Source of the DNA: Methanolinea sp. | Lineage (GTDB): Archaea > Halobacteriota > Methanomicrobia > Methanomicrobiales > Methanospirillaceae | DNA length: 64,000 nt | Reading direction: 5' to 3' | Assembly (NCBI GenBank): GCA_024518585.1 | Contig: JANIHI010000012.1 | Span: 1 to 64,000 of the forward strand | Shown here: in pieces, positions 1-64,000 of the stretch | Layout: each line of letters starts with the position of its first letter | How positions within the stretch are numbered: the first letter of the stretch is position 1 | The notes under the pieces: model-generated | Databases searched by the model: none | Told to the model about the DNA's origin: nothing | What the model saw: the letters and a program-made list of their open reading frames with translations, nothing else | Made by a program: the position numbers and the translations under genes

Positions 1-190
1 ATGCACATGCCTGCGGCATGTGATTACGTTATCGGGGGCAGGCGAGGATACGGAGAATTGCTGGCAGGCACCTTTGCACGCGAATGCACATGCCTGTGGC
101 ATGTGATTACGTTATCGGGGGCAGGCGAGGATACAGAGAATTGCTGGCAGGCACCTTTGCACGCGAATGCACATGCCTGCGGCATGTGCA
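1..190. repeat. 83-bp tandem repeat with palindromic cores
   Basis: Two full units of 83 bp (1-83 and 84-166) and the start of a third (167-190) follow one another directly. The full units differ at only two bases (14/97 and 52/135 by my reading). Each unit opens with an inverted repeat (CACATGCC, 3-base spacer, GGCATGTG). In the third copy the arms extend to 11 bp (ATGCACATGCC / GGCATGTGCAT). The array may continue left of the window. It lies directly beyond the mtrH stop codon and its oligo-T run, so the last hairpin could help end the mtr transcript. I do not recognise it as a CRISPR or a known element. Confidence 0.85.
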
Positions 191-200
191 TAAAAAAGTT

Positions 201-1238
201 TTAAATGAGTTTGAATATCGGGTGGTTGTCGGCCTTGCAGTCGATTCCCAGGGGGCGCATTGCCTCCAGGGTGACGATGTCCATGTAGGCCTGTGCCGTG
301 ATCATGGGCTCGACGTTCTCGATGGGTCCGTACATGATGAGGTCCGCACCGAGAGTGCTCGCAACGAGGTTGCACCCGATATCGGGAGCAGACCATGCGG
401 CCTGGACGACACCCTCGATTCCGCCCTGGTAGTGGTGGAGGAGCTGTTTCAGGTAGACATCCTTGCCCTTCAGGGACTCGACGAGCTGGGACGGGTTCTT
501 CTTTGAGCCCTTCCAGCGCTTGAGCCAGGTCCAGGCAACCGTCATGTTGTGGTAGGCACCACCAGTCGGGTACCCGTGGATGGCCTTGCAGGCAAGGATC
601 TCGCGGTAGGCACTCCCGGACCCAAGTCCGAGGGGAGTTGCGGCGGTGTCGAGGATCGGGCGGGTGATACCGCACTCCTCGGCGATCTGGAGCATACCCT
701 TTGCCTGGCCGGCAACCCCACCCTCGACGAGGACTTTTTCCCTCCCAGCAACGGAGGGGTCTGCCGGGTTGAATGCCAGCACGATTGCAGCATCAACGTC
801 GCTGTTCTTGAGGGCCTCGACGTTCTCCGGCAGGATGGACCCGTTGATGGAGTTGTAGATTGCCCGGTGTGCAAGACCAACCTCTGTCACGTACTTGCAC
901 GCGTGTGCAAGGCACGAGGGGACAGAGGAGTCCATGAGGAACGCGGTCTTGTTGTCAATGCTGTCGAACCACTGGAAGTAGCTCTCAAAGGCCTGCGGGT
1001 ACTCGGCAAGGATCTGGATGAAGTGCGGAATACCCACCATGTCGGAGAGTTCCTGGCACCTGTTCCAGAGTGCTTCTGCGGCTGCTTTGTCTATCTTTCC
1101 GGTCTTTTCATCAAGCACGATCTCGTGCTTGTTGTAAAAGATTGAACATGCAAGTACGGTCGGGTACTCTCCAGGCTGACCACCAATCTTGGTGCCATTG
1201 AAGTCCCAGACTTTCTGTTCTTTCTCAAACCTGAACAT
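201..1238 (-). CDS. mtrH: Tetrahydromethanopterin S-methyltransferase subunit H (345 aa)
   Basis: MtrH is the soluble catalytic subunit that moves the methyl group from N5-methyl-tetrahydromethanopterin to the cobalt of the MtrA corrinoid. The protein starts MFRFEKEQKVWDFNGTKIGG, typical of MtrH, and keeps the family fold throughout with no gap. The ATG at 1238 has a strong ribosome binding site (AAGGAGGTG about 9 bases upstream). It is the last gene of the mtr operon, 17 bases after the MtrA-MtrG fusion gene. A T-rich stretch and a perfect hairpin follow the stop codon. Assignment is secure from sequence and operon position. Confidence 0.97.
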   Translation of the reverse strand: MFRFEKEQKVWDFNGTKIGGQPGEYPTVLACSIFYNKHEIVLDEKTGKIDKAAAEALWNRCQELSDMVGIPHFIQILAEYPQAFESYFQWFDSIDNKTAFLMDSSVPSCLAHACKYVTEVGLAHRAIYNSINGSILPENVEALKNSDVDAAIVLAFNPADPSVAGREKVLVEGGVAGQAKGMLQIAEECGITRPILDTAATPLGLGSGSAYREILACKAIHGYPTGGAYHNMTVAWTWLKRWKGSKKNPSQLVESLKGKDVYLKQLLHHYQGGIEGVVQAAWSAPDIGCNLVASTLGADLIMYGPIENVEPMITAQAYMDIVTLEAMRPLGIDCKADNHPIFKLI

Positions 1239-1255
1239 CTGAATTCACACCTCCT

Positions 1256-1996
1256 TCACATCATCATATTCAGCTTCGGGAGCAGGACCAGCAGCATGAC
1301 GAATACTGTCAGTCCGGCGACCAGTCCATAGAGGATGCCAATATCCCGGCCGATCTTCCTGCCCACGCGCTGGGCAACCTCTGCATCGACAAACTCGATC
1401 TTCTTCTCGATCTTGTCAAGCCGTCTCTCAATCTCAAGGAACTGGGGGTTGACGCCTGCAGCGGCAACTTCGACCCCTCCTGCTGCGGCCTCCTTGACCT
1501 CGACGACCATGGGGTCGGCAGCGAACGCTCCCGGGTCACGTCCCTTGAGTTCGGCGATCTTGGCCTTGATGGCGCCGATATCCTCGGCCTCCATGATGTT
1601 GACCAGTTCGACCTGCTCCTGGAAACGCTTGATGGCGTCCTCCTTGAGGTTCTCGATGAAGGGGATAGCGCCTTCAGCACCGACGACCCTGCCGTCCTTG
1701 ACACCGTTCTTGTGGAGGGCGGCCATGGTCTGGCCGGCGAGGTGCCCCTTGACCTCGGTTCCACAGAGCAGGAGGAACCGGATGTTGGGGTTGGAGATGA
1801 TGTTGGCGATGACCTTCTCGAGACCGAGGTTTTCAGTCTTGCAGGACCCGGCAATAGCGGCTCCGCCATCGCAGATGGCTTTCTCATCGAGGTGTGACCC
1901 GCAGGTCATGACCGCGACGGGACTTTGGGGGTCCCCGGCGTGGAAGTCTCCCTGGACGATCGGCCACCCGCTTGCTGGTGATTTTTTCTCTGCCAT
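1256..1996 (-). CDS. mtrG: MtrA corrinoid domain fused to MtrG (246 aa), replacing plain mtrG
   Basis: Residues 1-174 are identical to the N-terminal corrinoid-binding domain of the adjacent MtrA, including the lower-ligand histidine in EVKGHLAG (His85). Residues 175-246 are a complete MtrG-like chain: an amphipathic segment ([33 protein letters not shown]) and one C-terminal membrane helix. The gene sits where mtrG normally lies, between mtrF and mtrH. At DNA level 1476-2011 repeats 2420-2955 with a single T/C difference (1925/2869) that is synonymous (Gln). The ribosome binding site is inside the repeat, so the start (MAEKK) was chosen as for mtrA. Domain identities are clear; whether the fusion binds a corrinoid is inference. 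Confidence 0.9.
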
Positions 1997-2001
1997 CTCA
2001 C

Positions 2002-2208
2002 TCACCTCATACCAATGGCAGGCACCACGATCAGGATCAGTGCGGTCAGCAGTCCCGCGGCAAACCCGATGATACCGGAACCGAGGAGTGCAGAGTCGTA
2101 CTTATTTGACCGGGCGATCAACTGGGCCTTGTACCGGATATTCTCCATCATGTTCTCGATGGCAACCATCCTGATAGGCCCTGCCATTTTCTGTCCTTCT
2201 TCTGCCAT
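2002..2208 (-). CDS. mtrF: Tetrahydromethanopterin S-methyltransferase subunit F (68 aa)
   Basis: Small subunit of the Na+-pumping methyltransferase. It has an N-terminal amphipathic stretch typical of MtrF ([20 protein letters not shown]) and one C-terminal membrane helix (about residues 42-65). It lies between mtrA (6 bases upstream) and the mtrA-mtrG fusion (5 bases downstream), the usual position for mtrF. MtrF resembles the cytosolic stalk and anchor part of MtrA, so the complex carries several related single-helix subunits. Length is normal for the family. Confidence 0.94.
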
Positions 2209-2214
2209 TTTTCC

Positions 2215-2940
2215 TCACCCCATCAGCATGAACCCGAGGACAGCGAACGACACGATGAGACCGATCATGATACCCTCGATCTTACCGGAATAGACACCGG
2301 CAGCGAACTTGTCGCGGTACCCGATGTCTGTCACCATCTTCTCGATTACCTTCATCCGTGCGTGAATGAGGGCCAGTTCTCCGGACATCGGCTGGACAAC
2401 GCCACCGGCCTCTTCTGCACCTCCTGCTGCGGCCTCCTTGACCTCGACGACCATGGGGTCGGCAGCGAACGCTCCCGGGTCACGTCCCTTGAGTTCGGCG
2501 ATCTTGGCCTTGATGGCGCCGATATCCTCGGCCTCCATGATGTTGACCAGTTCGACCTGCTCCTGGAAACGCTTGATGGCGTCCTCCTTGAGGTTCTCGA
2601 TGAAGGGGATAGCGCCTTCAGCACCGACGACCCTGCCGTCCTTGACACCGTTCTTGTGGAGGGCGGCCATGGTCTGGCCGGCGAGGTGCCCCTTGACCTC
2701 GGTTCCACAGAGCAGGAGGAACCGGATGTTGGGGTTGGAGATGATGTTGGCGATGACCTTCTCGAGACCGAGGTTTTCAGTCTTGCAGGACCCGGCAATA
2801 GCGGCTCCGCCATCGCAGATGGCTTTCTCATCGAGGTGTGACCCGCAGGTCATGACCGCGACGGGACTCTGGGGGTCCCCGGCGTGGAAGTCTCCCTGGA
2901 CGATCGGCCACCCGCTTGCTGGTGATTTTTTCTCTGCCAT
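2215..2940 (-). CDS. mtrA: Tetrahydromethanopterin S-methyltransferase subunit A (241 aa)
   Basis: MtrA carries the 5-hydroxybenzimidazolylcobamide that accepts the methyl group from methyl-tetrahydromethanopterin and gives it to coenzyme M while Na+ is exported. Residues 1-174 form the corrinoid domain, with His85 in EVKGHLAG as expected lower cobalt ligand. The C-terminal part ([20 protein letters not shown] plus a membrane helix) is the normal MtrA anchor, which marks this copy as the authentic mtrA. The start at MAEKK was preferred because GAGGTG lies 6 bases upstream; an in-frame GTG lies 9 bases earlier. A nearly identical N-terminal domain is repeated in the downstream fusion gene. Confidence 0.96.
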
Positions 2941-2950
2941 CTCACTCACC

Positions 2951-3232
2951 TCATAACAGGTGGAACACGTAGACCCCCGCGATCAGGAGGCCCACTGCCA
3001 GTCCATACCAGAAGGCAGTGGCTGCACCCGCCGTGGGCAGGGCATTCTCCCTGTTCGGGAAGGATGCAAGGAAGTTACCCTCACCGGCGAGCATGTTCAC
3101 CATATCGTCAGCGATCGCTTCGAGGTCGCCGACCTTCTCGATGATGGGTGCAAGCGACTCACCTGCAGTGGTCACCACCCCGATCATCGGGTCGCAGACC
3201 AGTCCGTATTCGGGAAGAACCTGGACGTACAT
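2951..3232 (-). CDS. mtrB: Tetrahydromethanopterin S-methyltransferase subunit B (93 aa)
   Basis: Small Mtr subunit with a soluble N-terminal part ([20 protein letters not shown]) and a single C-terminal membrane helix (about residues 72-92). The chosen ATG at 3232 lies 2 bases before the mtrC stop codon and matches the usual MtrB N terminus; the longer reading from 3268 would overlap mtrC. It sits between mtrC and mtrA as in other mtr operons. Assignment is secure. Confidence 0.94.
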
Positions 3233-3233
3233 G

Positions 3234-4082
3234 TCAGTGTCCCTCCAGTTCGGGGATTGGCTTTGCATCGAGCCAGGCCGCCGCGTCGCGCTTGGAGAGC
3301 TCGATATACTTCGTGTAGGTATAGTACCAGCCGACCAGTGCCACGATCACGGAAACGAGCGCAGCCGAAAAGCTCAGGAACACCATGGACATCACCGCAG
3401 CGGTGATCATGGAGAGGAAACCGCACTCCTGGGCCAGGGTGAGCATCCTGTCCTGGGTCCAGTTCGGGCCGAGGCACGCGTTGAACGGGTGCTGGACGGC
3501 AATACCGCCGAGCATGAATGCAACCGCGATCAGAGAGCTGCCGATGAAGGATGCCTGGTAACTCGGCAGCGAGAGCCCGAGAATCGTCACGGAGCCTGCC
3601 GTCAGCGGGTTGAACTCAAACGACCCCGATATCATGGCTGCAAATCCCATGAGGACGAGTGCCCCGATGATTGCCATCTCGGTCAGAGACTGGATCATGA
3701 CAGGGATCCTCATGTTCAGCACGTTGTTTGAGAGGAACCCAAGGACAGCACCGATGATCGCGGCAAGGACAACGGCGACGATGGGGGACGCCACGCCGAA
3801 CTTTGTGGCAAAGAGCATGGCAATGACCCCCGACCCGAACGCCATCATCCCGGCGGACGGGACACCGGTACCGATACCGTAGCTGCACAGGTGCTTGATG
3901 GTGTGGCTCCCCCAGGTGATGGCGGCAACAGCTGCAAGTCCACCGAAGAACGAGAAGAGCTGCGTCCCGGTGAGGACATTCGCATAGGTCAGGTAGATGA
4001 AGATGACCGACGCGACGAGGCCTGCTGCCATGATGGTGTTGTGGGGAATTCCTCCCTCGACTACTTCAACCTTGACTGTCAT
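3234..4082 (-). CDS. mtrC: Tetrahydromethanopterin S-methyltransferase subunit C (282 aa)
   Basis: Integral membrane subunit; with MtrD and MtrE it forms the membrane part through which Na+ is moved. The protein is hydrophobic with about seven predicted membrane segments. It begins MTVKVEVVEGGIPHNTIMAA. The ATG at 4082 was chosen over the GTG at 4091 because GTGAGGTG lies just upstream and the mtrD stop codon lies at 4093-4095. It is the third gene of the mtr operon. Confidence 0.95.
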   Translation of the reverse strand: MTVKVEVVEGGIPHNTIMAAGLVASVIFIYLTYANVLTGTQLFSFFGGLAAVAAITWGSHTIKHLCSYGIGTGVPSAGMMAFGSGVIAMLFATKFGVASPIVAVVLAAIIGAVLGFLSNNVLNMRIPVMIQSLTEMAIIGALVLMGFAAMISGSFEFNPLTAGSVTILGLSLPSYQASFIGSSLIAVAFMLGGIAVQHPFNACLGPNWTQDRMLTLAQECGFLSMITAAVMSMVFLSFSAALVSVIVALVGWYYTYTKYIELSKRDAAAWLDAKPIPELEGH

Positions 4083-4092
4083 TTTCTGCACC

Positions 4093-4929
4093 TCACATGG
4101 CCACGATCAGGATGGCGACCATCCCGCAGAGGGCTGATGCCACCGCGGAGGCGACGAGTGCCCGCGGGAACCGCTTGAACTTCGGGTCGTGGGGCCCCTC
4201 GATCGTCCCGGTGATGTTGTACGCCGTGAGAACGGCGTTGACGAGGAACATCCCGACTGCAAAAATCCCTGCAAGGCTGACTGCAATCGGCAGGACCTGT
4301 GCGGGGAGTGCTTTCATCATGCCGGGGAGTGCCTCCTTGTAGACATCGAGCAGCATGATGTAGATGAGAGTCCCGCCACCACCGCCAAGGAGCCCGCCGA
4401 TGACACCGCCAACGTAGGAGACAAACGGCAGGCCGTGCCCTTCCGTCCCCTGCGACTTGTATTCAGTCTGTGTGTCACCGGTAATGGGGTCCTTTGCGAC
4501 CTTCCCCGAGGCACAGGGGATACCCATGCCGAAGACATAGATGAAGGTCACGAACATGCAGGTGATGGCCATCATCAGGCCGCCACCGACTGCGCCGGTG
4601 ATGACTGCGACAACGAGGCCCTGTTCAGCGGCCCATGCACCTCCGAAGAGGCCTGCAAGACCCGCACCGGCAGCAAGCATCGCGACACCGGTTGCGATGC
4701 CGGGTGCCTGTCCCATTGCGGCAGGCGCTCCGCCGACCGGGACGAAGTGAACCCCGAACGCGATCAGGAGCCCCCCGACGATAACCCCGATGAGGGCATA
4801 GAACATCATGCCGGCGCCGACAAGGAAGTAAGTCGCACCGACGATGACGAGCAGGAGGATGATGCCTGCAATTGTCGAGGGAATGTCCATTGCGGCTCCG
4901 GCCGCTGGTTTTGCACCAATGGCTGTCAT
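4093..4929 (-). CDS. mtrD: Tetrahydromethanopterin S-methyltransferase subunit D (278 aa)
   Basis: Integral membrane subunit of the Na+-pumping methyltransferase, with alternating hydrophobic helices and glycine- and alanine-rich loops. The start MTAIGAKPAAG at 4929 has GGAGGGAT about 10 bases upstream and sits 4 bases after mtrE. An internal polar loop (PITGDTQTEYKSQGTEGHG) is characteristic of MtrD. Second gene of the operon. Confidence 0.95.
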   Translation of the reverse strand: MTAIGAKPAAGAAMDIPSTIAGIILLLVIVGATYFLVGAGMMFYALIGVIVGGLLIAFGVHFVPVGGAPAAMGQAPGIATGVAMLAAGAGLAGLFGGAWAAEQGLVVAVITGAVGGGLMMAITCMFVTFIYVFGMGIPCASGKVAKDPITGDTQTEYKSQGTEGHGLPFVSYVGGVIGGLLGGGGGTLIYIMLLDVYKEALPGMMKALPAQVLPIAVSLAGIFAVGMFLVNAVLTAYNITGTIEGPHDPKFKRFPRALVASAVASALCGMVAILIVAM

Positions 4930-4933
4930 GGTC

Positions 4934-5833
4934 TCACGATCCCTCCTTTGCAGGTTCACCGTATGGCCCGTAGTTCTTCCGTGCCCAGACCTCGATGTAA
5001 CGGTCGATCACGGTGAACACCAGGATAATGATGATCCCGACGACTATTGCGCCCCAGCCTGCTCCGATCTTCTCAAAGATGACTGTACGCCAGAGCTCGA
5101 GGAACACGATCAGCCCGAAGCAGAGCCCTGAGGCGGGTCCGCCGAGCTTTGCCGAGAACCAGCCGTTGTCAAGCGAGTTCCTCTCGCCTGCTTCCGCATA
5201 GCGGACGATGTTCCCGGACGCTGCGATCGGGACGCCAGCCCCGAACTTCTGGGTCTGGTACTGGCGTTCCTTCCCATAGAACGGGTTTCCGGTCGCAGAA
5301 CCGGCTGCGCCGAGGGCGATACCCCACACGAGCCCGAGCAGGGGCAGTGGGAAGGGGTGGCCGAGTGCGGCGTTGATCAGATGACAGATGGTCACGGTCG
5401 TGAATATGGCCACGAACGCGTGGGCCATGGTGACCGTGGTCATCGACTTCAGCACGTCGATGAAGACGGGCTGACCAAACTTCGACAGGCTCGCAATCCT
5501 GCCCAGGTACGCGGTTGTCGCGTACACGCCCTGCACGAATACGGCAAGGGCGCTGCCGAGCACGATGGCGAGTATCGGGTTGATCTGCATGGCCATGAAT
5601 GCCCAGGCAAGACCGGCACCGAGTGCAACCCACAGGCCGTACGCCGGTGGTTCACCGGCGATAGCCTTGTTGAAGATGCGGTGGATATACCCCATCTGCG
5701 GAGCCAGCTGGACCTGGGAGTTCGGGTCACCCTGGGACCCGATATCAGATTCAGTGTTCTCCGCTGCACCGGCTACCGTGGCAAGAGCTCCTGCCAATGC
5801 AGTTATTCCAATGCCAAACACAATACTTTCCAT
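4934..5833 (-). CDS. mtrE: Tetrahydromethanopterin S-methyltransferase subunit E (299 aa)
   Basis: First gene of the mtr operon and integral membrane subunit. Recognisable family blocks are NTESDIGSQGDPNSQVQLAP near the N terminus, an acidic and polar loop that is highly conserved in MtrE, then several membrane helices and a basic C-terminal tail. A leader of roughly 110 bases separates the start from the probable transcription start below the TATA box at 5967-5974. Gene order E-D-C-B-A-F-(A'G)-H otherwise matches standard mtr operons. Confidence 0.96.
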   Translation of the reverse strand: MESIVFGIGITALAGALATVAGAAENTESDIGSQGDPNSQVQLAPQMGYIHRIFNKAIAGEPPAYGLWVALGAGLAWAFMAMQINPILAIVLGSALAVFVQGVYATTAYLGRIASLSKFGQPVFIDVLKSMTTVTMAHAFVAIFTTVTICHLINAALGHPFPLPLLGLVWGIALGAAGSATGNPFYGKERQYQTQKFGAGVPIAASGNIVRYAEAGERNSLDNGWFSAKLGGPASGLCFGLIVFLELWRTVIFEKIGAGWGAIVVGIIIILVFTVIDRYIEVWARKNYGPYGEPAKEGS

Positions 5834-5966
5834 TTAGCCTCCTCCCTGCGTGCGTAGAAGAGTGCACGAGAGTGTTCAATCAGCATTGCCACTCACATCG
5901 AGTACAAACCCTTTGTGGTTCATCTAACAGTCGATGATGGAAGAGTTAAAGGTTTCGAAATATTTG

Positions 5967-5974
5967 CTTATATA
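5967..5974 (-). promoter_or_regulatory. TATA box of the mtr operon
   Basis: Read on the minus strand this is TATATAAG, a good archaeal TATA box, with an AT-rich upstream flank. Transcription should start near 5945, giving a leader of about 110 bases before mtrE. An oligo-T run on the same strand at 5999-6005 would end the transcript of the upstream radical SAM gene. Confidence 0.7.
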
Positions 5975-6059
5975 CGCGATTAATATGGCGGAATCGACAA
6001 AAAAATGGTTTTACAGGGACTTTATGAATTATTATTTTAGTTAAGGAAAATGATTTTGT

Positions 6060-7394
6060 TTAGTGATTTCCGTCCTGCTGAAATGAGTCTGAATATCTAA
6101 AGAGCAGGTCAGTAACGGCCCGGATTTCAGATCCCTGTTTCTTTGACTCCTTCAGGTAGAGGTCAAAGATTTGATCAGTGATGACATGGAGCTGGGGTTT
6201 GTACATATCAGCCTCCATCATCAGGTCAAAACAGCGGGTCTCGGCAATGGAGAGACCAAGTGACCGATACTTTCCCTTATCCGGCTGGAAGAGGGGGTTT
6301 TCTTCCCTTGGCGTGCGAAGGACCAGGCGGCTCAGCGGAGTGCCCGGGATAGGTTCGGCAATACTGACAAAGACATCATCAAGGCACTGTTCCGCGATAA
6401 ATTCCCTGCTTGCTGCATAATCCTCCTCTGTCTCGGTAGGGTACCCGACGATGAAACTCCCCGCGACTTTCAGTCCGTGGCTTCTGCAGGCCTCTATAGC
6501 AGCCTTGACCTGCGAGAGGGATACCCCCTTTCCCATCTGGGACAGGATCCGGTCACTTCCTGATTCTATCCCAAAAAAGACCCAGCCGATCGTATATTTA
6601 CGGATAGCCTCAAGGATTTCATCCGATATGCAGTCAACGCGGATATCGGGTGCCGACACATTTGCACTCCCCATGATCCCGGCCATCCCGGAGAGGAGTT
6701 CGATGAAGGCATCGGGATTGAGTTTTCCAGCTGTATACCCGAAAAGTGAGCCTGTCCCCCCTGAGATCGAGATACGCCGGACACCTTTCTCCCTGAACGC
6801 TTTGACCTCAAGAAGGATGTCCTGTATTTTCCGGGAACGGATCTGGTGCCCGAAAAATCGCGGCACCTGGCAGAAGGTGCATGCACCAAGGCAACCCCTA
6901 TGGCTTTCGATGTAAACATTCGCCCCCCGGATGTTCTGGGTATCGATGTCGTCCGGGATGAGGGGCAGGGGTCGGTCAAGTGCTGCAGGAAAGTCTGGAT
7001 GAGTGACACAGAGACCTTTTTCAGTATTGTATGCGATACCGGGGATGTCAGGAGAAACTCCGTTCAATACGAGGGGGACAATGGCATTTTCTCCCTCCCC
7101 GACCACCACCGCGTCGATGCCAAGTTCCCCAAGGACCATCTCTGGTGCAGCAGAGACAGGACCCCCTGCATAGCAAAGGCCGCCTCTCTCCCTGTGGTGC
7201 TGAATGTATGACCTGATCCGCGGATCCAAGAGGTGCTGCGTAGAATAGAGGGAGAGGAGCAATATTTTTTCCGGGCAGGGTCCGGGAGACTTCACCAGGG
7301 TCACCCCTATTCCTGCATCTTTCAGGATCCCCCCGATGAGCATGGCCCCGTAGGTGTAGACCTCGGGGGAGAATATCCGGACCTGCTTTTGCAT
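6060..7394 (-). CDS. B12-binding-type radical SAM protein, candidate MCR-modifying methyltransferase (444 aa)
   Basis: The N-terminal third has the layout of a cobalamin-binding Rossmann domain (AGGPVSAAPEMVLGELGIDA, VVGEGENAI), though a DxHxxG motif is not seen. The radical SAM core follows with the cluster motif CLGACTFC, a glycine-rich SISGGTGS block and FFGIESGSD. The C-terminal tail is helical. In methanogens, proteins of this build methylate residues of methyl-coenzyme M reductase (for example the McrA glutamine C-methyltransferase MgmA, which I recall being near mcr in some relatives). It lies between mtr and mcr. The start at 7394 (GGGAAAG upstream) is preferred over GTG 7433. Fold confident; substrate is inference. 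Confidence 0.75.
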   Translation of the reverse strand: MQKQVRIFSPEVYTYGAMLIGGILKDAGIGVTLVKSPGPCPEKILLLSLYSTQHLLDPRIRSYIQHHRERGGLCYAGGPVSAAPEMVLGELGIDAVVVGEGENAIVPLVLNGVSPDIPGIAYNTEKGLCVTHPDFPAALDRPLPLIPDDIDTQNIRGANVYIESHRGCLGACTFCQVPRFFGHQIRSRKIQDILLEVKAFREKGVRRISISGGTGSLFGYTAGKLNPDAFIELLSGMAGIMGSANVSAPDIRVDCISDEILEAIRKYTIGWVFFGIESGSDRILSQMGKGVSLSQVKAAIEACRSHGLKVAGSFIVGYPTETEEDYAASREFIAEQCLDDVFVSIAEPIPGTPLSRLVLRTPREENPLFQPDKGKYRSLGLSIAETRCFDLMMEADMYKPQLHVITDQIFDLYLKESKKQGSEIRAVTDLLFRYSDSFQQDGNH

Positions 7395-7553
7395 GATCTT
7401 TCCCGTGGTAATTACGTACAGTGAATTTGGCACGAAATGGAGATAAAAGGTGGTGATTTCGATGTGCCGCCAGCACGAATATGACTTTTAGTGGGAAATC
7501 TTCACTTCCCGGCTTCTTTGATGCGCCCGTGCCATTCCCCTGCGGAAAATACC

Positions 7554-7561
7554 AAAAAAAA
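7554..7561 (-). terminator. Oligo-T terminator after the NifX-like gene
   Basis: Eight consecutive T residues on the minus strand, about 28 bases after the stop codon at 7590. They suggest the NifX-like gene ends its own transcript, so the radical SAM gene downstream (195-base gap) may have a separate promoter. Confidence 0.5.
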
Positions 7562-7589
7562 CATGAACGAGAACTTCCCTTGGGAAAAT

Positions 7590-7946
7590 TCACTCGTGAT
7601 CGCAGGAATGTCCATCGGTGTGATGGCAGCTCGAGACGCCAGGTACTACCCGGCCGGCGATGAAATCCTGGGCCACCCTGTCCACCGGCCCGCTTACCCC
7701 AAGGATTACCTGGATGCCGTGCTGCTGGAACAGCTCGACGGCTCTTGGCCCCATCCCGCCCGCGATCACGTGGGTCACCCCGTGGGAAGCCAGGAAAGGC
7801 GGCAGGATACCGGGTTGGTGGCCCGGACTCTCCAGTACCTCCCTGTGGAATATGACACCGTTCTCGACTGAATAGAGGGAATAGGTACTGCAATGGCCGA
7901 AATGCTCGGAGACTCTCGACCCTTCGCTTGCAATCGCGATCTTCAC
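7590..7946 (-). CDS. NifX/NifB-type dinitrogenase cofactor-binding domain protein (118 aa)
   Basis: Single-domain protein of the NifX/NafY/NifB C-terminal family, which binds iron-molybdenum cofactor precursors in nitrogen fixers. Visible family marks are the start KIAIASEGSRVSEHFGHC, the central THVIAGGMGPRA loop and a short tail rich in His and Cys (CHHTDGHSCDHE) that could bind metal. Methanogens often carry several such proteins without a clear nif role. The GTG start has GGGGTG five bases upstream. No nitrogenase genes are in the window; a lone nifB lies 36 kb away. Confidence 0.8.
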   Translation of the reverse strand: MKIAIASEGSRVSEHFGHCSTYSLYSVENGVIFHREVLESPGHQPGILPPFLASHGVTHVIAGGMGPRAVELFQQHGIQVILGVSGPVDRVAQDFIAGRVVPGVSSCHHTDGHSCDHE

Positions 7947-8102
7947 CGTCTCACCCCTGTTGCACCCAAAGCGGCAGCCAGCGGTGCTGCACCGCAGCGC
8001 CCAAACCCAATCCCGTACAGGGCTCCCTTTTTCAGGGGGCCGCGTCCATCAAATCCAGTCATCGTTGTCATCTCCCACGCGAGGAAACACGCGTGTAATA
8101 AT

Positions 8103-8116
8103 TACTCATATGAGTA
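8103..8116. promoter_or_regulatory. Palindrome TACTCATATGAGTA, possible operator
   Basis: A perfect 14-bp palindrome in the gene-free stretch 7947-8272, about 157 bases upstream of the NifX-like gene start and beyond the end of mcrA. It has the size and symmetry of a dimeric repressor site. The surrounding sequence is AT-rich. No regulator is known for it. The rest of the stretch holds the mcr terminator and no gene that I can support. Confidence 0.35.
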
Positions 8117-8238
8117 TAATAGAGATAAACATGATGAAACGGGCAGGACCGGGGCCAGAACAGGAGTATCTGCACTCTGCCGGGAAATACGGCATATTGG
8201 ACAATCAATTTGCACGGTAAAAAACTGACAGCCTGAAT

Positions 8239-8258
8239 CGGGAGAAAAAAAGGAAGGG
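8239..8258 (-). terminator. Terminator of the mcr operon
   Basis: A pyrimidine-rich run with seven T residues on the minus strand (8245-8251), 22 bases after the mcrA stop codon. A second oligo-T (minus strand) follows near 8219-8224. Oligo-T runs are the usual archaeal intrinsic termination signal. Confidence 0.6.
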
Positions 8259-8272
8259 GGTGGTTTCTGACC

Positions 8273-9979
8273 TTACCGCGCGGGTATGATCAGGGAGCGC
8301 TCTCCGGCGGGCATGAACTCGCGGATTGCACCCTTTGCGAACTCGCGCCTGGGCTCTGCAAAGTCGAACTTGAGCGAGGGGTCGGCAAACGTGATCTTGA
8401 TCAGCGGGTTGAGTGACCAGGCATCGCCACGGCCATAGTGGGCTCCACCGACGATAGCGGCGTACTCTCCCTGGTGACCGACGTTCATCGCGTAGTTCGG
8501 GTAGTTGGGCCCGCGGAGCTCTCCGACGGCACCCTCGTCGGGCCGGATGGCGAGCGAGTTTGCCGAACCGCACTGGTCCTGCAGGTCGTAGCCGAAGAAC
8601 CCGAGACGGGACCAGCCTTCCTTGTGCAGGAGCATGCAGAGGTACCAGCCGTTTAAGCCGGCGTTGGAGTTCCCGGTTGCAATCGAACAGGACAGACCAC
8701 AGGCGGCGGCGAGCACACCGGCACGCTGGGAACCACCGAAGTGGTCTTCCATGAGGGTCGGGAACTGCTCGTACTGCTCCATGCCATTGAGGGCCACCTC
8801 AGTCGTTATGTCGTTGACGACGTCCTGCGTCGGCTTGACCTTGTCCTTCTCGTTGGGGTTCTGCCAGTCGACTTTGTACTTCTGCTTGATGTAGTCCATC
8901 CCGTAGTAGGTGTATTCATCAAGGATGTTGTCGGTGTAGGCGGCAGTCGCATACTGCGTGAACCCGACACCGCCGGACATGTAGGAACCGAGCCAGATCT
9001 GGTCAAAGAGCATCGTCCCTGCACCCACGACCTCGAGGGAGGCGCGGGCGGGGTCGTGCGGGTACTTCCTGTCTGCCTGGACCATGTCGGCGAAGTGTCC
9101 GAACTTGATGCCTCCGGGCTCGTTCGGGCCACGGGCACGGCGGGCGGGCAGGATATCTGCCATCTGGATGACACCGGCGTGCTTTGCGGCGAACGCGAGG
9201 TCGGCCACAGCGGCCTCTCCGGCGCACATGCGGTATGCACCGATGAAGGACATGCCAAGCTGCATCGCAGACCAGCGGGAGGTGGTCCCACCATCACAGG
9301 TCCTCGAGACGATGGTCGGGATGTGGATGGCCTGCCACATGGACTTGCCGACAGCGGCCTTGAGCTGGGCAGCCTGCTTGGCCGGGAAGAGCTTCTCGAC
9401 GTTGATCACGAACTGGGGCTCGAGGTCGTCGACCATCTCGTCGTCCCCGGTAAACACCTTGACGTAACAGTCGTCGACGAGGCCGGGGTGGGTCTCGACC
9501 ATGTGCTCCTGGACCACGGCTGCACCGGGCATCGCGTGGTTGAGCACGTGGAGGTACTCGTTGATGGTCTCGGGGGTCACTTCCTTGCCCAGCCTCTTCT
9601 GGAGGGTCTGGTGGGCAAGGTCCATGTTGACGATGATCGTCCTGCGGATGTCGTCCCACATCTGCTGCATTGCAGCATTGTTGACGAAGTGCAGGTCGTC
9701 ACCCTCGACGAATACGCCGGTCGTGGAGACCTCGTAGGTCATTAACTGGCGCTGCCCGAGGGGGATACCACCGAGGTGGCAGCGGACGGGGTCATACATG
9801 GAGATTCCACGGGCCATCTCCATTTTCTTGCCGGACTCCAAGAATTCCCTCTTCCTTGGGGACTGCTTGAGACCCTCGCGGGCGTAGACAACACTCGTTG
9901 ACTGGGGGTCTTCTTTGAACTTTCCTTTCAGGGCCTTCAGGAAGAGCTTCTGGGTCCTCTCGATTTTTGCTTTTGCCAT
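8273..9979 (-). CDS. mcrA: Methyl-coenzyme M reductase subunit alpha (568 aa)
   Basis: Catalytic subunit of the nickel F430 enzyme that makes methane from methyl-coenzyme M and coenzyme B. Hallmarks are the block YATAAYTDN (around residue 343), GGSQRAG with the glutamine that is C-methylated in known enzymes (around 416), and [13 protein letters not shown] (around 463) with the thioglycine, didehydroaspartate and S-methylcysteine positions. Histidine and arginine methylation sites are also kept (AKHAGV, PARRARG). The start at [10 protein letters not shown] (9979) is 5 bases after mcrG; the longer ORF start would run into mcrG. Last gene of the operon. Confidence 0.99.
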
Positions 9980-9984
9980 GTCAA

Positions 9985-10749
9985 TCACTCCTCCGGCATG
10001 AAGCCGTACTTTGTCCTCAGGGAGTGGATTCTCTGCACCCACTCGATGTACTCGGCATCGTCACGGAAGGCAATCCCGCCCAGGGAGTGGTAGATCGTGG
10101 TGTGTGCCTTGAGCCACTTGTCGTCCATGGGCTTTCCGACCTTGACCTCCTTGTCCAGGGGCTCACCGATCTGGTTCTTGACGTACTTGACCATGTTGCC
10201 TTTCTTGTCAAGGACGCACCTCTGGAGCATGTCGAACATCATCCCGTCCTCGGCGAGGCGGAGGGAGTGTCCGTGCACGGTCGCACCGCGGATACCGGTG
10301 CGGGCCGGGTCGAAGAGTTCCGTGCTGACGAGTTCCTTTGCGTATTTTTCAAGGTCCCGCTCGCGGCACTCGACGATCTGGCGACCGGAGAGTGTGCCCG
10401 GGTCGACACCGCGGTAGCGGTAGGACTCAAGGTAGCTCCTCAGGTAGGGCTGTGCGGGGGCGAAGAACATCGAGTCAGTGAACTGGATGTAGCGGACGCG
10501 GTCCCCGTGTTTGGCACCGTCTGTCGGGGCTACAAGCTTTCTGACGGGGCAGTCAGGCTCCTGCTGCTCGGAAAGGGGCGGGTGGGCGGTCGGGTATGCT
10601 GCGCCGGGTGCCCTGTGCCCCATAAGCAGCACGATGTCTTCATCCGAGATGTCCCGGACCTTCTCCAGTTTGTGGCTGGGGTCCATGTACTTGCGCCTGT
10701 TCTCGGCGACGACCGTGGATCCCGGTCCATACTGTGGTTTGTATGCCAT
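9985..10749 (-). CDS. mcrG: Methyl-coenzyme M reductase subunit gamma (254 aa)
   Basis: Gamma subunit of the (alpha-beta-gamma)2 enzyme. It starts [19 protein letters not shown], the standard McrG N terminus, and keeps LLMGHRAPG and the [18 protein letters not shown] block. It follows mcrC by 13 bases and precedes mcrA by 5. Length is normal. Confidence 0.98.
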
Positions 10750-10762
10750 TTTTTTATCACTC

Positions 10763-11383
10763 CTAGTTTTTGATCAACCTCAATACTGCGTGAATGACTT
10801 CTGCCATCTTCTCCCGGGTCGGTGTCTGGCCACGGGTCACCCCGCTCACGATTGCCATCACGGTCCCCTTCGTCTTCACCTTGTCAGGGGGTGGCATCAC
10901 GAGGGCGGTTTTGACGCCTTCCTTTGCGAAGTCCTCGAAGTCAACCGGAGCCTGGGACACGACGACCGCCCTTACGTCACAGGCCGCGAGGATGAAGCGG
11001 ACCTTGTGGACCACGTGGGAACGGACGTTTCCATGGTGGAGGATGGCGACGCGGTGTCTCTCTATCTGGCTGACTTCCTTCTCGGTCAGGCCGAAGTACG
11101 CCCCAAGGACTGCACCGCCGATATTTGCCGCATCGGGTGGCACGCCTGAACCGGCGTTCAGGACAAGCGTGCTGATGCTGTACTCGACACCCTGCTGTCG
11201 GAGTGCAGAGGTGATATCGCACACGGGTTTTGTCACGTGGCGCCTCCCGGGGGACATCCCCACCACGATGACATCGGGGTAACGGCACTCGGAGATCGTG
11301 CCTCTCTGGGCGATCCCGCCACCTTTTCCCATACCCATGGCCTCCCTGCAGTCCACGACCTGGGTGACGCGTCCCATCGGCAT
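10763..11383 (-). CDS. mcrC: Methyl-coenzyme M reductase operon protein C (206 aa)
   Basis: McrC is reported as part of the ATP-dependent activation machinery that reduces F430 nickel to Ni(I). The protein begins MPMGRVTQVVDCREAMGMGK and contains the glycine-rich GGGIAQRG segment typical of McrC. The ATG at 11383 lies 1 base after the mcrD stop codon, so the earlier in-frame start at 11410 inside mcrD is unlikely. The presence of mcrC in the operon fits Methanomicrobia and Methanococci. Confidence 0.96.
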   Translation of the reverse strand: MPMGRVTQVVDCREAMGMGKGGGIAQRGTISECRYPDVIVVGMSPGRRHVTKPVCDITSALRQQGVEYSISTLVLNAGSGVPPDAANIGGAVLGAYFGLTEKEVSQIERHRVAILHHGNVRSHVVHKVRFILAACDVRAVVVSQAPVDFEDFAKEGVKTALVMPPPDKVKTKGTVMAIVSGVTRGQTPTREKMAEVIHAVLRLIKN

Positions 11384-11384
11384 G

Positions 11385-11852
11385 TTACTTGTTTCCCTGG
11401 AGGATGACAAGCCCGGACTTCCCCGGTTCTGTCAGCCCGACGATAGTCTTGTCGGCATCAGGCCCGTACTTGGCGTAGTCAACGAGTGACGGCTCGGTCT
11501 TCATGAACCTCCCCTCCTGGAGATACCACGAGAACTTGGTGATACCCTTCTCGCAGGCCTCCCGGATGGCAGGGATAAAGTCCCTGTTCTCGAGTTCGAG
11601 CACGATGTTCCCGACATGCACTTCCAGTTGCACGTCCTGGCCGGCAATTTTTATCTTCCTGCGCATTTCCGTGGGATTGGGCAGGCCTTTTGCCGGGCCA
11701 TAGGGGACGGTGGCCGGGAGGCGGGGGCCATTCAGGATGACCCTCCGGACCCCCCCGGTGGCAATGATCAGGTTCATCACGCGCTCGACTGTCTCGGGGT
11801 TCATTAAGCGTTCCGACACGACCCTGACCTGAGGATATATGGCGTCTGTCAT
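11385..11852 (-). CDS. mcrD: Methyl-coenzyme M reductase operon protein D (155 aa)
   Basis: McrD is a small accessory protein that associates with methyl-coenzyme M reductase and is thought to help assembly or cofactor delivery. The sequence shows the family core RRVILNGPRLPATVPYGPA and the helical tail with YLQEGRFMKTEPSLVDYAKY. It lies between mcrB and mcrC, the standard order. No clear ribosome binding site is visible in the 15-base gap after mcrB. Confidence 0.96.
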   Translation of the reverse strand: MTDAIYPQVRVVSERLMNPETVERVMNLIIATGGVRRVILNGPRLPATVPYGPAKGLPNPTEMRRKIKIAGQDVQLEVHVGNIVLELENRDFIPAIREACEKGITKFSWYLQEGRFMKTEPSLVDYAKYGPDADKTIVGLTEPGKSGLVILQGNK

Positions 11853-11867
11853 TCTTGCACGAGGACG

Positions 11868-13181
11868 TTACACTGCCTTTGCAACGGTCTGCAGTGGCTT
11901 CTTGAACTCATCCAGCTGCCCGAATGTGTCCTGGTAGACCTTCGAGGTCTGCTCGGGGCCAAACATCTGGGTTCCGGCATCAAGCGCACAGGCAACGCAC
12001 ACGCACGGGATACCGACTCCCGCTGCGTGCCTCGTCACGACGTGGTTGCCGTTGAACACACCGGGGCCTCCACCACCGTAGATCGAGTGGCTGAAGAAGG
12101 AGAACCCGACGGCAACCCCCATGACACGGCCGTAGTCACAGCCTGGGAGGCCGGTCTCGTGCTCGATGAGGTCATTGAAGTACAGCAGCGTGGAAGATAC
12201 CGCCTGGGCGAACCGTCCGGCACCACAGTTGACCATCGTGGCTGCCATGGTACCTGCAGCGGTATAGGCGTTCCAGAGCATGGGGTCCTTTGTCTCGTAG
12301 AAGACGTACCCGCTCTTGCCCTTCTTTCCTGCCTTAATGACCTTGTCCTCGATGGCCCTCTCGACGGTACTCTGGACGACAGTACCAATCGTCCCTGTCT
12401 TGCCGTTTGCCTTGACGAGGTCGTAGACCATATTGTTAGCGTTGAGGCCCTGGTATGCATAGAGCAGGAGCTGGGCACGCTCGAACGGCCCGATTGCCAT
12501 TCCCATCTCGAACTCGCCTGCCTGCTCGAAGGTGGCAGAGAGTGCAGCGGTCTGCATGGCATTCCGGTGTGTCATCATGGCCACGTGGTTGGCCGGGATG
12601 TTCCGGAGTGCGTATCCAAGACCCTCGTTGTTCTGGGGGATGGAGAGAACGGACACGATATTGCCGCCCTGCATATCCATCGTCTGCGGGTAGGCACCCC
12701 ATACAGCGGTCTTGACGTAGGGAGCATCGAACATGCCGATCTTGTATTGCTGGATGATAGCGTAAGTCGTGGCCGCTGCAACTGCCGTTGATGCAGCGTC
12801 ATACGTTGCCGCTGCGTTCAGGCGTGCGCTCGGGACCTCGACGAGGAGCATCTTGCCGCCGCCGACCTTCGTGATCTTGGTGTCGTCTCCCTTTGAAACG
12901 GCTACCATCTCCTTGATCTTGTCAGAAATGGCATCGACGTCCTTGAGGAGGTCAACCTTGAGGGACCTGCCCAGGATCTGGTTGTTCTTTCCGGCCATTG
13001 CCCCGGTCTTGATTGCGTTGTCAATACCGGCAACGTTGACGGCTACTGTCCTCTTTGTGAGGTCGATAACCTTCAGGATACCTGAATTTGTCAGGGGGCT
13101 TATCTTATCGAGTGCAACGCCACTCTTCAGGAGTTTTCCCTGGTCATCATACAGGTCCAAGGTGTCTTTGTATTTCGCCAT
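11868..13181 (-). CDS. mcrB: Methyl-coenzyme M reductase subunit beta (437 aa)
   Basis: Beta subunit; with alpha and gamma it forms the F430 and coenzyme B channel. Recognisable features are the N-terminal MAKYKDTLDLYDDQGKLLK, the AIIQQYKIGMFDAPYVK helix and the glycine-rich SIYGGGGPGVFNGNH loop near the C terminus. It is the first gene of mcrBDCGA, with a leader of about 160 bases if the TATA box at 13363-13370 is the true promoter. Confidence 0.98.
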   Translation of the reverse strand: MAKYKDTLDLYDDQGKLLKSGVALDKISPLTNSGILKVIDLTKRTVAVNVAGIDNAIKTGAMAGKNNQILGRSLKVDLLKDVDAISDKIKEMVAVSKGDDTKITKVGGGKMLLVEVPSARLNAAATYDAASTAVAAATTYAIIQQYKIGMFDAPYVKTAVWGAYPQTMDMQGGNIVSVLSIPQNNEGLGYALRNIPANHVAMMTHRNAMQTAALSATFEQAGEFEMGMAIGPFERAQLLLYAYQGLNANNMVYDLVKANGKTGTIGTVVQSTVERAIEDKVIKAGKKGKSGYVFYETKDPMLWNAYTAAGTMAATMVNCGAGRFAQAVSSTLLYFNDLIEHETGLPGCDYGRVMGVAVGFSFFSHSIYGGGGPGVFNGNHVVTRHAAGVGIPCVCVACALDAGTQMFGPEQTSKVYQDTFGQLDEFKKPLQTVAKAV

Positions 13182-13362
13182 AGTCTATCCTCATTAGTTA
13201 CTGGTTTTAGTGTCGCGGTACGATACAGTTACTGAACGATGGCTTTCGCTATAATGAACACTGATGGTCAATGTCGGTCACTACTGCACGTCCCCTCACG
13301 GGACAATCTACTATATTGACTGTCTCCATAAAAGGTTTCTGTTTTGATTCTGGAAATTATTA

Positions 13363-13370
13363 ATATAAAA
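13363..13370 (-). promoter_or_regulatory. Probable TATA box of the mcr operon
   Basis: Minus-strand reading is TTTATATT within a very AT-rich block. It lies 182 bases upstream of mcrB, so the leader would be about 160 bases. Weaker AT motifs occur closer to the gene (near 13250 and 13312), so the exact start is uncertain. The stretch 13182-13532 otherwise holds only the fwd terminator and no gene. Confidence 0.5.
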
Positions 13371-13524
13371 GTAATTGGATAATAGCCTATTTTTTGGGAA
13401 AAGTTCAAATATTACACGGTTTTTCGCTTTTCCTTTTAAAGGTATTAATAAAAACAGCTATAAAAATATTACTTAAGTGATAAGAGAATTAATAAAAGTA
13501 TGAAAACTATGTGCGCTCGCGGTG

Positions 13525-13531
13525 AAAAAAA
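13525..13531 (-). terminator. Terminator of the fwd-hdr operon
   Basis: Seven T residues on the minus strand directly after the fwdC stop codon (13533-13535), followed by further T-rich sequence. This separates the fwd-hdr transcript from the mcr promoter downstream. Confidence 0.6.
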
Positions 13532-13532
13532 G

Positions 13533-14333
13533 TTAGATCTTGAGGTATAACTTACCGTACACGATTTGGCCCTTTCTCTTGGGGTGCCTCTCGCCGGTGT
13601 CACCGTAGTAGAGGGCAAACTTTGACCTCTCCCCGTCGACCTCGACCTCCTCGTCCTGGACGTACTTGAAGCCCGGCATCATGACGTCGATGGTTCCGTA
13701 GACGAAGATCTCGCCCCCGACCATCTGGCCTCCCACCTTGCTCGGGGCATTGCCCTTGATGACTATCCTGCCACCTTCCATGTGGGTGCCCACGTGCACG
13801 TCGGTATTCCCGTGGACGATGATTGTCCCGCCGTTCATGAAATACCCGATATCGCTCCCGGCACTTCCCTTGACGCGGATGAGGCCGCCCTGCATGCCCC
13901 GCCAGTCACCGCGGTACGCGGCACCCAGGTAATCCCCGGCATTCCCATCGATGAGGAACTCGCCGCCCTTCATGCCGATGCCGGCAAATGAATCGACGTT
14001 GCCCTTGACGACGAGTTTCCCGCCCTGCATCCAGGCCCCGGTGTACATGTCCGGGCTCTGCTCGACGAGCACCTCGCCGGCGGACATCTTCATGCCGATG
14101 TACTTGACACGGCTGACGTCACCCTTGACGATGATCCGGGTGTCCGCCGCAGTGGCTCCTCCCTCCCCTGCGATCTCGAAATACTTGCCCAGGGTCGTCT
14201 GTTCACGTCCCTCGTAGGCATGCAGTGCCGCGATCTCGGAGGCCTTCTTCCCGGCAAACTTGTCCGGGGAGACGTTGTCAGCCTCGAGGTAGAGTTTGGG
14301 CTGGTTCTTCATTGTGATTGTTACAGTCTCCAT
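13533..14333 (-). CDS. fwdC: Formylmethanofuran dehydrogenase subunit C (266 aa)
   Basis: Subunit C has the right-handed beta-helix seen in glutamate synthase alpha C-terminal domains. The protein shows the matching run of GG-containing turns (MQGGKLVVKG, MKGGEFLIDG, MNGGTIIVHG, MEGGRIVIKG, MVGGEIFVYG), each with a following hydrophobic strand. In the Fwd complex it joins the FwdA and FwdBD parts. It is the last gene of the ten-gene operon, 9 bases after fwdA. Confidence 0.96.
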   Translation of the reverse strand: METVTITMKNQPKLYLEADNVSPDKFAGKKASEIAALHAYEGREQTTLGKYFEIAGEGGATAADTRIIVKGDVSRVKYIGMKMSAGEVLVEQSPDMYTGAWMQGGKLVVKGNVDSFAGIGMKGGEFLIDGNAGDYLGAAYRGDWRGMQGGLIRVKGSAGSDIGYFMNGGTIIVHGNTDVHVGTHMEGGRIVIKGNAPSKVGGQMVGGEIFVYGTIDVMMPGFKYVQDEEVEVDGERSKFALYYGDTGERHPKRKGQIVYGKLYLKI

Positions 14334-14342
14334 CCATCCACC

Positions 14343-16052
14343 TCAGTGCGTTGCATCGACCTCGATCACGTGGGGGTTCGGGACAAAGTGCGAGGAGACA
14401 TCGTAGTTTGCCTGCGTCACGCTGTAGTATTTCAGGAACTTGTCCCTGATGTCCCGCATGACCTGCGGGTTCTCGTTGACTTTCGCCTTGACCCAGAGCG
14501 TCCTCTTGTTCCCATTGCTCACGATCTCGCCATTTATGACGACCGGGACACCGGTCTTCATGACGTAGGCAGCAGCCGAGAAGGCCTTCTCGATGTCTTC
14601 CGGCTTGTGCGGTTTCTCCGGGTTGAAGTCATAGACGACGATGTCGGCATCCATGCCGGGTGCAAGCCCGCCGTACTGGTGGGAGAGGCCGAGTGCCTTT
14701 GCCGGGCCGGCACGGGTCATCTGGGCGATATCGTAGAGGGAAAGCTCGCGGTCGATCCCTGCGATGTGCGTGGCCTCGACCATCTTCGCACCGTGCTTGA
14801 AGGACTCGATCTGCTTCTTGCGTGCCTCGGCACTCATGAGCCACTTGATGATGCGTGGGTACCGGGTGAACGGCCCTGCGTTCGGGTGGTCTGTCGTGAT
14901 GAAGCAGCGCATGGGGTCCTTTGCCATGAGTGCAAGCTCGAGCCCGATCGCCCACTGGATCTCGCAGACCTTGATGTCCGGGCTGTAGATATAGGGCACG
15001 ATTCCTGCCGCTGTCTCGAGTTCCACGTCGACGTTTGCCCACTTGAGGTGGTTCAACTCGGTCAGGTGGTGCTCAAACGGCCCGTCGGCAGTCATCGTCG
15101 TGGTCTCGTCGAGCGTCACGCAGCCGGTGTCAATGGTGATGTTCTTCTGCTTGTTGACGTAGTCCATCACCTCCTTTGACTTGGACTCGAAGTTCGCCCA
15201 GCTGTCCCCTCCGTAGGAATGGAACTGGAGGTGCGTGGAGTGCAGGACCTGTTCACGCCCGAACTTGTTCTTTGCCCGGAACCCCTCGGCAAGTTTCAGG
15301 GTATCGAGGGTCACCGTGTAATTACCAGGGTTCCCGAGGCTGTTCTGGTGGATGTGCACCGAGTGCGGCAGCCCCAGGGTCTCGTTTGCCTCGATCAGGC
15401 CTGTCACGATCTCCCGCGGGGTGATGTCAAAGTACGGGACGGGGTCATCGATGGTGAGGCAGTTGAGGCCCCAGCCCCAGGCTTCCGTCCCGCCGGGATT
15501 CACGACCTTCACGGCGTATCCCTTCGAGGCCTCGAGGAGCCAGGAGATATAGGCGCAGGTATTCTCGATCTCCCTGTTCTTCAGGTACTCGAGGACAAAC
15601 CAGTTGTTCCCGAAGACCGGGTATGCCCCCTCGTCGATGATGGGGGTGTCCTTGATCTCCTCGTGGACGTGCCGTGCGTAGAGGGGGGGCATTGCGGCTT
15701 CCATTGCCGTCGTGTACCCCATCCGGGCATACTCGTACCCCGTCTTGAAAGTGGTCGGGATCGAGAATCCTCCGGCCATGCGGCTGCTGGCACTCTTGGG
15801 CTTATAGGTGAAGAGCTTGTCCTCCGGCCGGTAGTTCCTGCCCTCGTTGACCTTCGGGCCGGCGATGTGGGCATGGATCTCGACTGCCCCGGCCATCACG
15901 GTCTTGCCACTGGCATCAACTGTCTTTGCTTTGGAGGAGACTTCCGTTGACTTGACGATTTTACCATCTTTGACCGCGATATCAGCCTTGTCCCCCTTGA
16001 TCCCCTGGGTGGGGTCAAAGACAAAGCCGTTCCTGATGATGTACTCTGTCAT
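14343..16052 (-). CDS. fwdA: Formylmethanofuran dehydrogenase subunit A, amidohydrolase (569 aa)
   Basis: Zinc-dependent amidohydrolase-fold subunit that condenses formate, passed through an internal tunnel from FwdB, with methanofuran. The metal-binding pair His60 and His62 is visible in EIHAHIAG, followed by GPKVNEGRNYRPED typical of FwdA. Further histidine blocks occur at HIHQNSLGNPGNY and HSTHLQFHSYGG, and an aspartate at AGIDRELSLYD. Length is normal. The start codon directly adjoins the fwdB stop codon. Confidence 0.97.
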   Translation of the reverse strand: MTEYIIRNGFVFDPTQGIKGDKADIAVKDGKIVKSTEVSSKAKTVDASGKTVMAGAVEIHAHIAGPKVNEGRNYRPEDKLFTYKPKSASSRMAGGFSIPTTFKTGYEYARMGYTTAMEAAMPPLYARHVHEEIKDTPIIDEGAYPVFGNNWFVLEYLKNREIENTCAYISWLLEASKGYAVKVVNPGGTEAWGWGLNCLTIDDPVPYFDITPREIVTGLIEANETLGLPHSVHIHQNSLGNPGNYTVTLDTLKLAEGFRAKNKFGREQVLHSTHLQFHSYGGDSWANFESKSKEVMDYVNKQKNITIDTGCVTLDETTTMTADGPFEHHLTELNHLKWANVDVELETAAGIVPYIYSPDIKVCEIQWAIGLELALMAKDPMRCFITTDHPNAGPFTRYPRIIKWLMSAEARKKQIESFKHGAKMVEATHIAGIDRELSLYDIAQMTRAGPAKALGLSHQYGGLAPGMDADIVVYDFNPEKPHKPEDIEKAFSAAAYVMKTGVPVVINGEIVSNGNKRTLWVKAKVNENPQVMRDIRDKFLKYYSVTQANYDVSSHFVPNPHVIEVDATH

Positions 16053-17369
16053 CTACTTCCCTCCCATCAGCTGGTCGAGGCGGGCATTTACGCGGGTGAG
16101 GAACTCCACATCGGTGAGGACTCCCTCGGGCGGGTCAACGACCTTCCGGGCCTCTATCGGGACGTTGTCCATGCGATAGCAGTTGCCACCGACCTCGACA
16201 CCCACGAATGCGACCGGGACATGGAGCTTCGAGATCTCTGATGTCGGTGTAATATGGGGGTCAACGCAGACCGAAGGCAGTTGTGCAATCTTCCTGACAG
16301 AACTGATCGGGAAGTGGGCTCCCGGGTCGCTCCCAAGGACAAAGACGGCATCGACCTCGCCCCTGCGGAGCAGGTCATTGGAGCTCGTCTCTCCCGGGTT
16401 GTACCGGGCGAACCCGCGGGACAGGTCGACGGAGAACGGGTACCCGAACTGCCATCCAAGGACCTGGCCCGACCCTGTGACGTTGTAGTGGCCCCGCATT
16501 GCCATAATGCTGAACTTCGTGAACTCGTTGAGGTCCTTTGTGAGCATGATGGCGTTGTCAATGTTGTGGTTCTTGGAGAGCGACTGGGTAACTCCCATGC
16601 CGAAGAAGATGATCCCAAAGCGCCCGCTCTTCATCACCTCGGCGCCCTCGATGATCTTCTCCCGCGGGATGCCGGCAACAGTCTCGGGGAGCGGTTCGTT
16701 CCGGAGGGCTACGCGGAATGCGGAGAGGAGCTCGAAGTCACGGCCCTGCTCGATTTGGTAGTGGTAATCCGCAAGTTTTGCGGTATCGGTCACCCTCGGG
16801 TCAACAACGATGACCTTCCGGTTCATGTGGCCCTTGTTGGTGAAGAACCCGCGGGGGAACACGGAGTAACGGGACTGGTGCCGGGGGTGGGCATGGCAGG
16901 GGTTGCAGCCCCAGAAGATGATCCGGTCCGCCCTGTTCTTGATCTCGCCGAGTGTGCAGCTCGGGATACCGACGTCCTGGACCGCGATCAGGGTCGTCCC
17001 ATGGCAGACCGTGGCAGTATTGTCGACGATGGCCCCGACCTTCTCGGCGATCTCGTGCCCGACGCTCTGGGCCTCGCAGCTTGTAGAGCTCCAGCCGTAC
17101 ATCAGGGGCTTTTTTGCATTGTACAGCATCCGGGCAGTGTATTCCACGGCCTCGTCGTACGAGACCTCCTTGTAACTGCCGTCAGGCTGCTGCATCCGGG
17201 GCCTCTTGATCCTATCGGGGGCCTGGGCATGCATGAACTTCTCGGCCCCGATGGCACAGGCGTTGTAGATATCTTCTATCTTCTTTCCATCATCTGAGAC
17301 AATAACCTCGAGGTCATCGCACAGGGTTCCGCAGAACGGACAGATAACGTCAGTCACAGACTTGGACAT
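16053..17369 (-). CDS. fwdB: Formylmethanofuran dehydrogenase subunit B, molybdopterin enzyme, Cys type (438 aa)
   Basis: Catalytic subunit that reduces CO2 to formate with a bis-pyranopterin tungsten or molybdenum centre. Cys10, Cys13 and Cys17 (CPFCGTLC) with Cys38 are candidate ligands of the [4Fe-4S] cluster. The metal ligand position is Cys122 in TATVCHGTT, so this is the cysteine and not the selenocysteine form. Whether W or Mo is used cannot be read from the sequence. The ATG overlaps the fwdD stop codon by one base. Confidence 0.96.
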   Translation of the reverse strand: MSKSVTDVICPFCGTLCDDLEVIVSDDGKKIEDIYNACAIGAEKFMHAQAPDRIKRPRMQQPDGSYKEVSYDEAVEYTARMLYNAKKPLMYGWSSTSCEAQSVGHEIAEKVGAIVDNTATVCHGTTLIAVQDVGIPSCTLGEIKNRADRIIFWGCNPCHAHPRHQSRYSVFPRGFFTNKGHMNRKVIVVDPRVTDTAKLADYHYQIEQGRDFELLSAFRVALRNEPLPETVAGIPREKIIEGAEVMKSGRFGIIFFGMGVTQSLSKNHNIDNAIMLTKDLNEFTKFSIMAMRGHYNVTGSGQVLGWQFGYPFSVDLSRGFARYNPGETSSNDLLRRGEVDAVFVLGSDPGAHFPISSVRKIAQLPSVCVDPHITPTSEISKLHVPVAFVGVEVGGNCYRMDNVPIEARKVVDPPEGVLTDVEFLTRVNARLDQLMGGK

Positions 17370-17770
17370 CAGGCTTCACCCCTGCATTTTTTCTGGACGA
17401 GCTGGACGGAACTGAGGACAGGCTCGTTCATTGCAGGTTCTACTTCGATCGGGACGCCCTTAAAAGTAGGCATCCCGGTAGAGTAGGTCCTGGGGTTGAC
17501 GACCGAGTTCGCCCAGGGGCCCATGGGGATGTAGGCGAGGCCCGGGTGGGGACCCTGGGTGGCCTCCACGGCCTTGACAACAACGCTGCCCCACTCGCTC
17601 GTGACCCGGACGTTCGTCCCTTTCCAGATGCCCAGTTTTTTCAGGTCCGATGGATCCATCTCGATGATCCCGCAGGCTTTGGTGTAGGCGTCTTTCTCCT
17701 TGCCGCCTTCCATGGCCACACCCTGCTGGATGGTGCGGCCCGAAATCAGGTTCAGTTTCAGTTTGGCCAA
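17369..17770 (-). CDS. fwdD: Formylmethanofuran dehydrogenase subunit D (133 aa, TTG start)
   Basis: Small molybdopterin-dinucleotide-binding beta-barrel subunit that completes the pterin site of FwdB. The family start (LNLISGRTIQQG) and the segment SEWGSVVVKAVEAT are present. No ATG or GTG fits: the gene starts most plausibly at TTG 17770, which has GGGGGAT seven bases upstream and gives normal length. The longer ORF would overlap mvhD. It lies 17 bases after mvhD. Confidence 0.92.
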   Translation of the reverse strand: MAKLKLNLISGRTIQQGVAMEGGKEKDAYTKACGIIEMDPSDLKKLGIWKGTNVRVTSEWGSVVVKAVEATQGPHPGLAYIPMGPWANSVVNPRTYSTGMPTFKGVPIEVEPAMNEPVLSSVQLVQKKCRGEA

Positions 17771-17787
17771 GGTAGATCCCCCGGGAA

Positions 17788-18213
17788 TCAGCGCCCGATC
17801 TCTTTCAGCGGGCTGGGGCCAAGGCTCGTGACGGTATCGACAACGTCCTTTACCACCACGGCCCACTTGGCACCCTCGGATGCGGAGACAAATGTCATGC
17901 GCAGCCGCTTGTCCTCGAGCCCGATGTTCCTGAGCAGGCTCTTGAGTATGAACATCCTCTTTGCCGCCTTGTAGTTCCCTTCAAGGTAGTGGCAGTCACC
18001 AAAGTGGCAGCCGGAGACAAGGACACCGTCGGCCCCGTCCACGAAAGCCTTCAGGATGAAGAGGGGGTCGATCCTGCCGGTACACATCACCCGGATGATG
18101 CGGATGTCGGGAGGGTACTGGGTGCGGGCACTGCCCGCAAGGTCCGCTCCCGCGTATGAACACCAGTTGCAGATGATGCCGAGGATCTTCGGTTTCCACT
18201 CCTGGTCGGCCAT
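17788..18213 (-). CDS. mvhD: MvhD-type iron-sulfur electron-transfer subunit (141 aa)
   Basis: MvhD (also called FlpD) carries a [2Fe-2S] cluster and passes electrons from a hydrogenase or formate dehydrogenase to HdrA for flavin-based electron bifurcation. The conserved cysteines are visible in CNWCSYAGADLAG, MCTGRID and GCHFGDCHYLEGN. It overlaps the hdrA stop codon by one base. No mvhAG, frhB-like or fdhAB genes accompany it, so its electron donor is encoded elsewhere. Confidence 0.95.
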   Translation of the reverse strand: MADQEWKPKILGIICNWCSYAGADLAGSARTQYPPDIRIIRVMCTGRIDPLFILKAFVDGADGVLVSGCHFGDCHYLEGNYKAAKRMFILKSLLRNIGLEDKRLRMTFVSASEGAKWAVVVKDVVDTVTSLGPSPLKEIGR

Positions 18214-20324
18214 TACTGTTCACCTCCGAGGAGGAACGCATCTATCTGGGCGACGATCTGCGGTGTGGCAAAATGCTGCATCCAGATGGCGCCGCCAGGA
18301 CAGAACCCTCCGCAGGTCCCACACCCCTTGCACTTGGCCTCAGTGACCTGCATGACCTTCCTGCCCTCCTTCTCGACGAGGGAGAGTGCCTGGTAGGGGC
18401 AGAGGTTCACGCACATCCCGCAGCCGGCGCACTTCTCCTCGATGCACTGGGCAAAGTAGGGCTCGAGCTCGACCTCACCCATGTGGATCGGGATACTTGC
18501 CGCGGACGCCGCACCTTCGGCAGAGGCGACGGTGTCTGGGATGTCCTTTGGCCCCTGGCACACGCCGGCGAGGAAGACCCCGGCTGTCGTCGTGCCGCAG
18601 GGGTTCAGCTTCGGATGGGCCTCGAGCAGCCAGCCGTCGAGCGAGCACGAGACACCGAAGAGCTTGCGGGTCCTGTCAGTATCCGCAGAGGGCTGCACTG
18701 CAGCCGCAAGCACGACCATATCGACCTCGAGCTTCATGGGGCGGTCGAGCAGGGTGTCGTCAGCCATGACGTACAGGTTCTTTGTTTCAGGGTCCTCGAG
18801 GATATTGGAAACCCTGCCACGGATGAACTTGGCCCCCTCGTCCTGGATGCGGTAGTAGAACTCCTCGTACATCTTCCCGAAGGACCGGATGTCCATGTAG
18901 AAGATGTAGGGCTGGCAGCCGGGGATCTTCTCTATGATCTGGTGGGCATGCTTAAGGGAGTACATGCAGCAGAACCGCGAGCAGTAGGGCTTGCCCACTC
19001 CCGTGTTGTCACGGGACCCCGCACAGAGCAGGAATGCGACCTTCTTTGGGGTCTTTCCGTCGCTGGGGCGGACTAGGTGCCCTCCGGTGGGACCTGACGC
19101 ACAGATGAGCCTTTCGAACTCAAGGCTCGTGACAACGTTCTCGAACTTCTGGTACCCCCACTCGTCCTTCTTCTCGATGGGGAAGATATCGTACCCGAGT
19201 GCAAGGATTGCTGTCCCGACCTTGACCTTGACGAACTCGTCCTTCATCTCGAGGTCGATTGCCTTCTTCTCACCGCATGCCTCGACGCAAAGGCCGCATT
19301 TCACGCAGCTGTCAAAGTCCACGGTGTAGATGAGGGGCACGACCTGGGGGTGGTAGATGTAGATTGCCTTGCGGGGCTTCATCCCCATCTCGAAGGGGTT
19401 TGGCTTTATGACGGGGCAGACCGTGTCACAGTCACCGCACCCGTTGCAGCCACCGCCCACGATCCCCCGTGCCTCGGCCTCTGCCGGTGTCAGGACACCG
19501 CGGGCCTTCTTCCGGATGGTCACGTCAAAGTTCCCGATGTACCCCTCGACCTCCTCGATCTCGGAATATGTCATCAGCTCGATGTTCGGGTTCCTCCCGA
19601 CGTCCACCATCTTGGGCGTGAGAATGCACTGGGAACAGTCGAGTGTCGGGAATGTCTTGTCCAGCTGCGACATGCGGCCGCCGATTGTCGGCGACTTCTC
19701 GACAAGGTAGGTCTTGATGCCGGCATTGGCAAGGTCAAGCGCTGCCTGCATCCCGGCAACACCTGCACCGACGACGAGGGCAGCCTTCGTCACGGGCACG
19801 CTCTTTGGGACAAGGTCCTGGAGGAGTGCAGCCTTGGCGACAGCGATCCGGATGGCATCCTTTGCCTTTGCGGTTGCACCCTCGCGGTCATGCATGTGCA
19901 CCCAGGAGCCCTGTTCGCGGATATTAGCCATCTCGAAGCGGAAGGGGTTGAGGCCACCCGTCTTCGTGGCAGTCCTGAAAGTGGGCTCGTGGAGACGCGG
20001 GGAGCACGCGGCGACAACGATACCGGTGAGTTTGTGCTCCTTGATGCCTTCCTCGATCTTCTTCTGTCCCGGCGTGGAACACATGTACTGGTAATTGTCG
20101 ACGTGTGCCACGTTCGGGAGAGTCTTTGCATATTCCTGGACGGCAAGGATGTCCACGGACCCGGCAATGTTTGTCCCGCAGTGACAGATGTAGACACCTA
20201 TCCGTGCCCCTTTTCCGAGTTCCTTGTCAGGGGATGTGGCAGCGGGTGCGGGTGTGGCCTTTGATACAGGCTTCTTGGTGTCCTTCTTTGCAGCAGGCTC
20301 TTTCCTGGTTTTCTTTTCAGCCAT
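18213..20324 (-). CDS. hdrA: CoB-CoM heterodisulfide reductase subunit A with charged N-terminal extension (703 aa)
   Basis: FAD and multi-[4Fe-4S] subunit that bifurcates electron pairs between ferredoxin and the heterodisulfide. Canonical HdrA begins near residue 41 (RIGVYICHCGTNI). The first 40 residues are a Lys/Ala/Pro-rich tail not typical of the family. The FAD-binding loop is at about residue 186 (GAGVAGMQAALDLANAG). Cluster motifs follow: CSQC, CNGCGDCDTVCP, CVKCGLCVEAC, CAGCGMCVNLCP and CKGCGTCGGFCP. The last two form the C-terminal ferredoxin domain. Fifth gene of the operon. Confidence 0.97.
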   Translation of the reverse strand: MAEKKTRKEPAAKKDTKKPVSKATPAPAATSPDKELGKGARIGVYICHCGTNIAGSVDILAVQEYAKTLPNVAHVDNYQYMCSTPGQKKIEEGIKEHKLTGIVVAACSPRLHEPTFRTATKTGGLNPFRFEMANIREQGSWVHMHDREGATAKAKDAIRIAVAKAALLQDLVPKSVPVTKAALVVGAGVAGMQAALDLANAGIKTYLVEKSPTIGGRMSQLDKTFPTLDCSQCILTPKMVDVGRNPNIELMTYSEIEEVEGYIGNFDVTIRKKARGVLTPAEAEARGIVGGGCNGCGDCDTVCPVIKPNPFEMGMKPRKAIYIYHPQVVPLIYTVDFDSCVKCGLCVEACGEKKAIDLEMKDEFVKVKVGTAILALGYDIFPIEKKDEWGYQKFENVVTSLEFERLICASGPTGGHLVRPSDGKTPKKVAFLLCAGSRDNTGVGKPYCSRFCCMYSLKHAHQIIEKIPGCQPYIFYMDIRSFGKMYEEFYYRIQDEGAKFIRGRVSNILEDPETKNLYVMADDTLLDRPMKLEVDMVVLAAAVQPSADTDRTRKLFGVSCSLDGWLLEAHPKLNPCGTTTAGVFLAGVCQGPKDIPDTVASAEGAASAASIPIHMGEVELEPYFAQCIEEKCAGCGMCVNLCPYQALSLVEKEGRKVMQVTEAKCKGCGTCGGFCPGGAIWMQHFATPQIVAQIDAFLLGGEQ

Positions 20325-20337
20325 TTTCCACCTCCCT

Positions 20338-21228
20338 TCAGAGCACCTTCTTCAAGAACGGCTCGCAGCTGATTGCATGCAGGTCGAGGGCAAGTTCCTG
20401 GGGTGTCATTCCCTGGGCGAGGCCCAGCAGTTCGCAGTAGTGGAGCACGGGCAGGTCGTACCGAACGCCGAATTTCTCCTCTATCTCGATCTGTCCGCGG
20501 TCAAACTGGAGCTGGCAGAACGGGCAGACCTCGGTGAGGGCATCGACCCCTGCCTCCTTCAGGTTGATCATCTTCTCGTTTGTGATGTCCAGGGAGTGCA
20601 CGAGATCGTACCCGCGGACACCGCCACCGGCACCGCAGCAGAGCATCTTGTTCCTGTATTCAACAGGCTCAGCGCCGAGGGCCGCGACCATCTCCTCTAT
20701 CCAGGTCGGGTGCTCGGTCGTCCCAAAGTGCCTCTCTTTCTTGGGTTTCATCAGGTGGCAGCCATAATGGACGGCAATGCGCGTCCCTGCCAGGGGGACC
20801 TTCACGCTGTCGCGGATCTTGTCAACGCCCACGATCTCGGGGTCATAGAAGAGCTCGGCGAGGTGCCAGACGTCGATAGTCCCCTTGAACTCCATGTCGA
20901 TGCCCTTGAGGACCTCGTTGACTCCCTCGCGGAGTTCCTTGTGTTTCTTGAGTTTGTGGTTGACCTCCCAGATGGACTTGTAGCACCCGTTGCAGATCAG
21001 GGCGATATCCTTCTTCATCTGCTCGGCGAGCACGAGGTTCCGGGCTGCCATGGCATACCAGATATTGAGATCAATTGACCCAAATGCGCCGGGAGCCGGG
21101 CAGCAGCTTGCCCCTTCAAGGTCAAGGAGCTTGATGCCCAGTTTTTCTGCCGTTTTGTAGGATGCAGCCTCTGCACCGGGGTACCGGTTGGGAGCAATGC
21201 AGCCGAGGAAAAATGCATATTCACGCAT
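20338..21228 (-). CDS. hdrB: CoB-CoM heterodisulfide reductase subunit B (296 aa)
   Basis: Catalytic subunit that cleaves the CoM-CoB heterodisulfide at two non-cubane [4Fe-4S] clusters. Both CCG domains are intact. The first shows CIAPNRYP, CCPAPG and CNGCY; the second shows GCHLMKP, CCGAGGG and CPFCQ. Cytosolic HdrABC type, as in hydrogenotrophic methanogens, not the membrane HdrDE type. It follows hdrC by 6 bases. Confidence 0.97.
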   Translation of the reverse strand: MREYAFFLGCIAPNRYPGAEAASYKTAEKLGIKLLDLEGASCCPAPGAFGSIDLNIWYAMAARNLVLAEQMKKDIALICNGCYKSIWEVNHKLKKHKELREGVNEVLKGIDMEFKGTIDVWHLAELFYDPEIVGVDKIRDSVKVPLAGTRIAVHYGCHLMKPKKERHFGTTEHPTWIEEMVAALGAEPVEYRNKMLCCGAGGGVRGYDLVHSLDITNEKMINLKEAGVDALTEVCPFCQLQFDRGQIEIEEKFGVRYDLPVLHYCELLGLAQGMTPQELALDLHAISCEPFLKKVL

Positions 21229-21234
21229 GGCTCC

Positions 21235-21816
21235 TCACCCCTCCCTCTCCTTGATAATTTTGTCTGCTCTTTGCTTGAGCCCAAAATAATCAAGAATGTA
21301 CTGGATTCCCTTCACGTATTTCGGAAAACCATGTGTGGTCGGTGGTTCGGGGTTGAGCCCCAGTTTCTTCCGGGCTGCCCGGTTCACGTCGTTATTGGGG
21401 ACACCGTGACCTGTCGTATAAATGGCCTGCACGGTCTTGAGGAAGTTGACAGGAACGATATCCCGTTTTGCCGCAAGGTTCCTCATGGCCATGATGACGT
21501 CTGTCGGGGCGATGTCCCGCGGGCAGCGGTCGGTGCAGCTGTAGCAGGTCGTGCAGAGCCAGAGGTCCGGGTCGGTGAGAGCCTCTTCCTCCAGCCCGAG
21601 GAGCGCACGGCGGACGAACTTCCGGATGCGGTAGGAGCTGCGGGGTGCAGAGGGGCAGGACGCGGTGCATGTCCCGCACTGGTAGCACATGTGCGGGATG
21701 GTCATTGAGATCTTCTCGACGGTCTTCGTGAACTGGGGATTCGTATCCTCCTCGTAGAGGCGGGTATCCCTCAGTTTCTTCTCGAGTGGTTCGGGGTATC
21801 CTTTTGTTCTGGCCAT
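21235..21816 (-). CDS. hdrC: CoB-CoM heterodisulfide reductase subunit C (193 aa)
   Basis: Electron-transfer subunit between HdrA and HdrB with two [4Fe-4S] clusters. The motifs are CYQCGTCTASCP and CTTCYSCTDRCP, each followed by the proline-terminated fourth cysteine. The C-terminal helical tail (residues 120-193) is normal for HdrC. It lies 10 bases after fwdF, so Fwd and Hdr subunits alternate in one transcript. Confidence 0.97.
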   Translation of the reverse strand: MARTKGYPEPLEKKLRDTRLYEEDTNPQFTKTVEKISMTIPHMCYQCGTCTASCPSAPRSSYRIRKFVRRALLGLEEEALTDPDLWLCTTCYSCTDRCPRDIAPTDVIMAMRNLAAKRDIVPVNFLKTVQAIYTTGHGVPNNDVNRAARKKLGLNPEPPTTHGFPKYVKGIQYILDYFGLKQRADKIIKEREG

Positions 21817-21826
21817 GTATGGTACC

Positions 21827-22990
21827 TCACGCCTTCTCCATCATCTTGAGCTGGACACTCCCGGGAGTCTCTTCTTTTACTTTCGACGTCCGCGGAGTGC
21901 AAAGCTTATCCTTGATCTTCTTGAAGAGGTCCGTCTCCTTGCCCTTTATCCTGATGCCAGTCCGGTGCAGCCTGATGATGTCCTCGCCGGGACAGGCGTT
22001 CACGCAGGCGCCGCACAGGATGCAGTAGTCCTTGTTCACGGCAATGGTTGGCTCGACCTTGCCCTTCATCTCGCTGGCCTTGACAGGAGTGGGCAGGTAA
22101 ATGGCATTTGCCGGGCAGACCTCAACGCACGTCGAACAGCCGCCAGGGCACTTCTCGGGGAAGAACTCGATCTCACCCTCGAAGAGTTTCTCAACGGTGA
22201 TGGCCTCGGTCGGGCAGTTCCGCGAACACCAGGTGCATGTGCAGCACATCTTCTGGTCGATGTCCACCTGGCCGGGGAGCTTCTTGCCCTCGATGACTTC
22301 CCGCTCGACGGTGATGCATTCCTCCGGGCAGAGCTCGACGCACACTTTGCAGGCATCGCAGCGGCTCTCGTCCCAGACGACTTCACCCTCGACCTTCCCT
22401 GTCTCTGGCGTGAACGGCTTGTGTTTCACCGTGATTGCCGGGCAGACTGCCCCGCATATCCCGCAGAGGGTGCACTTTTCGTCGTCCACCTTGAAGGTCG
22501 TCTTGCTCTTGAGGGCTTCCTGGCGTTCCTTTCCGCCTTCCCCGGCCCCCTCGTATACCGGGACGTCACGGACGATAGCATCGCGGGGACAGACTTCGTC
22601 GCAGATCGTGCAGCGGACGCACTTTTCGTCGTCGATATCTGCGACCATGTCGTACTGGGGGAATCCTTCCTTCTCCACGATGGGGAGGCGCTCTTCGCCA
22701 TCGATCTTGAGGGTCAGCGCGTTGAACGGGCACATGACAACGCAGACGCCACAGTACGAGCACTTGACTTCGTCGATATCGACTGGGGCGGCATAGCCGA
22801 CTGCCCCCCTCCGGGTTGCGCCGACGAGCCCGATTGCAATGGCCTCTTCAGGGCAGGCCTCGACGCAGATCCCGCACCCGGTGCAGACCTCGGAATTGAG
22901 TACGAGGTTGTTGACCTGCTGGAGGAGCCTCTGCTCGCAGATGACGTTGACGCCATCCCGGGTCTTCTTGAATTTTGGAAACAGTGTCAT
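21827..22990 (-). CDS. fwdF: Polyferredoxin subunit F of formylmethanofuran dehydrogenase (387 aa, 8 clusters)
   Basis: Electron wire of the Fwd complex. Eight [4Fe-4S] binding motifs can be counted: CTGCGICVEACP, CSYCGVCVVMCP, CVRCTICDEVCP, CTLCGICGAVCP, CDACKVCVELCP, CCTCTWCSRNCP, CPGGCSTCVEVCP and CILCGACVNACP. Eight clusters match the FwdF of structurally known complexes, which links FwdBD units and, with HdrA, carries electrons between the heterodisulfide reductase and CO2 reduction. It lies directly before hdrC. Confidence 0.95.
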   Translation of the reverse strand: MTLFPKFKKTRDGVNVICEQRLLQQVNNLVLNSEVCTGCGICVEACPEEAIAIGLVGATRRGAVGYAAPVDIDEVKCSYCGVCVVMCPFNALTLKIDGEERLPIVEKEGFPQYDMVADIDDEKCVRCTICDEVCPRDAIVRDVPVYEGAGEGGKERQEALKSKTTFKVDDEKCTLCGICGAVCPAITVKHKPFTPETGKVEGEVVWDESRCDACKVCVELCPEECITVEREVIEGKKLPGQVDIDQKMCCTCTWCSRNCPTEAITVEKLFEGEIEFFPEKCPGGCSTCVEVCPANAIYLPTPVKASEMKGKVEPTIAVNKDYCILCGACVNACPGEDIIRLHRTGIRIKGKETDLFKKIKDKLCTPRTSKVKEETPGSVQLKMMEKA

Positions 22991-23024
22991 TGGGTATCCT
23001 CACGATTCTCCTGTAGTCACACGT

Positions 23025-23288
23025 TCATACCTTGGCCTCACGGGGCACTGCTCCACGGCCTGCCAGCCGTATCACATCGTGCGGGCAGGCTTCAACGCAC
23101 ACGCCACAGCCGGCACACAGTTCCTGCTTGAAATCAAGAACCATTGCCTTGCCATGCTTCACCTTGTAGATCTTTTCATTGGTCACTGGGTCTACGGTGA
23201 ATAACTCGAGTGCATCAACAGGGCATGCCACCACACAGTTGTTACAGCCGGTACACCGGTCCATGTTCACGTGCAATGCAAATGCCAT
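23025..23288 (-). CDS. fwdG: Ferredoxin subunit G of formylmethanofuran dehydrogenase (87 aa)
   Basis: Small ferredoxin with two [4Fe-4S] motifs, CTGCNNCVVACP and CAGCGVCVEACP, separated by a longer linker than in plain 2[4Fe-4S] ferredoxins. In the Fwd complex it connects FwdB to the FwdF polyferredoxin. It is the first gene of the ten-gene operon, 34 bases before fwdF. The leader carries a perfect 16-bp palindrome. Confidence 0.93.
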   Translation of the reverse strand: MAFALHVNMDRCTGCNNCVVACPVDALELFTVDPVTNEKIYKVKHGKAMVLDFKQELCAGCGVCVEACPHDVIRLAGRGAVPREAKV

Positions 23289-23695
23289 TCTTTTTCACGC
23301 ACCAGCTTTCAATCGATTGAAAAATCGACTAAAAAAACAATGGTAAACGTATATAGATAAACCTGTCTGATTTTTCCGAAAGGACGAACCCCCGCCGCGC
23401 ATTTAACGTTAAATAAAAATTTTTAACATTTTATCGTGTTAATTAAAAATTGAAAAAATAGCCCGTATTTTGCAGCGTTTTCACGGAGGGGATTCGGTAA
23501 AAAAGTCAAATAAAAACGTTTATCTTCCTCATTACGAATGGTGAAGAAACTTTTATCCACCCCCTGCAGGGTCTTCCTTCTCCCGCACCTTTCGTGGTTT
23601 CCCGGGGTCCTTCGGGAGAGCTCTTGAGGACACGTATTTCGAAAATTTCTTCTTCCATCATCTTTGTACACCTTGTCCATACGGAGAATTCTGTC
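23289..23695. promoter_or_regulatory. Divergent control region between fwdG and ftr
   Basis: This 407-base gene-free region separates the two divergent CO2-reduction transcripts. It holds a perfect palindrome TTTCAATCGATTGAAA at 23307-23322 in the probable fwdG leader, a second perfect palindrome ATTTAACGTTAAAT at 23401-23414, and a TATA-like element on the minus strand near 23347-23356. The flanks are AT-rich. I see no convincing TATA box for ftr. No coding region is supported here. Confidence 0.55.
23307..23322. promoter_or_regulatory. 16-bp palindrome TTTCAATCGATTGAAA, candidate fwd operator
   Basis: A perfect dyad 18 to 34 bases upstream of the fwdG start codon and just downstream of the probable TATA element near 23347-23356. 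A protein bound here would sit at or just past the transcription start. Its binding protein is unknown. Confidence 0.5.
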
Positions 23696-24580
23696 ATGCA
23701 ACTGAACGGAGTGACCATTGACAACACGTACGCGGAAGCATTTCCGACCTGGATCGCCCGCGTCATCATAACTGCAGTGACTCTTGAATGGGCAAAGAAG
23801 GCTGCGACCGAAGCCACGGGATTCGCAACCTCTGCGATCGGCTGTCCCTGCGAGGCGGGAATCGAGTGCGAGCTCTCACCGGATGAGACGCCGGACGGAA
23901 GACCGGGTGTGTCTATTCTCATCTGTGCGGCAAAGAAGAAAATAAAGGAGCAGTTGATCGAGCGGATTGGTGAATGCGTCATTACCTCTGCCACCACCGC
24001 GGTCTTCGACGGGCTCCCCCAGGCTGCGGAGAAGGTCCCGGTCAAGCTCCATTTCTTTGGCGACGGGTACGAGTACAAAAAAGAGGTGGGAGGAAGGCAG
24101 GTATGGGCAATCCCCATCATGTCAGGTGAATATATCGGCGAAGAGGAGTTTGGGATCGTCAAGGGAGTTGCCGGGGGCAACTTCTTCGTGATGGGCGAGA
24201 ACCAGATGGCAGCCCTCATGGGTGCCCAGGCGGCATCGGACGCGATTGCCGGCGTGAAAGGAGTAATCACGAGTTTCCCGGGTGGCATCGTAGCCAGTGG
24301 CTCGAAGGTAGGATCGAACAAGTACAAGTTCATCCCTGCAAGCACGAACGAGAAGTATTGCCCCACTCTGAAAGATAAAGTCCCGGACAGCAAGATCCCT
24401 CCAGGGGTCAACGCGGCATTCGAGATTGTGATCGATGGCCTCGATGAGAAGGTGGTCGCAGAAGCCATGGCGAAAGGTATCAGGGCAGCAGTCACGGTTC
24501 CCGGCGTGAAATTTATCAGCGCGGGGAACTTTGGCGGAAACCTTGGCCCCTACAAGATTGAACTCCATAAAATCCTTTGA
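23696..24580 (+). CDS. ftr: Formylmethanofuran-tetrahydromethanopterin formyltransferase (294 aa)
   Basis: Ftr moves the formyl group from formylmethanofuran to N5 of tetrahydromethanopterin, the second step of methanogenesis from CO2. The start MQLNGVTIDNTYAEAFPTW is the standard N terminus; the earlier in-frame start at 23594 was rejected because it adds 34 residues without family likeness. The block AIGCPCEAGIE and the glycine-rich SFPGGIVASGSKVGS are typical. Length matches the family (about 297). It is transcribed away from the fwd operon and ends in an oligo-T run at 24583-24588. Confidence 0.97.
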   Translation: MQLNGVTIDNTYAEAFPTWIARVIITAVTLEWAKKAATEATGFATSAIGCPCEAGIECELSPDETPDGRPGVSILICAAKKKIKEQLIERIGECVITSATTAVFDGLPQAAEKVPVKLHFFGDGYEYKKEVGGRQVWAIPIMSGEYIGEEEFGIVKGVAGGNFFVMGENQMAALMGAQAASDAIAGVKGVITSFPGGIVASGSKVGSNKYKFIPASTNEKYCPTLKDKVPDSKIPPGVNAAFEIVIDGLDEKVVAEAMAKGIRAAVTVPGVKFISAGNFGGNLGPYKIELHKIL

Positions 24581-24743
24581 TCTTTTTTCTATACGCAAAT
24601 CGCGTATGCAGGCCCGGCGGCCAATCCCTAACGCAGGAATTATTTTTCCCTGGTTAACCCCGATCTCCATTCCAGCCCCAACACTGCAGGCATATCTGGA
24701 GATACCGGCAAGCCCCCCCGAGTTCCGGGGAAAGGATCGAACC

Positions 24744-24751
24744 ATATAAAT
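24744..24751 (+). promoter_or_regulatory. TATA box upstream of the mmp11-aks operon
   Basis: The sequence ATATAAAT lies 99 bases before the mmp11 start codon; transcription should begin near 24775, giving a leader of about 65 bases. This is the only clear promoter before the eight overlapping genes that follow, so all may be on one transcript. The stretch 24581-24842 otherwise holds only the ftr terminator and a short ATACGC/GCGTAT inverted repeat. Confidence 0.65.
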
Positions 24752-24842
24752 ACATAACTGCCGGATATCTTGTTCACGAAATTTTCGGTGACAAAATGAC
24801 GAAAGCTCTCTCTCTCTCCGGGCCGGCGGGGATGGCGGAGTA

Positions 24843-25751
24843 ATGGGACGAGACGATTCCCCCCTCAAAGACCCCTACGTCATCCGTTATCCCGAGATCG
24901 TGGTAGTGACCGATACCAAAGGGCAGCGCGTTGAACTCGTGGAGTTCTTCGAGTGCACGGGAGGTGCCATGTGGGTGCAGGTGCACTATGCAAAGAGCCC
25001 GCTGGTCCGCTCCGTCCGGACAGTCGGGTCAAGTACCCGGTACATGCTCTCGCCGGGGAAGGTCGACCTTGAGCTCGAGGGATCACGGTTCCCCGCCGGC
25101 ATTGCGGGTGTCGAGGTCGGGAAGGACGAGGTCGCCATCTCCTATATCGGCCTTGGCGGGGGGGGTGTCGGCGCATCCGGCTGCCGTTCCCTCGCGGGGG
25201 GTGTTCTCCGGTCGCGGTGTGACCCCTCGGGAGGGGGGAAGAAGGCGGGGGCGACGATATGGCTTCCCCGGCGGGAACGAGTCCTCATCGGTGTTGACGA
25301 TACCGATACGCCGGAGGAGGGAGCCACGTGGACACTCTGCCACAACATTGCCCGGGCTGTCCAGGACGAGGACTCCCGCTACCTCTCGCATACCATCGTC
25401 CAGCTCTTTCCTGTGCCGTACCGGACAAAGAACTGCGTGGCCGTTGTCTGCGAGTTTGCATCACGGGACCCGGACAGGCTCGTCTCGACATTCGCACACC
25501 ACCTCTCTCGCCACACCCTTTCCCCTGAAACAGGTATGGCAGTCTTCCGGGGCTTTGACCCCGCCACCCTGCTCGGGGAGTTTGCGTGGGCGGTCAAGAG
25601 GGGCGAGGTGAGCCGTGAGAGACTCGATGCCCTCAAGAAAGGAGGCCTTGACTGCATCATGGAGGGAAGGGGGATCATCGGTGCTGCGGCTGCCATCCCC
25701 TTCTACACCCGTTACCAGGAGGCGCTGTCCCTGTGCGATGGATGGAGCTGA
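24843..25751 (+). CDS. mmp11: Methanogenesis marker protein 11 (302 aa)
   Basis: Matches my recollection of methanogenesis marker 11, a protein found almost only in methanogens and of unassigned function. The central motif RVLIGVDDTDTPEEGATW resembles the ATP-binding GxDDTD motif of TiaS, the archaeal tRNA-Ile agmatidine synthetase, so an ATP-dependent transfer or ligation is possible. The first 140 residues form a separate domain. It is first in an operon whose later genes make the coenzyme B side chain, with its stop codon overlapping the next gene. A role in coenzyme B synthesis is inference. Confidence 0.8.
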   Translation: MGRDDSPLKDPYVIRYPEIVVVTDTKGQRVELVEFFECTGGAMWVQVHYAKSPLVRSVRTVGSSTRYMLSPGKVDLELEGSRFPAGIAGVEVGKDEVAISYIGLGGGGVGASGCRSLAGGVLRSRCDPSGGGKKAGATIWLPRRERVLIGVDDTDTPEEGATWTLCHNIARAVQDEDSRYLSHTIVQLFPVPYRTKNCVAVVCEFASRDPDRLVSTFAHHLSRHTLSPETGMAVFRGFDPATLLGEFAWAVKRGEVSRERLDALKKGGLDCIMEGRGIIGAAAAIPFYTRYQEALSLCDGWS

Positions 25752-26704
25752 AAGCTGATCTCCTCTCCATCGGGACAGCAAGTCTCGGGGGAGAACCTGC
25801 CGGAGACTACGTCGCCCTTTCAACGGCCGGCCCGGGTGCAGGAGGCCCGGGCTCTGTCTTTTTCGCCGAGGGGGGGAAGAGGGTCCGGCTCACCCTTGAC
25901 AGCGCGAGCCCTGTGCGTATCATCCATCGGGGAGGGGGAGATGCCGTGCTCGAGTATGGTGGTCACCACGTTGAAGGGAAGATTGAGCCTGTCGCCCTCC
26001 ACTGCCCCCGCCAGGCCTACCTGACGGTGAGCAGCGGGTGCATGTTCTCGTGCCGGTATTGCAGGGTCCCGGCCGAGCCCCAGCGGCGGAAGACCATCAG
26101 AGAGATAGTGGAGATGGTCGGGAGGGTAGCAGACCGCGTCGATGCCATCTCCCTGACGAGCGGCGTGATGGGGTCCGTGGAGGAAGAGGAACGTTACGTC
26201 CTTGAAGTGGTCCGCAGTCTCCGGCAGTTCTCCCTCCCCATCGGGGTCTCCATATACCCAACGCCAGGGACGCCGGAACGGCTCTTCTCCCTCGGGGTTG
26301 CAGAGGTCAAGTTCAACGTCGAGACGGCAACCGACCGGCTCTTTGCCCGGATGTGTCCCGGGCTCTCGCGGGACGCCATCTGGGACGCTCTCTCCCGGTC
26401 CGTGCCCCTGTTCGGGAAGAACCACGTCTTTTCGAACCTCATCATCGGGCTGGGAGAGACCGACGGGGAGGTCGCGGCGTGCATCAGGGAGCTGACCGGG
26501 AGGGGTGTCATCCCCATCATCCGTCCCCTCACGCCGGCAGCAGGGTGCAGCAACCTCTCCCGGCCCCCGCGGGAACGACTCCTCGCGATCTACCGTGTCC
26601 ATGCAGATGCCCTCCGGGACGCGGGCCTCGATCCCCGGAATGCGATCTCCATGTGTGCTGCCTGCACGGGCTGCGACCTCGTCCCCGGGAGGGATGATAC
26701 GTGA
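25733..26704 (+). CDS. Radical SAM protein in the coenzyme B operon (323 aa)
   Basis: A radical SAM enzyme with the cluster motif CMFSCRYC at about residues 103-110, an N-terminal domain of about 95 residues and a C-terminal cysteine group CAACTGC that may bind a second cluster. I do not recognise a named family. It overlaps mmp11 by 19 bases and the next gene by 4. The GTG at 25733 is chosen because AGGAGG lies 10 bases upstream; an ATG at 25742 is the alternative. Context suggests work on coenzyme B or another methanogen cofactor, for example sulfur insertion, but the sequence alone does not show this. Confidence 0.75.
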   Translation: MRWMELKADLLSIGTASLGGEPAGDYVALSTAGPGAGGPGSVFFAEGGKRVRLTLDSASPVRIIHRGGGDAVLEYGGHHVEGKIEPVALHCPRQAYLTVSSGCMFSCRYCRVPAEPQRRKTIREIVEMVGRVADRVDAISLTSGVMGSVEEEERYVLEVVRSLRQFSLPIGVSIYPTPGTPERLFSLGVAEVKFNVETATDRLFARMCPGLSRDAIWDALSRSVPLFGKNHVFSNLIIGLGETDGEVAACIRELTGRGVIPIIRPLTPAAGCSNLSRPPRERLLAIYRVHADALRDAGLDPRNAISMCAACTGCDLVPGRDDT

Positions 26705-27987
26705 AAGGAGAAGAAGCCCTTGCGGAAGCGATCCGGACCGCGACCGATCGGCAGTACTCGGTCCCGGGTTACCCCATCATAAGGCTTTCTGCGTTGTGCG
26801 GGGGAGAGATGGTCGTCAACGAGAAGACAGGCCTAGAGTACGCCCTCGGGGACTCCCTCGCGGGCAGGCGTGCCGCGCTGGTCGTGAAGAACGTCGGGGT
26901 GAACGCCTGCGTCGATCCCCTCGTCCAGGCCACGGCCCAGGGGCTCATCGGCGGCGTCCTCCTCGTTGCCGGGGACGACCCGGCAGCAGTCGGGTCCCAG
27001 ACATCCCAGGACTCGCGCATCATCGGGGAACTGGCCGAGATACCCGTGCTCGAACCTGGCCCCCCGGACTGTTTCCTGGCAGTAGAGGCGGCGCTCCAGG
27101 CATCCGAGGAGTTCTCGCGGGTCGCCATGCTGCGCGTGACCCCGGCTCTCCTCGAGGCAGAAGTCACCGGCAGCCCCGCCCGCCGTTCAGAAAAGAGGGG
27201 TCGGCTCACGGACAGGAGCTACACCATGCACGGGAGGGTGACGGCATCCCGGATGGTGTTTAGGAAGATGCAGGAGTGGTCGGACCGCTCGTCCCTCAAT
27301 ACGTGGAAAGGCCGGTCCGCAGGGATAGGACCGGTCCCCGGTGAATCGAGGGTCGTGACTGTCTTTCCACCCCCTGCCCGCCTGGCCGAGTGTTTTCCGG
27401 TGGGAGAGGTGGGGTTGCCGTTTTCCGCTGATCACTGCCGGCACCGGTTCCTTCCCCCAACAGGGGAAGAAGAACCCGAGACCCTCGAGAAGAGGGGGTA
27501 TTACCGGACGTTCTGCCGCGACTGTCCGTATAAGCCGGTCATCGCCCTGATGAAGGACGAGGGCATGAAACCGGTATGCGATGCCGGCTGCGTCGTCATG
27601 GCAATGAATCCGCCGTACCGCATCGGCGTTGCAAGTTACGGGATGGGATCCTCCATCGCGGTAGCAGCACGGAGCACGGGGGTTGCACTGACAGGTGACT
27701 ACGCCCTCCTCCACAGCGGGCTCAACGCCCTCATCGACGTGTATGAAAAGGGTCTCCCCCTGCTCTGCGTTGTCCTGGACAACCGCTGTGCAGCAATGAC
27801 GGGGAAACAGCCCTCGATCCCGGTCGAGCGGTATATCGGGTGGGCACGGCCGCACTTTGTTGGTGCATCAGAAATCCCACGGATCCGGGACCTCTTTCGC
27901 ACGGCGGACCGGCCCGGTGTCATCGTGATCAGGGGAGAATGCCCGGAGGGACAGGACCATGAAATCGTGGCATATCGAGATATGTGA
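26701..27987 (+). CDS. IorA-like thiamine pyrophosphate protein lacking the ferredoxin domain (428 aa)
   Basis: Resembles the alpha subunit of indolepyruvate ferredoxin oxidoreductase. The C-terminal TPP domain is visible as TGDYALLHSGLNALIDVYEK followed by VVLDNRCAAMTGKQP, and the IorA-like CxxC motif as FCRDCPYKP. It ends straight after the TPP domain, without the usual C-terminal ferredoxin clusters, and no IorB partner lies nearby. It therefore looks more like a non-oxidative 2-oxoacid decarboxylase than an oxidoreductase. It overlaps the radical SAM gene by 4 bases and aksA by 29. The pathway needs a 2-oxosuberate decarboxylase, which makes this a candidate; that role is inference. Confidence 0.72.
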   Translation: MKGEEALAEAIRTATDRQYSVPGYPIIRLSALCGGEMVVNEKTGLEYALGDSLAGRRAALVVKNVGVNACVDPLVQATAQGLIGGVLLVAGDDPAAVGSQTSQDSRIIGELAEIPVLEPGPPDCFLAVEAALQASEEFSRVAMLRVTPALLEAEVTGSPARRSEKRGRLTDRSYTMHGRVTASRMVFRKMQEWSDRSSLNTWKGRSAGIGPVPGESRVVTVFPPPARLAECFPVGEVGLPFSADHCRHRFLPPTGEEEPETLEKRGYYRTFCRDCPYKPVIALMKDEGMKPVCDAGCVVMAMNPPYRIGVASYGMGSSIAVAARSTGVALTGDYALLHSGLNALIDVYEKGLPLLCVVLDNRCAAMTGKQPSIPVERYIGWARPHFVGASEIPRIRDLFRTADRPGVIVIRGECPEGQDHEIVAYRDM

Positions 27988-29089
27988 TGTTACCCTCCGC
28001 GACGGTGAGCAGACCCCGGGGGTCTCGTTCACCTGCGAGGAGAAAGTCAGGATCGCTGAAGTCCTCGACCAGATAGGAGTAGAGGTCATCGAGGCCGGTT
28101 TCCCGGCGACCTCGAGCTATGAAAAACGGTGCGTAAGCAGTGTGTCAGCTCTGGGACTCAACGCACGGATCTGCTGCCTGGCAAGGGCCAGGAAGCCCGA
28201 CGTGGACGCAGCAATTGACGCAGGGGTTGACATGGTGAGCATCTTTATTCCCACGTCAGAACTCCACGTCCGCCACAAGTTCCATGCCCCGCGGGAGAAG
28301 GTCCTTGCCGATGCCCTCGAGATGGTGGACTACACCCACGACCACGGCCTCCAGGTCCGGTTTGCCGCAGAGGACGCCTCGCGGACTGATCTCCCCTTCC
28401 TGCTCGAAGTCTACAGGCAGGGCGAGGAGCATGGCGCCGACCTCCTCTCGTTTGCTGACACGGTCGGAGCCCTCACCCCCCTCGAGATGTACAGGACGAT
28501 GAGGAAGATCGTGAGGGCGATTAAAAAGCCCCTGTGCGCCCACTGCCACAACGACATGGGAATGGCCACGGCAAACACCATTGCAGCCGCCCAGGCAGGT
28601 GCTTTCCAGCTCCATACGACAGTCAACGGCATCGGTGAACGGGCAGGGAACGCAGCCCTCGAGGAGGTCCTTGTCGCCCTTTACATGAAGGGAAATGTCA
28701 GGCACTACGACCTCTCGCACCTTGTCACGCTCTCCGGCATGGTCGCCCAGTATTCCGGCATTCCCATCGACAAGCTCAAGCCGGTGGTCGGTGACCATGC
28801 CTTCCGGCACGAGAGCGGGATCCACATCGCGGCGATCCTCGAGGACCCGGAGACCTACGAGTACTTCCCGCCCACCCTCGTGGGCGCGACCCGGAAGTTC
28901 ACGCTCGGGAAGCATACCGGGAAGAAGGCGCTCGAGCACGAGGTCGCACGCCTCGGGTACTCTTTACCGGAAAAAGACCTCTGCCGCGTCCTTGAACTTG
29001 TCAAGGACAGGGGCGAGAAAAAGGTCGAGCTCACGGATGAGACCCTGATCGACCTGATCAAGATGGTCATGGGGGGGCCGCCGCTGTGA
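27959..29089 (+). CDS. aksA: Homocitrate synthase AksA (376 aa)
   Basis: Condenses acetyl-CoA with 2-oxoglutarate and, in later rounds, with 2-oxoadipate and 2-oxopimelate, to lengthen the chain that becomes coenzyme B. Family motifs are DVTLRDGEQTPGV at the N terminus, CHNDMGMATANT with the metal-binding histidines, and GDHAFRHESGIH near the C-terminal part. LeuA and CimA are paralogues; AksA is favoured because aksD, aksE and aksF follow in the same overlapping operon. The ATG lies inside the end of the preceding gene. Confidence 0.92.
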   Translation: MKSWHIEICDVTLRDGEQTPGVSFTCEEKVRIAEVLDQIGVEVIEAGFPATSSYEKRCVSSVSALGLNARICCLARARKPDVDAAIDAGVDMVSIFIPTSELHVRHKFHAPREKVLADALEMVDYTHDHGLQVRFAAEDASRTDLPFLLEVYRQGEEHGADLLSFADTVGALTPLEMYRTMRKIVRAIKKPLCAHCHNDMGMATANTIAAAQAGAFQLHTTVNGIGERAGNAALEEVLVALYMKGNVRHYDLSHLVTLSGMVAQYSGIPIDKLKPVVGDHAFRHESGIHIAAILEDPETYEYFPPTLVGATRKFTLGKHTGKKALEHEVARLGYSLPEKDLCRVLELVKDRGEKKVELTDETLIDLIKMVMGGPPL

Positions 29090-30300
29090 GCACGCTCTCC
29101 GAGCGGATCCTTGGTGCCGAGGCCGGGAGTTACGTGGACTGTCCGGTGGACCGGGCGTATGTCCATGACGGGACGGGGGTCCTCACGCTCGAGGCCTACA
29201 GGGCCATGCAGGCCGAAAAGATAGCCAAGAGGGAAAGAACCTACGTTCTCTTTGACCACATCGTACCTGCAAACAACTCGGTGACAGCCGGCCTCCAGCG
29301 TGACCTGCGTGCATTCGCCCGCGAGAAAGGGCTCACCTTCACGGATGTGGGGGAGGGTATCTGCCACCAGGTTATGGCCGAGGGCATCGCACTCCCCGGT
29401 GAGATTGTGGTTGGTGCCGACTCGCACACGTGCACCCTCGGGGCGTTCGGGGTCTTTGCCACCGGGGTGGGGGCAACCGACATGGCTGCAATCTGGGCGG
29501 ACGGCGGGACGTGGTTCCGCGTGCCCGAGACCATTGCCATCTCCCTCTCCGGCTCGCTCAGGGAGCCTGCAGAGGCAAAGGACCTTGCCCTCACCTACGT
29601 GGGCAGGCTCTCGATGGACGGGGCAACGTACAGGGCCATCGAGTTCGTGGGGGAGGGCGTCAAGTCCCTCTCCATGGACTCACGCATGACCGTTTCGAAC
29701 CTTGCCGTTGAGACCGGTGCCAAGGCGGGTCTCTTCTACGCCGACAGGACCACGTGCACCTACCTCCGCGAATTCGGACACCGTGTGGAACCCCAGGTCC
29801 CCGAAGAGTGCCAGTACGAGCAGACCCTCCATCTCGATCTCGGGGAGATAGTCCCTGTCGTTGCCGTGCCACCGCGGGTGGACACGGTCAGACCCGTCGA
29901 GGAGCTTGCCGGGCTCTCCATTGACCAGGTATTCGTCGGCACGTGCACGAACGGGAGGTACGAAGACCTGGAGAGGTTCGCCCGGCTGGTCCTGGGCCGG
30001 AAAGTTGCCGTCCGTACCCTCGTGGCACCGGCGTCACGGAGCGTTCTTGCCAGGGCGGCGAAGACCGGTATCCTGTCATGGCTGCTCGAGGCCGGGTGCA
30101 CCATCCTTCCGCCCGGGTGCGGACCGTGCCTCGGTGCCCACCTGGGGGTCCTCGGGGAAGGGGAAGTCTGCCTCTCGACGGCAAACAGGAACTTCAAGAA
30201 CAGGATGGGTGTTGGCGGGGAGATTTACCTGGGATCTCCGGCAACAGCCGCCGCGAGTGCCCTTGCAGGGTGCCTGACGGTGCCGGGGGAGGGACGATGA
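29086..30300 (+). CDS. aksD: Homoaconitase large subunit AksD (404 aa)
   Basis: Large subunit of the [4Fe-4S] hydro-lyase that turns homocitrate and its longer homologues into the isohomocitrates. The cluster cysteines are seen in GTCTNGR and GCGPCLG, and the active-site block in GADSHTCTLGAFG. Its length is that of the two-subunit isopropylmalate isomerase group. It starts with GTG in a GTGA overlap with aksA and ends in an ATGA overlap with aksE, which indicates translational coupling. Confidence 0.93.
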   Translation: MSTLSERILGAEAGSYVDCPVDRAYVHDGTGVLTLEAYRAMQAEKIAKRERTYVLFDHIVPANNSVTAGLQRDLRAFAREKGLTFTDVGEGICHQVMAEGIALPGEIVVGADSHTCTLGAFGVFATGVGATDMAAIWADGGTWFRVPETIAISLSGSLREPAEAKDLALTYVGRLSMDGATYRAIEFVGEGVKSLSMDSRMTVSNLAVETGAKAGLFYADRTTCTYLREFGHRVEPQVPEECQYEQTLHLDLGEIVPVVAVPPRVDTVRPVEELAGLSIDQVFVGTCTNGRYEDLERFARLVLGRKVAVRTLVAPASRSVLARAAKTGILSWLLEAGCTILPPGCGPCLGAHLGVLGEGEVCLSTANRNFKNRMGVGGEIYLGSPATAAASALAGCLTVPGEGR

Positions 30301-30767
30301 AAGTCGAGGGACCTGCCCTCTGCCTGGGTCCGGACATCGACACCGATGTGATCATCGCCGGGCGGTACCTGCGCACGAAAGACCGGTCGGTATGGGCAGC
30401 CCACGTCTTCGAGGACCTTGATCCGTCCCTTGCCATGCGCCTCCCGGGTACAATCATCATCGCGGGTAAGAACTTCGGGTGCGGGTCATCACGGGAGCAG
30501 GCGGCAATAGCGCTCAAGGAGGCCGGAGTCCGCTGCATCATTGCCCCCTCATTTGCCCGGATATTTTTCCGCAACGCTGTCAACATCGGGCTGCCCGTCC
30601 TCGAATGCAGCTGCCCGTGCAGGGACGGTGAGCATGTCGCTGTCGACCTGGGAGGAGGAACGGTCCTCGTCGGTGGACGGGTATTCCCGACCCGCCCCCT
30701 CTCACCCCGGATGCAGGAGATCCTCTCGGCCGGGGGGCTTGTGGAGTACTGGAGGAAGAGACGGTGA
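30297..30767 (+). CDS. aksE: Homoaconitase small subunit AksE (156 aa)
   Basis: Swivelling small subunit. The substrate-specificity loop reads RYLRT (near residue 22-26). In characterised methanogen enzymes YLRT marks homoaconitase, while isopropylmalate isomerase has a different loop, so this supports a role in coenzyme B synthesis rather than leucine synthesis. The conserved GCGSSREQA helix start is present. Both ends overlap neighbouring genes by 4 bases. Confidence 0.93.
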   Translation: MKVEGPALCLGPDIDTDVIIAGRYLRTKDRSVWAAHVFEDLDPSLAMRLPGTIIIAGKNFGCGSSREQAAIALKEAGVRCIIAPSFARIFFRNAVNIGLPVLECSCPCRDGEHVAVDLGGGTVLVGGRVFPTRPLSPRMQEILSAGGLVEYWRKRR

Positions 30768-31564
30768 TCTTCCCCCGCGAGTGCAAGGTAATCGGGCGGG
30801 CCGGGGGTCGTCCCTGCGGCGACAGGGTCTACTTCCTCTCGCGTTACATCCTCCGGGACACGGGAGAAGGCATGGAACTCCTTGAGGTGACCCCGGACCC
30901 GGCAGCCCAGGGAATGATGCGACCCGTGAAGGAAGCCCGGGTCCTTGCGCACGCCGGGGAGGTGAGCATGTACCCAAAAAAGGTCCAGATCCACAACAGG
31001 GCCCTCCTCGTGCAGCTGGCATCCGAGAGCGGGAAAAGGTGTTGCGTCTTCTTCGGGCACGATGAACACGTGACCTTCGTCCTAGACCCGGACCCCGGGG
31101 CATTCACCAGAATCCATGTCTATGATGTCGTCCCCCCCCGCCCGTCCCTCTCCTCAACGATCCGTGACCTCGAGGAGGCCGGGATGTTCGGTCACCTCGA
31201 TATCAGGTTTGTCCACTCCCTCCAGGACATCTCAGAGGTCGAGGCAGACGTCTACCCCTGCCGGGCGGCAGGGTTTGGAAGGACCCTTGACAGTGACCCC
31301 CTCACAGGGGGGGAGAGGATCGCGGGGTGCCTGACGGGCTCGCAGCTTGCCCGCGAGTGTTACGGGCAGGACTTTTCACTCATTGATATCTGCCCCCTGC
31401 AGAGGGTAAAGGACGAGCCGTTCATCACGCGGTGCTGCAGGAAGGAGCGGGAGGGCCTGCGGACGGTCAACGGGAAGAGGGGGGTCGTCGTCCACTGGGG
31501 GGCAGGACCGGGAGAGATCTACAGGGCTGTCCTCCGGCTCGTTGAGAACGGGGGCGTGCCATGA
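30764..31564 (+). CDS. Unrecognised cysteine-containing protein in the aks operon (266 aa)
   Basis: I do not recognise this protein. It has no signal peptide or membrane helix and looks cytosolic. The C-terminal half is rich in conserved-looking cysteines (YPCRAAGF, CLTGSQLARECYG, DICPLQ, TRCCRKER), which could bind a metal or carry sulfur. It is locked between aksE and aksF by 4-base overlaps on both sides (GTGA and ATGA), so it is translated with them. A task in the late steps of coenzyme B synthesis is a reasonable guess from position only. Confidence 0.8.
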   Translation: MIFPRECKVIGRAGGRPCGDRVYFLSRYILRDTGEGMELLEVTPDPAAQGMMRPVKEARVLAHAGEVSMYPKKVQIHNRALLVQLASESGKRCCVFFGHDEHVTFVLDPDPGAFTRIHVYDVVPPRPSLSSTIRDLEEAGMFGHLDIRFVHSLQDISEVEADVYPCRAAGFGRTLDSDPLTGGERIAGCLTGSQLARECYGQDFSLIDICPLQRVKDEPFITRCCRKEREGLRTVNGKRGVVVHWGAGPGEIYRAVLRLVENGGVP

Positions 31565-32532
31565 AGATAGCGGTTGTCGAGGGCGACGGGATAGGGCACG
31601 AGGTGATTCCGGTTGCACGGAGGGCGCTCGAGGTTCTCCGACCGGATTTTGAGTTCTTCCCCGTCGAAGTCGGGTACGGGAAATGGCAGCGTTGCGGCCA
31701 GGCCATGACAGAAGAGGACATGGAGGCCCTCAAGTCGGCGGATGCAATCCTGTTTGGGGCAATTACCACTCCCCCCGATCCCGACTACCGGAGCGTCATC
31801 GTGCAGATACGAAAAACCCTTGACCTCTACGCCAACATCCGGCCCGTCTCTGGCAAGGGTTTTGATATCATCATCGTCCGGGAGAACACGGAAGGCCTCT
31901 ACTCAGGCATGGAAAAGATAGAGAAAGACTCTGCCTGCACGGTCCGCTGCATCACGCGAAAGGGGAGCGAGCGGATTGCCCGCTGCGCGTGCCGCCTTGT
32001 TAAGTCCCGCCGCGAGCTCACCATCGGGCACAAGGCCAACGTCCTCAAGTCCGACGTCTTCTTCCGCGATATCTGCATCGCCGAGGCCCAACGTGCAAAC
32101 GTCCCCTTCCGCGAGTGCTACATCGACGCCCTGTGCCTGGATATCCTCCAGCACCCTGAGAAGTACGACGTCATCCTAACCGAGAATATGTTCGGGGACA
32201 TCGTCTCTGACGTGGCCGCGTTCCTGGTCGGCGGGCTCGGGATGCTGCCGAGCGGAAACCTCGGTGACCGGTACGCCCTCTTTGAACCCGTGCACGGCAG
32301 TGCACCGGACATCGCCGGGAGAAATATCGCCAATCCGGTCGCTGCCCTGCGGAGTGCCGCCATGCTCCTCTCTTACAGGGCAAACGACAGGACAGGTGCT
32401 GCCGCGATAGAGGAGGCCATCCAGCAGGTCCTGGCACGAGGGATACGCACGAAGGACCTTGGCGGAAGTGCAACGACGACAGAGTTCGGGGACCAGGTCA
32501 TCCGGGAACTCGCACGCCGGTCCCGCACTTAG
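31561..32532 (+). CDS. aksF: Isohomocitrate dehydrogenase AksF (323 aa)
   Basis: NAD-dependent beta-decarboxylating dehydrogenase that converts isohomocitrate and its homologues to 2-oxoadipate, 2-oxopimelate and 2-oxosuberate. Family motifs are EGDGIGHEV, RENTEGLYSG with the catalytic region, the KANVLKSDVFF helix, NMFGDIVSD metal-binding aspartates and EPVHGSAPDIAG for nucleotide binding. LeuB is a close paralogue; the operon context favours AksF. Last gene of the overlapping cluster. Confidence 0.92.
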   Translation: MKIAVVEGDGIGHEVIPVARRALEVLRPDFEFFPVEVGYGKWQRCGQAMTEEDMEALKSADAILFGAITTPPDPDYRSVIVQIRKTLDLYANIRPVSGKGFDIIIVRENTEGLYSGMEKIEKDSACTVRCITRKGSERIARCACRLVKSRRELTIGHKANVLKSDVFFRDICIAEAQRANVPFRECYIDALCLDILQHPEKYDVILTENMFGDIVSDVAAFLVGGLGMLPSGNLGDRYALFEPVHGSAPDIAGRNIANPVAALRSAAMLLSYRANDRTGAAAIEEAIQQVLARGIRTKDLGGSATTTEFGDQVIRELARRSRT

Positions 32533-32715
32533 GAGACGACGGGGCCCGCTTCAGGGCAACGGCCACGGGAACGAGAGGGCAGAACCTTTTTCACGAGATA
32601 TGCCATGGCCGCCGTGCGTCCGAGTATATAATTAAAAATCACGATGGGGTTTCCGCTTTAAAAAAAGTCCCTGGGGAAGAACGTGATGACAGGGATGGCA
32701 AGGCCATACGGGCAA

Positions 32716-32723
32716 TTTATATA
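32716..32723 (+). promoter_or_regulatory. TATA box of the receiver-domain gene
   Basis: TTTATATA, continuing as alternating AT to 32727, lies 30 to 37 bases before the ATG at 32753. Transcription would begin within about ten bases of the start codon, so the mRNA is nearly leaderless. The gap 32533-32752 holds a second AT-rich block (near 32623) but no gene. Confidence 0.7.
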
Positions 32724-32752
32724 TATTCCCTTTCATAGTTGCAGGTATAGGT

Positions 32753-33124
32753 ATGGGCAGGATACTCCTCGTTGACGATTCCGGCATGACCCGGTTCCTG
32801 CTTGCCCGTTTTCTCACCGCGGGGGGTCACGAGATCGTGGGCGAGGCAGAGGATGGAAGGGAGGCAATCGCCAAGGTCAGGGAACTGGACCCTGACCTCG
32901 TCATACTCGATCTCATCATGCCCCACATGAAGGGACTCGAGGTGCTGGAAGAGATAAAAAAGACCAGCCCCCGCACCCGCATCGTAATGTGCACAGGAGA
33001 CCACCAGGAGTATACCATCAGGGAAGCCGTCAGGAAAGGTGCATCAGGGTTTATTATCAAGCCATTCAACAGGGATGTGCTCATCGAGGAGGTCAATAAC
33101 ATCCTTGCCGGAACCCCCTCCTGA
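32753..33124 (+). CDS. Stand-alone CheY-like response regulator (123 aa)
   Basis: A single receiver domain with all marks of phosphotransfer: acidic pair Asp8 and Asp9, phosphoacceptor Asp53 (VILDLIMP), Thr81 and Lys103 (IIKPF). No output domain is attached and no histidine kinase gene is in the window, so it could act on motility or a phosphorelay. Its own TATA box and a nearly leaderless mRNA suggest single-gene transcription. Confidence 0.92.
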   Translation: MGRILLVDDSGMTRFLLARFLTAGGHEIVGEAEDGREAIAKVRELDPDLVILDLIMPHMKGLEVLEEIKKTSPRTRIVMCTGDHQEYTIREAVRKGASGFIIKPFNRDVLIEEVNNILAGTPS

Positions 33125-33344
33125 AGGGACCAGGACTGACATGGTCGTCTGGGATGGAATTTCCCGTTGCCTGCGGAATGCAGCTTTTCTGGTCCTTGCC
33201 GTCATGCGGTCAGGGGGGATTGGCACATTTGGTACGCCTTGCAAGCGGTCCCGCACCTGGAAATGGTCGAAGGCATCGGGAGACAGGGTCACAGTCGTTG
33301 GGGAAAACCCGCAGATGCGGTGTCTGTTCAATGGGTGAAGGGAA

Positions 33345-34187
33345 ATGGTAAAAGTCGGGGTGCACGTCTCCATCGCGGGATCACTTGTGAATGCCGTTAC
33401 GCGGGCCCGCGAACTTTCCTGCGATACTTTCCAGATCTTTTCGCGGAACCCGCGGGGGTGGGGGTTTAAGGATCTCCTCCCCACCGAGGCAGAAAATTTC
33501 CGGAAAGTTCTTGCAGCGTCGGGCATCGGACCTGTGTTTGACCACATGCCCTACCTCCCCAACCTGGCGACCCCCCGCGGGGATATGTACGAGAAGTCGT
33601 GCGCTGCCCTTTCAGCCGAACTGATGAGGTGCGGGCAGCTTTCCATCCCGTACCTGGTGACGCACCTCGGCCACCACCTCGGCGATGGTATCGAGCGGGG
33701 GCGGGATAGGGTCATAAATGCCGTCAACCAGGCCCTGGCCAGCGCCCCCCGGGGGGTCATGCTCCTCCTGGAGAACACGGCCGGAGAAAAAAATGGTGTC
33801 GGAAGTACTTTTGAGGACATCAGGGCAGTCATCGACCGGGTAGAGTACCCCTCGCAGGTCGGGGTTTGCTTTGACACCTGCCATGCTTTCAGTGCCGGGT
33901 ATGAACTCCGTACCCCGGAGGGGATCGCCGAGACACTGGGCAGACTGGACGAGGTCATCGGACTTTCTCTCGTCCGCCTCATCCACCTGAACGATTCCCG
34001 GGGTGACCGGGGGTCAGGCCTCGACAGGCACGAGCACATAGGCCTTGGGGCGATCGGCGAGCAGGGTTTTTCCCTCCTGCTCCACGAAGATTTTTTCCGG
34101 CAAAGACCGCTCATCTGCGAGACCCCGGTCGACAGCAGGCGGGACGACCGCGGGAACATCGCGAAGGTCCGGGAACTGGCGGCATGA
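33345..34187 (+). CDS. nfo: Endonuclease IV, apurinic/apyrimidinic endonuclease (280 aa)
   Basis: Zinc-dependent AP endonuclease of base excision repair. Metal-binding histidine, glutamate and aspartate motifs of the TIM barrel are seen: GVHVSIAG, HLGHHLG, LLLENTAGE, VCFDTCHAFSAGY and IHLNDSRGDRGSGLDRHEHIG (the last being the usual C-terminal signature). The preceding gap 33125-33344 shows no supported gene; a 66-codon ORF there (33141-33338) has no recognisable similarity. Confidence 0.95.
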   Translation: MVKVGVHVSIAGSLVNAVTRARELSCDTFQIFSRNPRGWGFKDLLPTEAENFRKVLAASGIGPVFDHMPYLPNLATPRGDMYEKSCAALSAELMRCGQLSIPYLVTHLGHHLGDGIERGRDRVINAVNQALASAPRGVMLLLENTAGEKNGVGSTFEDIRAVIDRVEYPSQVGVCFDTCHAFSAGYELRTPEGIAETLGRLDEVIGLSLVRLIHLNDSRGDRGSGLDRHEHIGLGAIGEQGFSLLLHEDFFRQRPLICETPVDSRRDDRGNIAKVRELAA

Positions 34188-34272
34188 GCCGGGAGGTGGC
34201 GGGGACTGACACTGCCACCAGGGGGAAGAGGAGAGCCTTCCTGCCGCATGCTATTATGAATCTTTCCGCCCC

Positions 34273-35286
34273 ATGAGTACATCGGTGTTAGCCAGTTTCG
34301 ATGGGACCTGGGTCCGTCTCGGCCCGGAGGGAAAGGCCCTCTATGACCAGAGCGGGTATGGGCGCCCGGAAAGGGAAGGCCTCCGGCTCGCCCCCGAAGA
34401 GGCCCTCTACCTCGTGCACCGGGGCCGTATCGAGGTACCCGGGTATCCCTTTGACCGGCTCCTTGCGACCCTTGCCGGGACATCCCACGGCATGCGGTCA
34501 TTTTTGGTATACCGCGACATCAGGGAACGGGGGTACGTGGTCCAGACCGGTCCCCACGACTTCCGCGTCTTCCGGCGGGGCGAAAAGCCGGGAAAAGGTC
34601 CGTCGCAGTACAGCGTCTCTGTCATCTCGGAGCGGGACCTGGTCACGTTCGACACGGTGATAGCCGAGGTAACGACCTCCCGCAATATCAGGAAGCAGCA
34701 CGTCCTCGCCGTGGTCGACGACGAGAACGAACTGACCTACTACGAGGTCAAACTCCAACCCCTCGGAGGGGGGGCAGGAGATATCCCCCTGCCGCAGATG
34801 CAGGCCCAGCTGGCCGGCAGGTATGCCATCGTCCATACGGGAGGTGTCGCCATGAGCGGTGGCTGGGGCATGCAGCTGGACCCGGACCGCCTGGTCCTCT
34901 CACCCCTCGAGATCCTCTGCCTGATGCGGTCAGGGCACCTCGTCCTCTCCCGGGACGGGTCTCCCGTCGGGGCAGAGACGTTCTATGACCTTGCCCGCGA
35001 GTCTGACCTCGAGTTCCCTGAGAAGCTGGCAGTCTACGAGGACTTAAGGAAGAAGGGGTATATCCCCCGGACAGGCTACAAGTTCGGGCACCATTTCAGG
35101 GTCTACACGGGGCAGAAAGTCCATTCCGAGATGCTGGTCCAGGCTCTCCCGGAAGGTGCGGCCCTCCCCATGAGCAGCATATCCCGGTCGGTCCGGCTCG
35201 CACACAGTGTCAAAAAGAAGATGTTATTTGCATGCGAACATAACGGGGGAATCCGCTACGTGGAATTTGCCCGTATCAAGCTCTAG
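34273..35286 (+). CDS. endA: tRNA-splicing endonuclease, two-repeat form (337 aa)
   Basis: Cuts introns from tRNA precursors at bulge-helix-bulge sites. The length is that of the homodimeric archaeal type in which two half-repeats are fused. The C-terminal repeat (from about residue 170) holds the catalytic Tyr (GYKFGHHFRVY), His (VHSEMLVQ) and Lys (VKKKMLFA). The N-terminal repeat has the same fold pattern but lacks this triad. It lies 12 bases before trpS, in a group of tRNA-related genes. Confidence 0.93.
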   Translation: MSTSVLASFDGTWVRLGPEGKALYDQSGYGRPEREGLRLAPEEALYLVHRGRIEVPGYPFDRLLATLAGTSHGMRSFLVYRDIRERGYVVQTGPHDFRVFRRGEKPGKGPSQYSVSVISERDLVTFDTVIAEVTTSRNIRKQHVLAVVDDENELTYYEVKLQPLGGGAGDIPLPQMQAQLAGRYAIVHTGGVAMSGGWGMQLDPDRLVLSPLEILCLMRSGHLVLSRDGSPVGAETFYDLARESDLEFPEKLAVYEDLRKKGYIPRTGYKFGHHFRVYTGQKVHSEMLVQALPEGAALPMSSISRSVRLAHSVKKKMLFACEHNGGIRYVEFARIKL

Positions 35287-35298
35287 GGCAGGAAGAGA

Positions 35299-36555
35299 AT
35301 GGATACACCGATAAACCCCTGGTCCAGCCAGCAGACCGAAGACATCGAGAAACTCTTCTCCCTCTTTGGGATAGAACACATCAGCACTGTTGCAGGCATC
35401 CTCCCGCGTGTCCCGTCTTTTATTGCAAGGGGCGTGGTCGTGGGGCACCGCGATTACGGGCAGATAGCCGAGGCCATCAGGGATGGCCGTCCGTTCCACG
35501 TCCTGACGGGGTTCATGCCCTCAGGCCACCCCCACCTCGGGCACCTCATGGTCATGAAGGAAGTGGTATGGCACGTCGAGCAGGGTGGCTCGGGATACAT
35601 CACCATCGCGGACAGGGAGGCCCACGCGGTCAGGGAGATCCCGTGGCAGCGGTGCGAGGAGTTCGGCAGGGAGTACCTCCAGTGCCTCTATGCCCTGGGA
35701 TACCGGGGCCGCACGTATTTCCAGAGCCGGAACAATGTCTTGAAAGATCTCGCCTTTGAGGCAGCGACAAAGGTCAATTTTTCAGAACTCCGCGCTATTT
35801 ACGGTTTTTCTGATGAGACGGACCTTGCGCATGCAGAGAGCGTGATCACACAGGTCGCGGACATCCTCTATCCCCAGGTCGAGAGCTCTCCGGCACCGAC
35901 CATTGTCCCGGTTGGGATCGACCAGGACCCCCACATCCGGTTGACCCGGGGAATTGCCCACAAGCTCCGGATGTTCACCGTCGAGGAGAGGGACGGGTAC
36001 ATCAGCGTCCGGTCGAAGAATGCACCGGCGGAGGCTTTGGCTGAAGTGCACCGCATGTTCCCGGGTTCAAGGAAATACGAGGGACACGTGGACATCCCCC
36101 GGGCCGGGTGCCGCGAGGTGAGCACACTGGTCCGCAAGGTCGAGATCGCCCATGGAGGTTATGGCTTTTACACCCCTTCGGCAACATACCACCGGTTCAT
36201 GCCCGGCCTCCAGGGTGGCAAGATGTCAAGCAGCATCCCCGAGAGTATCATTACCTTCTTTGAGCCTGATGACGTCGTTCGGAAGAAGGTGATGGGGGCT
36301 TTTACCGGGGGACGGGCGACCCTTGCCGAGCAGAAAGAGCTGGGAGGACAACCTGACAGGTGCCCCCTGTTCCTCCTCAACCTCTTCCACATGGTGGAGG
36401 ACGACGCCGAACTCGCCGAGATACACCGGCGCTGCCGGGAAGGGGAGATGATGTGCGGGCAGTGCAAGAAAGAGACTGCAGAACGTGTACTTGCCTTCAT
36501 CCGTGATTTCAGGGAGAAGATGGAGGCTGCAGCACACCTCGTGAAGGTTGAATGA
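35299..36555 (+). CDS. trpS: Tryptophanyl-tRNA synthetase (418 aa)
   Basis: Class I synthetase of the archaeal/eukaryotic type. The HIGH motif appears as HPHLGHLM and the KMSKS motif as GGKMSSSIPES. Selection between TrpRS and TyrRS rests on overall similarity, including VPVGIDQDPHIRLTRGIA, which is typical of TrpRS. It follows endA closely and its stop codon lies one base before the pheS start, so endA-trpS-pheS-pheT probably form one operon. Confidence 0.93.
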   Translation: MDTPINPWSSQQTEDIEKLFSLFGIEHISTVAGILPRVPSFIARGVVVGHRDYGQIAEAIRDGRPFHVLTGFMPSGHPHLGHLMVMKEVVWHVEQGGSGYITIADREAHAVREIPWQRCEEFGREYLQCLYALGYRGRTYFQSRNNVLKDLAFEAATKVNFSELRAIYGFSDETDLAHAESVITQVADILYPQVESSPAPTIVPVGIDQDPHIRLTRGIAHKLRMFTVEERDGYISVRSKNAPAEALAEVHRMFPGSRKYEGHVDIPRAGCREVSTLVRKVEIAHGGYGFYTPSATYHRFMPGLQGGKMSSSIPESIITFFEPDDVVRKKVMGAFTGGRATLAEQKELGGQPDRCPLFLLNLFHMVEDDAELAEIHRRCREGEMMCGQCKKETAERVLAFIRDFREKMEAAAHLVKVE

Positions 36556-36556
36556 G

Positions 36557-38008
36557 ATGGACCTATCACCCAATGAAAAAAGGCTCCTGATTGTCCTGGA
36601 GAGAGTAAAATCGGCAGACCCTGCAACCCTGGCAGCAGAGATGGGTGTGACGCAGGAGGCAGTGATCCAGTATGCGCACCTGCTTGCGGACAGGGGACTC
36701 TGCACGGTCGACAGAGAGGTAACGACGACATATACCCTCACGGAAGAGGGGAAGCAGTATGCAAGGGACGGGCTCCCAGAGCGGCAGCTCCTCGGGAGCT
36801 TTGGGGAAAAAATACCTGTCCAGGACCTCACCCGTCACCCCCTCGCCCGGATCGGGATAGGCCAGATGAAGAGGAAAGGCTGGGTCGTCGTCCGCGGGGG
36901 AATCGTGGAAAAGACGGGGAACGATGCGCCGGGAGAGGACGAACTGGCCCTCCGGGACCTCTCCCGCGGCGGCCCGGGTCTCACCGAGCTGCGGAGGAGA
37001 AACCTTGTTGTCGAGGGCCAGGAGACGCGTTACAGGATAGCAATCACGCCCGAGGGCCTCGAGTGTGCCCGCCGGGGCCTCGACATGTCCGAGGAGGTCG
37101 GCTCACTGACGCGGGACCAGATCATCTCCGGCTCGTGGAAGGAGGTGAAGTTACGAAAGTACAGCCTGAAAGCACCCCCCCGCAAGGTCTACCCCGGGAA
37201 GATCCACCCGTACCAGCGCGTGATTGGGGAGATGCGGGAGATCCTCCTCTGCATGGGCTTTACCGAGATCTACGGGGGCATCGTCCAGAGCGCCTTCTGG
37301 AACTTCGATGCCCTCTTCCAGCCCCAGGACCATCCTGCACGCGAGATGCAGGACACGTTCTACCTGAGAGAGACAATGCCCCTTCCGGAATGCTATGGCC
37401 GCGTCAGGGACATGCACCTCCATGGTGGAGACACGTCCTCGACGGGGTGGGGAGGCCGGTGGTCACGGGAGAAGGCCGAGCAGTGCGTGCTGCGCACCCA
37501 CACGACGAGCCTCTCCATCCAGCACCTCGCGGCACACCCAAAACCGCCTGTCAAGGCATTCTGCATCAACCGGGTGTACCGGCGCGAGGCCATCGACCCG
37601 ACCCACCTGCCAGAGTTCGAGCAGCTCGAGGGCATCGTGATGGACAAGGGTGTCACGTTCCGCCACCTCCTCGGGTTTCTGAAGGAATTCTACCACAGGA
37701 TGGGATTCCCGGGGGTCCGGTTCCGACCCGGGTACTTCCCGTACACGGAACCGAGCGTTGAACCGGAGGTTTACGTCCCGTCCCTCGGGTGGGTCGAGAT
37801 GGGAGGTGCGGGGATCTTCCGCCAGGAGGTAACGGCACCGTTCGGCATTACCCACCCCGTGCTCGCGTGGGGGCTTGGAGTGAGCCGCATTGCGATGCTC
37901 CGGCTGGGACTCTCTGACCTCCGGCTCCTCTACAAGAGCGATATCGGGTGGGTGCGGGAGACACCTTCCTGGCTTGTCGGGTTGGACACCCGGAGGGGGG
38001 GAGAGTAA
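36557..38008 (+). CDS. pheS: Phenylalanyl-tRNA synthetase alpha subunit (483 aa)
   Basis: Catalytic subunit of the archaeal PheRS. The first 170 residues are helix-turn-helix-like DNA- or tRNA-binding modules of the archaeal alpha subunit. Class II motif 2 ([20 protein letters not shown]) and motif 3 ([12 protein letters not shown]) are clear. The ATG at 36557 (AAGGTTGA upstream) was chosen over the TTG at 36548. Its stop codon overlaps the pheT start by one base. Confidence 0.95.
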
Positions 38009-39648
38009 TGCCGGTCATCAGGCTTTCCTACCGGTACCTGGAGAAGATGGTCGGTGCCGACAGGGAGACGATCCTCGCCCACCTGCCCATGATTGGCTCT
38101 GACATAGAGCGCATCGAGGAGGACCACGTGGACGTCGAGTTCTTCCCGTGCCGCCCCGACCTCTTCTCCGTCGAGGGCGTCGCACGCGCCATGAGGGGTT
38201 TTCTCGGCAGGGAGACAGGTCTCCCCCGGTACAGCGTCATGCCGTCGGGGATACGGTTCTCTGTTGACCCTGGCCTTGCGACGATCCGCCCATTCCTTGG
38301 TTCTGCCGTCATCCGGAACGTGAGCCTCGACGAGGAGTCCATCCTCTCCCTCATGGGACTCCAGGAGGCACTCCACTGGGCAGTCGGCAGGGGGAGGAGC
38401 AAGGTTGCCATCGGGATCCACGACCTGGACGCTGTCATCCCGCCGTTCCACTACATCGCCGCAGAGAAGTCGCGGGCATTCGTTCCCCTGGACTTTGACA
38501 GGGAGATGACACTCGACGAGATCCTGGATGAGCACCCGAAGGGAAGGACCTATGCCCATATCGTCAGGGACTTCCCCCGCTACCCCCTGATTGTCGATGC
38601 CAGGGACAGGGTACTATCCTTTCCCCCCATCATCAACGGGGAACTCACCCGGGTCACGGAGGGGACGAAAAACATCCTGCTCGACACCACGGGTACAGAT
38701 GAGCGGGCTGTCGCAACGGCGGTCGATATCATTTGCACGGCTTTTGCCGATACGGGGGCCGCCGTCCAGAGCGTCACCATCGGGGAACGGGAGTGTCCCT
38801 CCCTTGCACCTTCCGAGAGGATCGTGAGTTCCGATGACGCGTCGGCCCTGCTCGGCGTGTCGCTTGACCCAAAAGATCTCTCTCTCCTCCTCGAGAGGAT
38901 GCGGTACGGGGCAGAACCCGCGGGGCCAAGCGAGGTCCGGGTCTTGGTCCCCTGTTACAGGGCAGATATCATGCATGACTGGGATATCTTCGAGGACGCG
39001 GCCATTGCCTACGGATACGGGAACTTCGATGCCGAGATGCCACAGACGTATACCACGGGGGCACCCCACCCCGTGATGGCGATTTATGCCATTGCGCGGG
39101 AGATCTTCACAGGCCTTGGGTTCCAGGAGGTCCTCCCGTTTACCCTCACCAACGAACGGGTACTTGCTGCAAAGATGCAGAGACCCCTGAAAGACTCTGT
39201 CCTCCGGGTGATGCACCCCATCTCCGAGGAGCAGACCGTTGTCCGGACCGATCTCCTCCCGCTCCTCCTCGAGATGTGCCAGCTGAACAGGCACCGCGAA
39301 CTCCCCCAGCGCCTCTTTGCGGTCGGTGACGTGGTCGAGGGGATACAAACCCTCCCCCGGGCCGCCTGCGTCAGCATCCATGCAACTGCGGATTTCTCGG
39401 AGGCTTATGCCGTTGCAGATGCGCTGGCGAGGGAACTTGCGGTCGCGGTATCAGTGGAGGAATCCAAAGACCCCGCGTTCATCCCGGGCCGCAGGGGGAC
39501 CCTTGTCTGCGCGGGACGGGAGGTGGGAGTCTTCGGCGAGGTCCACCCCGCGGTCCTGAACGCCTGGGAGCTGGAGCACCCTGTTGCCGCCGTCGAGGTA
39601 GACCTCACAGCCGTACCGGGATACCCCGGGCAGCCAGGTACTCCTTGA
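38008..39648 (+). CDS. pheT: Phenylalanyl-tRNA synthetase beta subunit (546 aa)
   Basis: Structural and editing subunit of PheRS in its short archaeal form (about 550 residues, without the bacterial tRNA-binding and anticodon-binding extensions). It begins [16 protein letters not shown], the usual archaeal start. The B3/B4 editing region ([20 protein letters not shown]) and B5 (PPIINGE) are visible. The start at 38008 overlaps the pheS stop codon; the longer ORF lies inside pheS. Its 3' end overlaps hisF on the other strand by 44 bases. Confidence 0.95.
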
Positions 39649-40411
39649 CCTGCCGGACCGTCATCTCCCCGTAGTGGAAGACGCTGGCGGCAAGGCAGGC
39701 ATCGGCCTTGCCGCTGACAAAACCCTCGTAGAAGTGTTCCAGTGTCCCGACGCCGCCGCTGGCGATGACAGGGATCCCCACCGACCCGGATATCGCTGCG
39801 GTGATCGGGATATCAAACCCGTTTTTCGTGCCGTCTGTCTCCATGCTCGTCAGGAGGATCTCCCCCGCCCCCCTCTCCTCGGCTTCCAGGGCCCACGTGA
39901 CGGCGTCGATTCCCGTCGGCCGGCTCCCCCCGTACGTGACGACCTCGTACCAGCATTCCCGGCCGTCAGGCAGTGAGATGACAGTTGCATCCGGGTTCTT
40001 TGAATAATTCCGGCGGACATCTTCGGCGAGAACGATGCACTGGGTCCCGAATTTCTCCGCCCCCCGGTTGATGAGCGAGGGGTTGTTGACAGCACTCGTA
40101 TTGATGCTCACTTTATCTGCCCCTGCACGCAGGATCTGCTGCATATCGTCAACGGACCGTATCCCGCCTCCCACCGTGAGCGGGAGGAAGAGCTGGTCAG
40201 CCGCACGCGTGATCACCTCGAGGATAGTCCCCCGGGCCTCTATCGATGCGGTGATGTCGAGGAAGACCACTTCATCCGCACCCTGCTCATTGTACCGCTG
40301 TGCCAGCTCAACCGGATCCCCGGCGTCCCGGAGACCGATGAAATGCGTCCCCTTGACCACCCTCCCATCCTTTAAGTCGAGGCAGGGGATGATCCGTCGG
40401 GTGAGTGTCAT
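39605..40411 (-). CDS. hisF: Imidazole glycerol phosphate synthase cyclase subunit (268 aa)
   Basis: Cyclase half of the enzyme that closes the imidazole ring in histidine synthesis and releases AICAR. Catalytic residues lie in [15 protein letters not shown] and in [17 protein letters not shown]; phosphate-binding loops are LTVGGGIRS and VIASGGVG. No other his genes are in the window. It is convergent with pheT and overlaps its end by 44 bases. Confidence 0.96.
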
Positions 40412-40544
40412 GGGGAAGAGATGGACCCGGCCAGGATATCAGGGTTATGGCACCCCTATCGCGGGGTTTTATGTGGGTTGCCCGCGGAATCCATAAGAGA
40501 ATTCCCGGGACCGCCTCGGTATTCCCGGCAGAGTTGGTGTATCC

Positions 40545-41771
40545 ATGGAGACCGGAGAGAAGAAGATTGCGTGGGCGAGGCAGTTCATGCCGGTGCTCTC
40601 CTCCATTGCAGAAGAATTCCGTCAGGAAAAGCCTTTTTTGGGGATAAGGATCGGGATGGCCCTCCACGTCGAGGCCAAGACGGCCTGCCTGGTCGAGACG
40701 CTTGCCGCGGGGGGAGCAGAAGTGCACATCACGGGGTGCAACCCCCTGAGCACCCAGGACGACGTGGCACAAAGCCTGGGACGGTTCCCTGGGGTCTCGT
40801 GTTACGCACGCCGGGGAGTCTCGTCTGCGGAGTACTATGCCGCCATCGACAGGGTGCTCGACTCGCGGCCCCACGTGACGATTGATGACGGAATGGACCT
40901 GATCCACCGGCTCCATACGAGGCGGACAGAACTTCTCCCGGACGTGATAGGGGGCTGTGAGGAGACGACGACAGGGGTCTTGCGGCTGCGTGCAATGGCA
41001 CGGGAAAAGAAACTGGCATTTCCCGTCGTCGCGGTCAATGACACGCCCATGAAGCGGTACTTCGACAACGTCCATGGTACAGGGGAGAGTGCCCTTGCAG
41101 GCATCATGCTGACCACAAATGTCCTTATTGCCGGGAAAGCCGTTGTCGTGGCTGGATACGGGTTCTGTGGCCGTGGGCTGGCACGGAAACTCCACGGGCT
41201 CGGCGCGAGCGTCATCGTGACCGAGGTCGACCCGCGGAGAGCCCTGGAAGCCTACATGGACGGCTTCTCTGTCATGACCATGGAGGAAGCCGCCGGGCGG
41301 GGAGAGGTCTTCATCACCACAACGGGCAATACCTCCGTCATTACGGCCGACCACTTCGCGAAGATGAAGGATGGCGCCATACTGGCAAATGCAGGGCATT
41401 TCAACGTTGAAATTGACATCACGTGGCTTGAAGAGAATGCCGATGCCGTGATGAGGCGGGAAGGGATCGATTCCTACAGGCTTGGGAACAGGGAGATCCA
41501 CGTCCTCGCTGAGGGCCGCCTCGTCAACCTTGCCACGCCCAAGGGGATGGGCCATCCCATCGAAGTCATGGACTTGAGCTTCGCCCTCCAGGCCCTCTGC
41601 ACCCGCTATATCGTAAAAACCGGCCGGTCACTGCCACCCGGGGTGCACGAAGTCCCGGCCGAGATCGACGAGACCGTCGCCAGGAAGAAGCTGGCCTCCC
41701 TTGGATTGCGCATCGATGAACTGACCCCAGCCCAGCGTGAGTACCTCTCGGGGTGGGAGACAGGAACGTAA
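40545..41771 (+). CDS. ahcY: S-adenosyl-/S-inosylhomocysteine hydrolase (408 aa)
   Basis: NAD-dependent hydrolase of the adenosylhomocysteinase family. In methanogens the family member characterised acts on S-inosylhomocysteine, made by prior deamination, so either substrate is possible here. Seen are VAVNDTPMKRYFDNVHGTGES, the NAD-binding GYGFCGRGLARK, NAGHFNVEIDI and the C-terminal catalytic helix. It removes the product of the many SAM-dependent methylations. A hairpin and T-run terminator follows. Confidence 0.93.
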   Translation: METGEKKIAWARQFMPVLSSIAEEFRQEKPFLGIRIGMALHVEAKTACLVETLAAGGAEVHITGCNPLSTQDDVAQSLGRFPGVSCYARRGVSSAEYYAAIDRVLDSRPHVTIDDGMDLIHRLHTRRTELLPDVIGGCEETTTGVLRLRAMAREKKLAFPVVAVNDTPMKRYFDNVHGTGESALAGIMLTTNVLIAGKAVVVAGYGFCGRGLARKLHGLGASVIVTEVDPRRALEAYMDGFSVMTMEEAAGRGEVFITTTGNTSVITADHFAKMKDGAILANAGHFNVEIDITWLEENADAVMRREGIDSYRLGNREIHVLAEGRLVNLATPKGMGHPIEVMDLSFALQALCTRYIVKTGRSLPPGVHEVPAEIDETVARKKLASLGLRIDELTPAQREYLSGWETGT

Positions 41772-41868
41772 CAAATCAAGGGGCGGTCATCAGACCAGGG
41801 CCTGGCAAGAGGGATATGGAAGGGCCATTTTCAACGGCAGGCCGCGGTGTTCATTCCAACGACGGATA

Positions 41869-41907
41869 CCGGAGGAAAATCAGTGAATACCCTTCCGGAA
41901 TTTTTTT
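41869..41907 (+). terminator. Hairpin terminator after ahcY
   Basis: Inverted repeat with CCGGAGG (41869-41875) and CCTTCCGG (41892-41899) arms, one bulge, followed at once by seven T residues (41901-41907). It is about 100 bases after ahcY and abuts the stop codon of the convergent glycosylase gene. The rest of 41772-41906 holds no gene. Confidence 0.6.
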
Positions 41908-42764
41908 CAGGGGGAAAGGTCCCCGCATGGACGTGCAAGCGTCGTCCGGTGGCAGTAAAGGTATTCCTGTGCATAACCTGCCCAGGGACCGAAGTGGGAC
42001 CGGCAAAAGGCACTGATCTGGTCATAGGTCTTCAACGGCCCCGCGTCCGGGTAGCAGGTCGTGATAATCCTCTGGATCCAGGTGTCAACAGGAAAAGCCT
42101 CCCATTTGCCGAATGCGAACAGGAGGACGCAATCTGCAACCTTTTTTCCCACTCCGCTGAAGCGGAGGAGTTCCTTTTGGGCCTCCCGGTAGGGGAGACG
42201 ATGCACCCTCTCTTCCCAGGCCGGGTCGCCGGCAATGAGGCGTGCGGTCTTTGCGAGGTACGCTGACCGGTACCCGAGCCGGCACCCGGAGAGGACGCAT
42301 GGTTCGGCCCCTGCGAGGGTATGAGGAGAAGGAAAGGAATATACCCCGTCTCTTCTTCCCGGGACAGGGTCTCCCAGGTTCTGACGGAGGAGAAAAATAC
42401 GTCTCTTTATCCCCGGGATATTGGCGTACGTTGCACAGATGTACGATGCAAGGCACTCCCAGGGAGGTTGCCTGATGATCCGGAGACCGCGGTTCCGCTC
42501 GATTGCCGCATGGATGATGGGATCGCGGTCAATGGAAGAGAGGATGTCGGGCAGGTCGTCATCAAGCCCGAAATAGTGCCGGATAAAGCCGGGATCTGCC
42601 CCGGAAAACGAGAGGGAGTCCCCTCTCTGAGTTATCCTGATGACCCTGCTGCCCACCACCCCCGTCCAGACTCCCCCCTCCTTCTCCCAGGAAAAAACCT
42701 GGCCGCACGAGAGGGAGAGGTCAAGGGAAAATGGCTGGTCTGGTGTGAGAGTGATTCGCGGCAT
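41907..42764 (-). CDS. OGG1-type 8-oxoguanine DNA glycosylase (285 aa)
   Basis: Bifunctional base-excision glycosylase of the OGG1 family. The N-terminal DNA-binding part shows SLSCGQVFSWEK, typical of OGG1. The helix-hairpin-helix and catalytic region reads FSGVGKKVADC with the catalytic Lys, followed by PVDTWIQR with the catalytic Asp. Alternative start GTG at 42770 differs by two residues. It is alone on the minus strand between two plus-strand genes. Confidence 0.9.
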   Translation of the reverse strand: MPRITLTPDQPFSLDLSLSCGQVFSWEKEGGVWTGVVGSRVIRITQRGDSLSFSGADPGFIRHYFGLDDDLPDILSSIDRDPIIHAAIERNRGLRIIRQPPWECLASYICATYANIPGIKRRIFLLRQNLGDPVPGRRDGVYSFPSPHTLAGAEPCVLSGCRLGYRSAYLAKTARLIAGDPAWEERVHRLPYREAQKELLRFSGVGKKVADCVLLFAFGKWEAFPVDTWIQRIITTCYPDAGPLKTYDQISAFCRSHFGPWAGYAQEYLYCHRTTLARPCGDLSP

Positions 42765-42901
42765 CGGCACGGTTCCTGCCCTTTCCCATAGGTGACTATG
42801 GGATTTGAGAGTGGCGGATCAGGCACGGTTGGACCCTTGCGTGTCACTTTCGGAAAGCGCACCACAGGGTTTTTTTACACCCCCCCTCTGATAGGTATTG
42901 C

Positions 42902-43228
42902 ATGGAACTCAGTGAAGTCCTGCGTGGATTCCTTGAAACGGGAGAGGACTGGGAGAGGAAGAACACCTCGTTGAAAGGTGTCTCGATCATCAAGCTTCCG
43001 GGTACAAAAACACGGCCCCCCTCGCTTGCCATCGAGGTCAACCCCGTCAATGAAAAGGGTGGACCGATGAAGAAGAAGGGAATCATGATCATGAACGGGA
43101 AAGAGCTTGCCGCGTTCCGGGAGATATTTTCGAATCCCAAGGTCGATTCCCTCATCAGGACCATCGAGGACGTTGCGCCGATGAAAAAAGACCAAAAAAG
43201 CGGTGGGGGGGACATCCTCGAGATATAG
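42902..43228 (+). CDS. Small conserved-looking hypothetical protein (108 aa)
   Basis: I do not recognise this protein. It has no signal peptide, membrane helix or cysteines, is rich in Lys, and contains a probable beta-strand segment (KKKGIMIMNGKELAAFREIF). The C-terminal 20 residues are charged and probably disordered. The ATG lies about 27 bases after a weak T-rich TATA-like element, so the mRNA may be leaderless. Codon use resembles neighbouring real genes, which supports it being a gene. Confidence 0.65.
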   Translation: MELSEVLRGFLETGEDWERKNTSLKGVSIIKLPGTKTRPPSLAIEVNPVNEKGGPMKKKGIMIMNGKELAAFREIFSNPKVDSLIRTIEDVAPMKKDQKSGGGDILEI

Positions 43229-43398
43229 GCAAACGTATTGTATCAGCACTTATCCTTGCGCGGTTGGAAAGCACGGGGGGGGGGATCTGCATAATTTGGA
43301 GATGACACCTGAATGGGACGCGGATTGGCGATAACGGCCCGGGATGATCCGGGGAGGGTGGGGTAAAGGCTATTATATCCCGGCTCACAAAAGGAAAA

Positions 43399-43902
43399 AT
43401 GAGGCCGTATTCTTCCATGGAATCCATAAATAATTCGTGGAATGGAAAAAGGGATGCACTTTTGGCAGTCCTCCTCGTCCTTGCCACTCTTGCCTGTGTA
43501 CTGGTCGCAGGGTGCACACAAAAGCCCGTTTCAGAGGGACCAATTGCAGAACCTCCAGCGTTACTCGTTGATTATTCACGGAGCGGTGGGATTGCGGGCT
43601 TCTTTGACAGGGTAGTCATTTACAGTAATGGCCATGTCGTCTACCAGACACGCGAGGGGTCTGGTATGTTCATCCTCGATGAGGTGACACTCGAGAGGCT
43701 TCGGAGTCTCATCAGGGACGCTGATGTCCCGAACCTCAATACGTCCTACCCTGCACCATCACCCGGTGCAGATTATTTCTCCTACACGCTGGTTTTTGGA
43801 AACCGCACAATCACGACCGAGACAACGGGCGTTCCACCCCCCTTGATGCCTGTCATCGTCACGATTGATGAGATCCTTGCCACACACCGCGGCAAGCAAT
43901 AA
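43399..43902 (+). CDS. Predicted secreted lipoprotein (167 aa)
   Basis: The N terminus has a positively charged stretch, a hydrophobic helix (ALLAVLLVLATLACVLVAG) and a lipobox-like VAGC, so export and lipid anchoring are likely. The mature part is small with several beta-strands and no motif that I know. A TATA element at 43373-43378 puts the transcription start almost on the ATG, so the mRNA is probably leaderless; an ATG at 43417 is the alternative start. The gap 43229-43398 shows nothing else except a nine-G run. Confidence 0.7.
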   Translation: MRPYSSMESINNSWNGKRDALLAVLLVLATLACVLVAGCTQKPVSEGPIAEPPALLVDYSRSGGIAGFFDRVVIYSNGHVVYQTREGSGMFILDEVTLERLRSLIRDADVPNLNTSYPAPSPGADYFSYTLVFGNRTITTETTGVPPPLMPVIVTIDEILATHRGKQ

Positions 43903-43919
43903 AAAAGAGGCTCTTCGCT

Positions 43920-44025
43920 ATTTTTGAGGGGGTGGATAGGAACCAAAATGGGGGGCTGCCTGGTCCCTACACCCCCACATGAGGATAGTTCCGCCGCCCC
44001 AAAACGGCGCCCCGGCGGCGGTTTC
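43920..44025. other. Structured GC-rich intergenic segment between convergent genes
   Basis: Two inverted repeats lie side by side between the lipoprotein and nifB ends. One is imperfect: GGGGGTGG..AGGAACC pairs with GGTCCCTACACCCCC (43926-43976). The other is perfect: CCGCCGCC at 43991-43998 pairs with GGCGGCGG at 44014-44021. No T-run follows on either strand close by. It may be a two-way termination zone or a small structured RNA. Nothing shows transcription. Confidence 0.35.
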
Positions 44026-44071
44026 ACCATTCATTTCGCATTAATTCGATATTTTTCAGGGTTTTTGCCCT

Positions 44072-44965
44072 TCATTCGTTGTAGAGGCAGGACTGGACGT
44101 CCTGGCCCAGTCTCCCGATGGCATCTGCCCTGCACCGCTGGCAGTGCCGCATCTGGCGGACGTACTTGGCACACTCGTCCTGCATCTTTCTCTTCATCTC
44201 GGGGGTTGGGGGGGTAATATGGGAGAACCTGTACTGGGCAATGAGGGGGATGACATTGAATGTATAGACGCCCATCTCTCCAACTTTTTTTGCAATTGCA
44301 GGGATATGGTCCTCGTTGATCCCGGGTATGTAGACCGTGTTGACCTTCACGATCATCTTTCGCTCCACCGCCATCCTGATCCCCTCGAGCTGGTTTCGCA
44401 GGAGGATCTCGGCGCCCTCCCGCCCCTCGTACCGCTTGCCCTTGTAGTCCACGAACTGGTAGATTTTCGCACCGATATCCGGGTCAATGGCATTGAGGGT
44501 GACCGTGATGTTTCCCACGTCATACTTCTGGAGGAGGTCTATCTTTTCCGGGAGAAGGAGACCGTTTGTACTGATGCACTTGATAACGTTTGGGAATTCC
44601 TCGTGGAGGAGCCGCAGGGTCTCGAAAGTCTCCTCGTTTGCAAGGGGTTCCCCGGGCCCGGCGATCCCGATGACCTTGATATACGGGTACTTCTCGATGG
44701 CCTTCCTGACCATCTCCACAGCCTCAAGGGGAGAGAGGACCTTCGTTGTCACACCCGGGCGGCTCTCGTTGACGCAGTCAAAGTCACGGATGCAGTAATT
44801 GCACTGGATATTGCATCGCGGGGCAACGGGAAGGTGGCATCGCCCGAAGGCATGGCATGCCTTTTCTGAAAAACACGGGTGTTCGCGTATCTTGCGGAGC
44901 TGTTCGGGGTCCCATTGGACAGGTTTTCCCCCGACATCGGCAACCCTGTACTCGTTTGTTGTCAT
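44072..44965 (-). CDS. nifB: NifB-type radical SAM nitrogenase cofactor protein (297 aa)
   Basis: Radical SAM enzyme that builds the iron-sulfur-carbide precursor (NifB-co) of nitrogenase cofactors. Its cluster motif is CNIQCNYC, with the family lead-in HPCFSEKACHAFGRCHLPVAP and C-terminal cluster cysteines (CQRCRADAIGRLGQD). It is the short form without a fused NifX domain. A TATA box lies on the minus strand at 45025-45034, giving a short leader. No nif structural genes are in the window, so a role in nitrogen fixation depends on genes elsewhere. Confidence 0.92.
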   Translation of the reverse strand: MTTNEYRVADVGGKPVQWDPEQLRKIREHPCFSEKACHAFGRCHLPVAPRCNIQCNYCIRDFDCVNESRPGVTTKVLSPLEAVEMVRKAIEKYPYIKVIGIAGPGEPLANEETFETLRLLHEEFPNVIKCISTNGLLLPEKIDLLQKYDVGNITVTLNAIDPDIGAKIYQFVDYKGKRYEGREGAEILLRNQLEGIRMAVERKMIVKVNTVYIPGINEDHIPAIAKKVGEMGVYTFNVIPLIAQYRFSHITPPTPEMKRKMQDECAKYVRQMRHCQRCRADAIGRLGQDVQSCLYNE

Positions 44966-45152
44966 CTTTTAAGCCCTCGACCTGTGAAACAGGATGCTGG
45001 TACGGGGAAAGGGTGGGGGTTGAGATATTAAATACAATTCGTTTCGGACACTTTCACCCTTTTTTTCCGCGTTACAGCAGTATTTCATCCATCAACGATA
45101 TTTTTCCCCATCCCGGTGGGGTTATTGCTGTGCAGCACCACATTTTCTTTCT

Positions 45153-45740
45153 ATGAGAACACGGGAAGGGAGGAAGGCAGCTGTTCCCGCTCTTGGGACC
45201 GTTGGTCAGGTTGCATCCTTCTTTGTCATTGTGAGTATCCTTGCCGCAGGGTGTACATCCCCGCAGGGAGCAGCACCGGGTGATACTGTGCGTGTCACGT
45301 ATAGCATGGCATTTCCCGGAGGAGTTGCCTTTGAGAGTAACCAGAACGGATCCCCCCTCGAGTTCGTCCTTGGTTCAGGGACCATGATCCAGGGCTTTGA
45401 CCAGGCAATTGTGGGGATGGTTCCCGGGGAGACAAAGACAGTCATCATCCCCCCCGAACGCGGGTATGGATTGAGGGATGAAAAGCTCGTTGGGAAGGTC
45501 AATACAACCGTTCTCGAGATCATCCTTTCCAATCTTGAGAAAAACGGGACATTTACCCAGGTTACTATCCCGGGCGTGGAGGGGACAGTCTTCATGTACA
45601 GGCTCCCGGACAACAGGGTCTTTTACTATACCTTCACCAACATCACGCCGGACACGACAACGGTTGACCAGAACAATCCGCTTGCAGGCCGGGAACTCCA
45701 AGTAACAATCACGCTGAATGAAATCATCCGGAAAAAATGA
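45153..45740 (+). CDS. FKBP-type peptidyl-prolyl isomerase, predicted lipoprotein (195 aa)
   Basis: An N-terminal signal helix ends in the lipobox LAAGC. The FKBP domain follows with DTVRVTYSMAF, GTMIQGFDQAIVGM and KTVIIPPERGYG. Residues 110-180 are an insert-like domain of the SlyD/FKBP26 type, and the end has a second FKBP strand (LQVTITLNEI). It probably folds exported proteins outside the membrane. No clear promoter is visible. Confidence 0.88.
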   Translation: MRTREGRKAAVPALGTVGQVASFFVIVSILAAGCTSPQGAAPGDTVRVTYSMAFPGGVAFESNQNGSPLEFVLGSGTMIQGFDQAIVGMVPGETKTVIIPPERGYGLRDEKLVGKVNTTVLEIILSNLEKNGTFTQVTIPGVEGTVFMYRLPDNRVFYYTFTNITPDTTTVDQNNPLAGRELQVTITLNEIIRKK

Positions 45741-46540
45741 TCGAGGGTACATCATCCCGGGGAGGCCAGGGAAAGGGGGAGCAGATCCCTTCAAAATAGC
45801 ATACAAATGGGCTTAAAAAGCTAAAAAAAACCCTTCATTTCAAGAAGTGGGGGTATGCATCGGGGGATGTGTCCCGATGCGATCCGATACTTTTTTTATC
45901 CCCATGTGATATCTCATTCTGGTGTACCGGGAAGCGCCGCCAGTTACAAAGCCTGGAGTACTGCCTATAATGATGCCACCTTGATTGTATAGTGCTTTTT
46001 CAGGCAGGCGTCGCCCGCTGAACGGTGCACCAAAAAATCCATTTCATCTCCTTGTATATAAATTCCGTGGTCGAAAGTGACTTTTTTGCGTTTGTTTTGA
46101 CATGCGTCAGACATTTTGGAAGGCAAATTGAAATTGGAACAAAATTATCGTGCCATCATTAAAAACGATTTAAAAGATTCAAAATAAAAAAATAACGAAA
46201 AATATGGGGAATGGAGGAGTGAAGTGCCGATCCACCGTGTTCCGTTCCCGGGGAAGGAAAGGGGGGTAGTCTGAGGGGGGACGCATAACGGGGTTGAAAT
46301 TTGAAACGGCTTTCCCAGAGGTGCCGCAGTGTCTGGTTTATAAAATTTTCGCGACACTCCCGGATACCACAGGGTTTCCGCAGGGGATGGTGGTGACGTT
46401 TTTTAAACGGTCTCCTCCCCGGAGGGGGACCCGTTCCCGGGAACCTCGTTGTCGCAGTGCGAAGCCCCTTCCGGAAATGATGGGTGGAAGGGCACCCGGG
46501 CCGGGGGAGATGGGAACGGGAATGTACCGGGAAAAAGCCA
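45741..46540. other. 800-base gene-free region with a perfect hairpin
   Basis: No convincing coding region is present; the reading frames here are short or overlap the tRNA. A perfect 8-bp hairpin (GCATCGGG at 45857-45864 and CCCGATGC at 45873-45880) is followed ten bases later by seven T residues (45891-45897), which could end the FKBP transcript or a small RNA. The block 46130-46200 is very AT-rich. The rest shows nothing that I can name. Confidence 0.5.
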
Positions 46541-46614
46541 TGGGCCCGGCCGGATTCGAACCGGCGACCTCCGCCGTGTAAGGGCGACGTCATGACCGAC
46601 TAGACCACAGGCCC
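46541..46614 (-). tRNA. tRNA-Val, anticodon UAC
   Basis: A complete cloverleaf of 74 bases. The acceptor stem is 7 bp (one U-G pair) with discriminator A; the D stem, the 5-bp anticodon stem with loop CTTACAC and the T arm GCCGG-TTCGAAT-CCGGC all pair. Anticodon TAC is for valine. CCA is not encoded and there is no intron. A TATA-like element (CTTTAATAC on the minus strand, 46643-46651) lies at the right distance, and five T residues follow the 3' end (46533-46537). Confidence 0.95.
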
Positions 46615-46731
46615 GGACAGCCAGAAAAATTCAACGGTGAGGGTATTAAAGCCACCTGTTGGATTGTGGACCTACCCCGGTCATTTCCATGGGAAATGGC
46701 GTTTTTCAGGTCACCGGCGGGGTGGAGATCC

Positions 46732-47373
46732 CTATTCCTCCTGGAATACCGCGTGTATCTCTGCCCTTGTGACGGTCTCTCCCATGACGCGTATTTTCCA
46801 CGAGACCTCTTCGAGCGATACCACGCGAAGGTGGGAGAAAAGTTCCCTTACCTCCTCCCCGGTGAAATAGTGGGTGAAAATTCCGGACCCGCGAAGAAAT
46901 GTCCCCTCCTCAATTTCCTCTCCCCTGCCCGCCCGGAAATCGGAACAGGAAAAGGTGCGGACGAGGACCCGGCCCCTCGCGTGCACCACCCGGGCAGCCT
47001 CGCGGGCGACACGTTCCCTGCCATCTGTGAGGAAATGGTCGAGGACATGAATAAGGAGGACCCAGTCAAAAGACCCATCCGGGAAAGGCATGCGTGCGGC
47101 ATCTGCGTGCACAAGCTGGAGGGTGTTGGCCCTGGAAAAACGTTTCCTGCAGAGCGTGAGTGCAGCCGTGGAAATGTCCATGCCCACGATGGAGGGCTGC
47201 GGGACCGGCGCCGCCCGGGCAACCATGCTCGCGAGGGTCTTTCCATCACCACACCCCACCTCGAGGACTCTTTCTCCCGGGGAAAAAACCGGGATACCGG
47301 GGGTTACCCCTGCAAAAAGCTGTCCCTTCTGCCTGTACTCACTGTCCCATGCGAATTGAGAGGGATGTGTCAT
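46732..47373 (-). CDS. Class I SAM-dependent methyltransferase (213 aa)
   Basis: A small Rossmann-fold methyltransferase. Motif I is VLEVGCGDGKT, motif II the acidic IVGMDIS, and motif IV the stretch FDWVLLIHVLDHF. It resembles the UbiE/Methyltransf_11 group, whose substrates cannot be told from sequence. The ATG at 47373 was chosen over an upstream GTG or ATG; its ribosome binding site is weak. It follows mch on the same strand with about 100 bases between. Confidence 0.85.
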   Translation of the reverse strand: MTHPSQFAWDSEYRQKGQLFAGVTPGIPVFSPGERVLEVGCGDGKTLASMVARAAPVPQPSIVGMDISTAALTLCRKRFSRANTLQLVHADAARMPFPDGSFDWVLLIHVLDHFLTDGRERVAREAARVVHARGRVLVRTFSCSDFRAGRGEEIEEGTFLRGSGIFTHYFTGEEVRELFSHLRVVSLEEVSWKIRVMGETVTRAEIHAVFQEE

Positions 47374-47476
47374 GGGGATTTTCCAGGTTGCAACCCGTTT
47401 TTGGGGGTCCCTGTGCTCTGCTGCAGGCATCTCTTTTCGAAAAAGACCGGGGGATTGTCCCCCGGAGAAACACGCA

Positions 47477-48421
47477 TCAGAGCAGACCGAAAGATTTGAG
47501 GGTCACGTCAGGGTTGACGGCACCACAGTGGTAGACGACACCTTCAGAGACCTCATTGATAACGACCTCCGCAGGGGAGAAGAGCGAGGTATCGATCTTG
47601 TAAAAGTCATACCCTGCCTCTTTGAAGATCTCGTTGAACGGTTTTCCGTAACCCTTTGACTTGTTACTCGGGATCTTCTCGAGGTACTCCTTGATCTCGG
47701 GGGCCTTCATGGTGAGCATGATCCGCCCATGGTAGATCGTCGCATCGTTTGTCACACCCATAGCCAGTTTCGGTCCCCGCACGGGGGGTACTGGCGCCGT
47801 CCCCATAGCAGCAGAGATCTTCCTCGTGTCAAAGTGGAGTTCATTCAGTTTGTAGATAGCGGTCTCCACGCACCGGCCGGCGACCTGGATGGAGCCGACG
47901 ATTGATGCAGTGGGGGCAACGACGGCGCACACGTTTGCCGGCTCCACGTGGCAATCGGCCGCTATCTTCTCCATGACCTCCGCATGGGGGAGGTGGTCGC
48001 TCTCCAGTGCAATAACTGCGGAATCGAAGTCATCTTCGTAATCGATGACCTCAAAGGTATGCTTGGGTTTGAGGGAGAGCGCCCGTGCCGGGCCACTCCC
48101 CATTGCAGAGTAGTTGTTGTGCTTTATCGTCCACCCGGCTTTCTGTGACCCAAGGCATGAAATGGAGGGGAAATCAGTGAAAACATCGATGAAAGGGATC
48201 GGGTAGTCCCTGATGGAGGCCATCCGGAAGTTGACTTCCCCAAGGCCGCCCATGCAGATCTCGGTAAAGGCGCGCCCGGCGGCATACCCCCCGCGTGTGC
48301 TGACGCCGCAATCGATTATCCGGGCCCCGTTATCGAGTTCATGGTATGTTGCATTGAATTCCTCGGCATATTCTGCAAGGTTCTCGAAAATTTCCAGAGC
48401 AAGTTCATTCACACTGAGCAC
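47477..48421 (-). CDS. mch: Methenyltetrahydromethanopterin cyclohydrolase (314 aa)
   Basis: Third step of CO2 reduction: converts N5-formyl- to N5,N10-methenyl-tetrahydromethanopterin. The family start LSVNELALEIFENL and blocks DCGVSTRGGYAAGRAFTEICMGG, AVVAPTASIVGSIQVAGR and TNDATIYHGR are clear. The GTG at 48421 is chosen because GGGGGT lies 7 bases upstream and the length fits; ATG 48442 is possible. A TATA box (TTTTATAAAA, 48484-48493) lies just upstream. Confidence 0.95.
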   Translation of the reverse strand: MLSVNELALEIFENLAEYAEEFNATYHELDNGARIIDCGVSTRGGYAAGRAFTEICMGGLGEVNFRMASIRDYPIPFIDVFTDFPSISCLGSQKAGWTIKHNNYSAMGSGPARALSLKPKHTFEVIDYEDDFDSAVIALESDHLPHAEVMEKIAADCHVEPANVCAVVAPTASIVGSIQVAGRCVETAIYKLNELHFDTRKISAAMGTAPVPPVRGPKLAMGVTNDATIYHGRIMLTMKAPEIKEYLEKIPSNKSKGYGKPFNEIFKEAGYDFYKIDTSLFSPAEVVINEVSEGVVYHCGAVNPDVTLKSFGLL

Positions 48422-48483
48422 GTGGAATACCCCCTTCACCATAGAACACACCCGGGAAACAGATAAGAGTTATCAAATGATCG

Positions 48484-48493
48484 TTTTATAAAA
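48484..48493 (-). promoter_or_regulatory. TATA box of mch
   Basis: TTTTATAAAA, self-complementary, 63 bases before the GTG start of mch. Transcription should begin near 48460, leaving a leader of about 40 bases that contains the ribosome binding site. It lies within a few bases of the end of cdc6. Confidence 0.7.
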
Positions 48494-48497
48494 GGGT

Positions 48498-49622
48498 TCA
48501 TGTGAGGTATTCACAGACTCTTTCGGGGTTATAGCGGAGTGTAATCACCCTCGTTCTGCCCTTTCCATCGCGGTACTCGAGGTTGACGAGACGCATGGCA
48601 TCGAGTTTCCTCACGATCTCGTAAAAGCGGGTATAGCCAAGGCCTGTCTCCTCTTTGACAACCTTGTAGACGGCCCCTGCGCTCATCTCTCCCCCGCGTG
48701 CCGCGTGCTCCGCGAGTGCCTTCAGGAGGGACTTTTCTTCGGGTTTGAGGGTTTTTATGGATGAGGCCAGGTGGATATACCGTGAAATCCGGTAAGCCCC
48801 GCAAATATCGTCCTTTTCTATCTTCCTGCTGGCCCGCCTCTCCGCGCTCAATGTTGCACGCTTGATGAGGTCGATGCCCACGCGGAGGTCCCCGCTCTTC
48901 TGGGTCTGTTCCACCACGAGGTCAAACATCTCGGGCGGGAGGCAACCGGGGTACAGCCCCTGGAGGACGCGTTCCCCCAGTATCGTCCGGATCTCCTCCG
49001 TGGTGTAAGGCGGAAAATAGATCTCCGTTGGCCGGAACACCGAGGAGACGCGGGCGTCAACCACGCGTGCGATGTCCACGTCCATGTCACTGACGATGAG
49101 GATGACCCCCACCCGCGTCCCCGGATAGGACTCGTGGGAGCGCAGGAGAGAATAGAGGACCCGGTTTATCTCGTTCTCGTAGAGGAGGTAGTTTGCATCG
49201 TCAAGCGCCACGAGGAGGACCTGCTCGTCCTTCTGAAGCATGCGGGCAATGGCATCAAAGACCTGCTTAAAGGACGTCCCGGATGAGGGAGGGAGGTGCC
49301 CGGAGAGCCTCCTGTAGACCTGGGAGAATACAGAAAACTTGGTGTTGTCAATCTGGCAGTTGACGTAAACCGGGACGATTTTCTTCGTTGTCTCTTCGAT
49401 CTCGGCAAAGAGCTTTTTGACGCTCGTCGTCTTCCCCGTTCCGGGAACACCCCGGCAGACCGTGTTCAGCGGGCGGGCTCCCCGGATTGCCGGTCTTATC
49501 TGGAAGGCAAGTTCCTTCATCTGGGTCTCGCGGAAGTTGAACTGCTCAGGGACATAATCGATCTCGAAGACCTCGGGGTCCCGGAACAGTGTCTCGTCCC
49601 ACATGAGGAGGTCTTTTTTCAT
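48498..49622 (-). CDS. cdc6: Cdc6/Orc1 replication initiator (374 aa)
   Basis: AAA+ ATPase that binds replication origins and loads the MCM helicase. Walker A is GVPGTGKTTS (with the family's leading R), Walker B is LVALDDANYL, and sensor 2 lies in the GDLRVGIDLIKRA region. The C-terminal winged helix (residues 290-374) binds DNA. The ATG at 49622 was chosen because the 31 earlier codons lack family likeness. Origin boxes were searched for by eye in the flanking gaps without success. Confidence 0.92.
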   Translation of the reverse strand: MKKDLLMWDETLFRDPEVFEIDYVPEQFNFRETQMKELAFQIRPAIRGARPLNTVCRGVPGTGKTTSVKKLFAEIEETTKKIVPVYVNCQIDNTKFSVFSQVYRRLSGHLPPSSGTSFKQVFDAIARMLQKDEQVLLVALDDANYLLYENEINRVLYSLLRSHESYPGTRVGVILIVSDMDVDIARVVDARVSSVFRPTEIYFPPYTTEEIRTILGERVLQGLYPGCLPPEMFDLVVEQTQKSGDLRVGIDLIKRATLSAERRASRKIEKDDICGAYRISRYIHLASSIKTLKPEEKSLLKALAEHAARGGEMSAGAVYKVVKEETGLGYTRFYEIVRKLDAMRLVNLEYRDGKGRTRVITLRYNPERVCEYLT

Positions 49623-49671
49623 TCCCTGGCCTTCCCCCTCGCCCCTTGCTCTTTTCGGGTTTTCGGGAAAT

Positions 49672-50142
49672 TCAGATATTCTTGAGGCATTTGCGACAGA
49701 GCGTCCTGCTGGCAAAGAGCATGCTCATCTTCTGGTCAGCCGGTTTCACGGGTGCACCGCACTCCTCGCACGTGGCGACCTTCATCTGGTCAGGAGCTCC
49801 AGGCCCGGGGATTTTTTCCGGGGACACGTCCCTTTCTGGGACTGAAACTGCGACCGGCTGGTCAGAACCCGTGCCCAGACCCTGATTCGCGGTGGTGACC
49901 GGGCCTGCGATGGCCTCATATTCCGCTGCCCCCGGTGGAAGGATGCGTTTCCGGTACCCATCAATTCTTTCCCGTGATGCAGGGTCGGAACGCCCGAACA
50001 TCCCGAGGACACGATCGAGGAACAGGGCGAGCTCTTTTGCATCCTCCTCGGACTCCACGGCACCGCTCACTTCCAGGCGGAGGTTCTCATAGTTCTCGAG
50101 GTTGACCGTTATCCCGATGGTAAGTGTCCTCTGCCTGTCCAT
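49672..50142 (-). CDS. Hypothetical protein with C-terminal zinc ribbon (156 aa)
   Basis: I do not recognise a named family. Residues 1-55 form an alpha/beta domain (LTIGITVNLENYENLRLEVSG, then a helix), residues 60-120 are a Pro/Gly-rich linker, and the last 35 residues hold a zinc ribbon with CEECGAP and CRKCLK. It lies 49 bases upstream of cdc6 on the same strand, probably in one transcript, so a link with DNA replication is possible but unproven. Confidence 0.75.
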   Translation of the reverse strand: MDRQRTLTIGITVNLENYENLRLEVSGAVESEEDAKELALFLDRVLGMFGRSDPASRERIDGYRKRILPPGAAEYEAIAGPVTTANQGLGTGSDQPVAVSVPERDVSPEKIPGPGAPDQMKVATCEECGAPVKPADQKMSMLFASRTLCRKCLKNI

Positions 50143-50247
50143 GGTATCATATTCATCGGGTATTTCTAATGAAAGTGCTGCCTCTGAACCTCACCCCGCA
50201 GGGGAGCCGGATCCCCCCATTCCTGTACCGTGATAGATCCTTACCCG

Positions 50248-51780
50248 TCAGGTGACGGTCACGAAGGCCCCGGCATTGCGAGCTCTGGTGCACACGATGT
50301 CACCACCGCCGGCCGGTTCAAGGACTTCGCGGCATTCCCTCCCGATGTCATCCATCCCCCCTTCCCCAAAGCAAAAGACCGTAGGACCAAATGAACTCAA
50401 CCCTGCCGCGACAGCACCGGCATTCCGCATCGTGGAAATGAGGTCCCGTGAAACGGGCGGTGCGAGCATGTTCTCAACTTTCTTGAACCCAAGTTCCTGC
50501 ATCCGGTTCACTGCTTTTCCAAAGAGTTCAAGGTCCTTCTCAACGAGCCCCGGCAGGAGAAGGAAGAGGACGATGTGTGCAAGTTCCCGGACTTCTTCCT
50601 GCGGGACCGGGCAGTACTGTGAAAAGAGGGACTTTTCAATAGCCCCGCTTGCTCCGGGGGCACTCCGGGGGATGGCAAGAAGGATCTCCCAGTGGGGGGG
50701 AAAATCATGCCGGGCGATGATCTCCGGCGGGCGGACACCCGGCGAGGCCGATGAGGGGAGGAATGCCGCCTTGTCCCTGGAAGTGCCAAAAGAATGACCC
50801 CCATCGACGAGAAAACCCCCCGTCGAAAACGCGGCAGTTCCAATCCCTGATGTCCCGCCGCGCCCTGTAATCAGGGCAAGCTCGTGCGGCGGGCAGACCT
50901 GGCCGTACAGGTGACAGAGTGCCGTTGCTGCAGACAGGGCAAGTTGCGTCCCCCTCCCGAGACCCACGTGGCCGGGGTACAGGGACGGGAGGGAAAACTC
51001 CGCCCCACCCGGCAGGCAGAGGGCCCGCGCGATGGCGTCTGCGGCAGCAAGTACCCTCGAACGGGCATCCTCGTCTCCCCCGACGACGGAAAATCCCTCG
51101 CTCCGCCGGGCAGAAAGGACGACCTCCGGGTGGTCAAGGGCAATCCCGACCCCTCCGTCCACCCTCCCGAGGCTCCCGTTCATGTCGAGGAGGCCGAGGT
51201 GCAGGCGGGAAGGAGCCCTGACCACGACCCGGCGCTCGCCGGCGAAGAACATGGCAGGAAAAGTCTCCTCGATGTGCATGAGAGGGCTGTTTTCGTGGAT
51301 GATGCGGTACTGGCGGGAAAGGAAGAGGGGGTTTCCGGCAAGCCCAAAAACCGCCGCGACTTCCTGGGGACGGGTGCCGGCCGAGATCCCGAGGATCTCT
51401 CTCCGCGTCTCGAGGCGGTGCATCTCGAGGATCTTCCCGATCGGGATGTCAGCCCGCATGAGGTCGTCGCGGAAAGAGGGAGAGAGCCGCGAGAGCGGTG
51501 TGTACGACTCTGCATAAATGAGTGTCTCTCCGGAACGGGTGTTTTTGAGTTCAACAACCCGGTGGTTGACCTCCTCGCCCGGTCTCACCTGGAGTTGCTC
51601 TGCGATGCGGGGATCTGCCCTTTCCACCACCTGCAACCGGGTGATAACTGCGACCGGTGCACCCGAGGCAAGTTCAAGGAGCCGCGTCACGGAACCGTCG
51701 GTCCCCAGAAGGACCCTCTGGAGGGGAGAGAGGGGACCAGCTACCCGTTCGAGATCGGTGCAGAGGAGGGGGCTTGACAT
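50248..51780 (-). CDS. Chorismate lyase-like domain fused to beta-RFAP synthase (510 aa)
   Basis: Residues 1-175 resemble the archaeal chorismate pyruvate-lyase (DUF98) family: VNHRVVELKN, LIYAESYTPLSRL and ADIPIGKILEMHRLETRREI, which makes 4-hydroxybenzoate. Residues 180-510 are beta-ribofuranosyl-benzene 5'-phosphate synthase of the GHMP fold, with APSRLHLGLLDMNG and the phosphate loop GHVGLGRGTQLALS. The second step of methanopterin synthesis uses the product of the first, so the fusion is logical. Both halves look complete with no frameshift. Confidence 0.9.
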   Translation of the reverse strand: MSSPLLCTDLERVAGPLSPLQRVLLGTDGSVTRLLELASGAPVAVITRLQVVERADPRIAEQLQVRPGEEVNHRVVELKNTRSGETLIYAESYTPLSRLSPSFRDDLMRADIPIGKILEMHRLETRREILGISAGTRPQEVAAVFGLAGNPLFLSRQYRIIHENSPLMHIEETFPAMFFAGERRVVVRAPSRLHLGLLDMNGSLGRVDGGVGIALDHPEVVLSARRSEGFSVVGGDEDARSRVLAAADAIARALCLPGGAEFSLPSLYPGHVGLGRGTQLALSAATALCHLYGQVCPPHELALITGRGGTSGIGTAAFSTGGFLVDGGHSFGTSRDKAAFLPSSASPGVRPPEIIARHDFPPHWEILLAIPRSAPGASGAIEKSLFSQYCPVPQEEVRELAHIVLFLLLPGLVEKDLELFGKAVNRMQELGFKKVENMLAPPVSRDLISTMRNAGAVAAGLSSFGPTVFCFGEGGMDDIGRECREVLEPAGGGDIVCTRARNAGAFVTVT

Positions 51781-51831
51781 ATCTCAGGAGGTGATCGTGC
51801 CGGGATGATACAATCTTTCCGCCCCGGTGGT

Positions 51832-53004
51832 TCAGGCGCTCCCCTCTCCCAGGAAGAGGGAGAGGAACTCCTGCCCTTCGCGGAGCCCGAGGGAACCCCC
51901 GGCAGCCTCTCTCTCGCAGAAAGAACGGCAATTATCCCGTCCTATTCCAAGGATTGCAAACGGGACGGGGTCACTCGTGTGGGTCCTGATCCGGAGGGGG
52001 GTCGGGTGGTCCGGCAGGACCGCGATCCGGGCACTGCACCCCTCAATCAGCGTGCCAACCATCGTGTCGAGGCGCTCGATGGCCCTGACCTTCTCTTCCA
52101 CGCTCCCCATGTGGCCTGCCTCGTCAGGGGCCTCGACGTGGATATATACAAAGTTCACGCGGTGGAGGGCATCGAGGGCATAGCGTGCCTTGGCCTGGTA
52201 GTCGGTATCAAGGTATCCCGTTGCCCCCGGGACATCGATGACCTCCATGGCGGCACACCTCCCGATCCCCCGCAGCAGGTCTACGGCCGAGATGATGGCC
52301 CCTGAAATGCCATATTTTTGGGAAAATGGCGTGAGCTGGGGGGTCTTCCCTCCACTCCACGGCCAGATATGTGTCGCGGGCGAAAGAGCCCTCGCCACCC
52401 GGGACTCGTTGACTGGGTGGTGCTCAAATACCCGCTGCGATGCCTCCATGCACGAGCGCAGGACCTCCGCATCGTTGCCCTGCGGCAGGTGCGGCATGAC
52501 CGGCTGCCCGACGATGTCGTGGGGGGGGACAGTGACGGCGCCGCGGGCAGAGGGCAGAACGAGGACGTTCCTGTAACTGACCCCCGGGTAAACCCTGACG
52601 GGTGCAATCTCTTCCTGGAGCGTTGAGAGGAGGGCCTTGCCCTCGGCACTCGAGATGTGACCGGCGGAGAAGTCAGCCATCGTGCCATCCCTGATGGTGA
52701 CAAGGTTGCACCGGTAGGCCATCTCAGACTCGCCGAGCAGGAGACCCATGCTTGCAGCCTCGAGCGGTCCCCTGCCCGTGTAGAACACGCGCGGGTCATA
52801 GCCGAGGATGGAGAGGTTTGCAATGTCTGAGCCGGCCTCGCACCCGGGAGGGATGGTCTGGAGCATGCCGCAGGAACCTTCCCGTGCGATGCGGTCCATG
52901 TTCGGGGTTGATGCGTACTCCAGGGGGGTCATTCCCCCGAGTTCCCCGATTGGTTCATCTGCCATCCCGTCTCCCAGCACAACGATGTACTTTCCTGGTT
53001 TCAT
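51832..53004 (-). CDS. apgM: Archaeal 2,3-bisphosphoglycerate-independent phosphoglycerate mutase (390 aa)
   Basis: Interconverts 3- and 2-phosphoglycerate in gluconeogenesis. Metal-binding alkaline-phosphatase-fold motifs are seen: VVLGDGMAD, the nucleophile region GSDIANLSILGYDP, VYIHVEAPDEAGHMG and AVLPDHPTP. The short length (about 400) and sequence place it in the archaeal ApgM group. Its start overlaps the end of the upstream membrane-protein gene by 4 bases (ATGA). Confidence 0.95.
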   Translation of the reverse strand: MKPGKYIVVLGDGMADEPIGELGGMTPLEYASTPNMDRIAREGSCGMLQTIPPGCEAGSDIANLSILGYDPRVFYTGRGPLEAASMGLLLGESEMAYRCNLVTIRDGTMADFSAGHISSAEGKALLSTLQEEIAPVRVYPGVSYRNVLVLPSARGAVTVPPHDIVGQPVMPHLPQGNDAEVLRSCMEASQRVFEHHPVNESRVARALSPATHIWPWSGGKTPQLTPFSQKYGISGAIISAVDLLRGIGRCAAMEVIDVPGATGYLDTDYQAKARYALDALHRVNFVYIHVEAPDEAGHMGSVEEKVRAIERLDTMVGTLIEGCSARIAVLPDHPTPLRIRTHTSDPVPFAILGIGRDNCRSFCEREAAGGSLGLREGQEFLSLFLGEGSA

Positions 53005-53471
53005 GGTCCACCCAACAGATTCATCAGTCCGACGAGGGGCAGCGTTGTAATGAGAGCGGCCACGAAAGCGCCCCCTGCAATCGCGAGAACAGCATCACGG
53101 AAACGGATACGGAAAACGAAAGCTGCTGCGCAACCGCTCCAGGTACCGGTGACAGGGACGGGGAGGGCCACGAAAAGGAAGAGTGCCGGTGCCCCGTACC
53201 TCCGGATATTGTCCTCGTGATTGCGAGTCCTCTCAAAGAGCCAGGAGAAGAAACGCTCCATGGTGGCAGAGCGGACCCGGAGCCAGCCTGACACGGGTTC
53301 CAACAGCAGGAGGAGGGGGATGATCGGCAGGAGGTTGCCGAGGATACCGAGAGCAAACGCCGTCGAAGGCGAGAAACCATAGAGGATTGCCGCCGGAATG
53401 GCATACCGGGCCTCGAAGAATGGCGTGGCACCCAGGATGACGACGGTGAGGGCAGCAGGTATATCGATCAT
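53001..53471 (-). CDS. Small multidrug-export-type membrane protein, COG2426-like (156 aa)
   Basis: An integral membrane protein with about four or five helices, including the family block FFEARYAIPAAILYGFSP near the N terminus and the buried GILGNLLPIIPLLLLLEP. The family is annotated as putative small multidrug export, but its function is not established. The ATG at 53471 lies one base after the epimerase stop codon; the longer ORF start is inside the epimerase gene. Confidence 0.85.
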   Translation of the reverse strand: MIDIPAALTVVILGATPFFEARYAIPAAILYGFSPSTAFALGILGNLLPIIPLLLLLEPVSGWLRVRSATMERFFSWLFERTRNHEDNIRRYGAPALFLFVALPVPVTGTWSGCAAAFVFRIRFRDAVLAIAGGAFVAALITTLPLVGLMNLLGGP

Positions 53472-53472
53472 T

Positions 53473-54405
53473 TTAACCCAGCATGGCAGCAATGGCAATC
53501 GTGACACTTTCCCTTGACCCGACGGGAGGTTTCCACCCCAGGTCGCGGAGCTTCCGGACCGAGAGCTGCATCCGGGGCACGTCCCCGACCCACCCGCGTT
53601 CTCCCCCGGTAAAGGAATATTCCACACCCGATAACTTCATCGCCGAGACGACGAGGTCTGCGATGGAACGGACGTCAATCCAGTCTTCCGAACCGATGTT
53701 AAAGACATTGACCGGATCAGCAGAATGTGCCACAGCATAGAGCATTGCATCCACGCAGGCCCCTACCTCGAGGTATGACTTGGACTGCCTCCCATCCCCC
53801 AGGATCTCAAGCCGCCGGGGATCCGCAGAGAGCTTCTGAATGAAGTCCCAGATCACCCCATGGTTACTCCGCGCCCCGATGATGTTTGCAAACCGGAATA
53901 TCCAGCCCCTCATCCCGAAGCTGTGACAATATGCCGAGATCAACGCCTCGCAGGAGAGCTTTGTGGCACCATAGACGGAAACAGGTTCAAGGGGGGCGTA
54001 CTCTTCGGGTGTCGGGATGACCTTTGCATCGCCATAGACCGTTGACGTCGAGGTGAATACGATCTCACTGACACCACTCATCCGCATCGCTTCGAGGAGG
54101 TGCCAGGTCGCAAGGATGTTCTGCTGGACCTGGGAGGCGGGGGACACCGCCCCTAAACGGACGTCCGGGTCGGCCGCCAGGTGCCAGACCCTCCCCGCCC
54201 CGCGGAGGGATTCCTGCCACCCCTCCCCGAGGAGGTCTCCCTGGATGAACCGGACCCTTCCTTCCGACAGGTGGGATGAGATGTTTTCGAGAGACCCGGT
54301 GCGCAGGGAATCGATGACCAGCACCGGCTCTCCCCGGGCGACAAGTGCGTCGACCAGGTGGGAGCCGATGAACCCTGCACCCCCCGTCACCACGTTCGCC
54401 ATCAT
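53473..54405 (-). CDS. NAD-dependent sugar-nucleotide epimerase, GalE-like (310 aa)
   Basis: Extended short-chain dehydrogenase. The NAD-binding loop is TGGAGFIGSH, the catalytic Tyr/Lys pair is VYGATK and the serine/threonine is TSTSTVYGD. It probably acts on UDP-glucose or a similar sugar used for glycans; the exact substrate cannot be read. It is divergent from mmp12, with only 41 bases between the start codons. Confidence 0.9.
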   Translation of the reverse strand: MMANVVTGGAGFIGSHLVDALVARGEPVLVIDSLRTGSLENISSHLSEGRVRFIQGDLLGEGWQESLRGAGRVWHLAADPDVRLGAVSPASQVQQNILATWHLLEAMRMSGVSEIVFTSTSTVYGDAKVIPTPEEYAPLEPVSVYGATKLSCEALISAYCHSFGMRGWIFRFANIIGARSNHGVIWDFIQKLSADPRRLEILGDGRQSKSYLEVGACVDAMLYAVAHSADPVNVFNIGSEDWIDVRSIADLVVSAMKLSGVEYSFTGGERGWVGDVPRMQLSVRKLRDLGWKPPVGSRESVTIAIAAMLG

Positions 54406-54446
54406 ACCCTAATATGTATGTGGCTGCCATGTATAGGGATAGTGTT

Positions 54447-55346
54447 ATGTATATCGGGATCGACCATGGGACCTCCGCGATGCGGTTCTCCGGGGGAGAA
54501 GGCCACAGGTTCAAGATAAGCCGCGAAGAGGCAGTCAGGTTCGAGATAGGTGACCTGTCTGCCATATGCCCCATCGGGGAGATACAGGGTATTGCCCTTT
54601 CGTACTCCATGGGGGACAATTTTTCTGCCATATCCCCCCTCTCAGCCCTCGCGAACCGCGGTCTCATCAGCCGGGGAGGTGCCGGCAAGCATACCGGTGG
54701 GGGGACGCGGGTCTTTGACCAGGTCGCAAAGAGCGGCATTCCTGCCGTTGCAGTCCCCGGGCTGCACCGGCGCTCCCCTACCGACCCGCGGTTCCGTGTC
54801 TACTCCCACCAGGCGAGTCCTGAAAAGGTTGGCATTGCTTTCCGGGTGGTCAGGGACCTCGGCGGGGACGTCGTGGTATCTGATATCAGTTCAAACACTG
54901 TAACACTCCTCGTTGCGGACGGAAAGCTGAGAGGCGCCCTTGACGCCTGCATCTTTGCCCCTGGTACAGAGCATGGGGCCATCGACGTCGAGGCAATCCG
55001 GAAGATTGACAGCGGCGAGATCTCTGCAAACGAGGCGTTCCTTTCAGCCGGGGTGAACCATACTCTTCCGCCCGAAGAACGCCTCCCTGCACTTGCCCTC
55101 TTTGCCGCAATGGAATGCGCAGCCCTCCTGCTCCTGAACCCCCGCGCACGGGTTGCCCTCGCGGGGAGCATGGCGGGACACGTGGGTGACATGGTCAGTG
55201 ATCTCCTGGGGAGAAAGGTCACCCTCTATGACGAGTGGTGCGCAGCCGACGGCCTCTCACTCATAGCGGAGCAGGTCTTTTCCGGGAGGATAACAGAGAT
55301 CCTCGGCCTGCCGGTGGCGCCCGGAAATCACATCTCAACATTTTAG
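54447..55346 (+). CDS. mmp12: Methanogenesis marker protein 12 (299 aa)
   Basis: An ASKHA-fold protein (sugar kinase/Hsp70 type) restricted mainly to methanogens and without known function. The start MYIGIDHGTSAMRF contains the phosphate-binding DHGT loop; SDISSNTVTLLVADG and NPRARVALAGSMAGHVG are the second phosphate and adenosine loops. The ATG at 54447 is chosen at the fold start; an in-frame ATG lies at 54414. It stands 26 bases before porC, so co-transcription with the pyruvate oxidoreductase genes is possible. Confidence 0.82.
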   Translation: MYIGIDHGTSAMRFSGGEGHRFKISREEAVRFEIGDLSAICPIGEIQGIALSYSMGDNFSAISPLSALANRGLISRGGAGKHTGGGTRVFDQVAKSGIPAVAVPGLHRRSPTDPRFRVYSHQASPEKVGIAFRVVRDLGGDVVVSDISSNTVTLLVADGKLRGALDACIFAPGTEHGAIDVEAIRKIDSGEISANEAFLSAGVNHTLPPEERLPALALFAAMECAALLLLNPRARVALAGSMAGHVGDMVSDLLGRKVTLYDEWCAADGLSLIAEQVFSGRITEILGLPVAPGNHISTF

Positions 55347-55347
55347 T

Positions 55348-55359
55348 ATGATTAATCAT
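55348..55359. promoter_or_regulatory. Palindrome ATGATTAATCAT before porC
   Basis: A perfect 12-bp palindrome in the 26-base gap between mmp12 and porC, next to an AT-rich TTTTAGTAT element. It may be a promoter-operator for the por operon, although the spacing to the porC start is short for a TATA box inside the gap. Confidence 0.35.
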
Positions 55360-55372
55360 GTAAAATTATACA

Positions 55373-55924
55373 GTGATCTCTTTGCGCGAGCTGCGTATTC
55401 ATGGCCGTGGGGGCCAGGGTTCGGTCACTGCGGCAGAATTAATCGCCGTTGCGGCCTTTGCGGGTGGTGTGTACGCCCAGGCATTCCCGGCGTTCGGGGT
55501 CGAGAGGAGGGGTGCACCCGTCCAGGCGTTTGTCCGGTTTGATGACAAGAAAATTCGACTGCGGAGCCAGGTTTACGAACCTGACTACATCATCGTCCAG
55601 GATAGTACCCTCATCCGCGACGTGAACGTCTTTTACGGTGTCAAGGAAGGTGGCATTGTCATCGTGAACACCGAGAAACCCATCACAGAACAGGTTCCCC
55701 CGGGGGTCAGGGTGATTACGATCGATGCGACCACGATGGCGCTGAAACACCTGGGAGTTCCCATCACGAACACGACCCTGATGGGCGCATTTGCCGCGGC
55801 CAGCGGGGAGATCAACATCAATCCCCTCGAGGCAGCCATTCGCGGGCGATTCACGGGTGAAATGGCAGACAAGAACATTGCTGCAGCCCGGGATGCATAT
55901 ACCCACGTCAGGGGGGTGACGTAA
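55373..55924 (+). CDS. porC: Pyruvate:ferredoxin oxidoreductase subunit gamma (183 aa)
   Basis: Gamma subunit of the four-part archaeal enzyme that makes acetyl-CoA from pyruvate or the reverse. The family start is ELRIHGRGGQGSVTAAEL and the block FGVERRGAPVQAF is conserved. The start is GTG 55373, or a TTG at 55382. First gene of porCDAB. Confidence 0.94.
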   Translation: MISLRELRIHGRGGQGSVTAAELIAVAAFAGGVYAQAFPAFGVERRGAPVQAFVRFDDKKIRLRSQVYEPDYIIVQDSTLIRDVNVFYGVKEGGIVIVNTEKPITEQVPPGVRVITIDATTMALKHLGVPITNTTLMGAFAAASGEININPLEAAIRGRFTGEMADKNIAAARDAYTHVRGVT

Positions 55925-55929
55925 GGCCC

Positions 55930-56190
55930 ATGGCACTTGGTCTCGGCTGCTCGGCACGCCCGGGCAGCTCGCGTGCAAACCGGACGGGGTCCTGGAGAAC
56001 ATTTCGCCCTGTCTTTGTACATGACAAATGCAGCCGGTGCGGGCTCTGTATCCAGGTATGCCCCGAGGGATGCATCAGTGAGGGAGAAGGAGGCCTCCCC
56101 GTACCTGACTACGATTACTGCAAGGGATGCGGATTGTGCGCCGAGGAATGCCCGAGCGAGGCGATCGAGATGAAAAAGGAGGAGAAATAG
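55930..56190 (+). CDS. porD: Pyruvate:ferredoxin oxidoreductase subunit delta, ferredoxin (86 aa)
   Basis: Ferredoxin-like subunit with two [4Fe-4S] motifs, CSRCGLCIQVCP and CKGCGLCAEECP. It lies 5 bases after porC and 1 base before porA. An N-terminal extension of about 28 residues (GSWRTFRPVFVHDKC) is usual for PorD. Confidence 0.94.
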   Translation: MALGLGCSARPGSSRANRTGSWRTFRPVFVHDKCSRCGLCIQVCPEGCISEGEGGLPVPDYDYCKGCGLCAEECPSEAIEMKKEEK

Positions 56191-56191
56191 G

Positions 56192-57349
56192 ATGATGGAG
56201 ATCATGGAAGGGTCGCATGCCGTGGCCCATGCAGTGAAGATGTGCAGACCCGAGGTCATTGCTGCGTATCCGATCACTCCCCAGACCCACATCGTCGAGG
56301 CGCTCGCAGAGATGGTTGCAAACTGCACCCTGGATGCCGAATACATCACGGTTGAGAGCGAATTTTCGGCTCTCTCAGCATGCCTTGGGGCAAGTGCGGC
56401 AGGGTCCCGGGTGTATTCTGCAACGACATCGCAGGGCCTGGCTCTGATGTTCGAGGTCTGTTTCAATACTGCAGGGATGCGTTTCCCGGTCGTGATGTCG
56501 ATCGTCAACAGGGCCCTCGGCGCTCCCCTCTCCATCTGGAACGACCAGCAGGACTCCATTTCCCTGCGCGACTCAGGGTGGCTCCAGTTCTATGCCGAGG
56601 ATAACCAGGAGGCAACAGACCTCCACTACCTGGCATACAGGGTCGCCGAACACAAGGACGTCCTTCTCCCCGCATTCGTCTGCTTTGACGGCTTCATCCT
56701 CTCCCATACCTACGAGCCCGTGGAAATGCTCACCCAGGACCAGGTTGACAGCTACCTCCCTCCCTACAGGCCGGTCCTGCGCCTGGACAGTGCTGACCCT
56801 GTCTCGATAGGGCTCTTTGCCGCGCCGGACTACTACATGGAATTCCGGTACCTTGTCGACCGCGCATTGAAGGGATCGGCCGGTGTCATCCAGGCCTCCG
56901 GCAGGGAGTTTGGGGAGATGTTCGGCAGGGACTACAGCGCCCTTGTGGAGGAGTACAGGCTCGAGGACGCGGATTGCGCCATCGTTGCCATGGGGTCGAT
57001 CTGCGGGACGGTCAAGGACGCCATCGACGACATGAGAAAGGATGGTATAAAGGCAGGTCTTCTCCGGATCCGGACGTTCCGGCCTTTCCCGGCAGAAGAG
57101 GTCCGCAAAGCCCTTGACGGGGTCTCCTCTGTCGCGGTCCTGGACAAGAATATTTCCCTCGGGGCCAAGGGAGCCGTCTGCATGGAGGTCAGGGATGCCC
57201 TCTACGGGACCCAGATCCCTGTCCAGGGGTACATCATTGCGCTCGGGGGCAGGGACGTGAGAAAGAAAGATGTGCGGAATGTCGTTGACCTGACGCGGTC
57301 AGGAAAAGGAGATATCTTCTATGGCCTTCGGAATGAGGTGCTGAAATGA
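56192..57349 (+). CDS. porA: Pyruvate:ferredoxin oxidoreductase subunit alpha (385 aa)
   Basis: Substrate-binding alpha subunit. Motifs are [18 protein letters not shown] and the block [20 protein letters not shown]; the C-terminal part has [12 protein letters not shown], typical of PorA. Its end overlaps porB by 4 bases (ATGA). In a hydrogenotrophic methanogen the enzyme mainly makes pyruvate from acetyl-CoA for biosynthesis. Confidence 0.95.
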
Positions 57350-58239
57350 CAGGGGATTCGTGTTCTCTGTTTGAGGTCGGACACCGGGCATGTGGCGGGT
57401 GCGCTGCGGCCCTTGCGGCACGCACGATCCTTAATGCCGCGGGAAAGGACACAATCATCGTCTCTGCAACGGGGTGCATGGAAGTCTTCTCGACGCCGTA
57501 CCCTGAAACAGCATGGAAGGTCCCCTGGATCCATTCGCTCTTTGAAAACAACGCGGCAGTGGCGTCCGGCATATCAGCTGCCCTTAAAAAGCAGGGGCGC
57601 AAGGAAAAGGTCATTGCCCTCGGTGGTGATGGTGCGACCTTTGACATCGGGATGCTCTGCCTGTCCGGGGCGTTTGAGCGTGGCCATGACTTCGTGTACA
57701 TCTGTTACGACAACGAGGCCTACATGAACACCGGCATCCAGAGGTCAGGGGCGACACCCTACGATGCATCGACCACGACGAGCCCGGCCGGAAAGTGCTC
57801 TATGGGGAACCGGAGGCCAAAGAAGGACCTCCCTGCCATCCTTGCAGCACATGGAGCACCTTATGTGGCCACAGCCTCCATCGCGTATCTCCCCGACTTA
57901 AAAAAGAAAGTCCAAAAAGCCCTGGAGACCGAGGGACCCTGCTACGTTCAGGTCCATGCACCCTGCTGCACGGGGTGGGGTTTTGAGGGGGAAAAGACAA
58001 TTGCCATTGCCAAACTGGCGATCGAGACCGGTCTCTTTGTCAGCTATGAAATGGAGAACGGCACGGTCACACGGGTCAAAAAGGTGGTCAGGAGGCCGGT
58101 CGAGGAGTACCTTAGGGAGCAGCGCCGGTTCCGGCACCTCTTCCGCCCGGTCAGAAACGATGCAGAAATTGCCAAGATCCAGGCAATTGCCGACAAGAAC
58201 GCCGAGAAGTTTGGAATCGATATCAAGATCAAGAAATAA
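57346..58239 (+). CDS. porB: Pyruvate:ferredoxin oxidoreductase subunit beta (297 aa)
   Basis: TPP and cluster-binding beta subunit. The [4Fe-4S] cysteines are in [15 protein letters not shown] and CCTGWG; the TPP motif is [20 protein letters not shown] followed by [18 protein letters not shown]. Length is normal. Last gene of porCDAB. Confidence 0.96.
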
Positions 58240-58303
58240 ATTACCAATATCCCTAGAGAAACTCTTTTTATCCGGCCCTGGTCAATAGGGTAAGAGAAAA
58301 CGG

Positions 58304-58693
58304 ATGTCTGTGGGCAGGGGGTTCCGGATCCTCGTCATGGACGATGACGAGGGGATACAGGATGTCGTCCGGATAATGCTCGGCCGCCTCGGATACCGCG
58401 TGGCCGTCGTTCCGGATGGCGTTAGTGCGGTCATCGCCTACCAGCGGGCGCAAAACGAGGGCGATCCGTTCGATCTTGTCATCCTCGACCTGTCTGTCGA
58501 GGGGGGGAAGGGGGGCCTTGAGACCCTCGAAGACCTCAAAATTGTTGATCCCAACATCGTGGCCCTGATTACAACCGGTTTCACGGGAGAGCCGGTTTTT
58601 TCCCGTTACCGGGAATATGGATTTGCCGGGGCGGTAGCAAAACCCTATCGCATGAAAGACCTGGACGACGCTATCAGGGCAGTGCTCTCCTGA
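58304..58693 (+). CDS. Stand-alone response regulator receiver (129 aa)
   Basis: A single receiver domain with acidic Asp13-15, phosphoacceptor Asp62 (LVILDLSVEGG), Thr90 and Lys113 (VAKPY). The loop after the phosphoacceptor carries an unusual GGKGG in place of the usual MP turn, as in receivers linked to hybrid kinases. No kinase is nearby. A T-rich TATA-like element (TTTTTATC) lies about 40 bases upstream. Confidence 0.88.
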   Translation: MSVGRGFRILVMDDDEGIQDVVRIMLGRLGYRVAVVPDGVSAVIAYQRAQNEGDPFDLVILDLSVEGGKGGLETLEDLKIVDPNIVALITTGFTGEPVFSRYREYGFAGAVAKPYRMKDLDDAIRAVLS

Positions 58694-58703
58694 ATCACCA
58701 CCC

Positions 58704-59321
58704 TCATTTCCCGGGTTTTTTCCAGGTGAGGAGGAACGGCACCAGCAGGACAATTGCGATGATGACCCAGAAATTGGCAAAAATGTACAGGAGATCTTCC
58801 CGACCCCTGTCATAGAAACGGACCTCGGCGACCCTGGTCGCATTCCACGTGACGGATACTCCCCCGTCATCTCGGGCTGTGACAACGCCCCCCGCGCTGA
58901 TCATCCCCAGCGCGGGGTTCCGCACATCCAGCCCTTCGGGGAGAATGACTGTAACGTGGCGCGCTGATTCAAATGCGGCCATGAAATGATTTTGCCTGAC
59001 CGGGCCCTGGAATGAAAGCGTGTAATTCCCCCTCGGGAAAGTTATGACAGAGTCACGGTCCCAGGTAAATCCGCAGGGATTGCAGGCCCCGGAGAGGACC
59101 ACGTCCCTGACCACCAGGGGGACCCTCTCCCCCAGGACTCCGGTCTCGAAAAACTCGTACCGTTCAGCGTCGGTCAGTTCCACCGAGGCATTGAATGCCG
59201 TCCCGTCCGGAAGGATCCTGTACTCTGCGGTGGATGCTGCGACAGGCAGGACTACGAGGAGGACTGCAGTGCAGAGAGCAGCGAGGGCAGGTCCGCGTCT
59301 ATCTCCAGGGGGCTTGCGCAT
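58704..59321 (-). CDS. Exported membrane-anchored protein (205 aa)
   Basis: The N terminus has a signal peptide (basic stretch, then ALAALCTAVLLVVLPVAA); the C terminus has one membrane helix followed by a short lysine-rich cytosolic tail. The outer domain is beta-rich and holds a CNPC pair that could form a disulfide or bind metal. It may belong to the DUF5803-like group of euryarchaeal proteins, which I cannot confirm. The start lies within thrC, overlapping by 70 bases. Confidence 0.72.
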   Translation of the reverse strand: MRKPPGDRRGPALAALCTAVLLVVLPVAASTAEYRILPDGTAFNASVELTDAERYEFFETGVLGERVPLVVRDVVLSGACNPCGFTWDRDSVITFPRGNYTLSFQGPVRQNHFMAAFESARHVTVILPEGLDVRNPALGMISAGGVVTARDDGGVSVTWNATRVAEVRFYDRGREDLLYIFANFWVIIAIVLLVPFLLTWKKPGK

Positions 59322-60463
59322 TGTCTTATCACAGTCTCCGGGTCCTTGAGGAGGTGCCCGGTCACCACGCACACGATCTTTTCGTCCTTGTCAATACTCC
59401 CGTTCTCGACGAGCTTCTTGACCCCCGCGACAGACGCGGCAGAGGCGGGTTCGACACCGATACCCTCGTTCTGGGCAAGCATCCGTTGCATGGCAAGGAT
59501 CTCGTCATCCGTGACGGACTCGGCCGTGCCGCCGGTCTTCCGGATCGCGGCAAGAGCCTTTTCAGCATTGACGGGGGCCCCGATACGGATTGCAGTGGCA
59601 ACGGTCTCGGGGTGAGGTTCGGGTTCAACCTCGGCGAGCCCCTCCCGGATAGCCCTCACGACAGGCATTGAACCTTCGGCCTGGATCCCGGTCATCATGG
59701 GCATCCTCTCCAGGAAACCAAGCTTTTCAAGTTCCACACAGCCTTTATAGACCGCCGATATGTTCCCTGCATTCCCAACAGGAAGGACGATGCGGTCCGG
59801 CACTTCACCCAGCTGGTCAATGGCCTCAAAACCGATCGTCTTCTGTCCCTCCAGGCGGAAGGGGTTCACCGAGTTGAGGAGGTAGAGCCCATGGGTGAGG
59901 CAGAGCTCATGGACCATCTCAAGAGCCCTGTCAAAATTCCCCCGAATGGAGAGAACCTTTGCGCCGTGCATCAGGGCCTGGGCTACCTTTCCGAGCGCAA
60001 CTTTACCGGCGGGAAGGAGGACAACCGCGGGGATACCCGCCCTCGCGGCATAGGCAGCGAGGCTTGCCGAGGTATTGCCCGTGCTTGCGCACGCAACCGA
60101 CGATTTTTTCAGCTGGATAGCCATGCTGACGCCGACCGTCATGCCCCTGTCCTTGAAGGACCCTGTCGGGTTCATGCCCTCGTGTTTTGCATAAAGGAAG
60201 GGGAGGCCCAGTTCTTCCCCGATCCGGGTCAGGTGATAGAGGGGGGTTCCCCCCTCGTTGAGAGTGACCGGGGAGACTGACACGGGGAGGAGCTCACGGT
60301 ACCTCCAGACGGAGAGGGGTCTCTTCTCCCAGGCAGACCGCGTGATAGTGACAGCATCCAGGTCGTACTCCACTGCCAGGAGATGGCCGCAGCGCGTGCA
60401 GTGGTAAATAATCTCATCAGGCGGGTAGGCCTTTGCGCACCTGACGCACACGAGACGGAACAT
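59252..60463 (-). CDS. thrC: Threonine synthase (403 aa)
   Basis: PLP enzyme that makes threonine from O-phosphohomoserine. The N terminus is a zinc-ribbon (CVRC and CTRCG), common in archaeal ThrC. The PLP lysine lies in GSFKDRGMT and the phosphate-binding loop is CASTGNTSASLAAY. The ATG at 60463 was chosen at the ribbon start. Threonine is also a precursor of the phosphothreonine part of coenzyme B. Confidence 0.94.
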   Translation of the reverse strand: MFRLVCVRCAKAYPPDEIIYHCTRCGHLLAVEYDLDAVTITRSAWEKRPLSVWRYRELLPVSVSPVTLNEGGTPLYHLTRIGEELGLPFLYAKHEGMNPTGSFKDRGMTVGVSMAIQLKKSSVACASTGNTSASLAAYAARAGIPAVVLLPAGKVALGKVAQALMHGAKVLSIRGNFDRALEMVHELCLTHGLYLLNSVNPFRLEGQKTIGFEAIDQLGEVPDRIVLPVGNAGNISAVYKGCVELEKLGFLERMPMMTGIQAEGSMPVVRAIREGLAEVEPEPHPETVATAIRIGAPVNAEKALAAIRKTGGTAESVTDDEILAMQRMLAQNEGIGVEPASAASVAGVKKLVENGSIDKDEKIVCVVTGHLLKDPETVIRQCASPLEIDADLPSLLSALQSSS

Positions 60464-60540
60464 GCGTGTAATATAGGCGGTCCCCCTGTAAATAGGAGGG
60501 GGATGGTGAGAAAACCCGGGGGAGGGGCCGCCGGGAAATT

Positions 60541-61362
60541 TCACGTCTCCCTGGTGACTGAACCGTTTCCGGGAACACTTGAGTTGCCACCCGGTGACAG
60601 GTCAGAACGCCGGTCTTGAGTCACGGGAAATGCAGACCGGACCCTTTCGACGAGGTCTGGGCTCAATTCGCAGGAATAGACTCCTTCTTTGCATCCAGCG
60701 TGGCAGAGGATGGCACCAGTCGGATCTGCGACGAGGGAGCCACCGGCGTATGTGTCAACCGGCGTTTCACCCGTGGTATTGATCCCTGCGACATACATCT
60801 GGAACTCGAGTGCACGCGCCCTGATGAAGAGATCCCAGTGTGCCTGCCGGGAGGCAGGCCAGGCAGCGGGAACGAGGACGGCATGGACACCGGCGTCTGC
60901 ATACAGTGAAAAGAGGGACGCGAAGCGGAGGTCATAGCAGATGGCAAGGCCGCATGTCATCCCGGCAAGAGTACATATCCCGACTGTATTGCCCCTCTGG
61001 AAGTGCCGGTCCTCGCCTGCGGGGGAGAAGAGGTGGCACTTCGAGTATGTTGCCAGTATGTTCCCGGCCGGCCCCATGACAAAACACGTGTTCCGGGGAA
61101 GGGGGTAAGAGATTTCCCGCAGGGAACCGAGAATCGCAATGGAATACTCTTCTGCAAGGGACGCGATGCGCCCAACGAGAGGTCCGTCCAGGTCCTCGGC
61201 ATTCCGGGACGACGCCGGGTCCCACCCCGTGGCGAACTGTTCGGGGAAGCAGACGATATCGGCGCCGCTGCGGGATGCCCGGGCTATGCAGGGCTCGACG
61301 CGTTCAAGGGTCGCACGCGGCTCTTCCCAGACACTCTGTACCTGTGCACAGCACAGTCTCAT
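60541..61362 (-). CDS. Carbon-nitrogen hydrolase of the nitrilase superfamily (273 aa)
   Basis: The catalytic triad of the superfamily is intact: Glu in CFPEQFATGWD, Lys in YSKCHLFSPAGE and Cys in AICYDLRFASLF. The group includes omega-amidases and N-carbamoyl hydrolases, so the substrate is open; the pattern is closest to the omega-amidase/Nit2 type. The ATG at 61362 (MRLCCAQVQ) is the fold start. It lies 77 bases before thrC. Confidence 0.88.
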   Translation of the reverse strand: MRLCCAQVQSVWEEPRATLERVEPCIARASRSGADIVCFPEQFATGWDPASSRNAEDLDGPLVGRIASLAEEYSIAILGSLREISYPLPRNTCFVMGPAGNILATYSKCHLFSPAGEDRHFQRGNTVGICTLAGMTCGLAICYDLRFASLFSLYADAGVHAVLVPAAWPASRQAHWDLFIRARALEFQMYVAGINTTGETPVDTYAGGSLVADPTGAILCHAGCKEGVYSCELSPDLVERVRSAFPVTQDRRSDLSPGGNSSVPGNGSVTRET

Positions 61363-61572
61363 ACCTGTCAATAAGGTATCGGGAAACGTCTTTTTGTTTT
61401 CTCCTGCGCAGGACGAATGTGGTCCAACCGTCCCCCATGCCAGCGGAGAAACACCTTGAAAGACCGCCTGTTTGCCCCCCGTGCGCAGCGTTTGCGGTGA
61501 AGTGAAAACCAAGGGCTAATCCCGGAACGAAAAAAAAACCACATGATTCTCTTCGAGACACAAGGATACAAA

Positions 61573-61598
61573 ATGAAAATCGCGGATGCGATTTTCAT
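61573..61598 (-). terminator. Hairpin terminator after ndk
   Basis: A perfect 11-bp stem with a 4-base loop (ATGAAAATCGC at 61573-61583 and GCGATTTTCAT at 61588-61598), 25 bases after the ndk stop codon. A pyrimidine-rich T-containing run lies between. It closes the ribosomal-protein and ndk transcript. The remaining gap 61363-61572 shows no gene. Confidence 0.6.
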
Positions 61599-61622
61599 AG
61601 TAGAAAAAGAAAGGACCGTTTC

Positions 61623-62072
61623 CTACTCGTAGAGTGCGGATTCATCCGCACGCTTGTAGGTCACGATCTCTCCGGGATTAAAGTGGATGGCTATTTCCCG
61701 CTCCGCACTTGCGGGGGAATCGGAAGCATGGATGACGTTTCTCCCGGTGTCCATGGCAAGGTCGCCCCGGATGGTCCCGGGTTCAGCGTCGCCTGGGTTG
61801 GTCGCCCCTACCATGCGCCGCACGACCCGCACGGCGTCTCTGCCTTCCCACACCATCAGGAAACAGGGGCCACTCTCGATAAAGTGGCGCAGAGAGGGGA
61901 AGAACGGTTTTTCGATGTGCTCCCTGTACTGTTCAAGGACCTTCTTTTCCGTCAGTCGCTCGAACCGTGCAGCAACGAGCTTGAGCCCCTTGCCCTCAAG
62001 CCGGGAGATGACCTCGCCGATGAGCCCCCGTGCAACTCCATCCGGCTTGACCATCACGAAGGTGCGGTCCAT
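61623..62072 (-). CDS. ndk: Nucleoside diphosphate kinase (149 aa)
   Basis: Transfers the gamma phosphate between nucleoside triphosphates. The start [18 protein letters not shown] and the catalytic histidine in [17 protein letters not shown] are exact family marks. It is the last gene of a cluster rpl7ae-rps28e-rpl24e-ndk, a common archaeal order, with 6 bases to rpl24e. Confidence 0.97.
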
Positions 62073-62078
62073 CCGTGA

Positions 62079-62270
62079 TCACTCCTTGCCCGCTGCCTTC
62101 CGTCCCGCTTCTGTCCACGGTACGCGCCGGGGTGCTCTCCCGAGGCGGAAATTGTTCTGGCATTTTGTGCTGCAGAAGTAAAAGACAGAGCCGTCCCTGC
62201 GCACGAACATCTTCCCGGTGCCAGGTTCAATGTTATCCCCGCAAAAACTGCAGTTTCTCTGTTCGACCAT
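62079..62270 (-). CDS. rpl24e: Ribosomal protein eL24 (63 aa)
   Basis: Small zinc-binding protein of the large subunit. The four cysteines are in CSFCG and CSTKC. The ATG at 62270 is chosen because GGTGAG lies six bases upstream; an ATG at 62276 has no room for a ribosome binding site. It follows rps28e by 7 bases. Confidence 0.94.
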
Positions 62271-62277
62271 GTCCATC

Positions 62278-62487
62278 TCACCGCCGGGAGAGCTTCTTTG
62301 CCTCACGCTCTGTTTCAAGGAGCATCAGGATGTCCCCCTCGCGGATCGGGCCGACCGTGTTCCGGGTAATGATCCGGCCTTTGTTCGGTCCATCGAGGAT
62401 CCTGCACTTCACCTGCATGGCTTCTCCATGCATCCCGGTAGAGCCGATCACCTCAATCACCTCTGCGGGAGTCCCATCATCAGCCAT
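62278..62487 (-). CDS. rps28e: Ribosomal protein eS28 (69 aa)
   Basis: Small-subunit protein with the OB-fold signature [26 protein letters not shown] and the C-terminal [11 protein letters not shown]. Length and order (after rpl7ae, before rpl24e) are standard for archaea. Confidence 0.97.
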
Positions 62488-62494
62488 GGCCCTT

Positions 62495-62863
62495 TCACGC
62501 TCTCAGTTCGCTGACCTGCTTGATGATCTCATCGACCAGTTCCTTTGCCTTCCCCGGCTTGACGATGGCTGCGGCCGCTGACCCCACGTCAAGTCCGCTG
62601 GCCGTCCCGATATCGTTCTGCTTGTTGATGAAGAGGAACGGGATCTTCTTCTCCTCGCAAAGCGGGGGGAGGTGCATGACGATCTCTTCGGGTTCAACAT
62701 CGGCCCCGATGAGGACAAGTGCAGCAATGCTGCGTTCAATGGCCTTTGTTGCCTCGTTGGATCCCTTCTTGATCTTCCCCGTCTCCCTCGCTATCTCCAG
62801 GGCTTCGAGGGCCTTGTTCTGGATCTCTTCAGAAACCTGGAATTTGACATATGACTTTGCCAT
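62495..62863 (-). CDS. rpl7ae: Ribosomal protein eL8 / L7Ae, kink-turn binding (122 aa)
   Basis: Binds kink-turns in rRNA, box C/D and H/ACA guide RNAs and RNase P. The RNA-binding block is [26 protein letters not shown], followed by [12 protein letters not shown]. It is the first gene of the cluster. Its leader (62864 to about 62930) holds a kink-turn-like fold, described separately, which suggests autoregulation. Confidence 0.97.
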
Positions 62864-62873
62864 GACTCACCTC

Positions 62874-62905
62874 ATTCAGGAGTTGCAAAAGCTCCCTCAT
62901 CACTC
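62874..62905 (-). promoter_or_regulatory. Candidate kink-turn in the rpl7ae leader
   Basis: On the minus strand the leader has GATGAGGGAG (62892-62901) and, nine bases on, CTCCTGA (62876-62882). GGGAG pairs with CTCCT (one G-U), and each strand then carries GA, giving tandem sheared G-A pairs after a 3-base GAT bulge. This is the kink-turn consensus; exact box C (GTGATGA) and box D (CTGA) matches overlap it. The outer stem is weak by eye (two pairs). The ribosome binding site follows at once, so L7Ae binding could block translation. Pairing is seen; regulation is inference. Confidence 0.6.
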
Positions 62906-62951
62906 ATCAGTCAGTATCGACGATGCAGCCATATCATTTCGACAGGTGCAG

Positions 62952-62959
62952 GCATAAAG
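62952..62959 (-). promoter_or_regulatory. TATA-like element of the rpl7ae cluster
   Basis: CTTTATGC on the minus strand, about 90 bases before the rpl7ae start. It would place the transcription start near 62930, so the mRNA would contain the whole candidate kink-turn. The match to the TATA consensus is moderate. Confidence 0.45.
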
Positions 62960-62999
62960 GTTTGGAAGAACCCGGGTGCCCGCGGATTTTTCGCTGGAA

Positions 63000-64000
63000 T
63001 CATGAGGGAAGGGCGAAGATCTGGACCCCCCACCGGTCATATACCAGGACAAGACCCGCCTCACCGGCACGGACACTATACCGCTCCCTCTCCGGGTCTC
63101 CCACGTAGAGGTGGGTCATGCGATAGGACCGCATGAGCGGGATAGTGGAAGCCGGATCCTCGTATATGGCCCGGACATCGGCAAGACGGGTGCCGTACCA
63201 GCCCCCTGCATCCCCCCGCCACATGTACTCGTGGAACGGCCAGCCGATGATCGTGGGTATCCCCGTAAAGGAGGAGACCCTCGCGTAATACGTATAATCA
63301 CCCCCCTGTGCCTCGACGATACCCCCAACCCCGGAGAGCGACCGGAGATAAGCAATTGCCTCTGCATCCCCTGGATGAGCGGTCGAGAGGTAGGCAAGGC
63401 CATCGAGTGTCCCTCCCCCGTACGGGGGGTTGAGGGGGAGGACGAGCGGTGAAAAGACCAGCGCAGCTGAAACGAGCGCCACGGCGGCCCACCGGGACCA
63501 CGCGGGGAAGATGCCACGGGGGACCCGCGTATCGAGCATGCGCGAGAGAAGTGCAAGGGCAGAAATCCCCATCATCAGCCACGCGGCGATGTAGAACTTA
63601 AAGACCGTATTCATCCGGTAATAGGTCTCGCCCATGTTATCCTTCAGGTAGAAGACCTCGCAGAGGATGACAATCGAGAGGCCTACAACCGCGAGGATGT
63701 GGACAGGATCTTCCCACTTTCCGACCAGGAAGTACACAAGGGGAAGAACAGCGATCGCTGCGGCGGGATACCCGAAAATTGCAACGAGAACGGGGAGAAC
63801 GAGGAGCCAGGGACGTTTTCTGACCTCGCCTGCGACTGAGAGGACCATGACGAGGAGGAAGAATCCATGGACCAGGAGGAAATCAGCCGGAGACGTCGGG
63901 GTATGGACAAGGCCCACGCCCATGATACCCTGCGTGGTCATCTGGAGGTAAAAGGGGAGATAGGCCGCGACGGCACACGCCGGAACCAGGACGAGGAACG
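63000..64000 (-). CDS. DUF2298 multi-pass membrane protein, partial
   Basis: The 3' part of a large membrane protein. The reading frame stays open to the right edge of the window, upstream of the first ATG at 63941, so the gene is cut. The block GETYYRMNTVFKFY is the signature of the archaeal YYY-type DUF2298 family, thought to act in surface glycosylation. About eight membrane helices are visible, followed by a soluble C-terminal domain of about 130 residues (AEAIAYLRSLSG, VYDRWGVQIFAL). Confidence 0.85.
   Translation of the reverse strand, partial: FLVLVPACAVAAYLPFYLQMTTQGIMGVGLVHTPTSPADFLLVHGFFLLVMVLSVAGEVRKRPWLLVLPVLVAIFGYPAAAIAVLPLVYFLVGKWEDPVHILAVVGLSIVILCEVFYLKDNMGETYYRMNTVFKFYIAAWLMMGISALALLSRMLDTRVPRGIFPAWSRWAAVALVSAALVFSPLVLPLNPPYGGGTLDGLAYLSTAHPGDAEAIAYLRSLSGVGGIVEAQGGDYTYYARVSSFTGIPTIIGWPFHEYMWRGDAGGWYGTRLADVRAIYEDPASTIPLMRSYRMTHLYVGDPERERYSVRAGEAGLVLVYDRWGVQIFALPS

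Follow-up and report, generated by a model that had tools for sequence, protein, structure and literature searches.

The leader of the l7ae gene in the DNA analysed here, a window of 64,000 nt from Methanolinea sp. (contig JANIHI010000012.1, positions 1 to 64,000), most likely constitutes a protein-responsive OFF switch, made of two consecutive kink-turns (k-turns) of the same polarity that are joined by a linker of 2 bp; we put the probability of this reading at about 0.75. By analogy with published systems, the purpose of the fold would almost certainly be to let surplus L7Ae shut off its own production. The inner k-turn is strongly supported, whereas the support for the putative outer k-turn comes from sequence comparison and is moderate. 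The original prediction for this leader had described the inner k-turn correctly and had missed the outer half of the apparent tandem pair, and its interpretation is on the whole supported.

The regulated gene (l7ae, encoding eL8 of 122 aa) occupies 62495..62863 on the minus strand, with its ATG at 62863, and heads a cluster in which it is followed by the gene for S28e (62278-62487), with those for L24e (62079-62270) and nucleoside-diphosphate kinase (ndk, 61623-62072) in third and fourth place. That the gene behind the leader encodes L7Ae, as had been proposed, was borne out by a profile search (TIGR03677, 178 bits with a cut-off of 134.6) and by PDB L7Ae chains that match the product at E about 1e-43. 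A BRE/TATA-type promoter (AAACCTTTAT, 62954..62963, minus strand) is centred 93 nt upstream of the l7ae ATG and ~44 nt upstream of the leader element, and was matched at a minimum of 9 of 11 positions in 77/90 leaders. Transcription is predicted to start near 62931, ~19 nt 5′ of the element and not downstream of it, where a start would have spoken against the original prediction; given this predicted start and the distance to the TATA box, the element should lie within the transcript. A short open reading frame encoding MAASSILTDE (62932-62900, minus strand) begins at the predicted transcription start (ATATGG) and has its TGA stop within the second GAUGA. It could represent a leaderless upstream ORF; by eye, one family (f1) often has an ATG here, and the frame is not constant across all genera.

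The leader reads GACTGATGAGTGATGAGGGAGCTTTTGCAACTCCTGAATGAGGTGAGTC on the minus strand from 62912 to 62864, where it gives way to the l7ae ATG. Its element, on the same strand with all of its parts, spans 46 nt (62867..62912), corresponding to the 46 positions of the covariance model (R1), and is spelled ACU-GAU-GA-GU-GAU-GA-GGGAG...CUCCU-GA-AU-GA-GGU. In the inner k-turn, the bulge GAU (62899..62901) precedes a GA (62897..62898) that lies opposite the first GA of the 3′ strand (62876..62877) and is followed by an NC helix of GGGAG (62892..62896) and CUCCU (62878..62882), capped by the terminal loop CUUUUGCAA (62883..62891), which is variable. The two strands form two sheared-type G.A positions and then G.U, G-C, G-C, A-U, and G-C, which is exactly the GA-GGGAG / CUCCU-GA pairing behind a 3-base GAU bulge that had been claimed. 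The C helix of this k-turn consists of one strong pair (U-A / C-G) followed by the outer G.A pairs. The linker combines GU (62902..62903) with AU (62875-62874) as U-A and G.U pairs, and beyond it lie the outer GA (62904..62905), opposite the second 3′ GA (62872..62873), the outer bulge GAU (62906..62908), and an outer C helix whose 5′ side ACU (62909..62911) faces 62871-62869. Inner and outer k-turn both have the 3-nt bulge and the tandem G.A / A.G pairs of a standard k-turn. The outer 3′ GA also forms the first two bases of the Shine-Dalgarno (SD) sequence GAGGUGA (62867..62873), which ends three bases before the l7ae start codon; the GA and GGU of this sequence are paired in the outer k-turn, so that the element overlaps the ribosome binding site next to which it had been placed.

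For the comparative analysis, l7ae leaders were sampled from genomes of the order and then of the phylum. Within Methanomicrobiales, where conservation and covariation of the pairing had been suggested as a check, the whole element is kept in 87/90 leaders, with compensatory changes in the inner stem. In the comparison this stem occurs in variants that include GGAG/CTCC, GAAG/CTTC, GGGG/CCCC, AGAG/CTCT, AAAT/ATTT, GGAC/GTCC, and GGGC/GCCC, and four of its five pairs show compensatory changes. Over all named pairs in 71 distinct sequences, 82.3% of the cells were paired compared with 70.8% after shuffling, and covariation reached 0.424 compared with 0.250 (0/500 shuffles reach the observed value) and at most 0.160 with the 3′ strand slid. 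By far the strongest covariation comes from the inner stem, in which pairs 2-5 were paired in 94% of the cells, as is expected of an NC helix; the first stem position (3b:3n) pairs in 29/71 sequences, and k-turns are reported to tolerate an unpaired 3b:3n. The inner 5′ GA is invariant. The exact box C and box D words to which the original prediction had pointed (UGAUGA and CUGA) are present, whereas the C/D register that they imply is not the conserved one: CUGA is replaced in other families by UCGA, CCGA, AGA, or GGA, with GA alone constant, and it is the final GA of box C that takes part in the conserved register. The label "box C / box D" is therefore misleading. Just outside the inner pair, UGAUGA and the 3′ GA each occur once more and are equally conserved.

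On the 5′ strand, GAU-GA thus occurs twice at a distance of 7 nt, and on the 3′ strand GA occurs twice at a distance of 4 nt; the difference of 3 equals one bulge and is the signature of two consecutive k-turns. Among 140 leaders that represent 17 families of the phylum, 134 have this 7/4 spacing, while a further six families are without it; it is identical in all 71 distinct sequences. The constancy argues against a single inner k-turn, in which the outer GAUGA would merely belong to a loose C helix or be an unrelated conserved word, with the 3′ GAGG kept as SD only. Such an explanation agrees with the concentration of covariation in the inner stem, with the single k-turns described by Daume et al. 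2017 (PMC5539422) and Huang et al. 2019 (PMC6298567), and with one Archaeoglobaceae genus in which the 5′ word is doubled although the inner 3′ strand is degenerate. It does not account for the outer 5′ GA, which is invariant in the 71 distinct sequences over 15 families without any SD reason (the invariance of both 3′ GAs is partly by construction, as the strand finder demanded them), nor for the outer C helix, which is paired in 83% of the cells and changes between U.G, U-A, and C-G in different families. Taking both sides together, we regard a single inner k-turn as unlikely.

The tandem arrangement is further suggested by the linker, which was paired in 79% of the cells. Its pair adjoining the inner bulge was standard in 71/71 sequences; the y:z pair was formed in 71/71 (A1) and 98% (A2) and the x:w pair in only 41/71, which qualifies these pairs as an outer NC helix, and in one family (f6) the pair adjoining the inner bulge follows a compensatory path from U-A through U.G to C-G. 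The outer 3b:3n pair was standard in only 41/71 sequences, at a position where k-turns tolerate a mismatch. Taken alone, outer C helix and linker were paired in 76.7% of the cells compared with 70.7% in shuffles (0/500), and their covariation was 0.286 compared with 0.232 (7/500). The outer helix covaries only weakly, mostly through the exchange of U.G, C-G, and U-A at one pair, and its second pair is unpaired in 16/71 sequences. A modest signal is to be expected here, because GAGG doubles as the SD and the 3′ side can hardly vary.

Another explanation is that the 5′ GAUGA and 3′ GA words combine alternatively in a dynamic ensemble, with one k-turn formed at a time. One leader of the phylum sample, GCCGATGAATGATGATTTGATGAAGGAGGTG (L192, genome G237), which we take to be that of A. 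fulgidus DSM 4304, bears on this question. Its -1b = C and 3b = A occur in the outer 5′ word only, and its 3n = U and -1n = A at the inner 3′ GA only. PMC6298567 gives the A. fulgidus k-turn as having 3b:3n = A:U and -1b:-1n = C:A, so the published k-turn would join words that the comparison across the phylum places in two different k-turns; as deduced from the wording of the paper, its 5′ strand appears to come from the outer k-turn and its 3′ strand from the inner one. The probing mutant described there (1b and 2b changed) would disturb either model. These parameters, which fit only the outer 5′ word together with the inner 3′ GA, are what favors alternative registers. Across the phylum, however, the cross-registers pair much worse than the tandem register (58% and 36% in the first of them, 14% and 63% in the second), and we consider register switching improbable.

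Within its genome the element is unique. The tandem pattern ATGANNNATGAN{4,34}GANNGARG has a single occurrence in the 1.78-Mb genome, at the l7ae leader, and the reversed control pattern has none in the same 1.78 Mb. A covariance model, for which 41 sequences were used and the G.A positions were treated as paired, scored 58.1 bits on the leader studied here, with no other match in this genome at E ≤ 1, and found the l7ae leader in 30/31 related genomes at 37-58.6 bits, the sole genome without a match at l7ae being 67% complete. The next best match anywhere, at 25.5 bits, is located opposite a protein-coding gene and looks like chance. So, on inspection, do the remaining matches at 20-25 bits, which have an incomplete 3′ strand or fall in coding sequence, and a weak match at the start of the S28e gene (62485-62448) was above E 1 genome-wide. 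A search of Rfam over the leader (gathering score and E ≤ 1) gave no match, and no such element was seen in the nop5 leaders of 20 genomes, whose start codons were placed only roughly. The exact UGAUGA and CUGA words would be explained if the leader were overlapped by a small RNA, such as a box C/D guide RNA, that is served by the motif; this is highly improbable given the lack of conservation of CUGA, the absence of a D′/C′ pair and of an Rfam match, the short loop in most species, and the position of the element always directly at the l7ae start. A plain SD context combined with chance, with which only the overlap of the 3′ part and the SD agrees, is already refuted by an element that is unique in the genome, conserved, and covarying. 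The folding energy of the free leader is similar to that of shuffles (z of -0.17, -0.70, and +0.83) and is no evidence here, although a leader that is weakly stable without protein fits a switch with a protein-dependent fold.

From the published relatives, we infer that L7Ae would bind to this leader, that the leader would fold on binding, and that translation would thereby be repressed. Whenever rRNA, C/D and H/ACA guide RNAs, or RNase P RNA leave L7Ae unbound, the free protein would bind the leader and stabilize its weak stem-loop, upon which the SD GAGGUGA would become double-stranded and l7ae translation would stop; the downstream genes of the cluster might be affected through coupling. 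The inner k-turn would be capped by the hairpin, and the outer one would be formed by the first GAUGA with the SD's own GAGG. As 3n is U in both, neither k-turn should fold in metal ions alone, according to the folding rule in PMC6298567. That both are folded at once with two L7Ae bound is our conjecture. More tentatively still, and with somewhat less than an even chance of being right in full, the l7ae leader of most Halobacteriota may be a double k-turn to which two L7Ae molecules attach, with the outer k-turn clamping the SD and the feedback being cooperative, and the A. fulgidus model may mix two k-turns. The feedback would then be switch-like rather than proportional.

The basic switch is not new, because autoregulation through a leader k-turn, of which the original prediction was rightly aware, has been published for other archaea. 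Daume et al. 2017 (PMC5539422) describe L7Ae autoregulation in Sulfolobus and reporter repression through other archaeal leaders, including those of M. acetivorans and M. maripaludis, so that the presence of such an element in a methanogen cannot count as novel. For A. fulgidus, Huang et al. 2019 (PMC6298567) showed that the leader needs L7Ae in order to fold and to conceal its SD. The published L7Ae leaders share with the present one the gene, the site by the SD, the GAU bulge with tandem G.A pairs, and the expected occlusion of the SD; they differ in being modelled with one k-turn each, whereas a tandem of two is indicated here by the sequence and its comparison with relatives. In yeast, the L30e leader k-turn, as cited in PMC6298567, likewise lets a member of the L7Ae family regulate its own mRNA through a k-turn, although there splicing and translation are affected, the host is a eukaryote, and the k-turn is single.

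Two neighboring k-turns recognized by L7Ae also have a parallel outside mRNA leaders. Euryarchaeal RNase P RNA reportedly contains a double K-turn module. The module is attributed to Lai et al. 2017, as cited in PMC6565675. It belongs to a structural RNA, in contrast to the mRNA switch proposed here, and no GAUGA-NN-GAUGA / GA-NN-GA (7/4) spacing was seen on inspection of the RNase P RNAs of 12 genomes, including that of the organism itself; the geometry therefore does not look the same.

What we suggest to be new is the architecture of two k-turns, how widely it occurs in the phylum, the covariance model, and the possible mixing of registers in the published model; a literature search that covered few subscription journals found no report of tandem k-turns ahead of l7ae. 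Among archaeal mRNA switches that bind a protein, L7Ae leaders have been studied well, and synthetic biology makes use of them. If the tandem pair is real, published single-k-turn models would need revision, tests of the stoichiometry and cooperativity of the feedback would become possible, and many natural variants of a compact L7Ae switch with two sites would be available. The covariance model covers a family that Rfam lacks and makes an ancient feedback loop traceable from genomes.

The element varies across the phylum. Many members of one family (f2) have an enlarged terminal loop, with loop and stem together measuring 57-102 nt, while the promoter-to-element distance stays constant at 38-42 nt. 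The arms are therefore matched across the insert, as would be expected if they meet in space. The insert has an apparent hairpin of its own (L067, L070, L075, L079, L063), with both arms unchanged. In one probable Archaeoglobaceae genus (L300-L309), the inner k-turn decays: 8/10 genomes still have the doubled 5′ word but a degenerate inner 3′ GA, and the remaining 2/10 have lost the inner repeat and have a single GAUGA near the SD, a pattern that counts against strict coupling of the two strands there.

The element is absent from the haloarchaeal-type families f13, f17, f20, and f22, which have a different conserved leader, and from families f10 and f23, in which l7ae appears close behind an upstream gene. 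The haloarchaeal-type leaders (L212-L216, L227-L228, L233-L235, L242-L246) share the layout GATGATG ... TAGGGA ... GCGAGCCC ... SD, which is possibly another L7Ae-binding fold. In Methanoculleus-like leaders (f5g16), the inner 3b is mostly C; published rules allow ion-induced folding without L7Ae in this case, and the switch behavior may differ.
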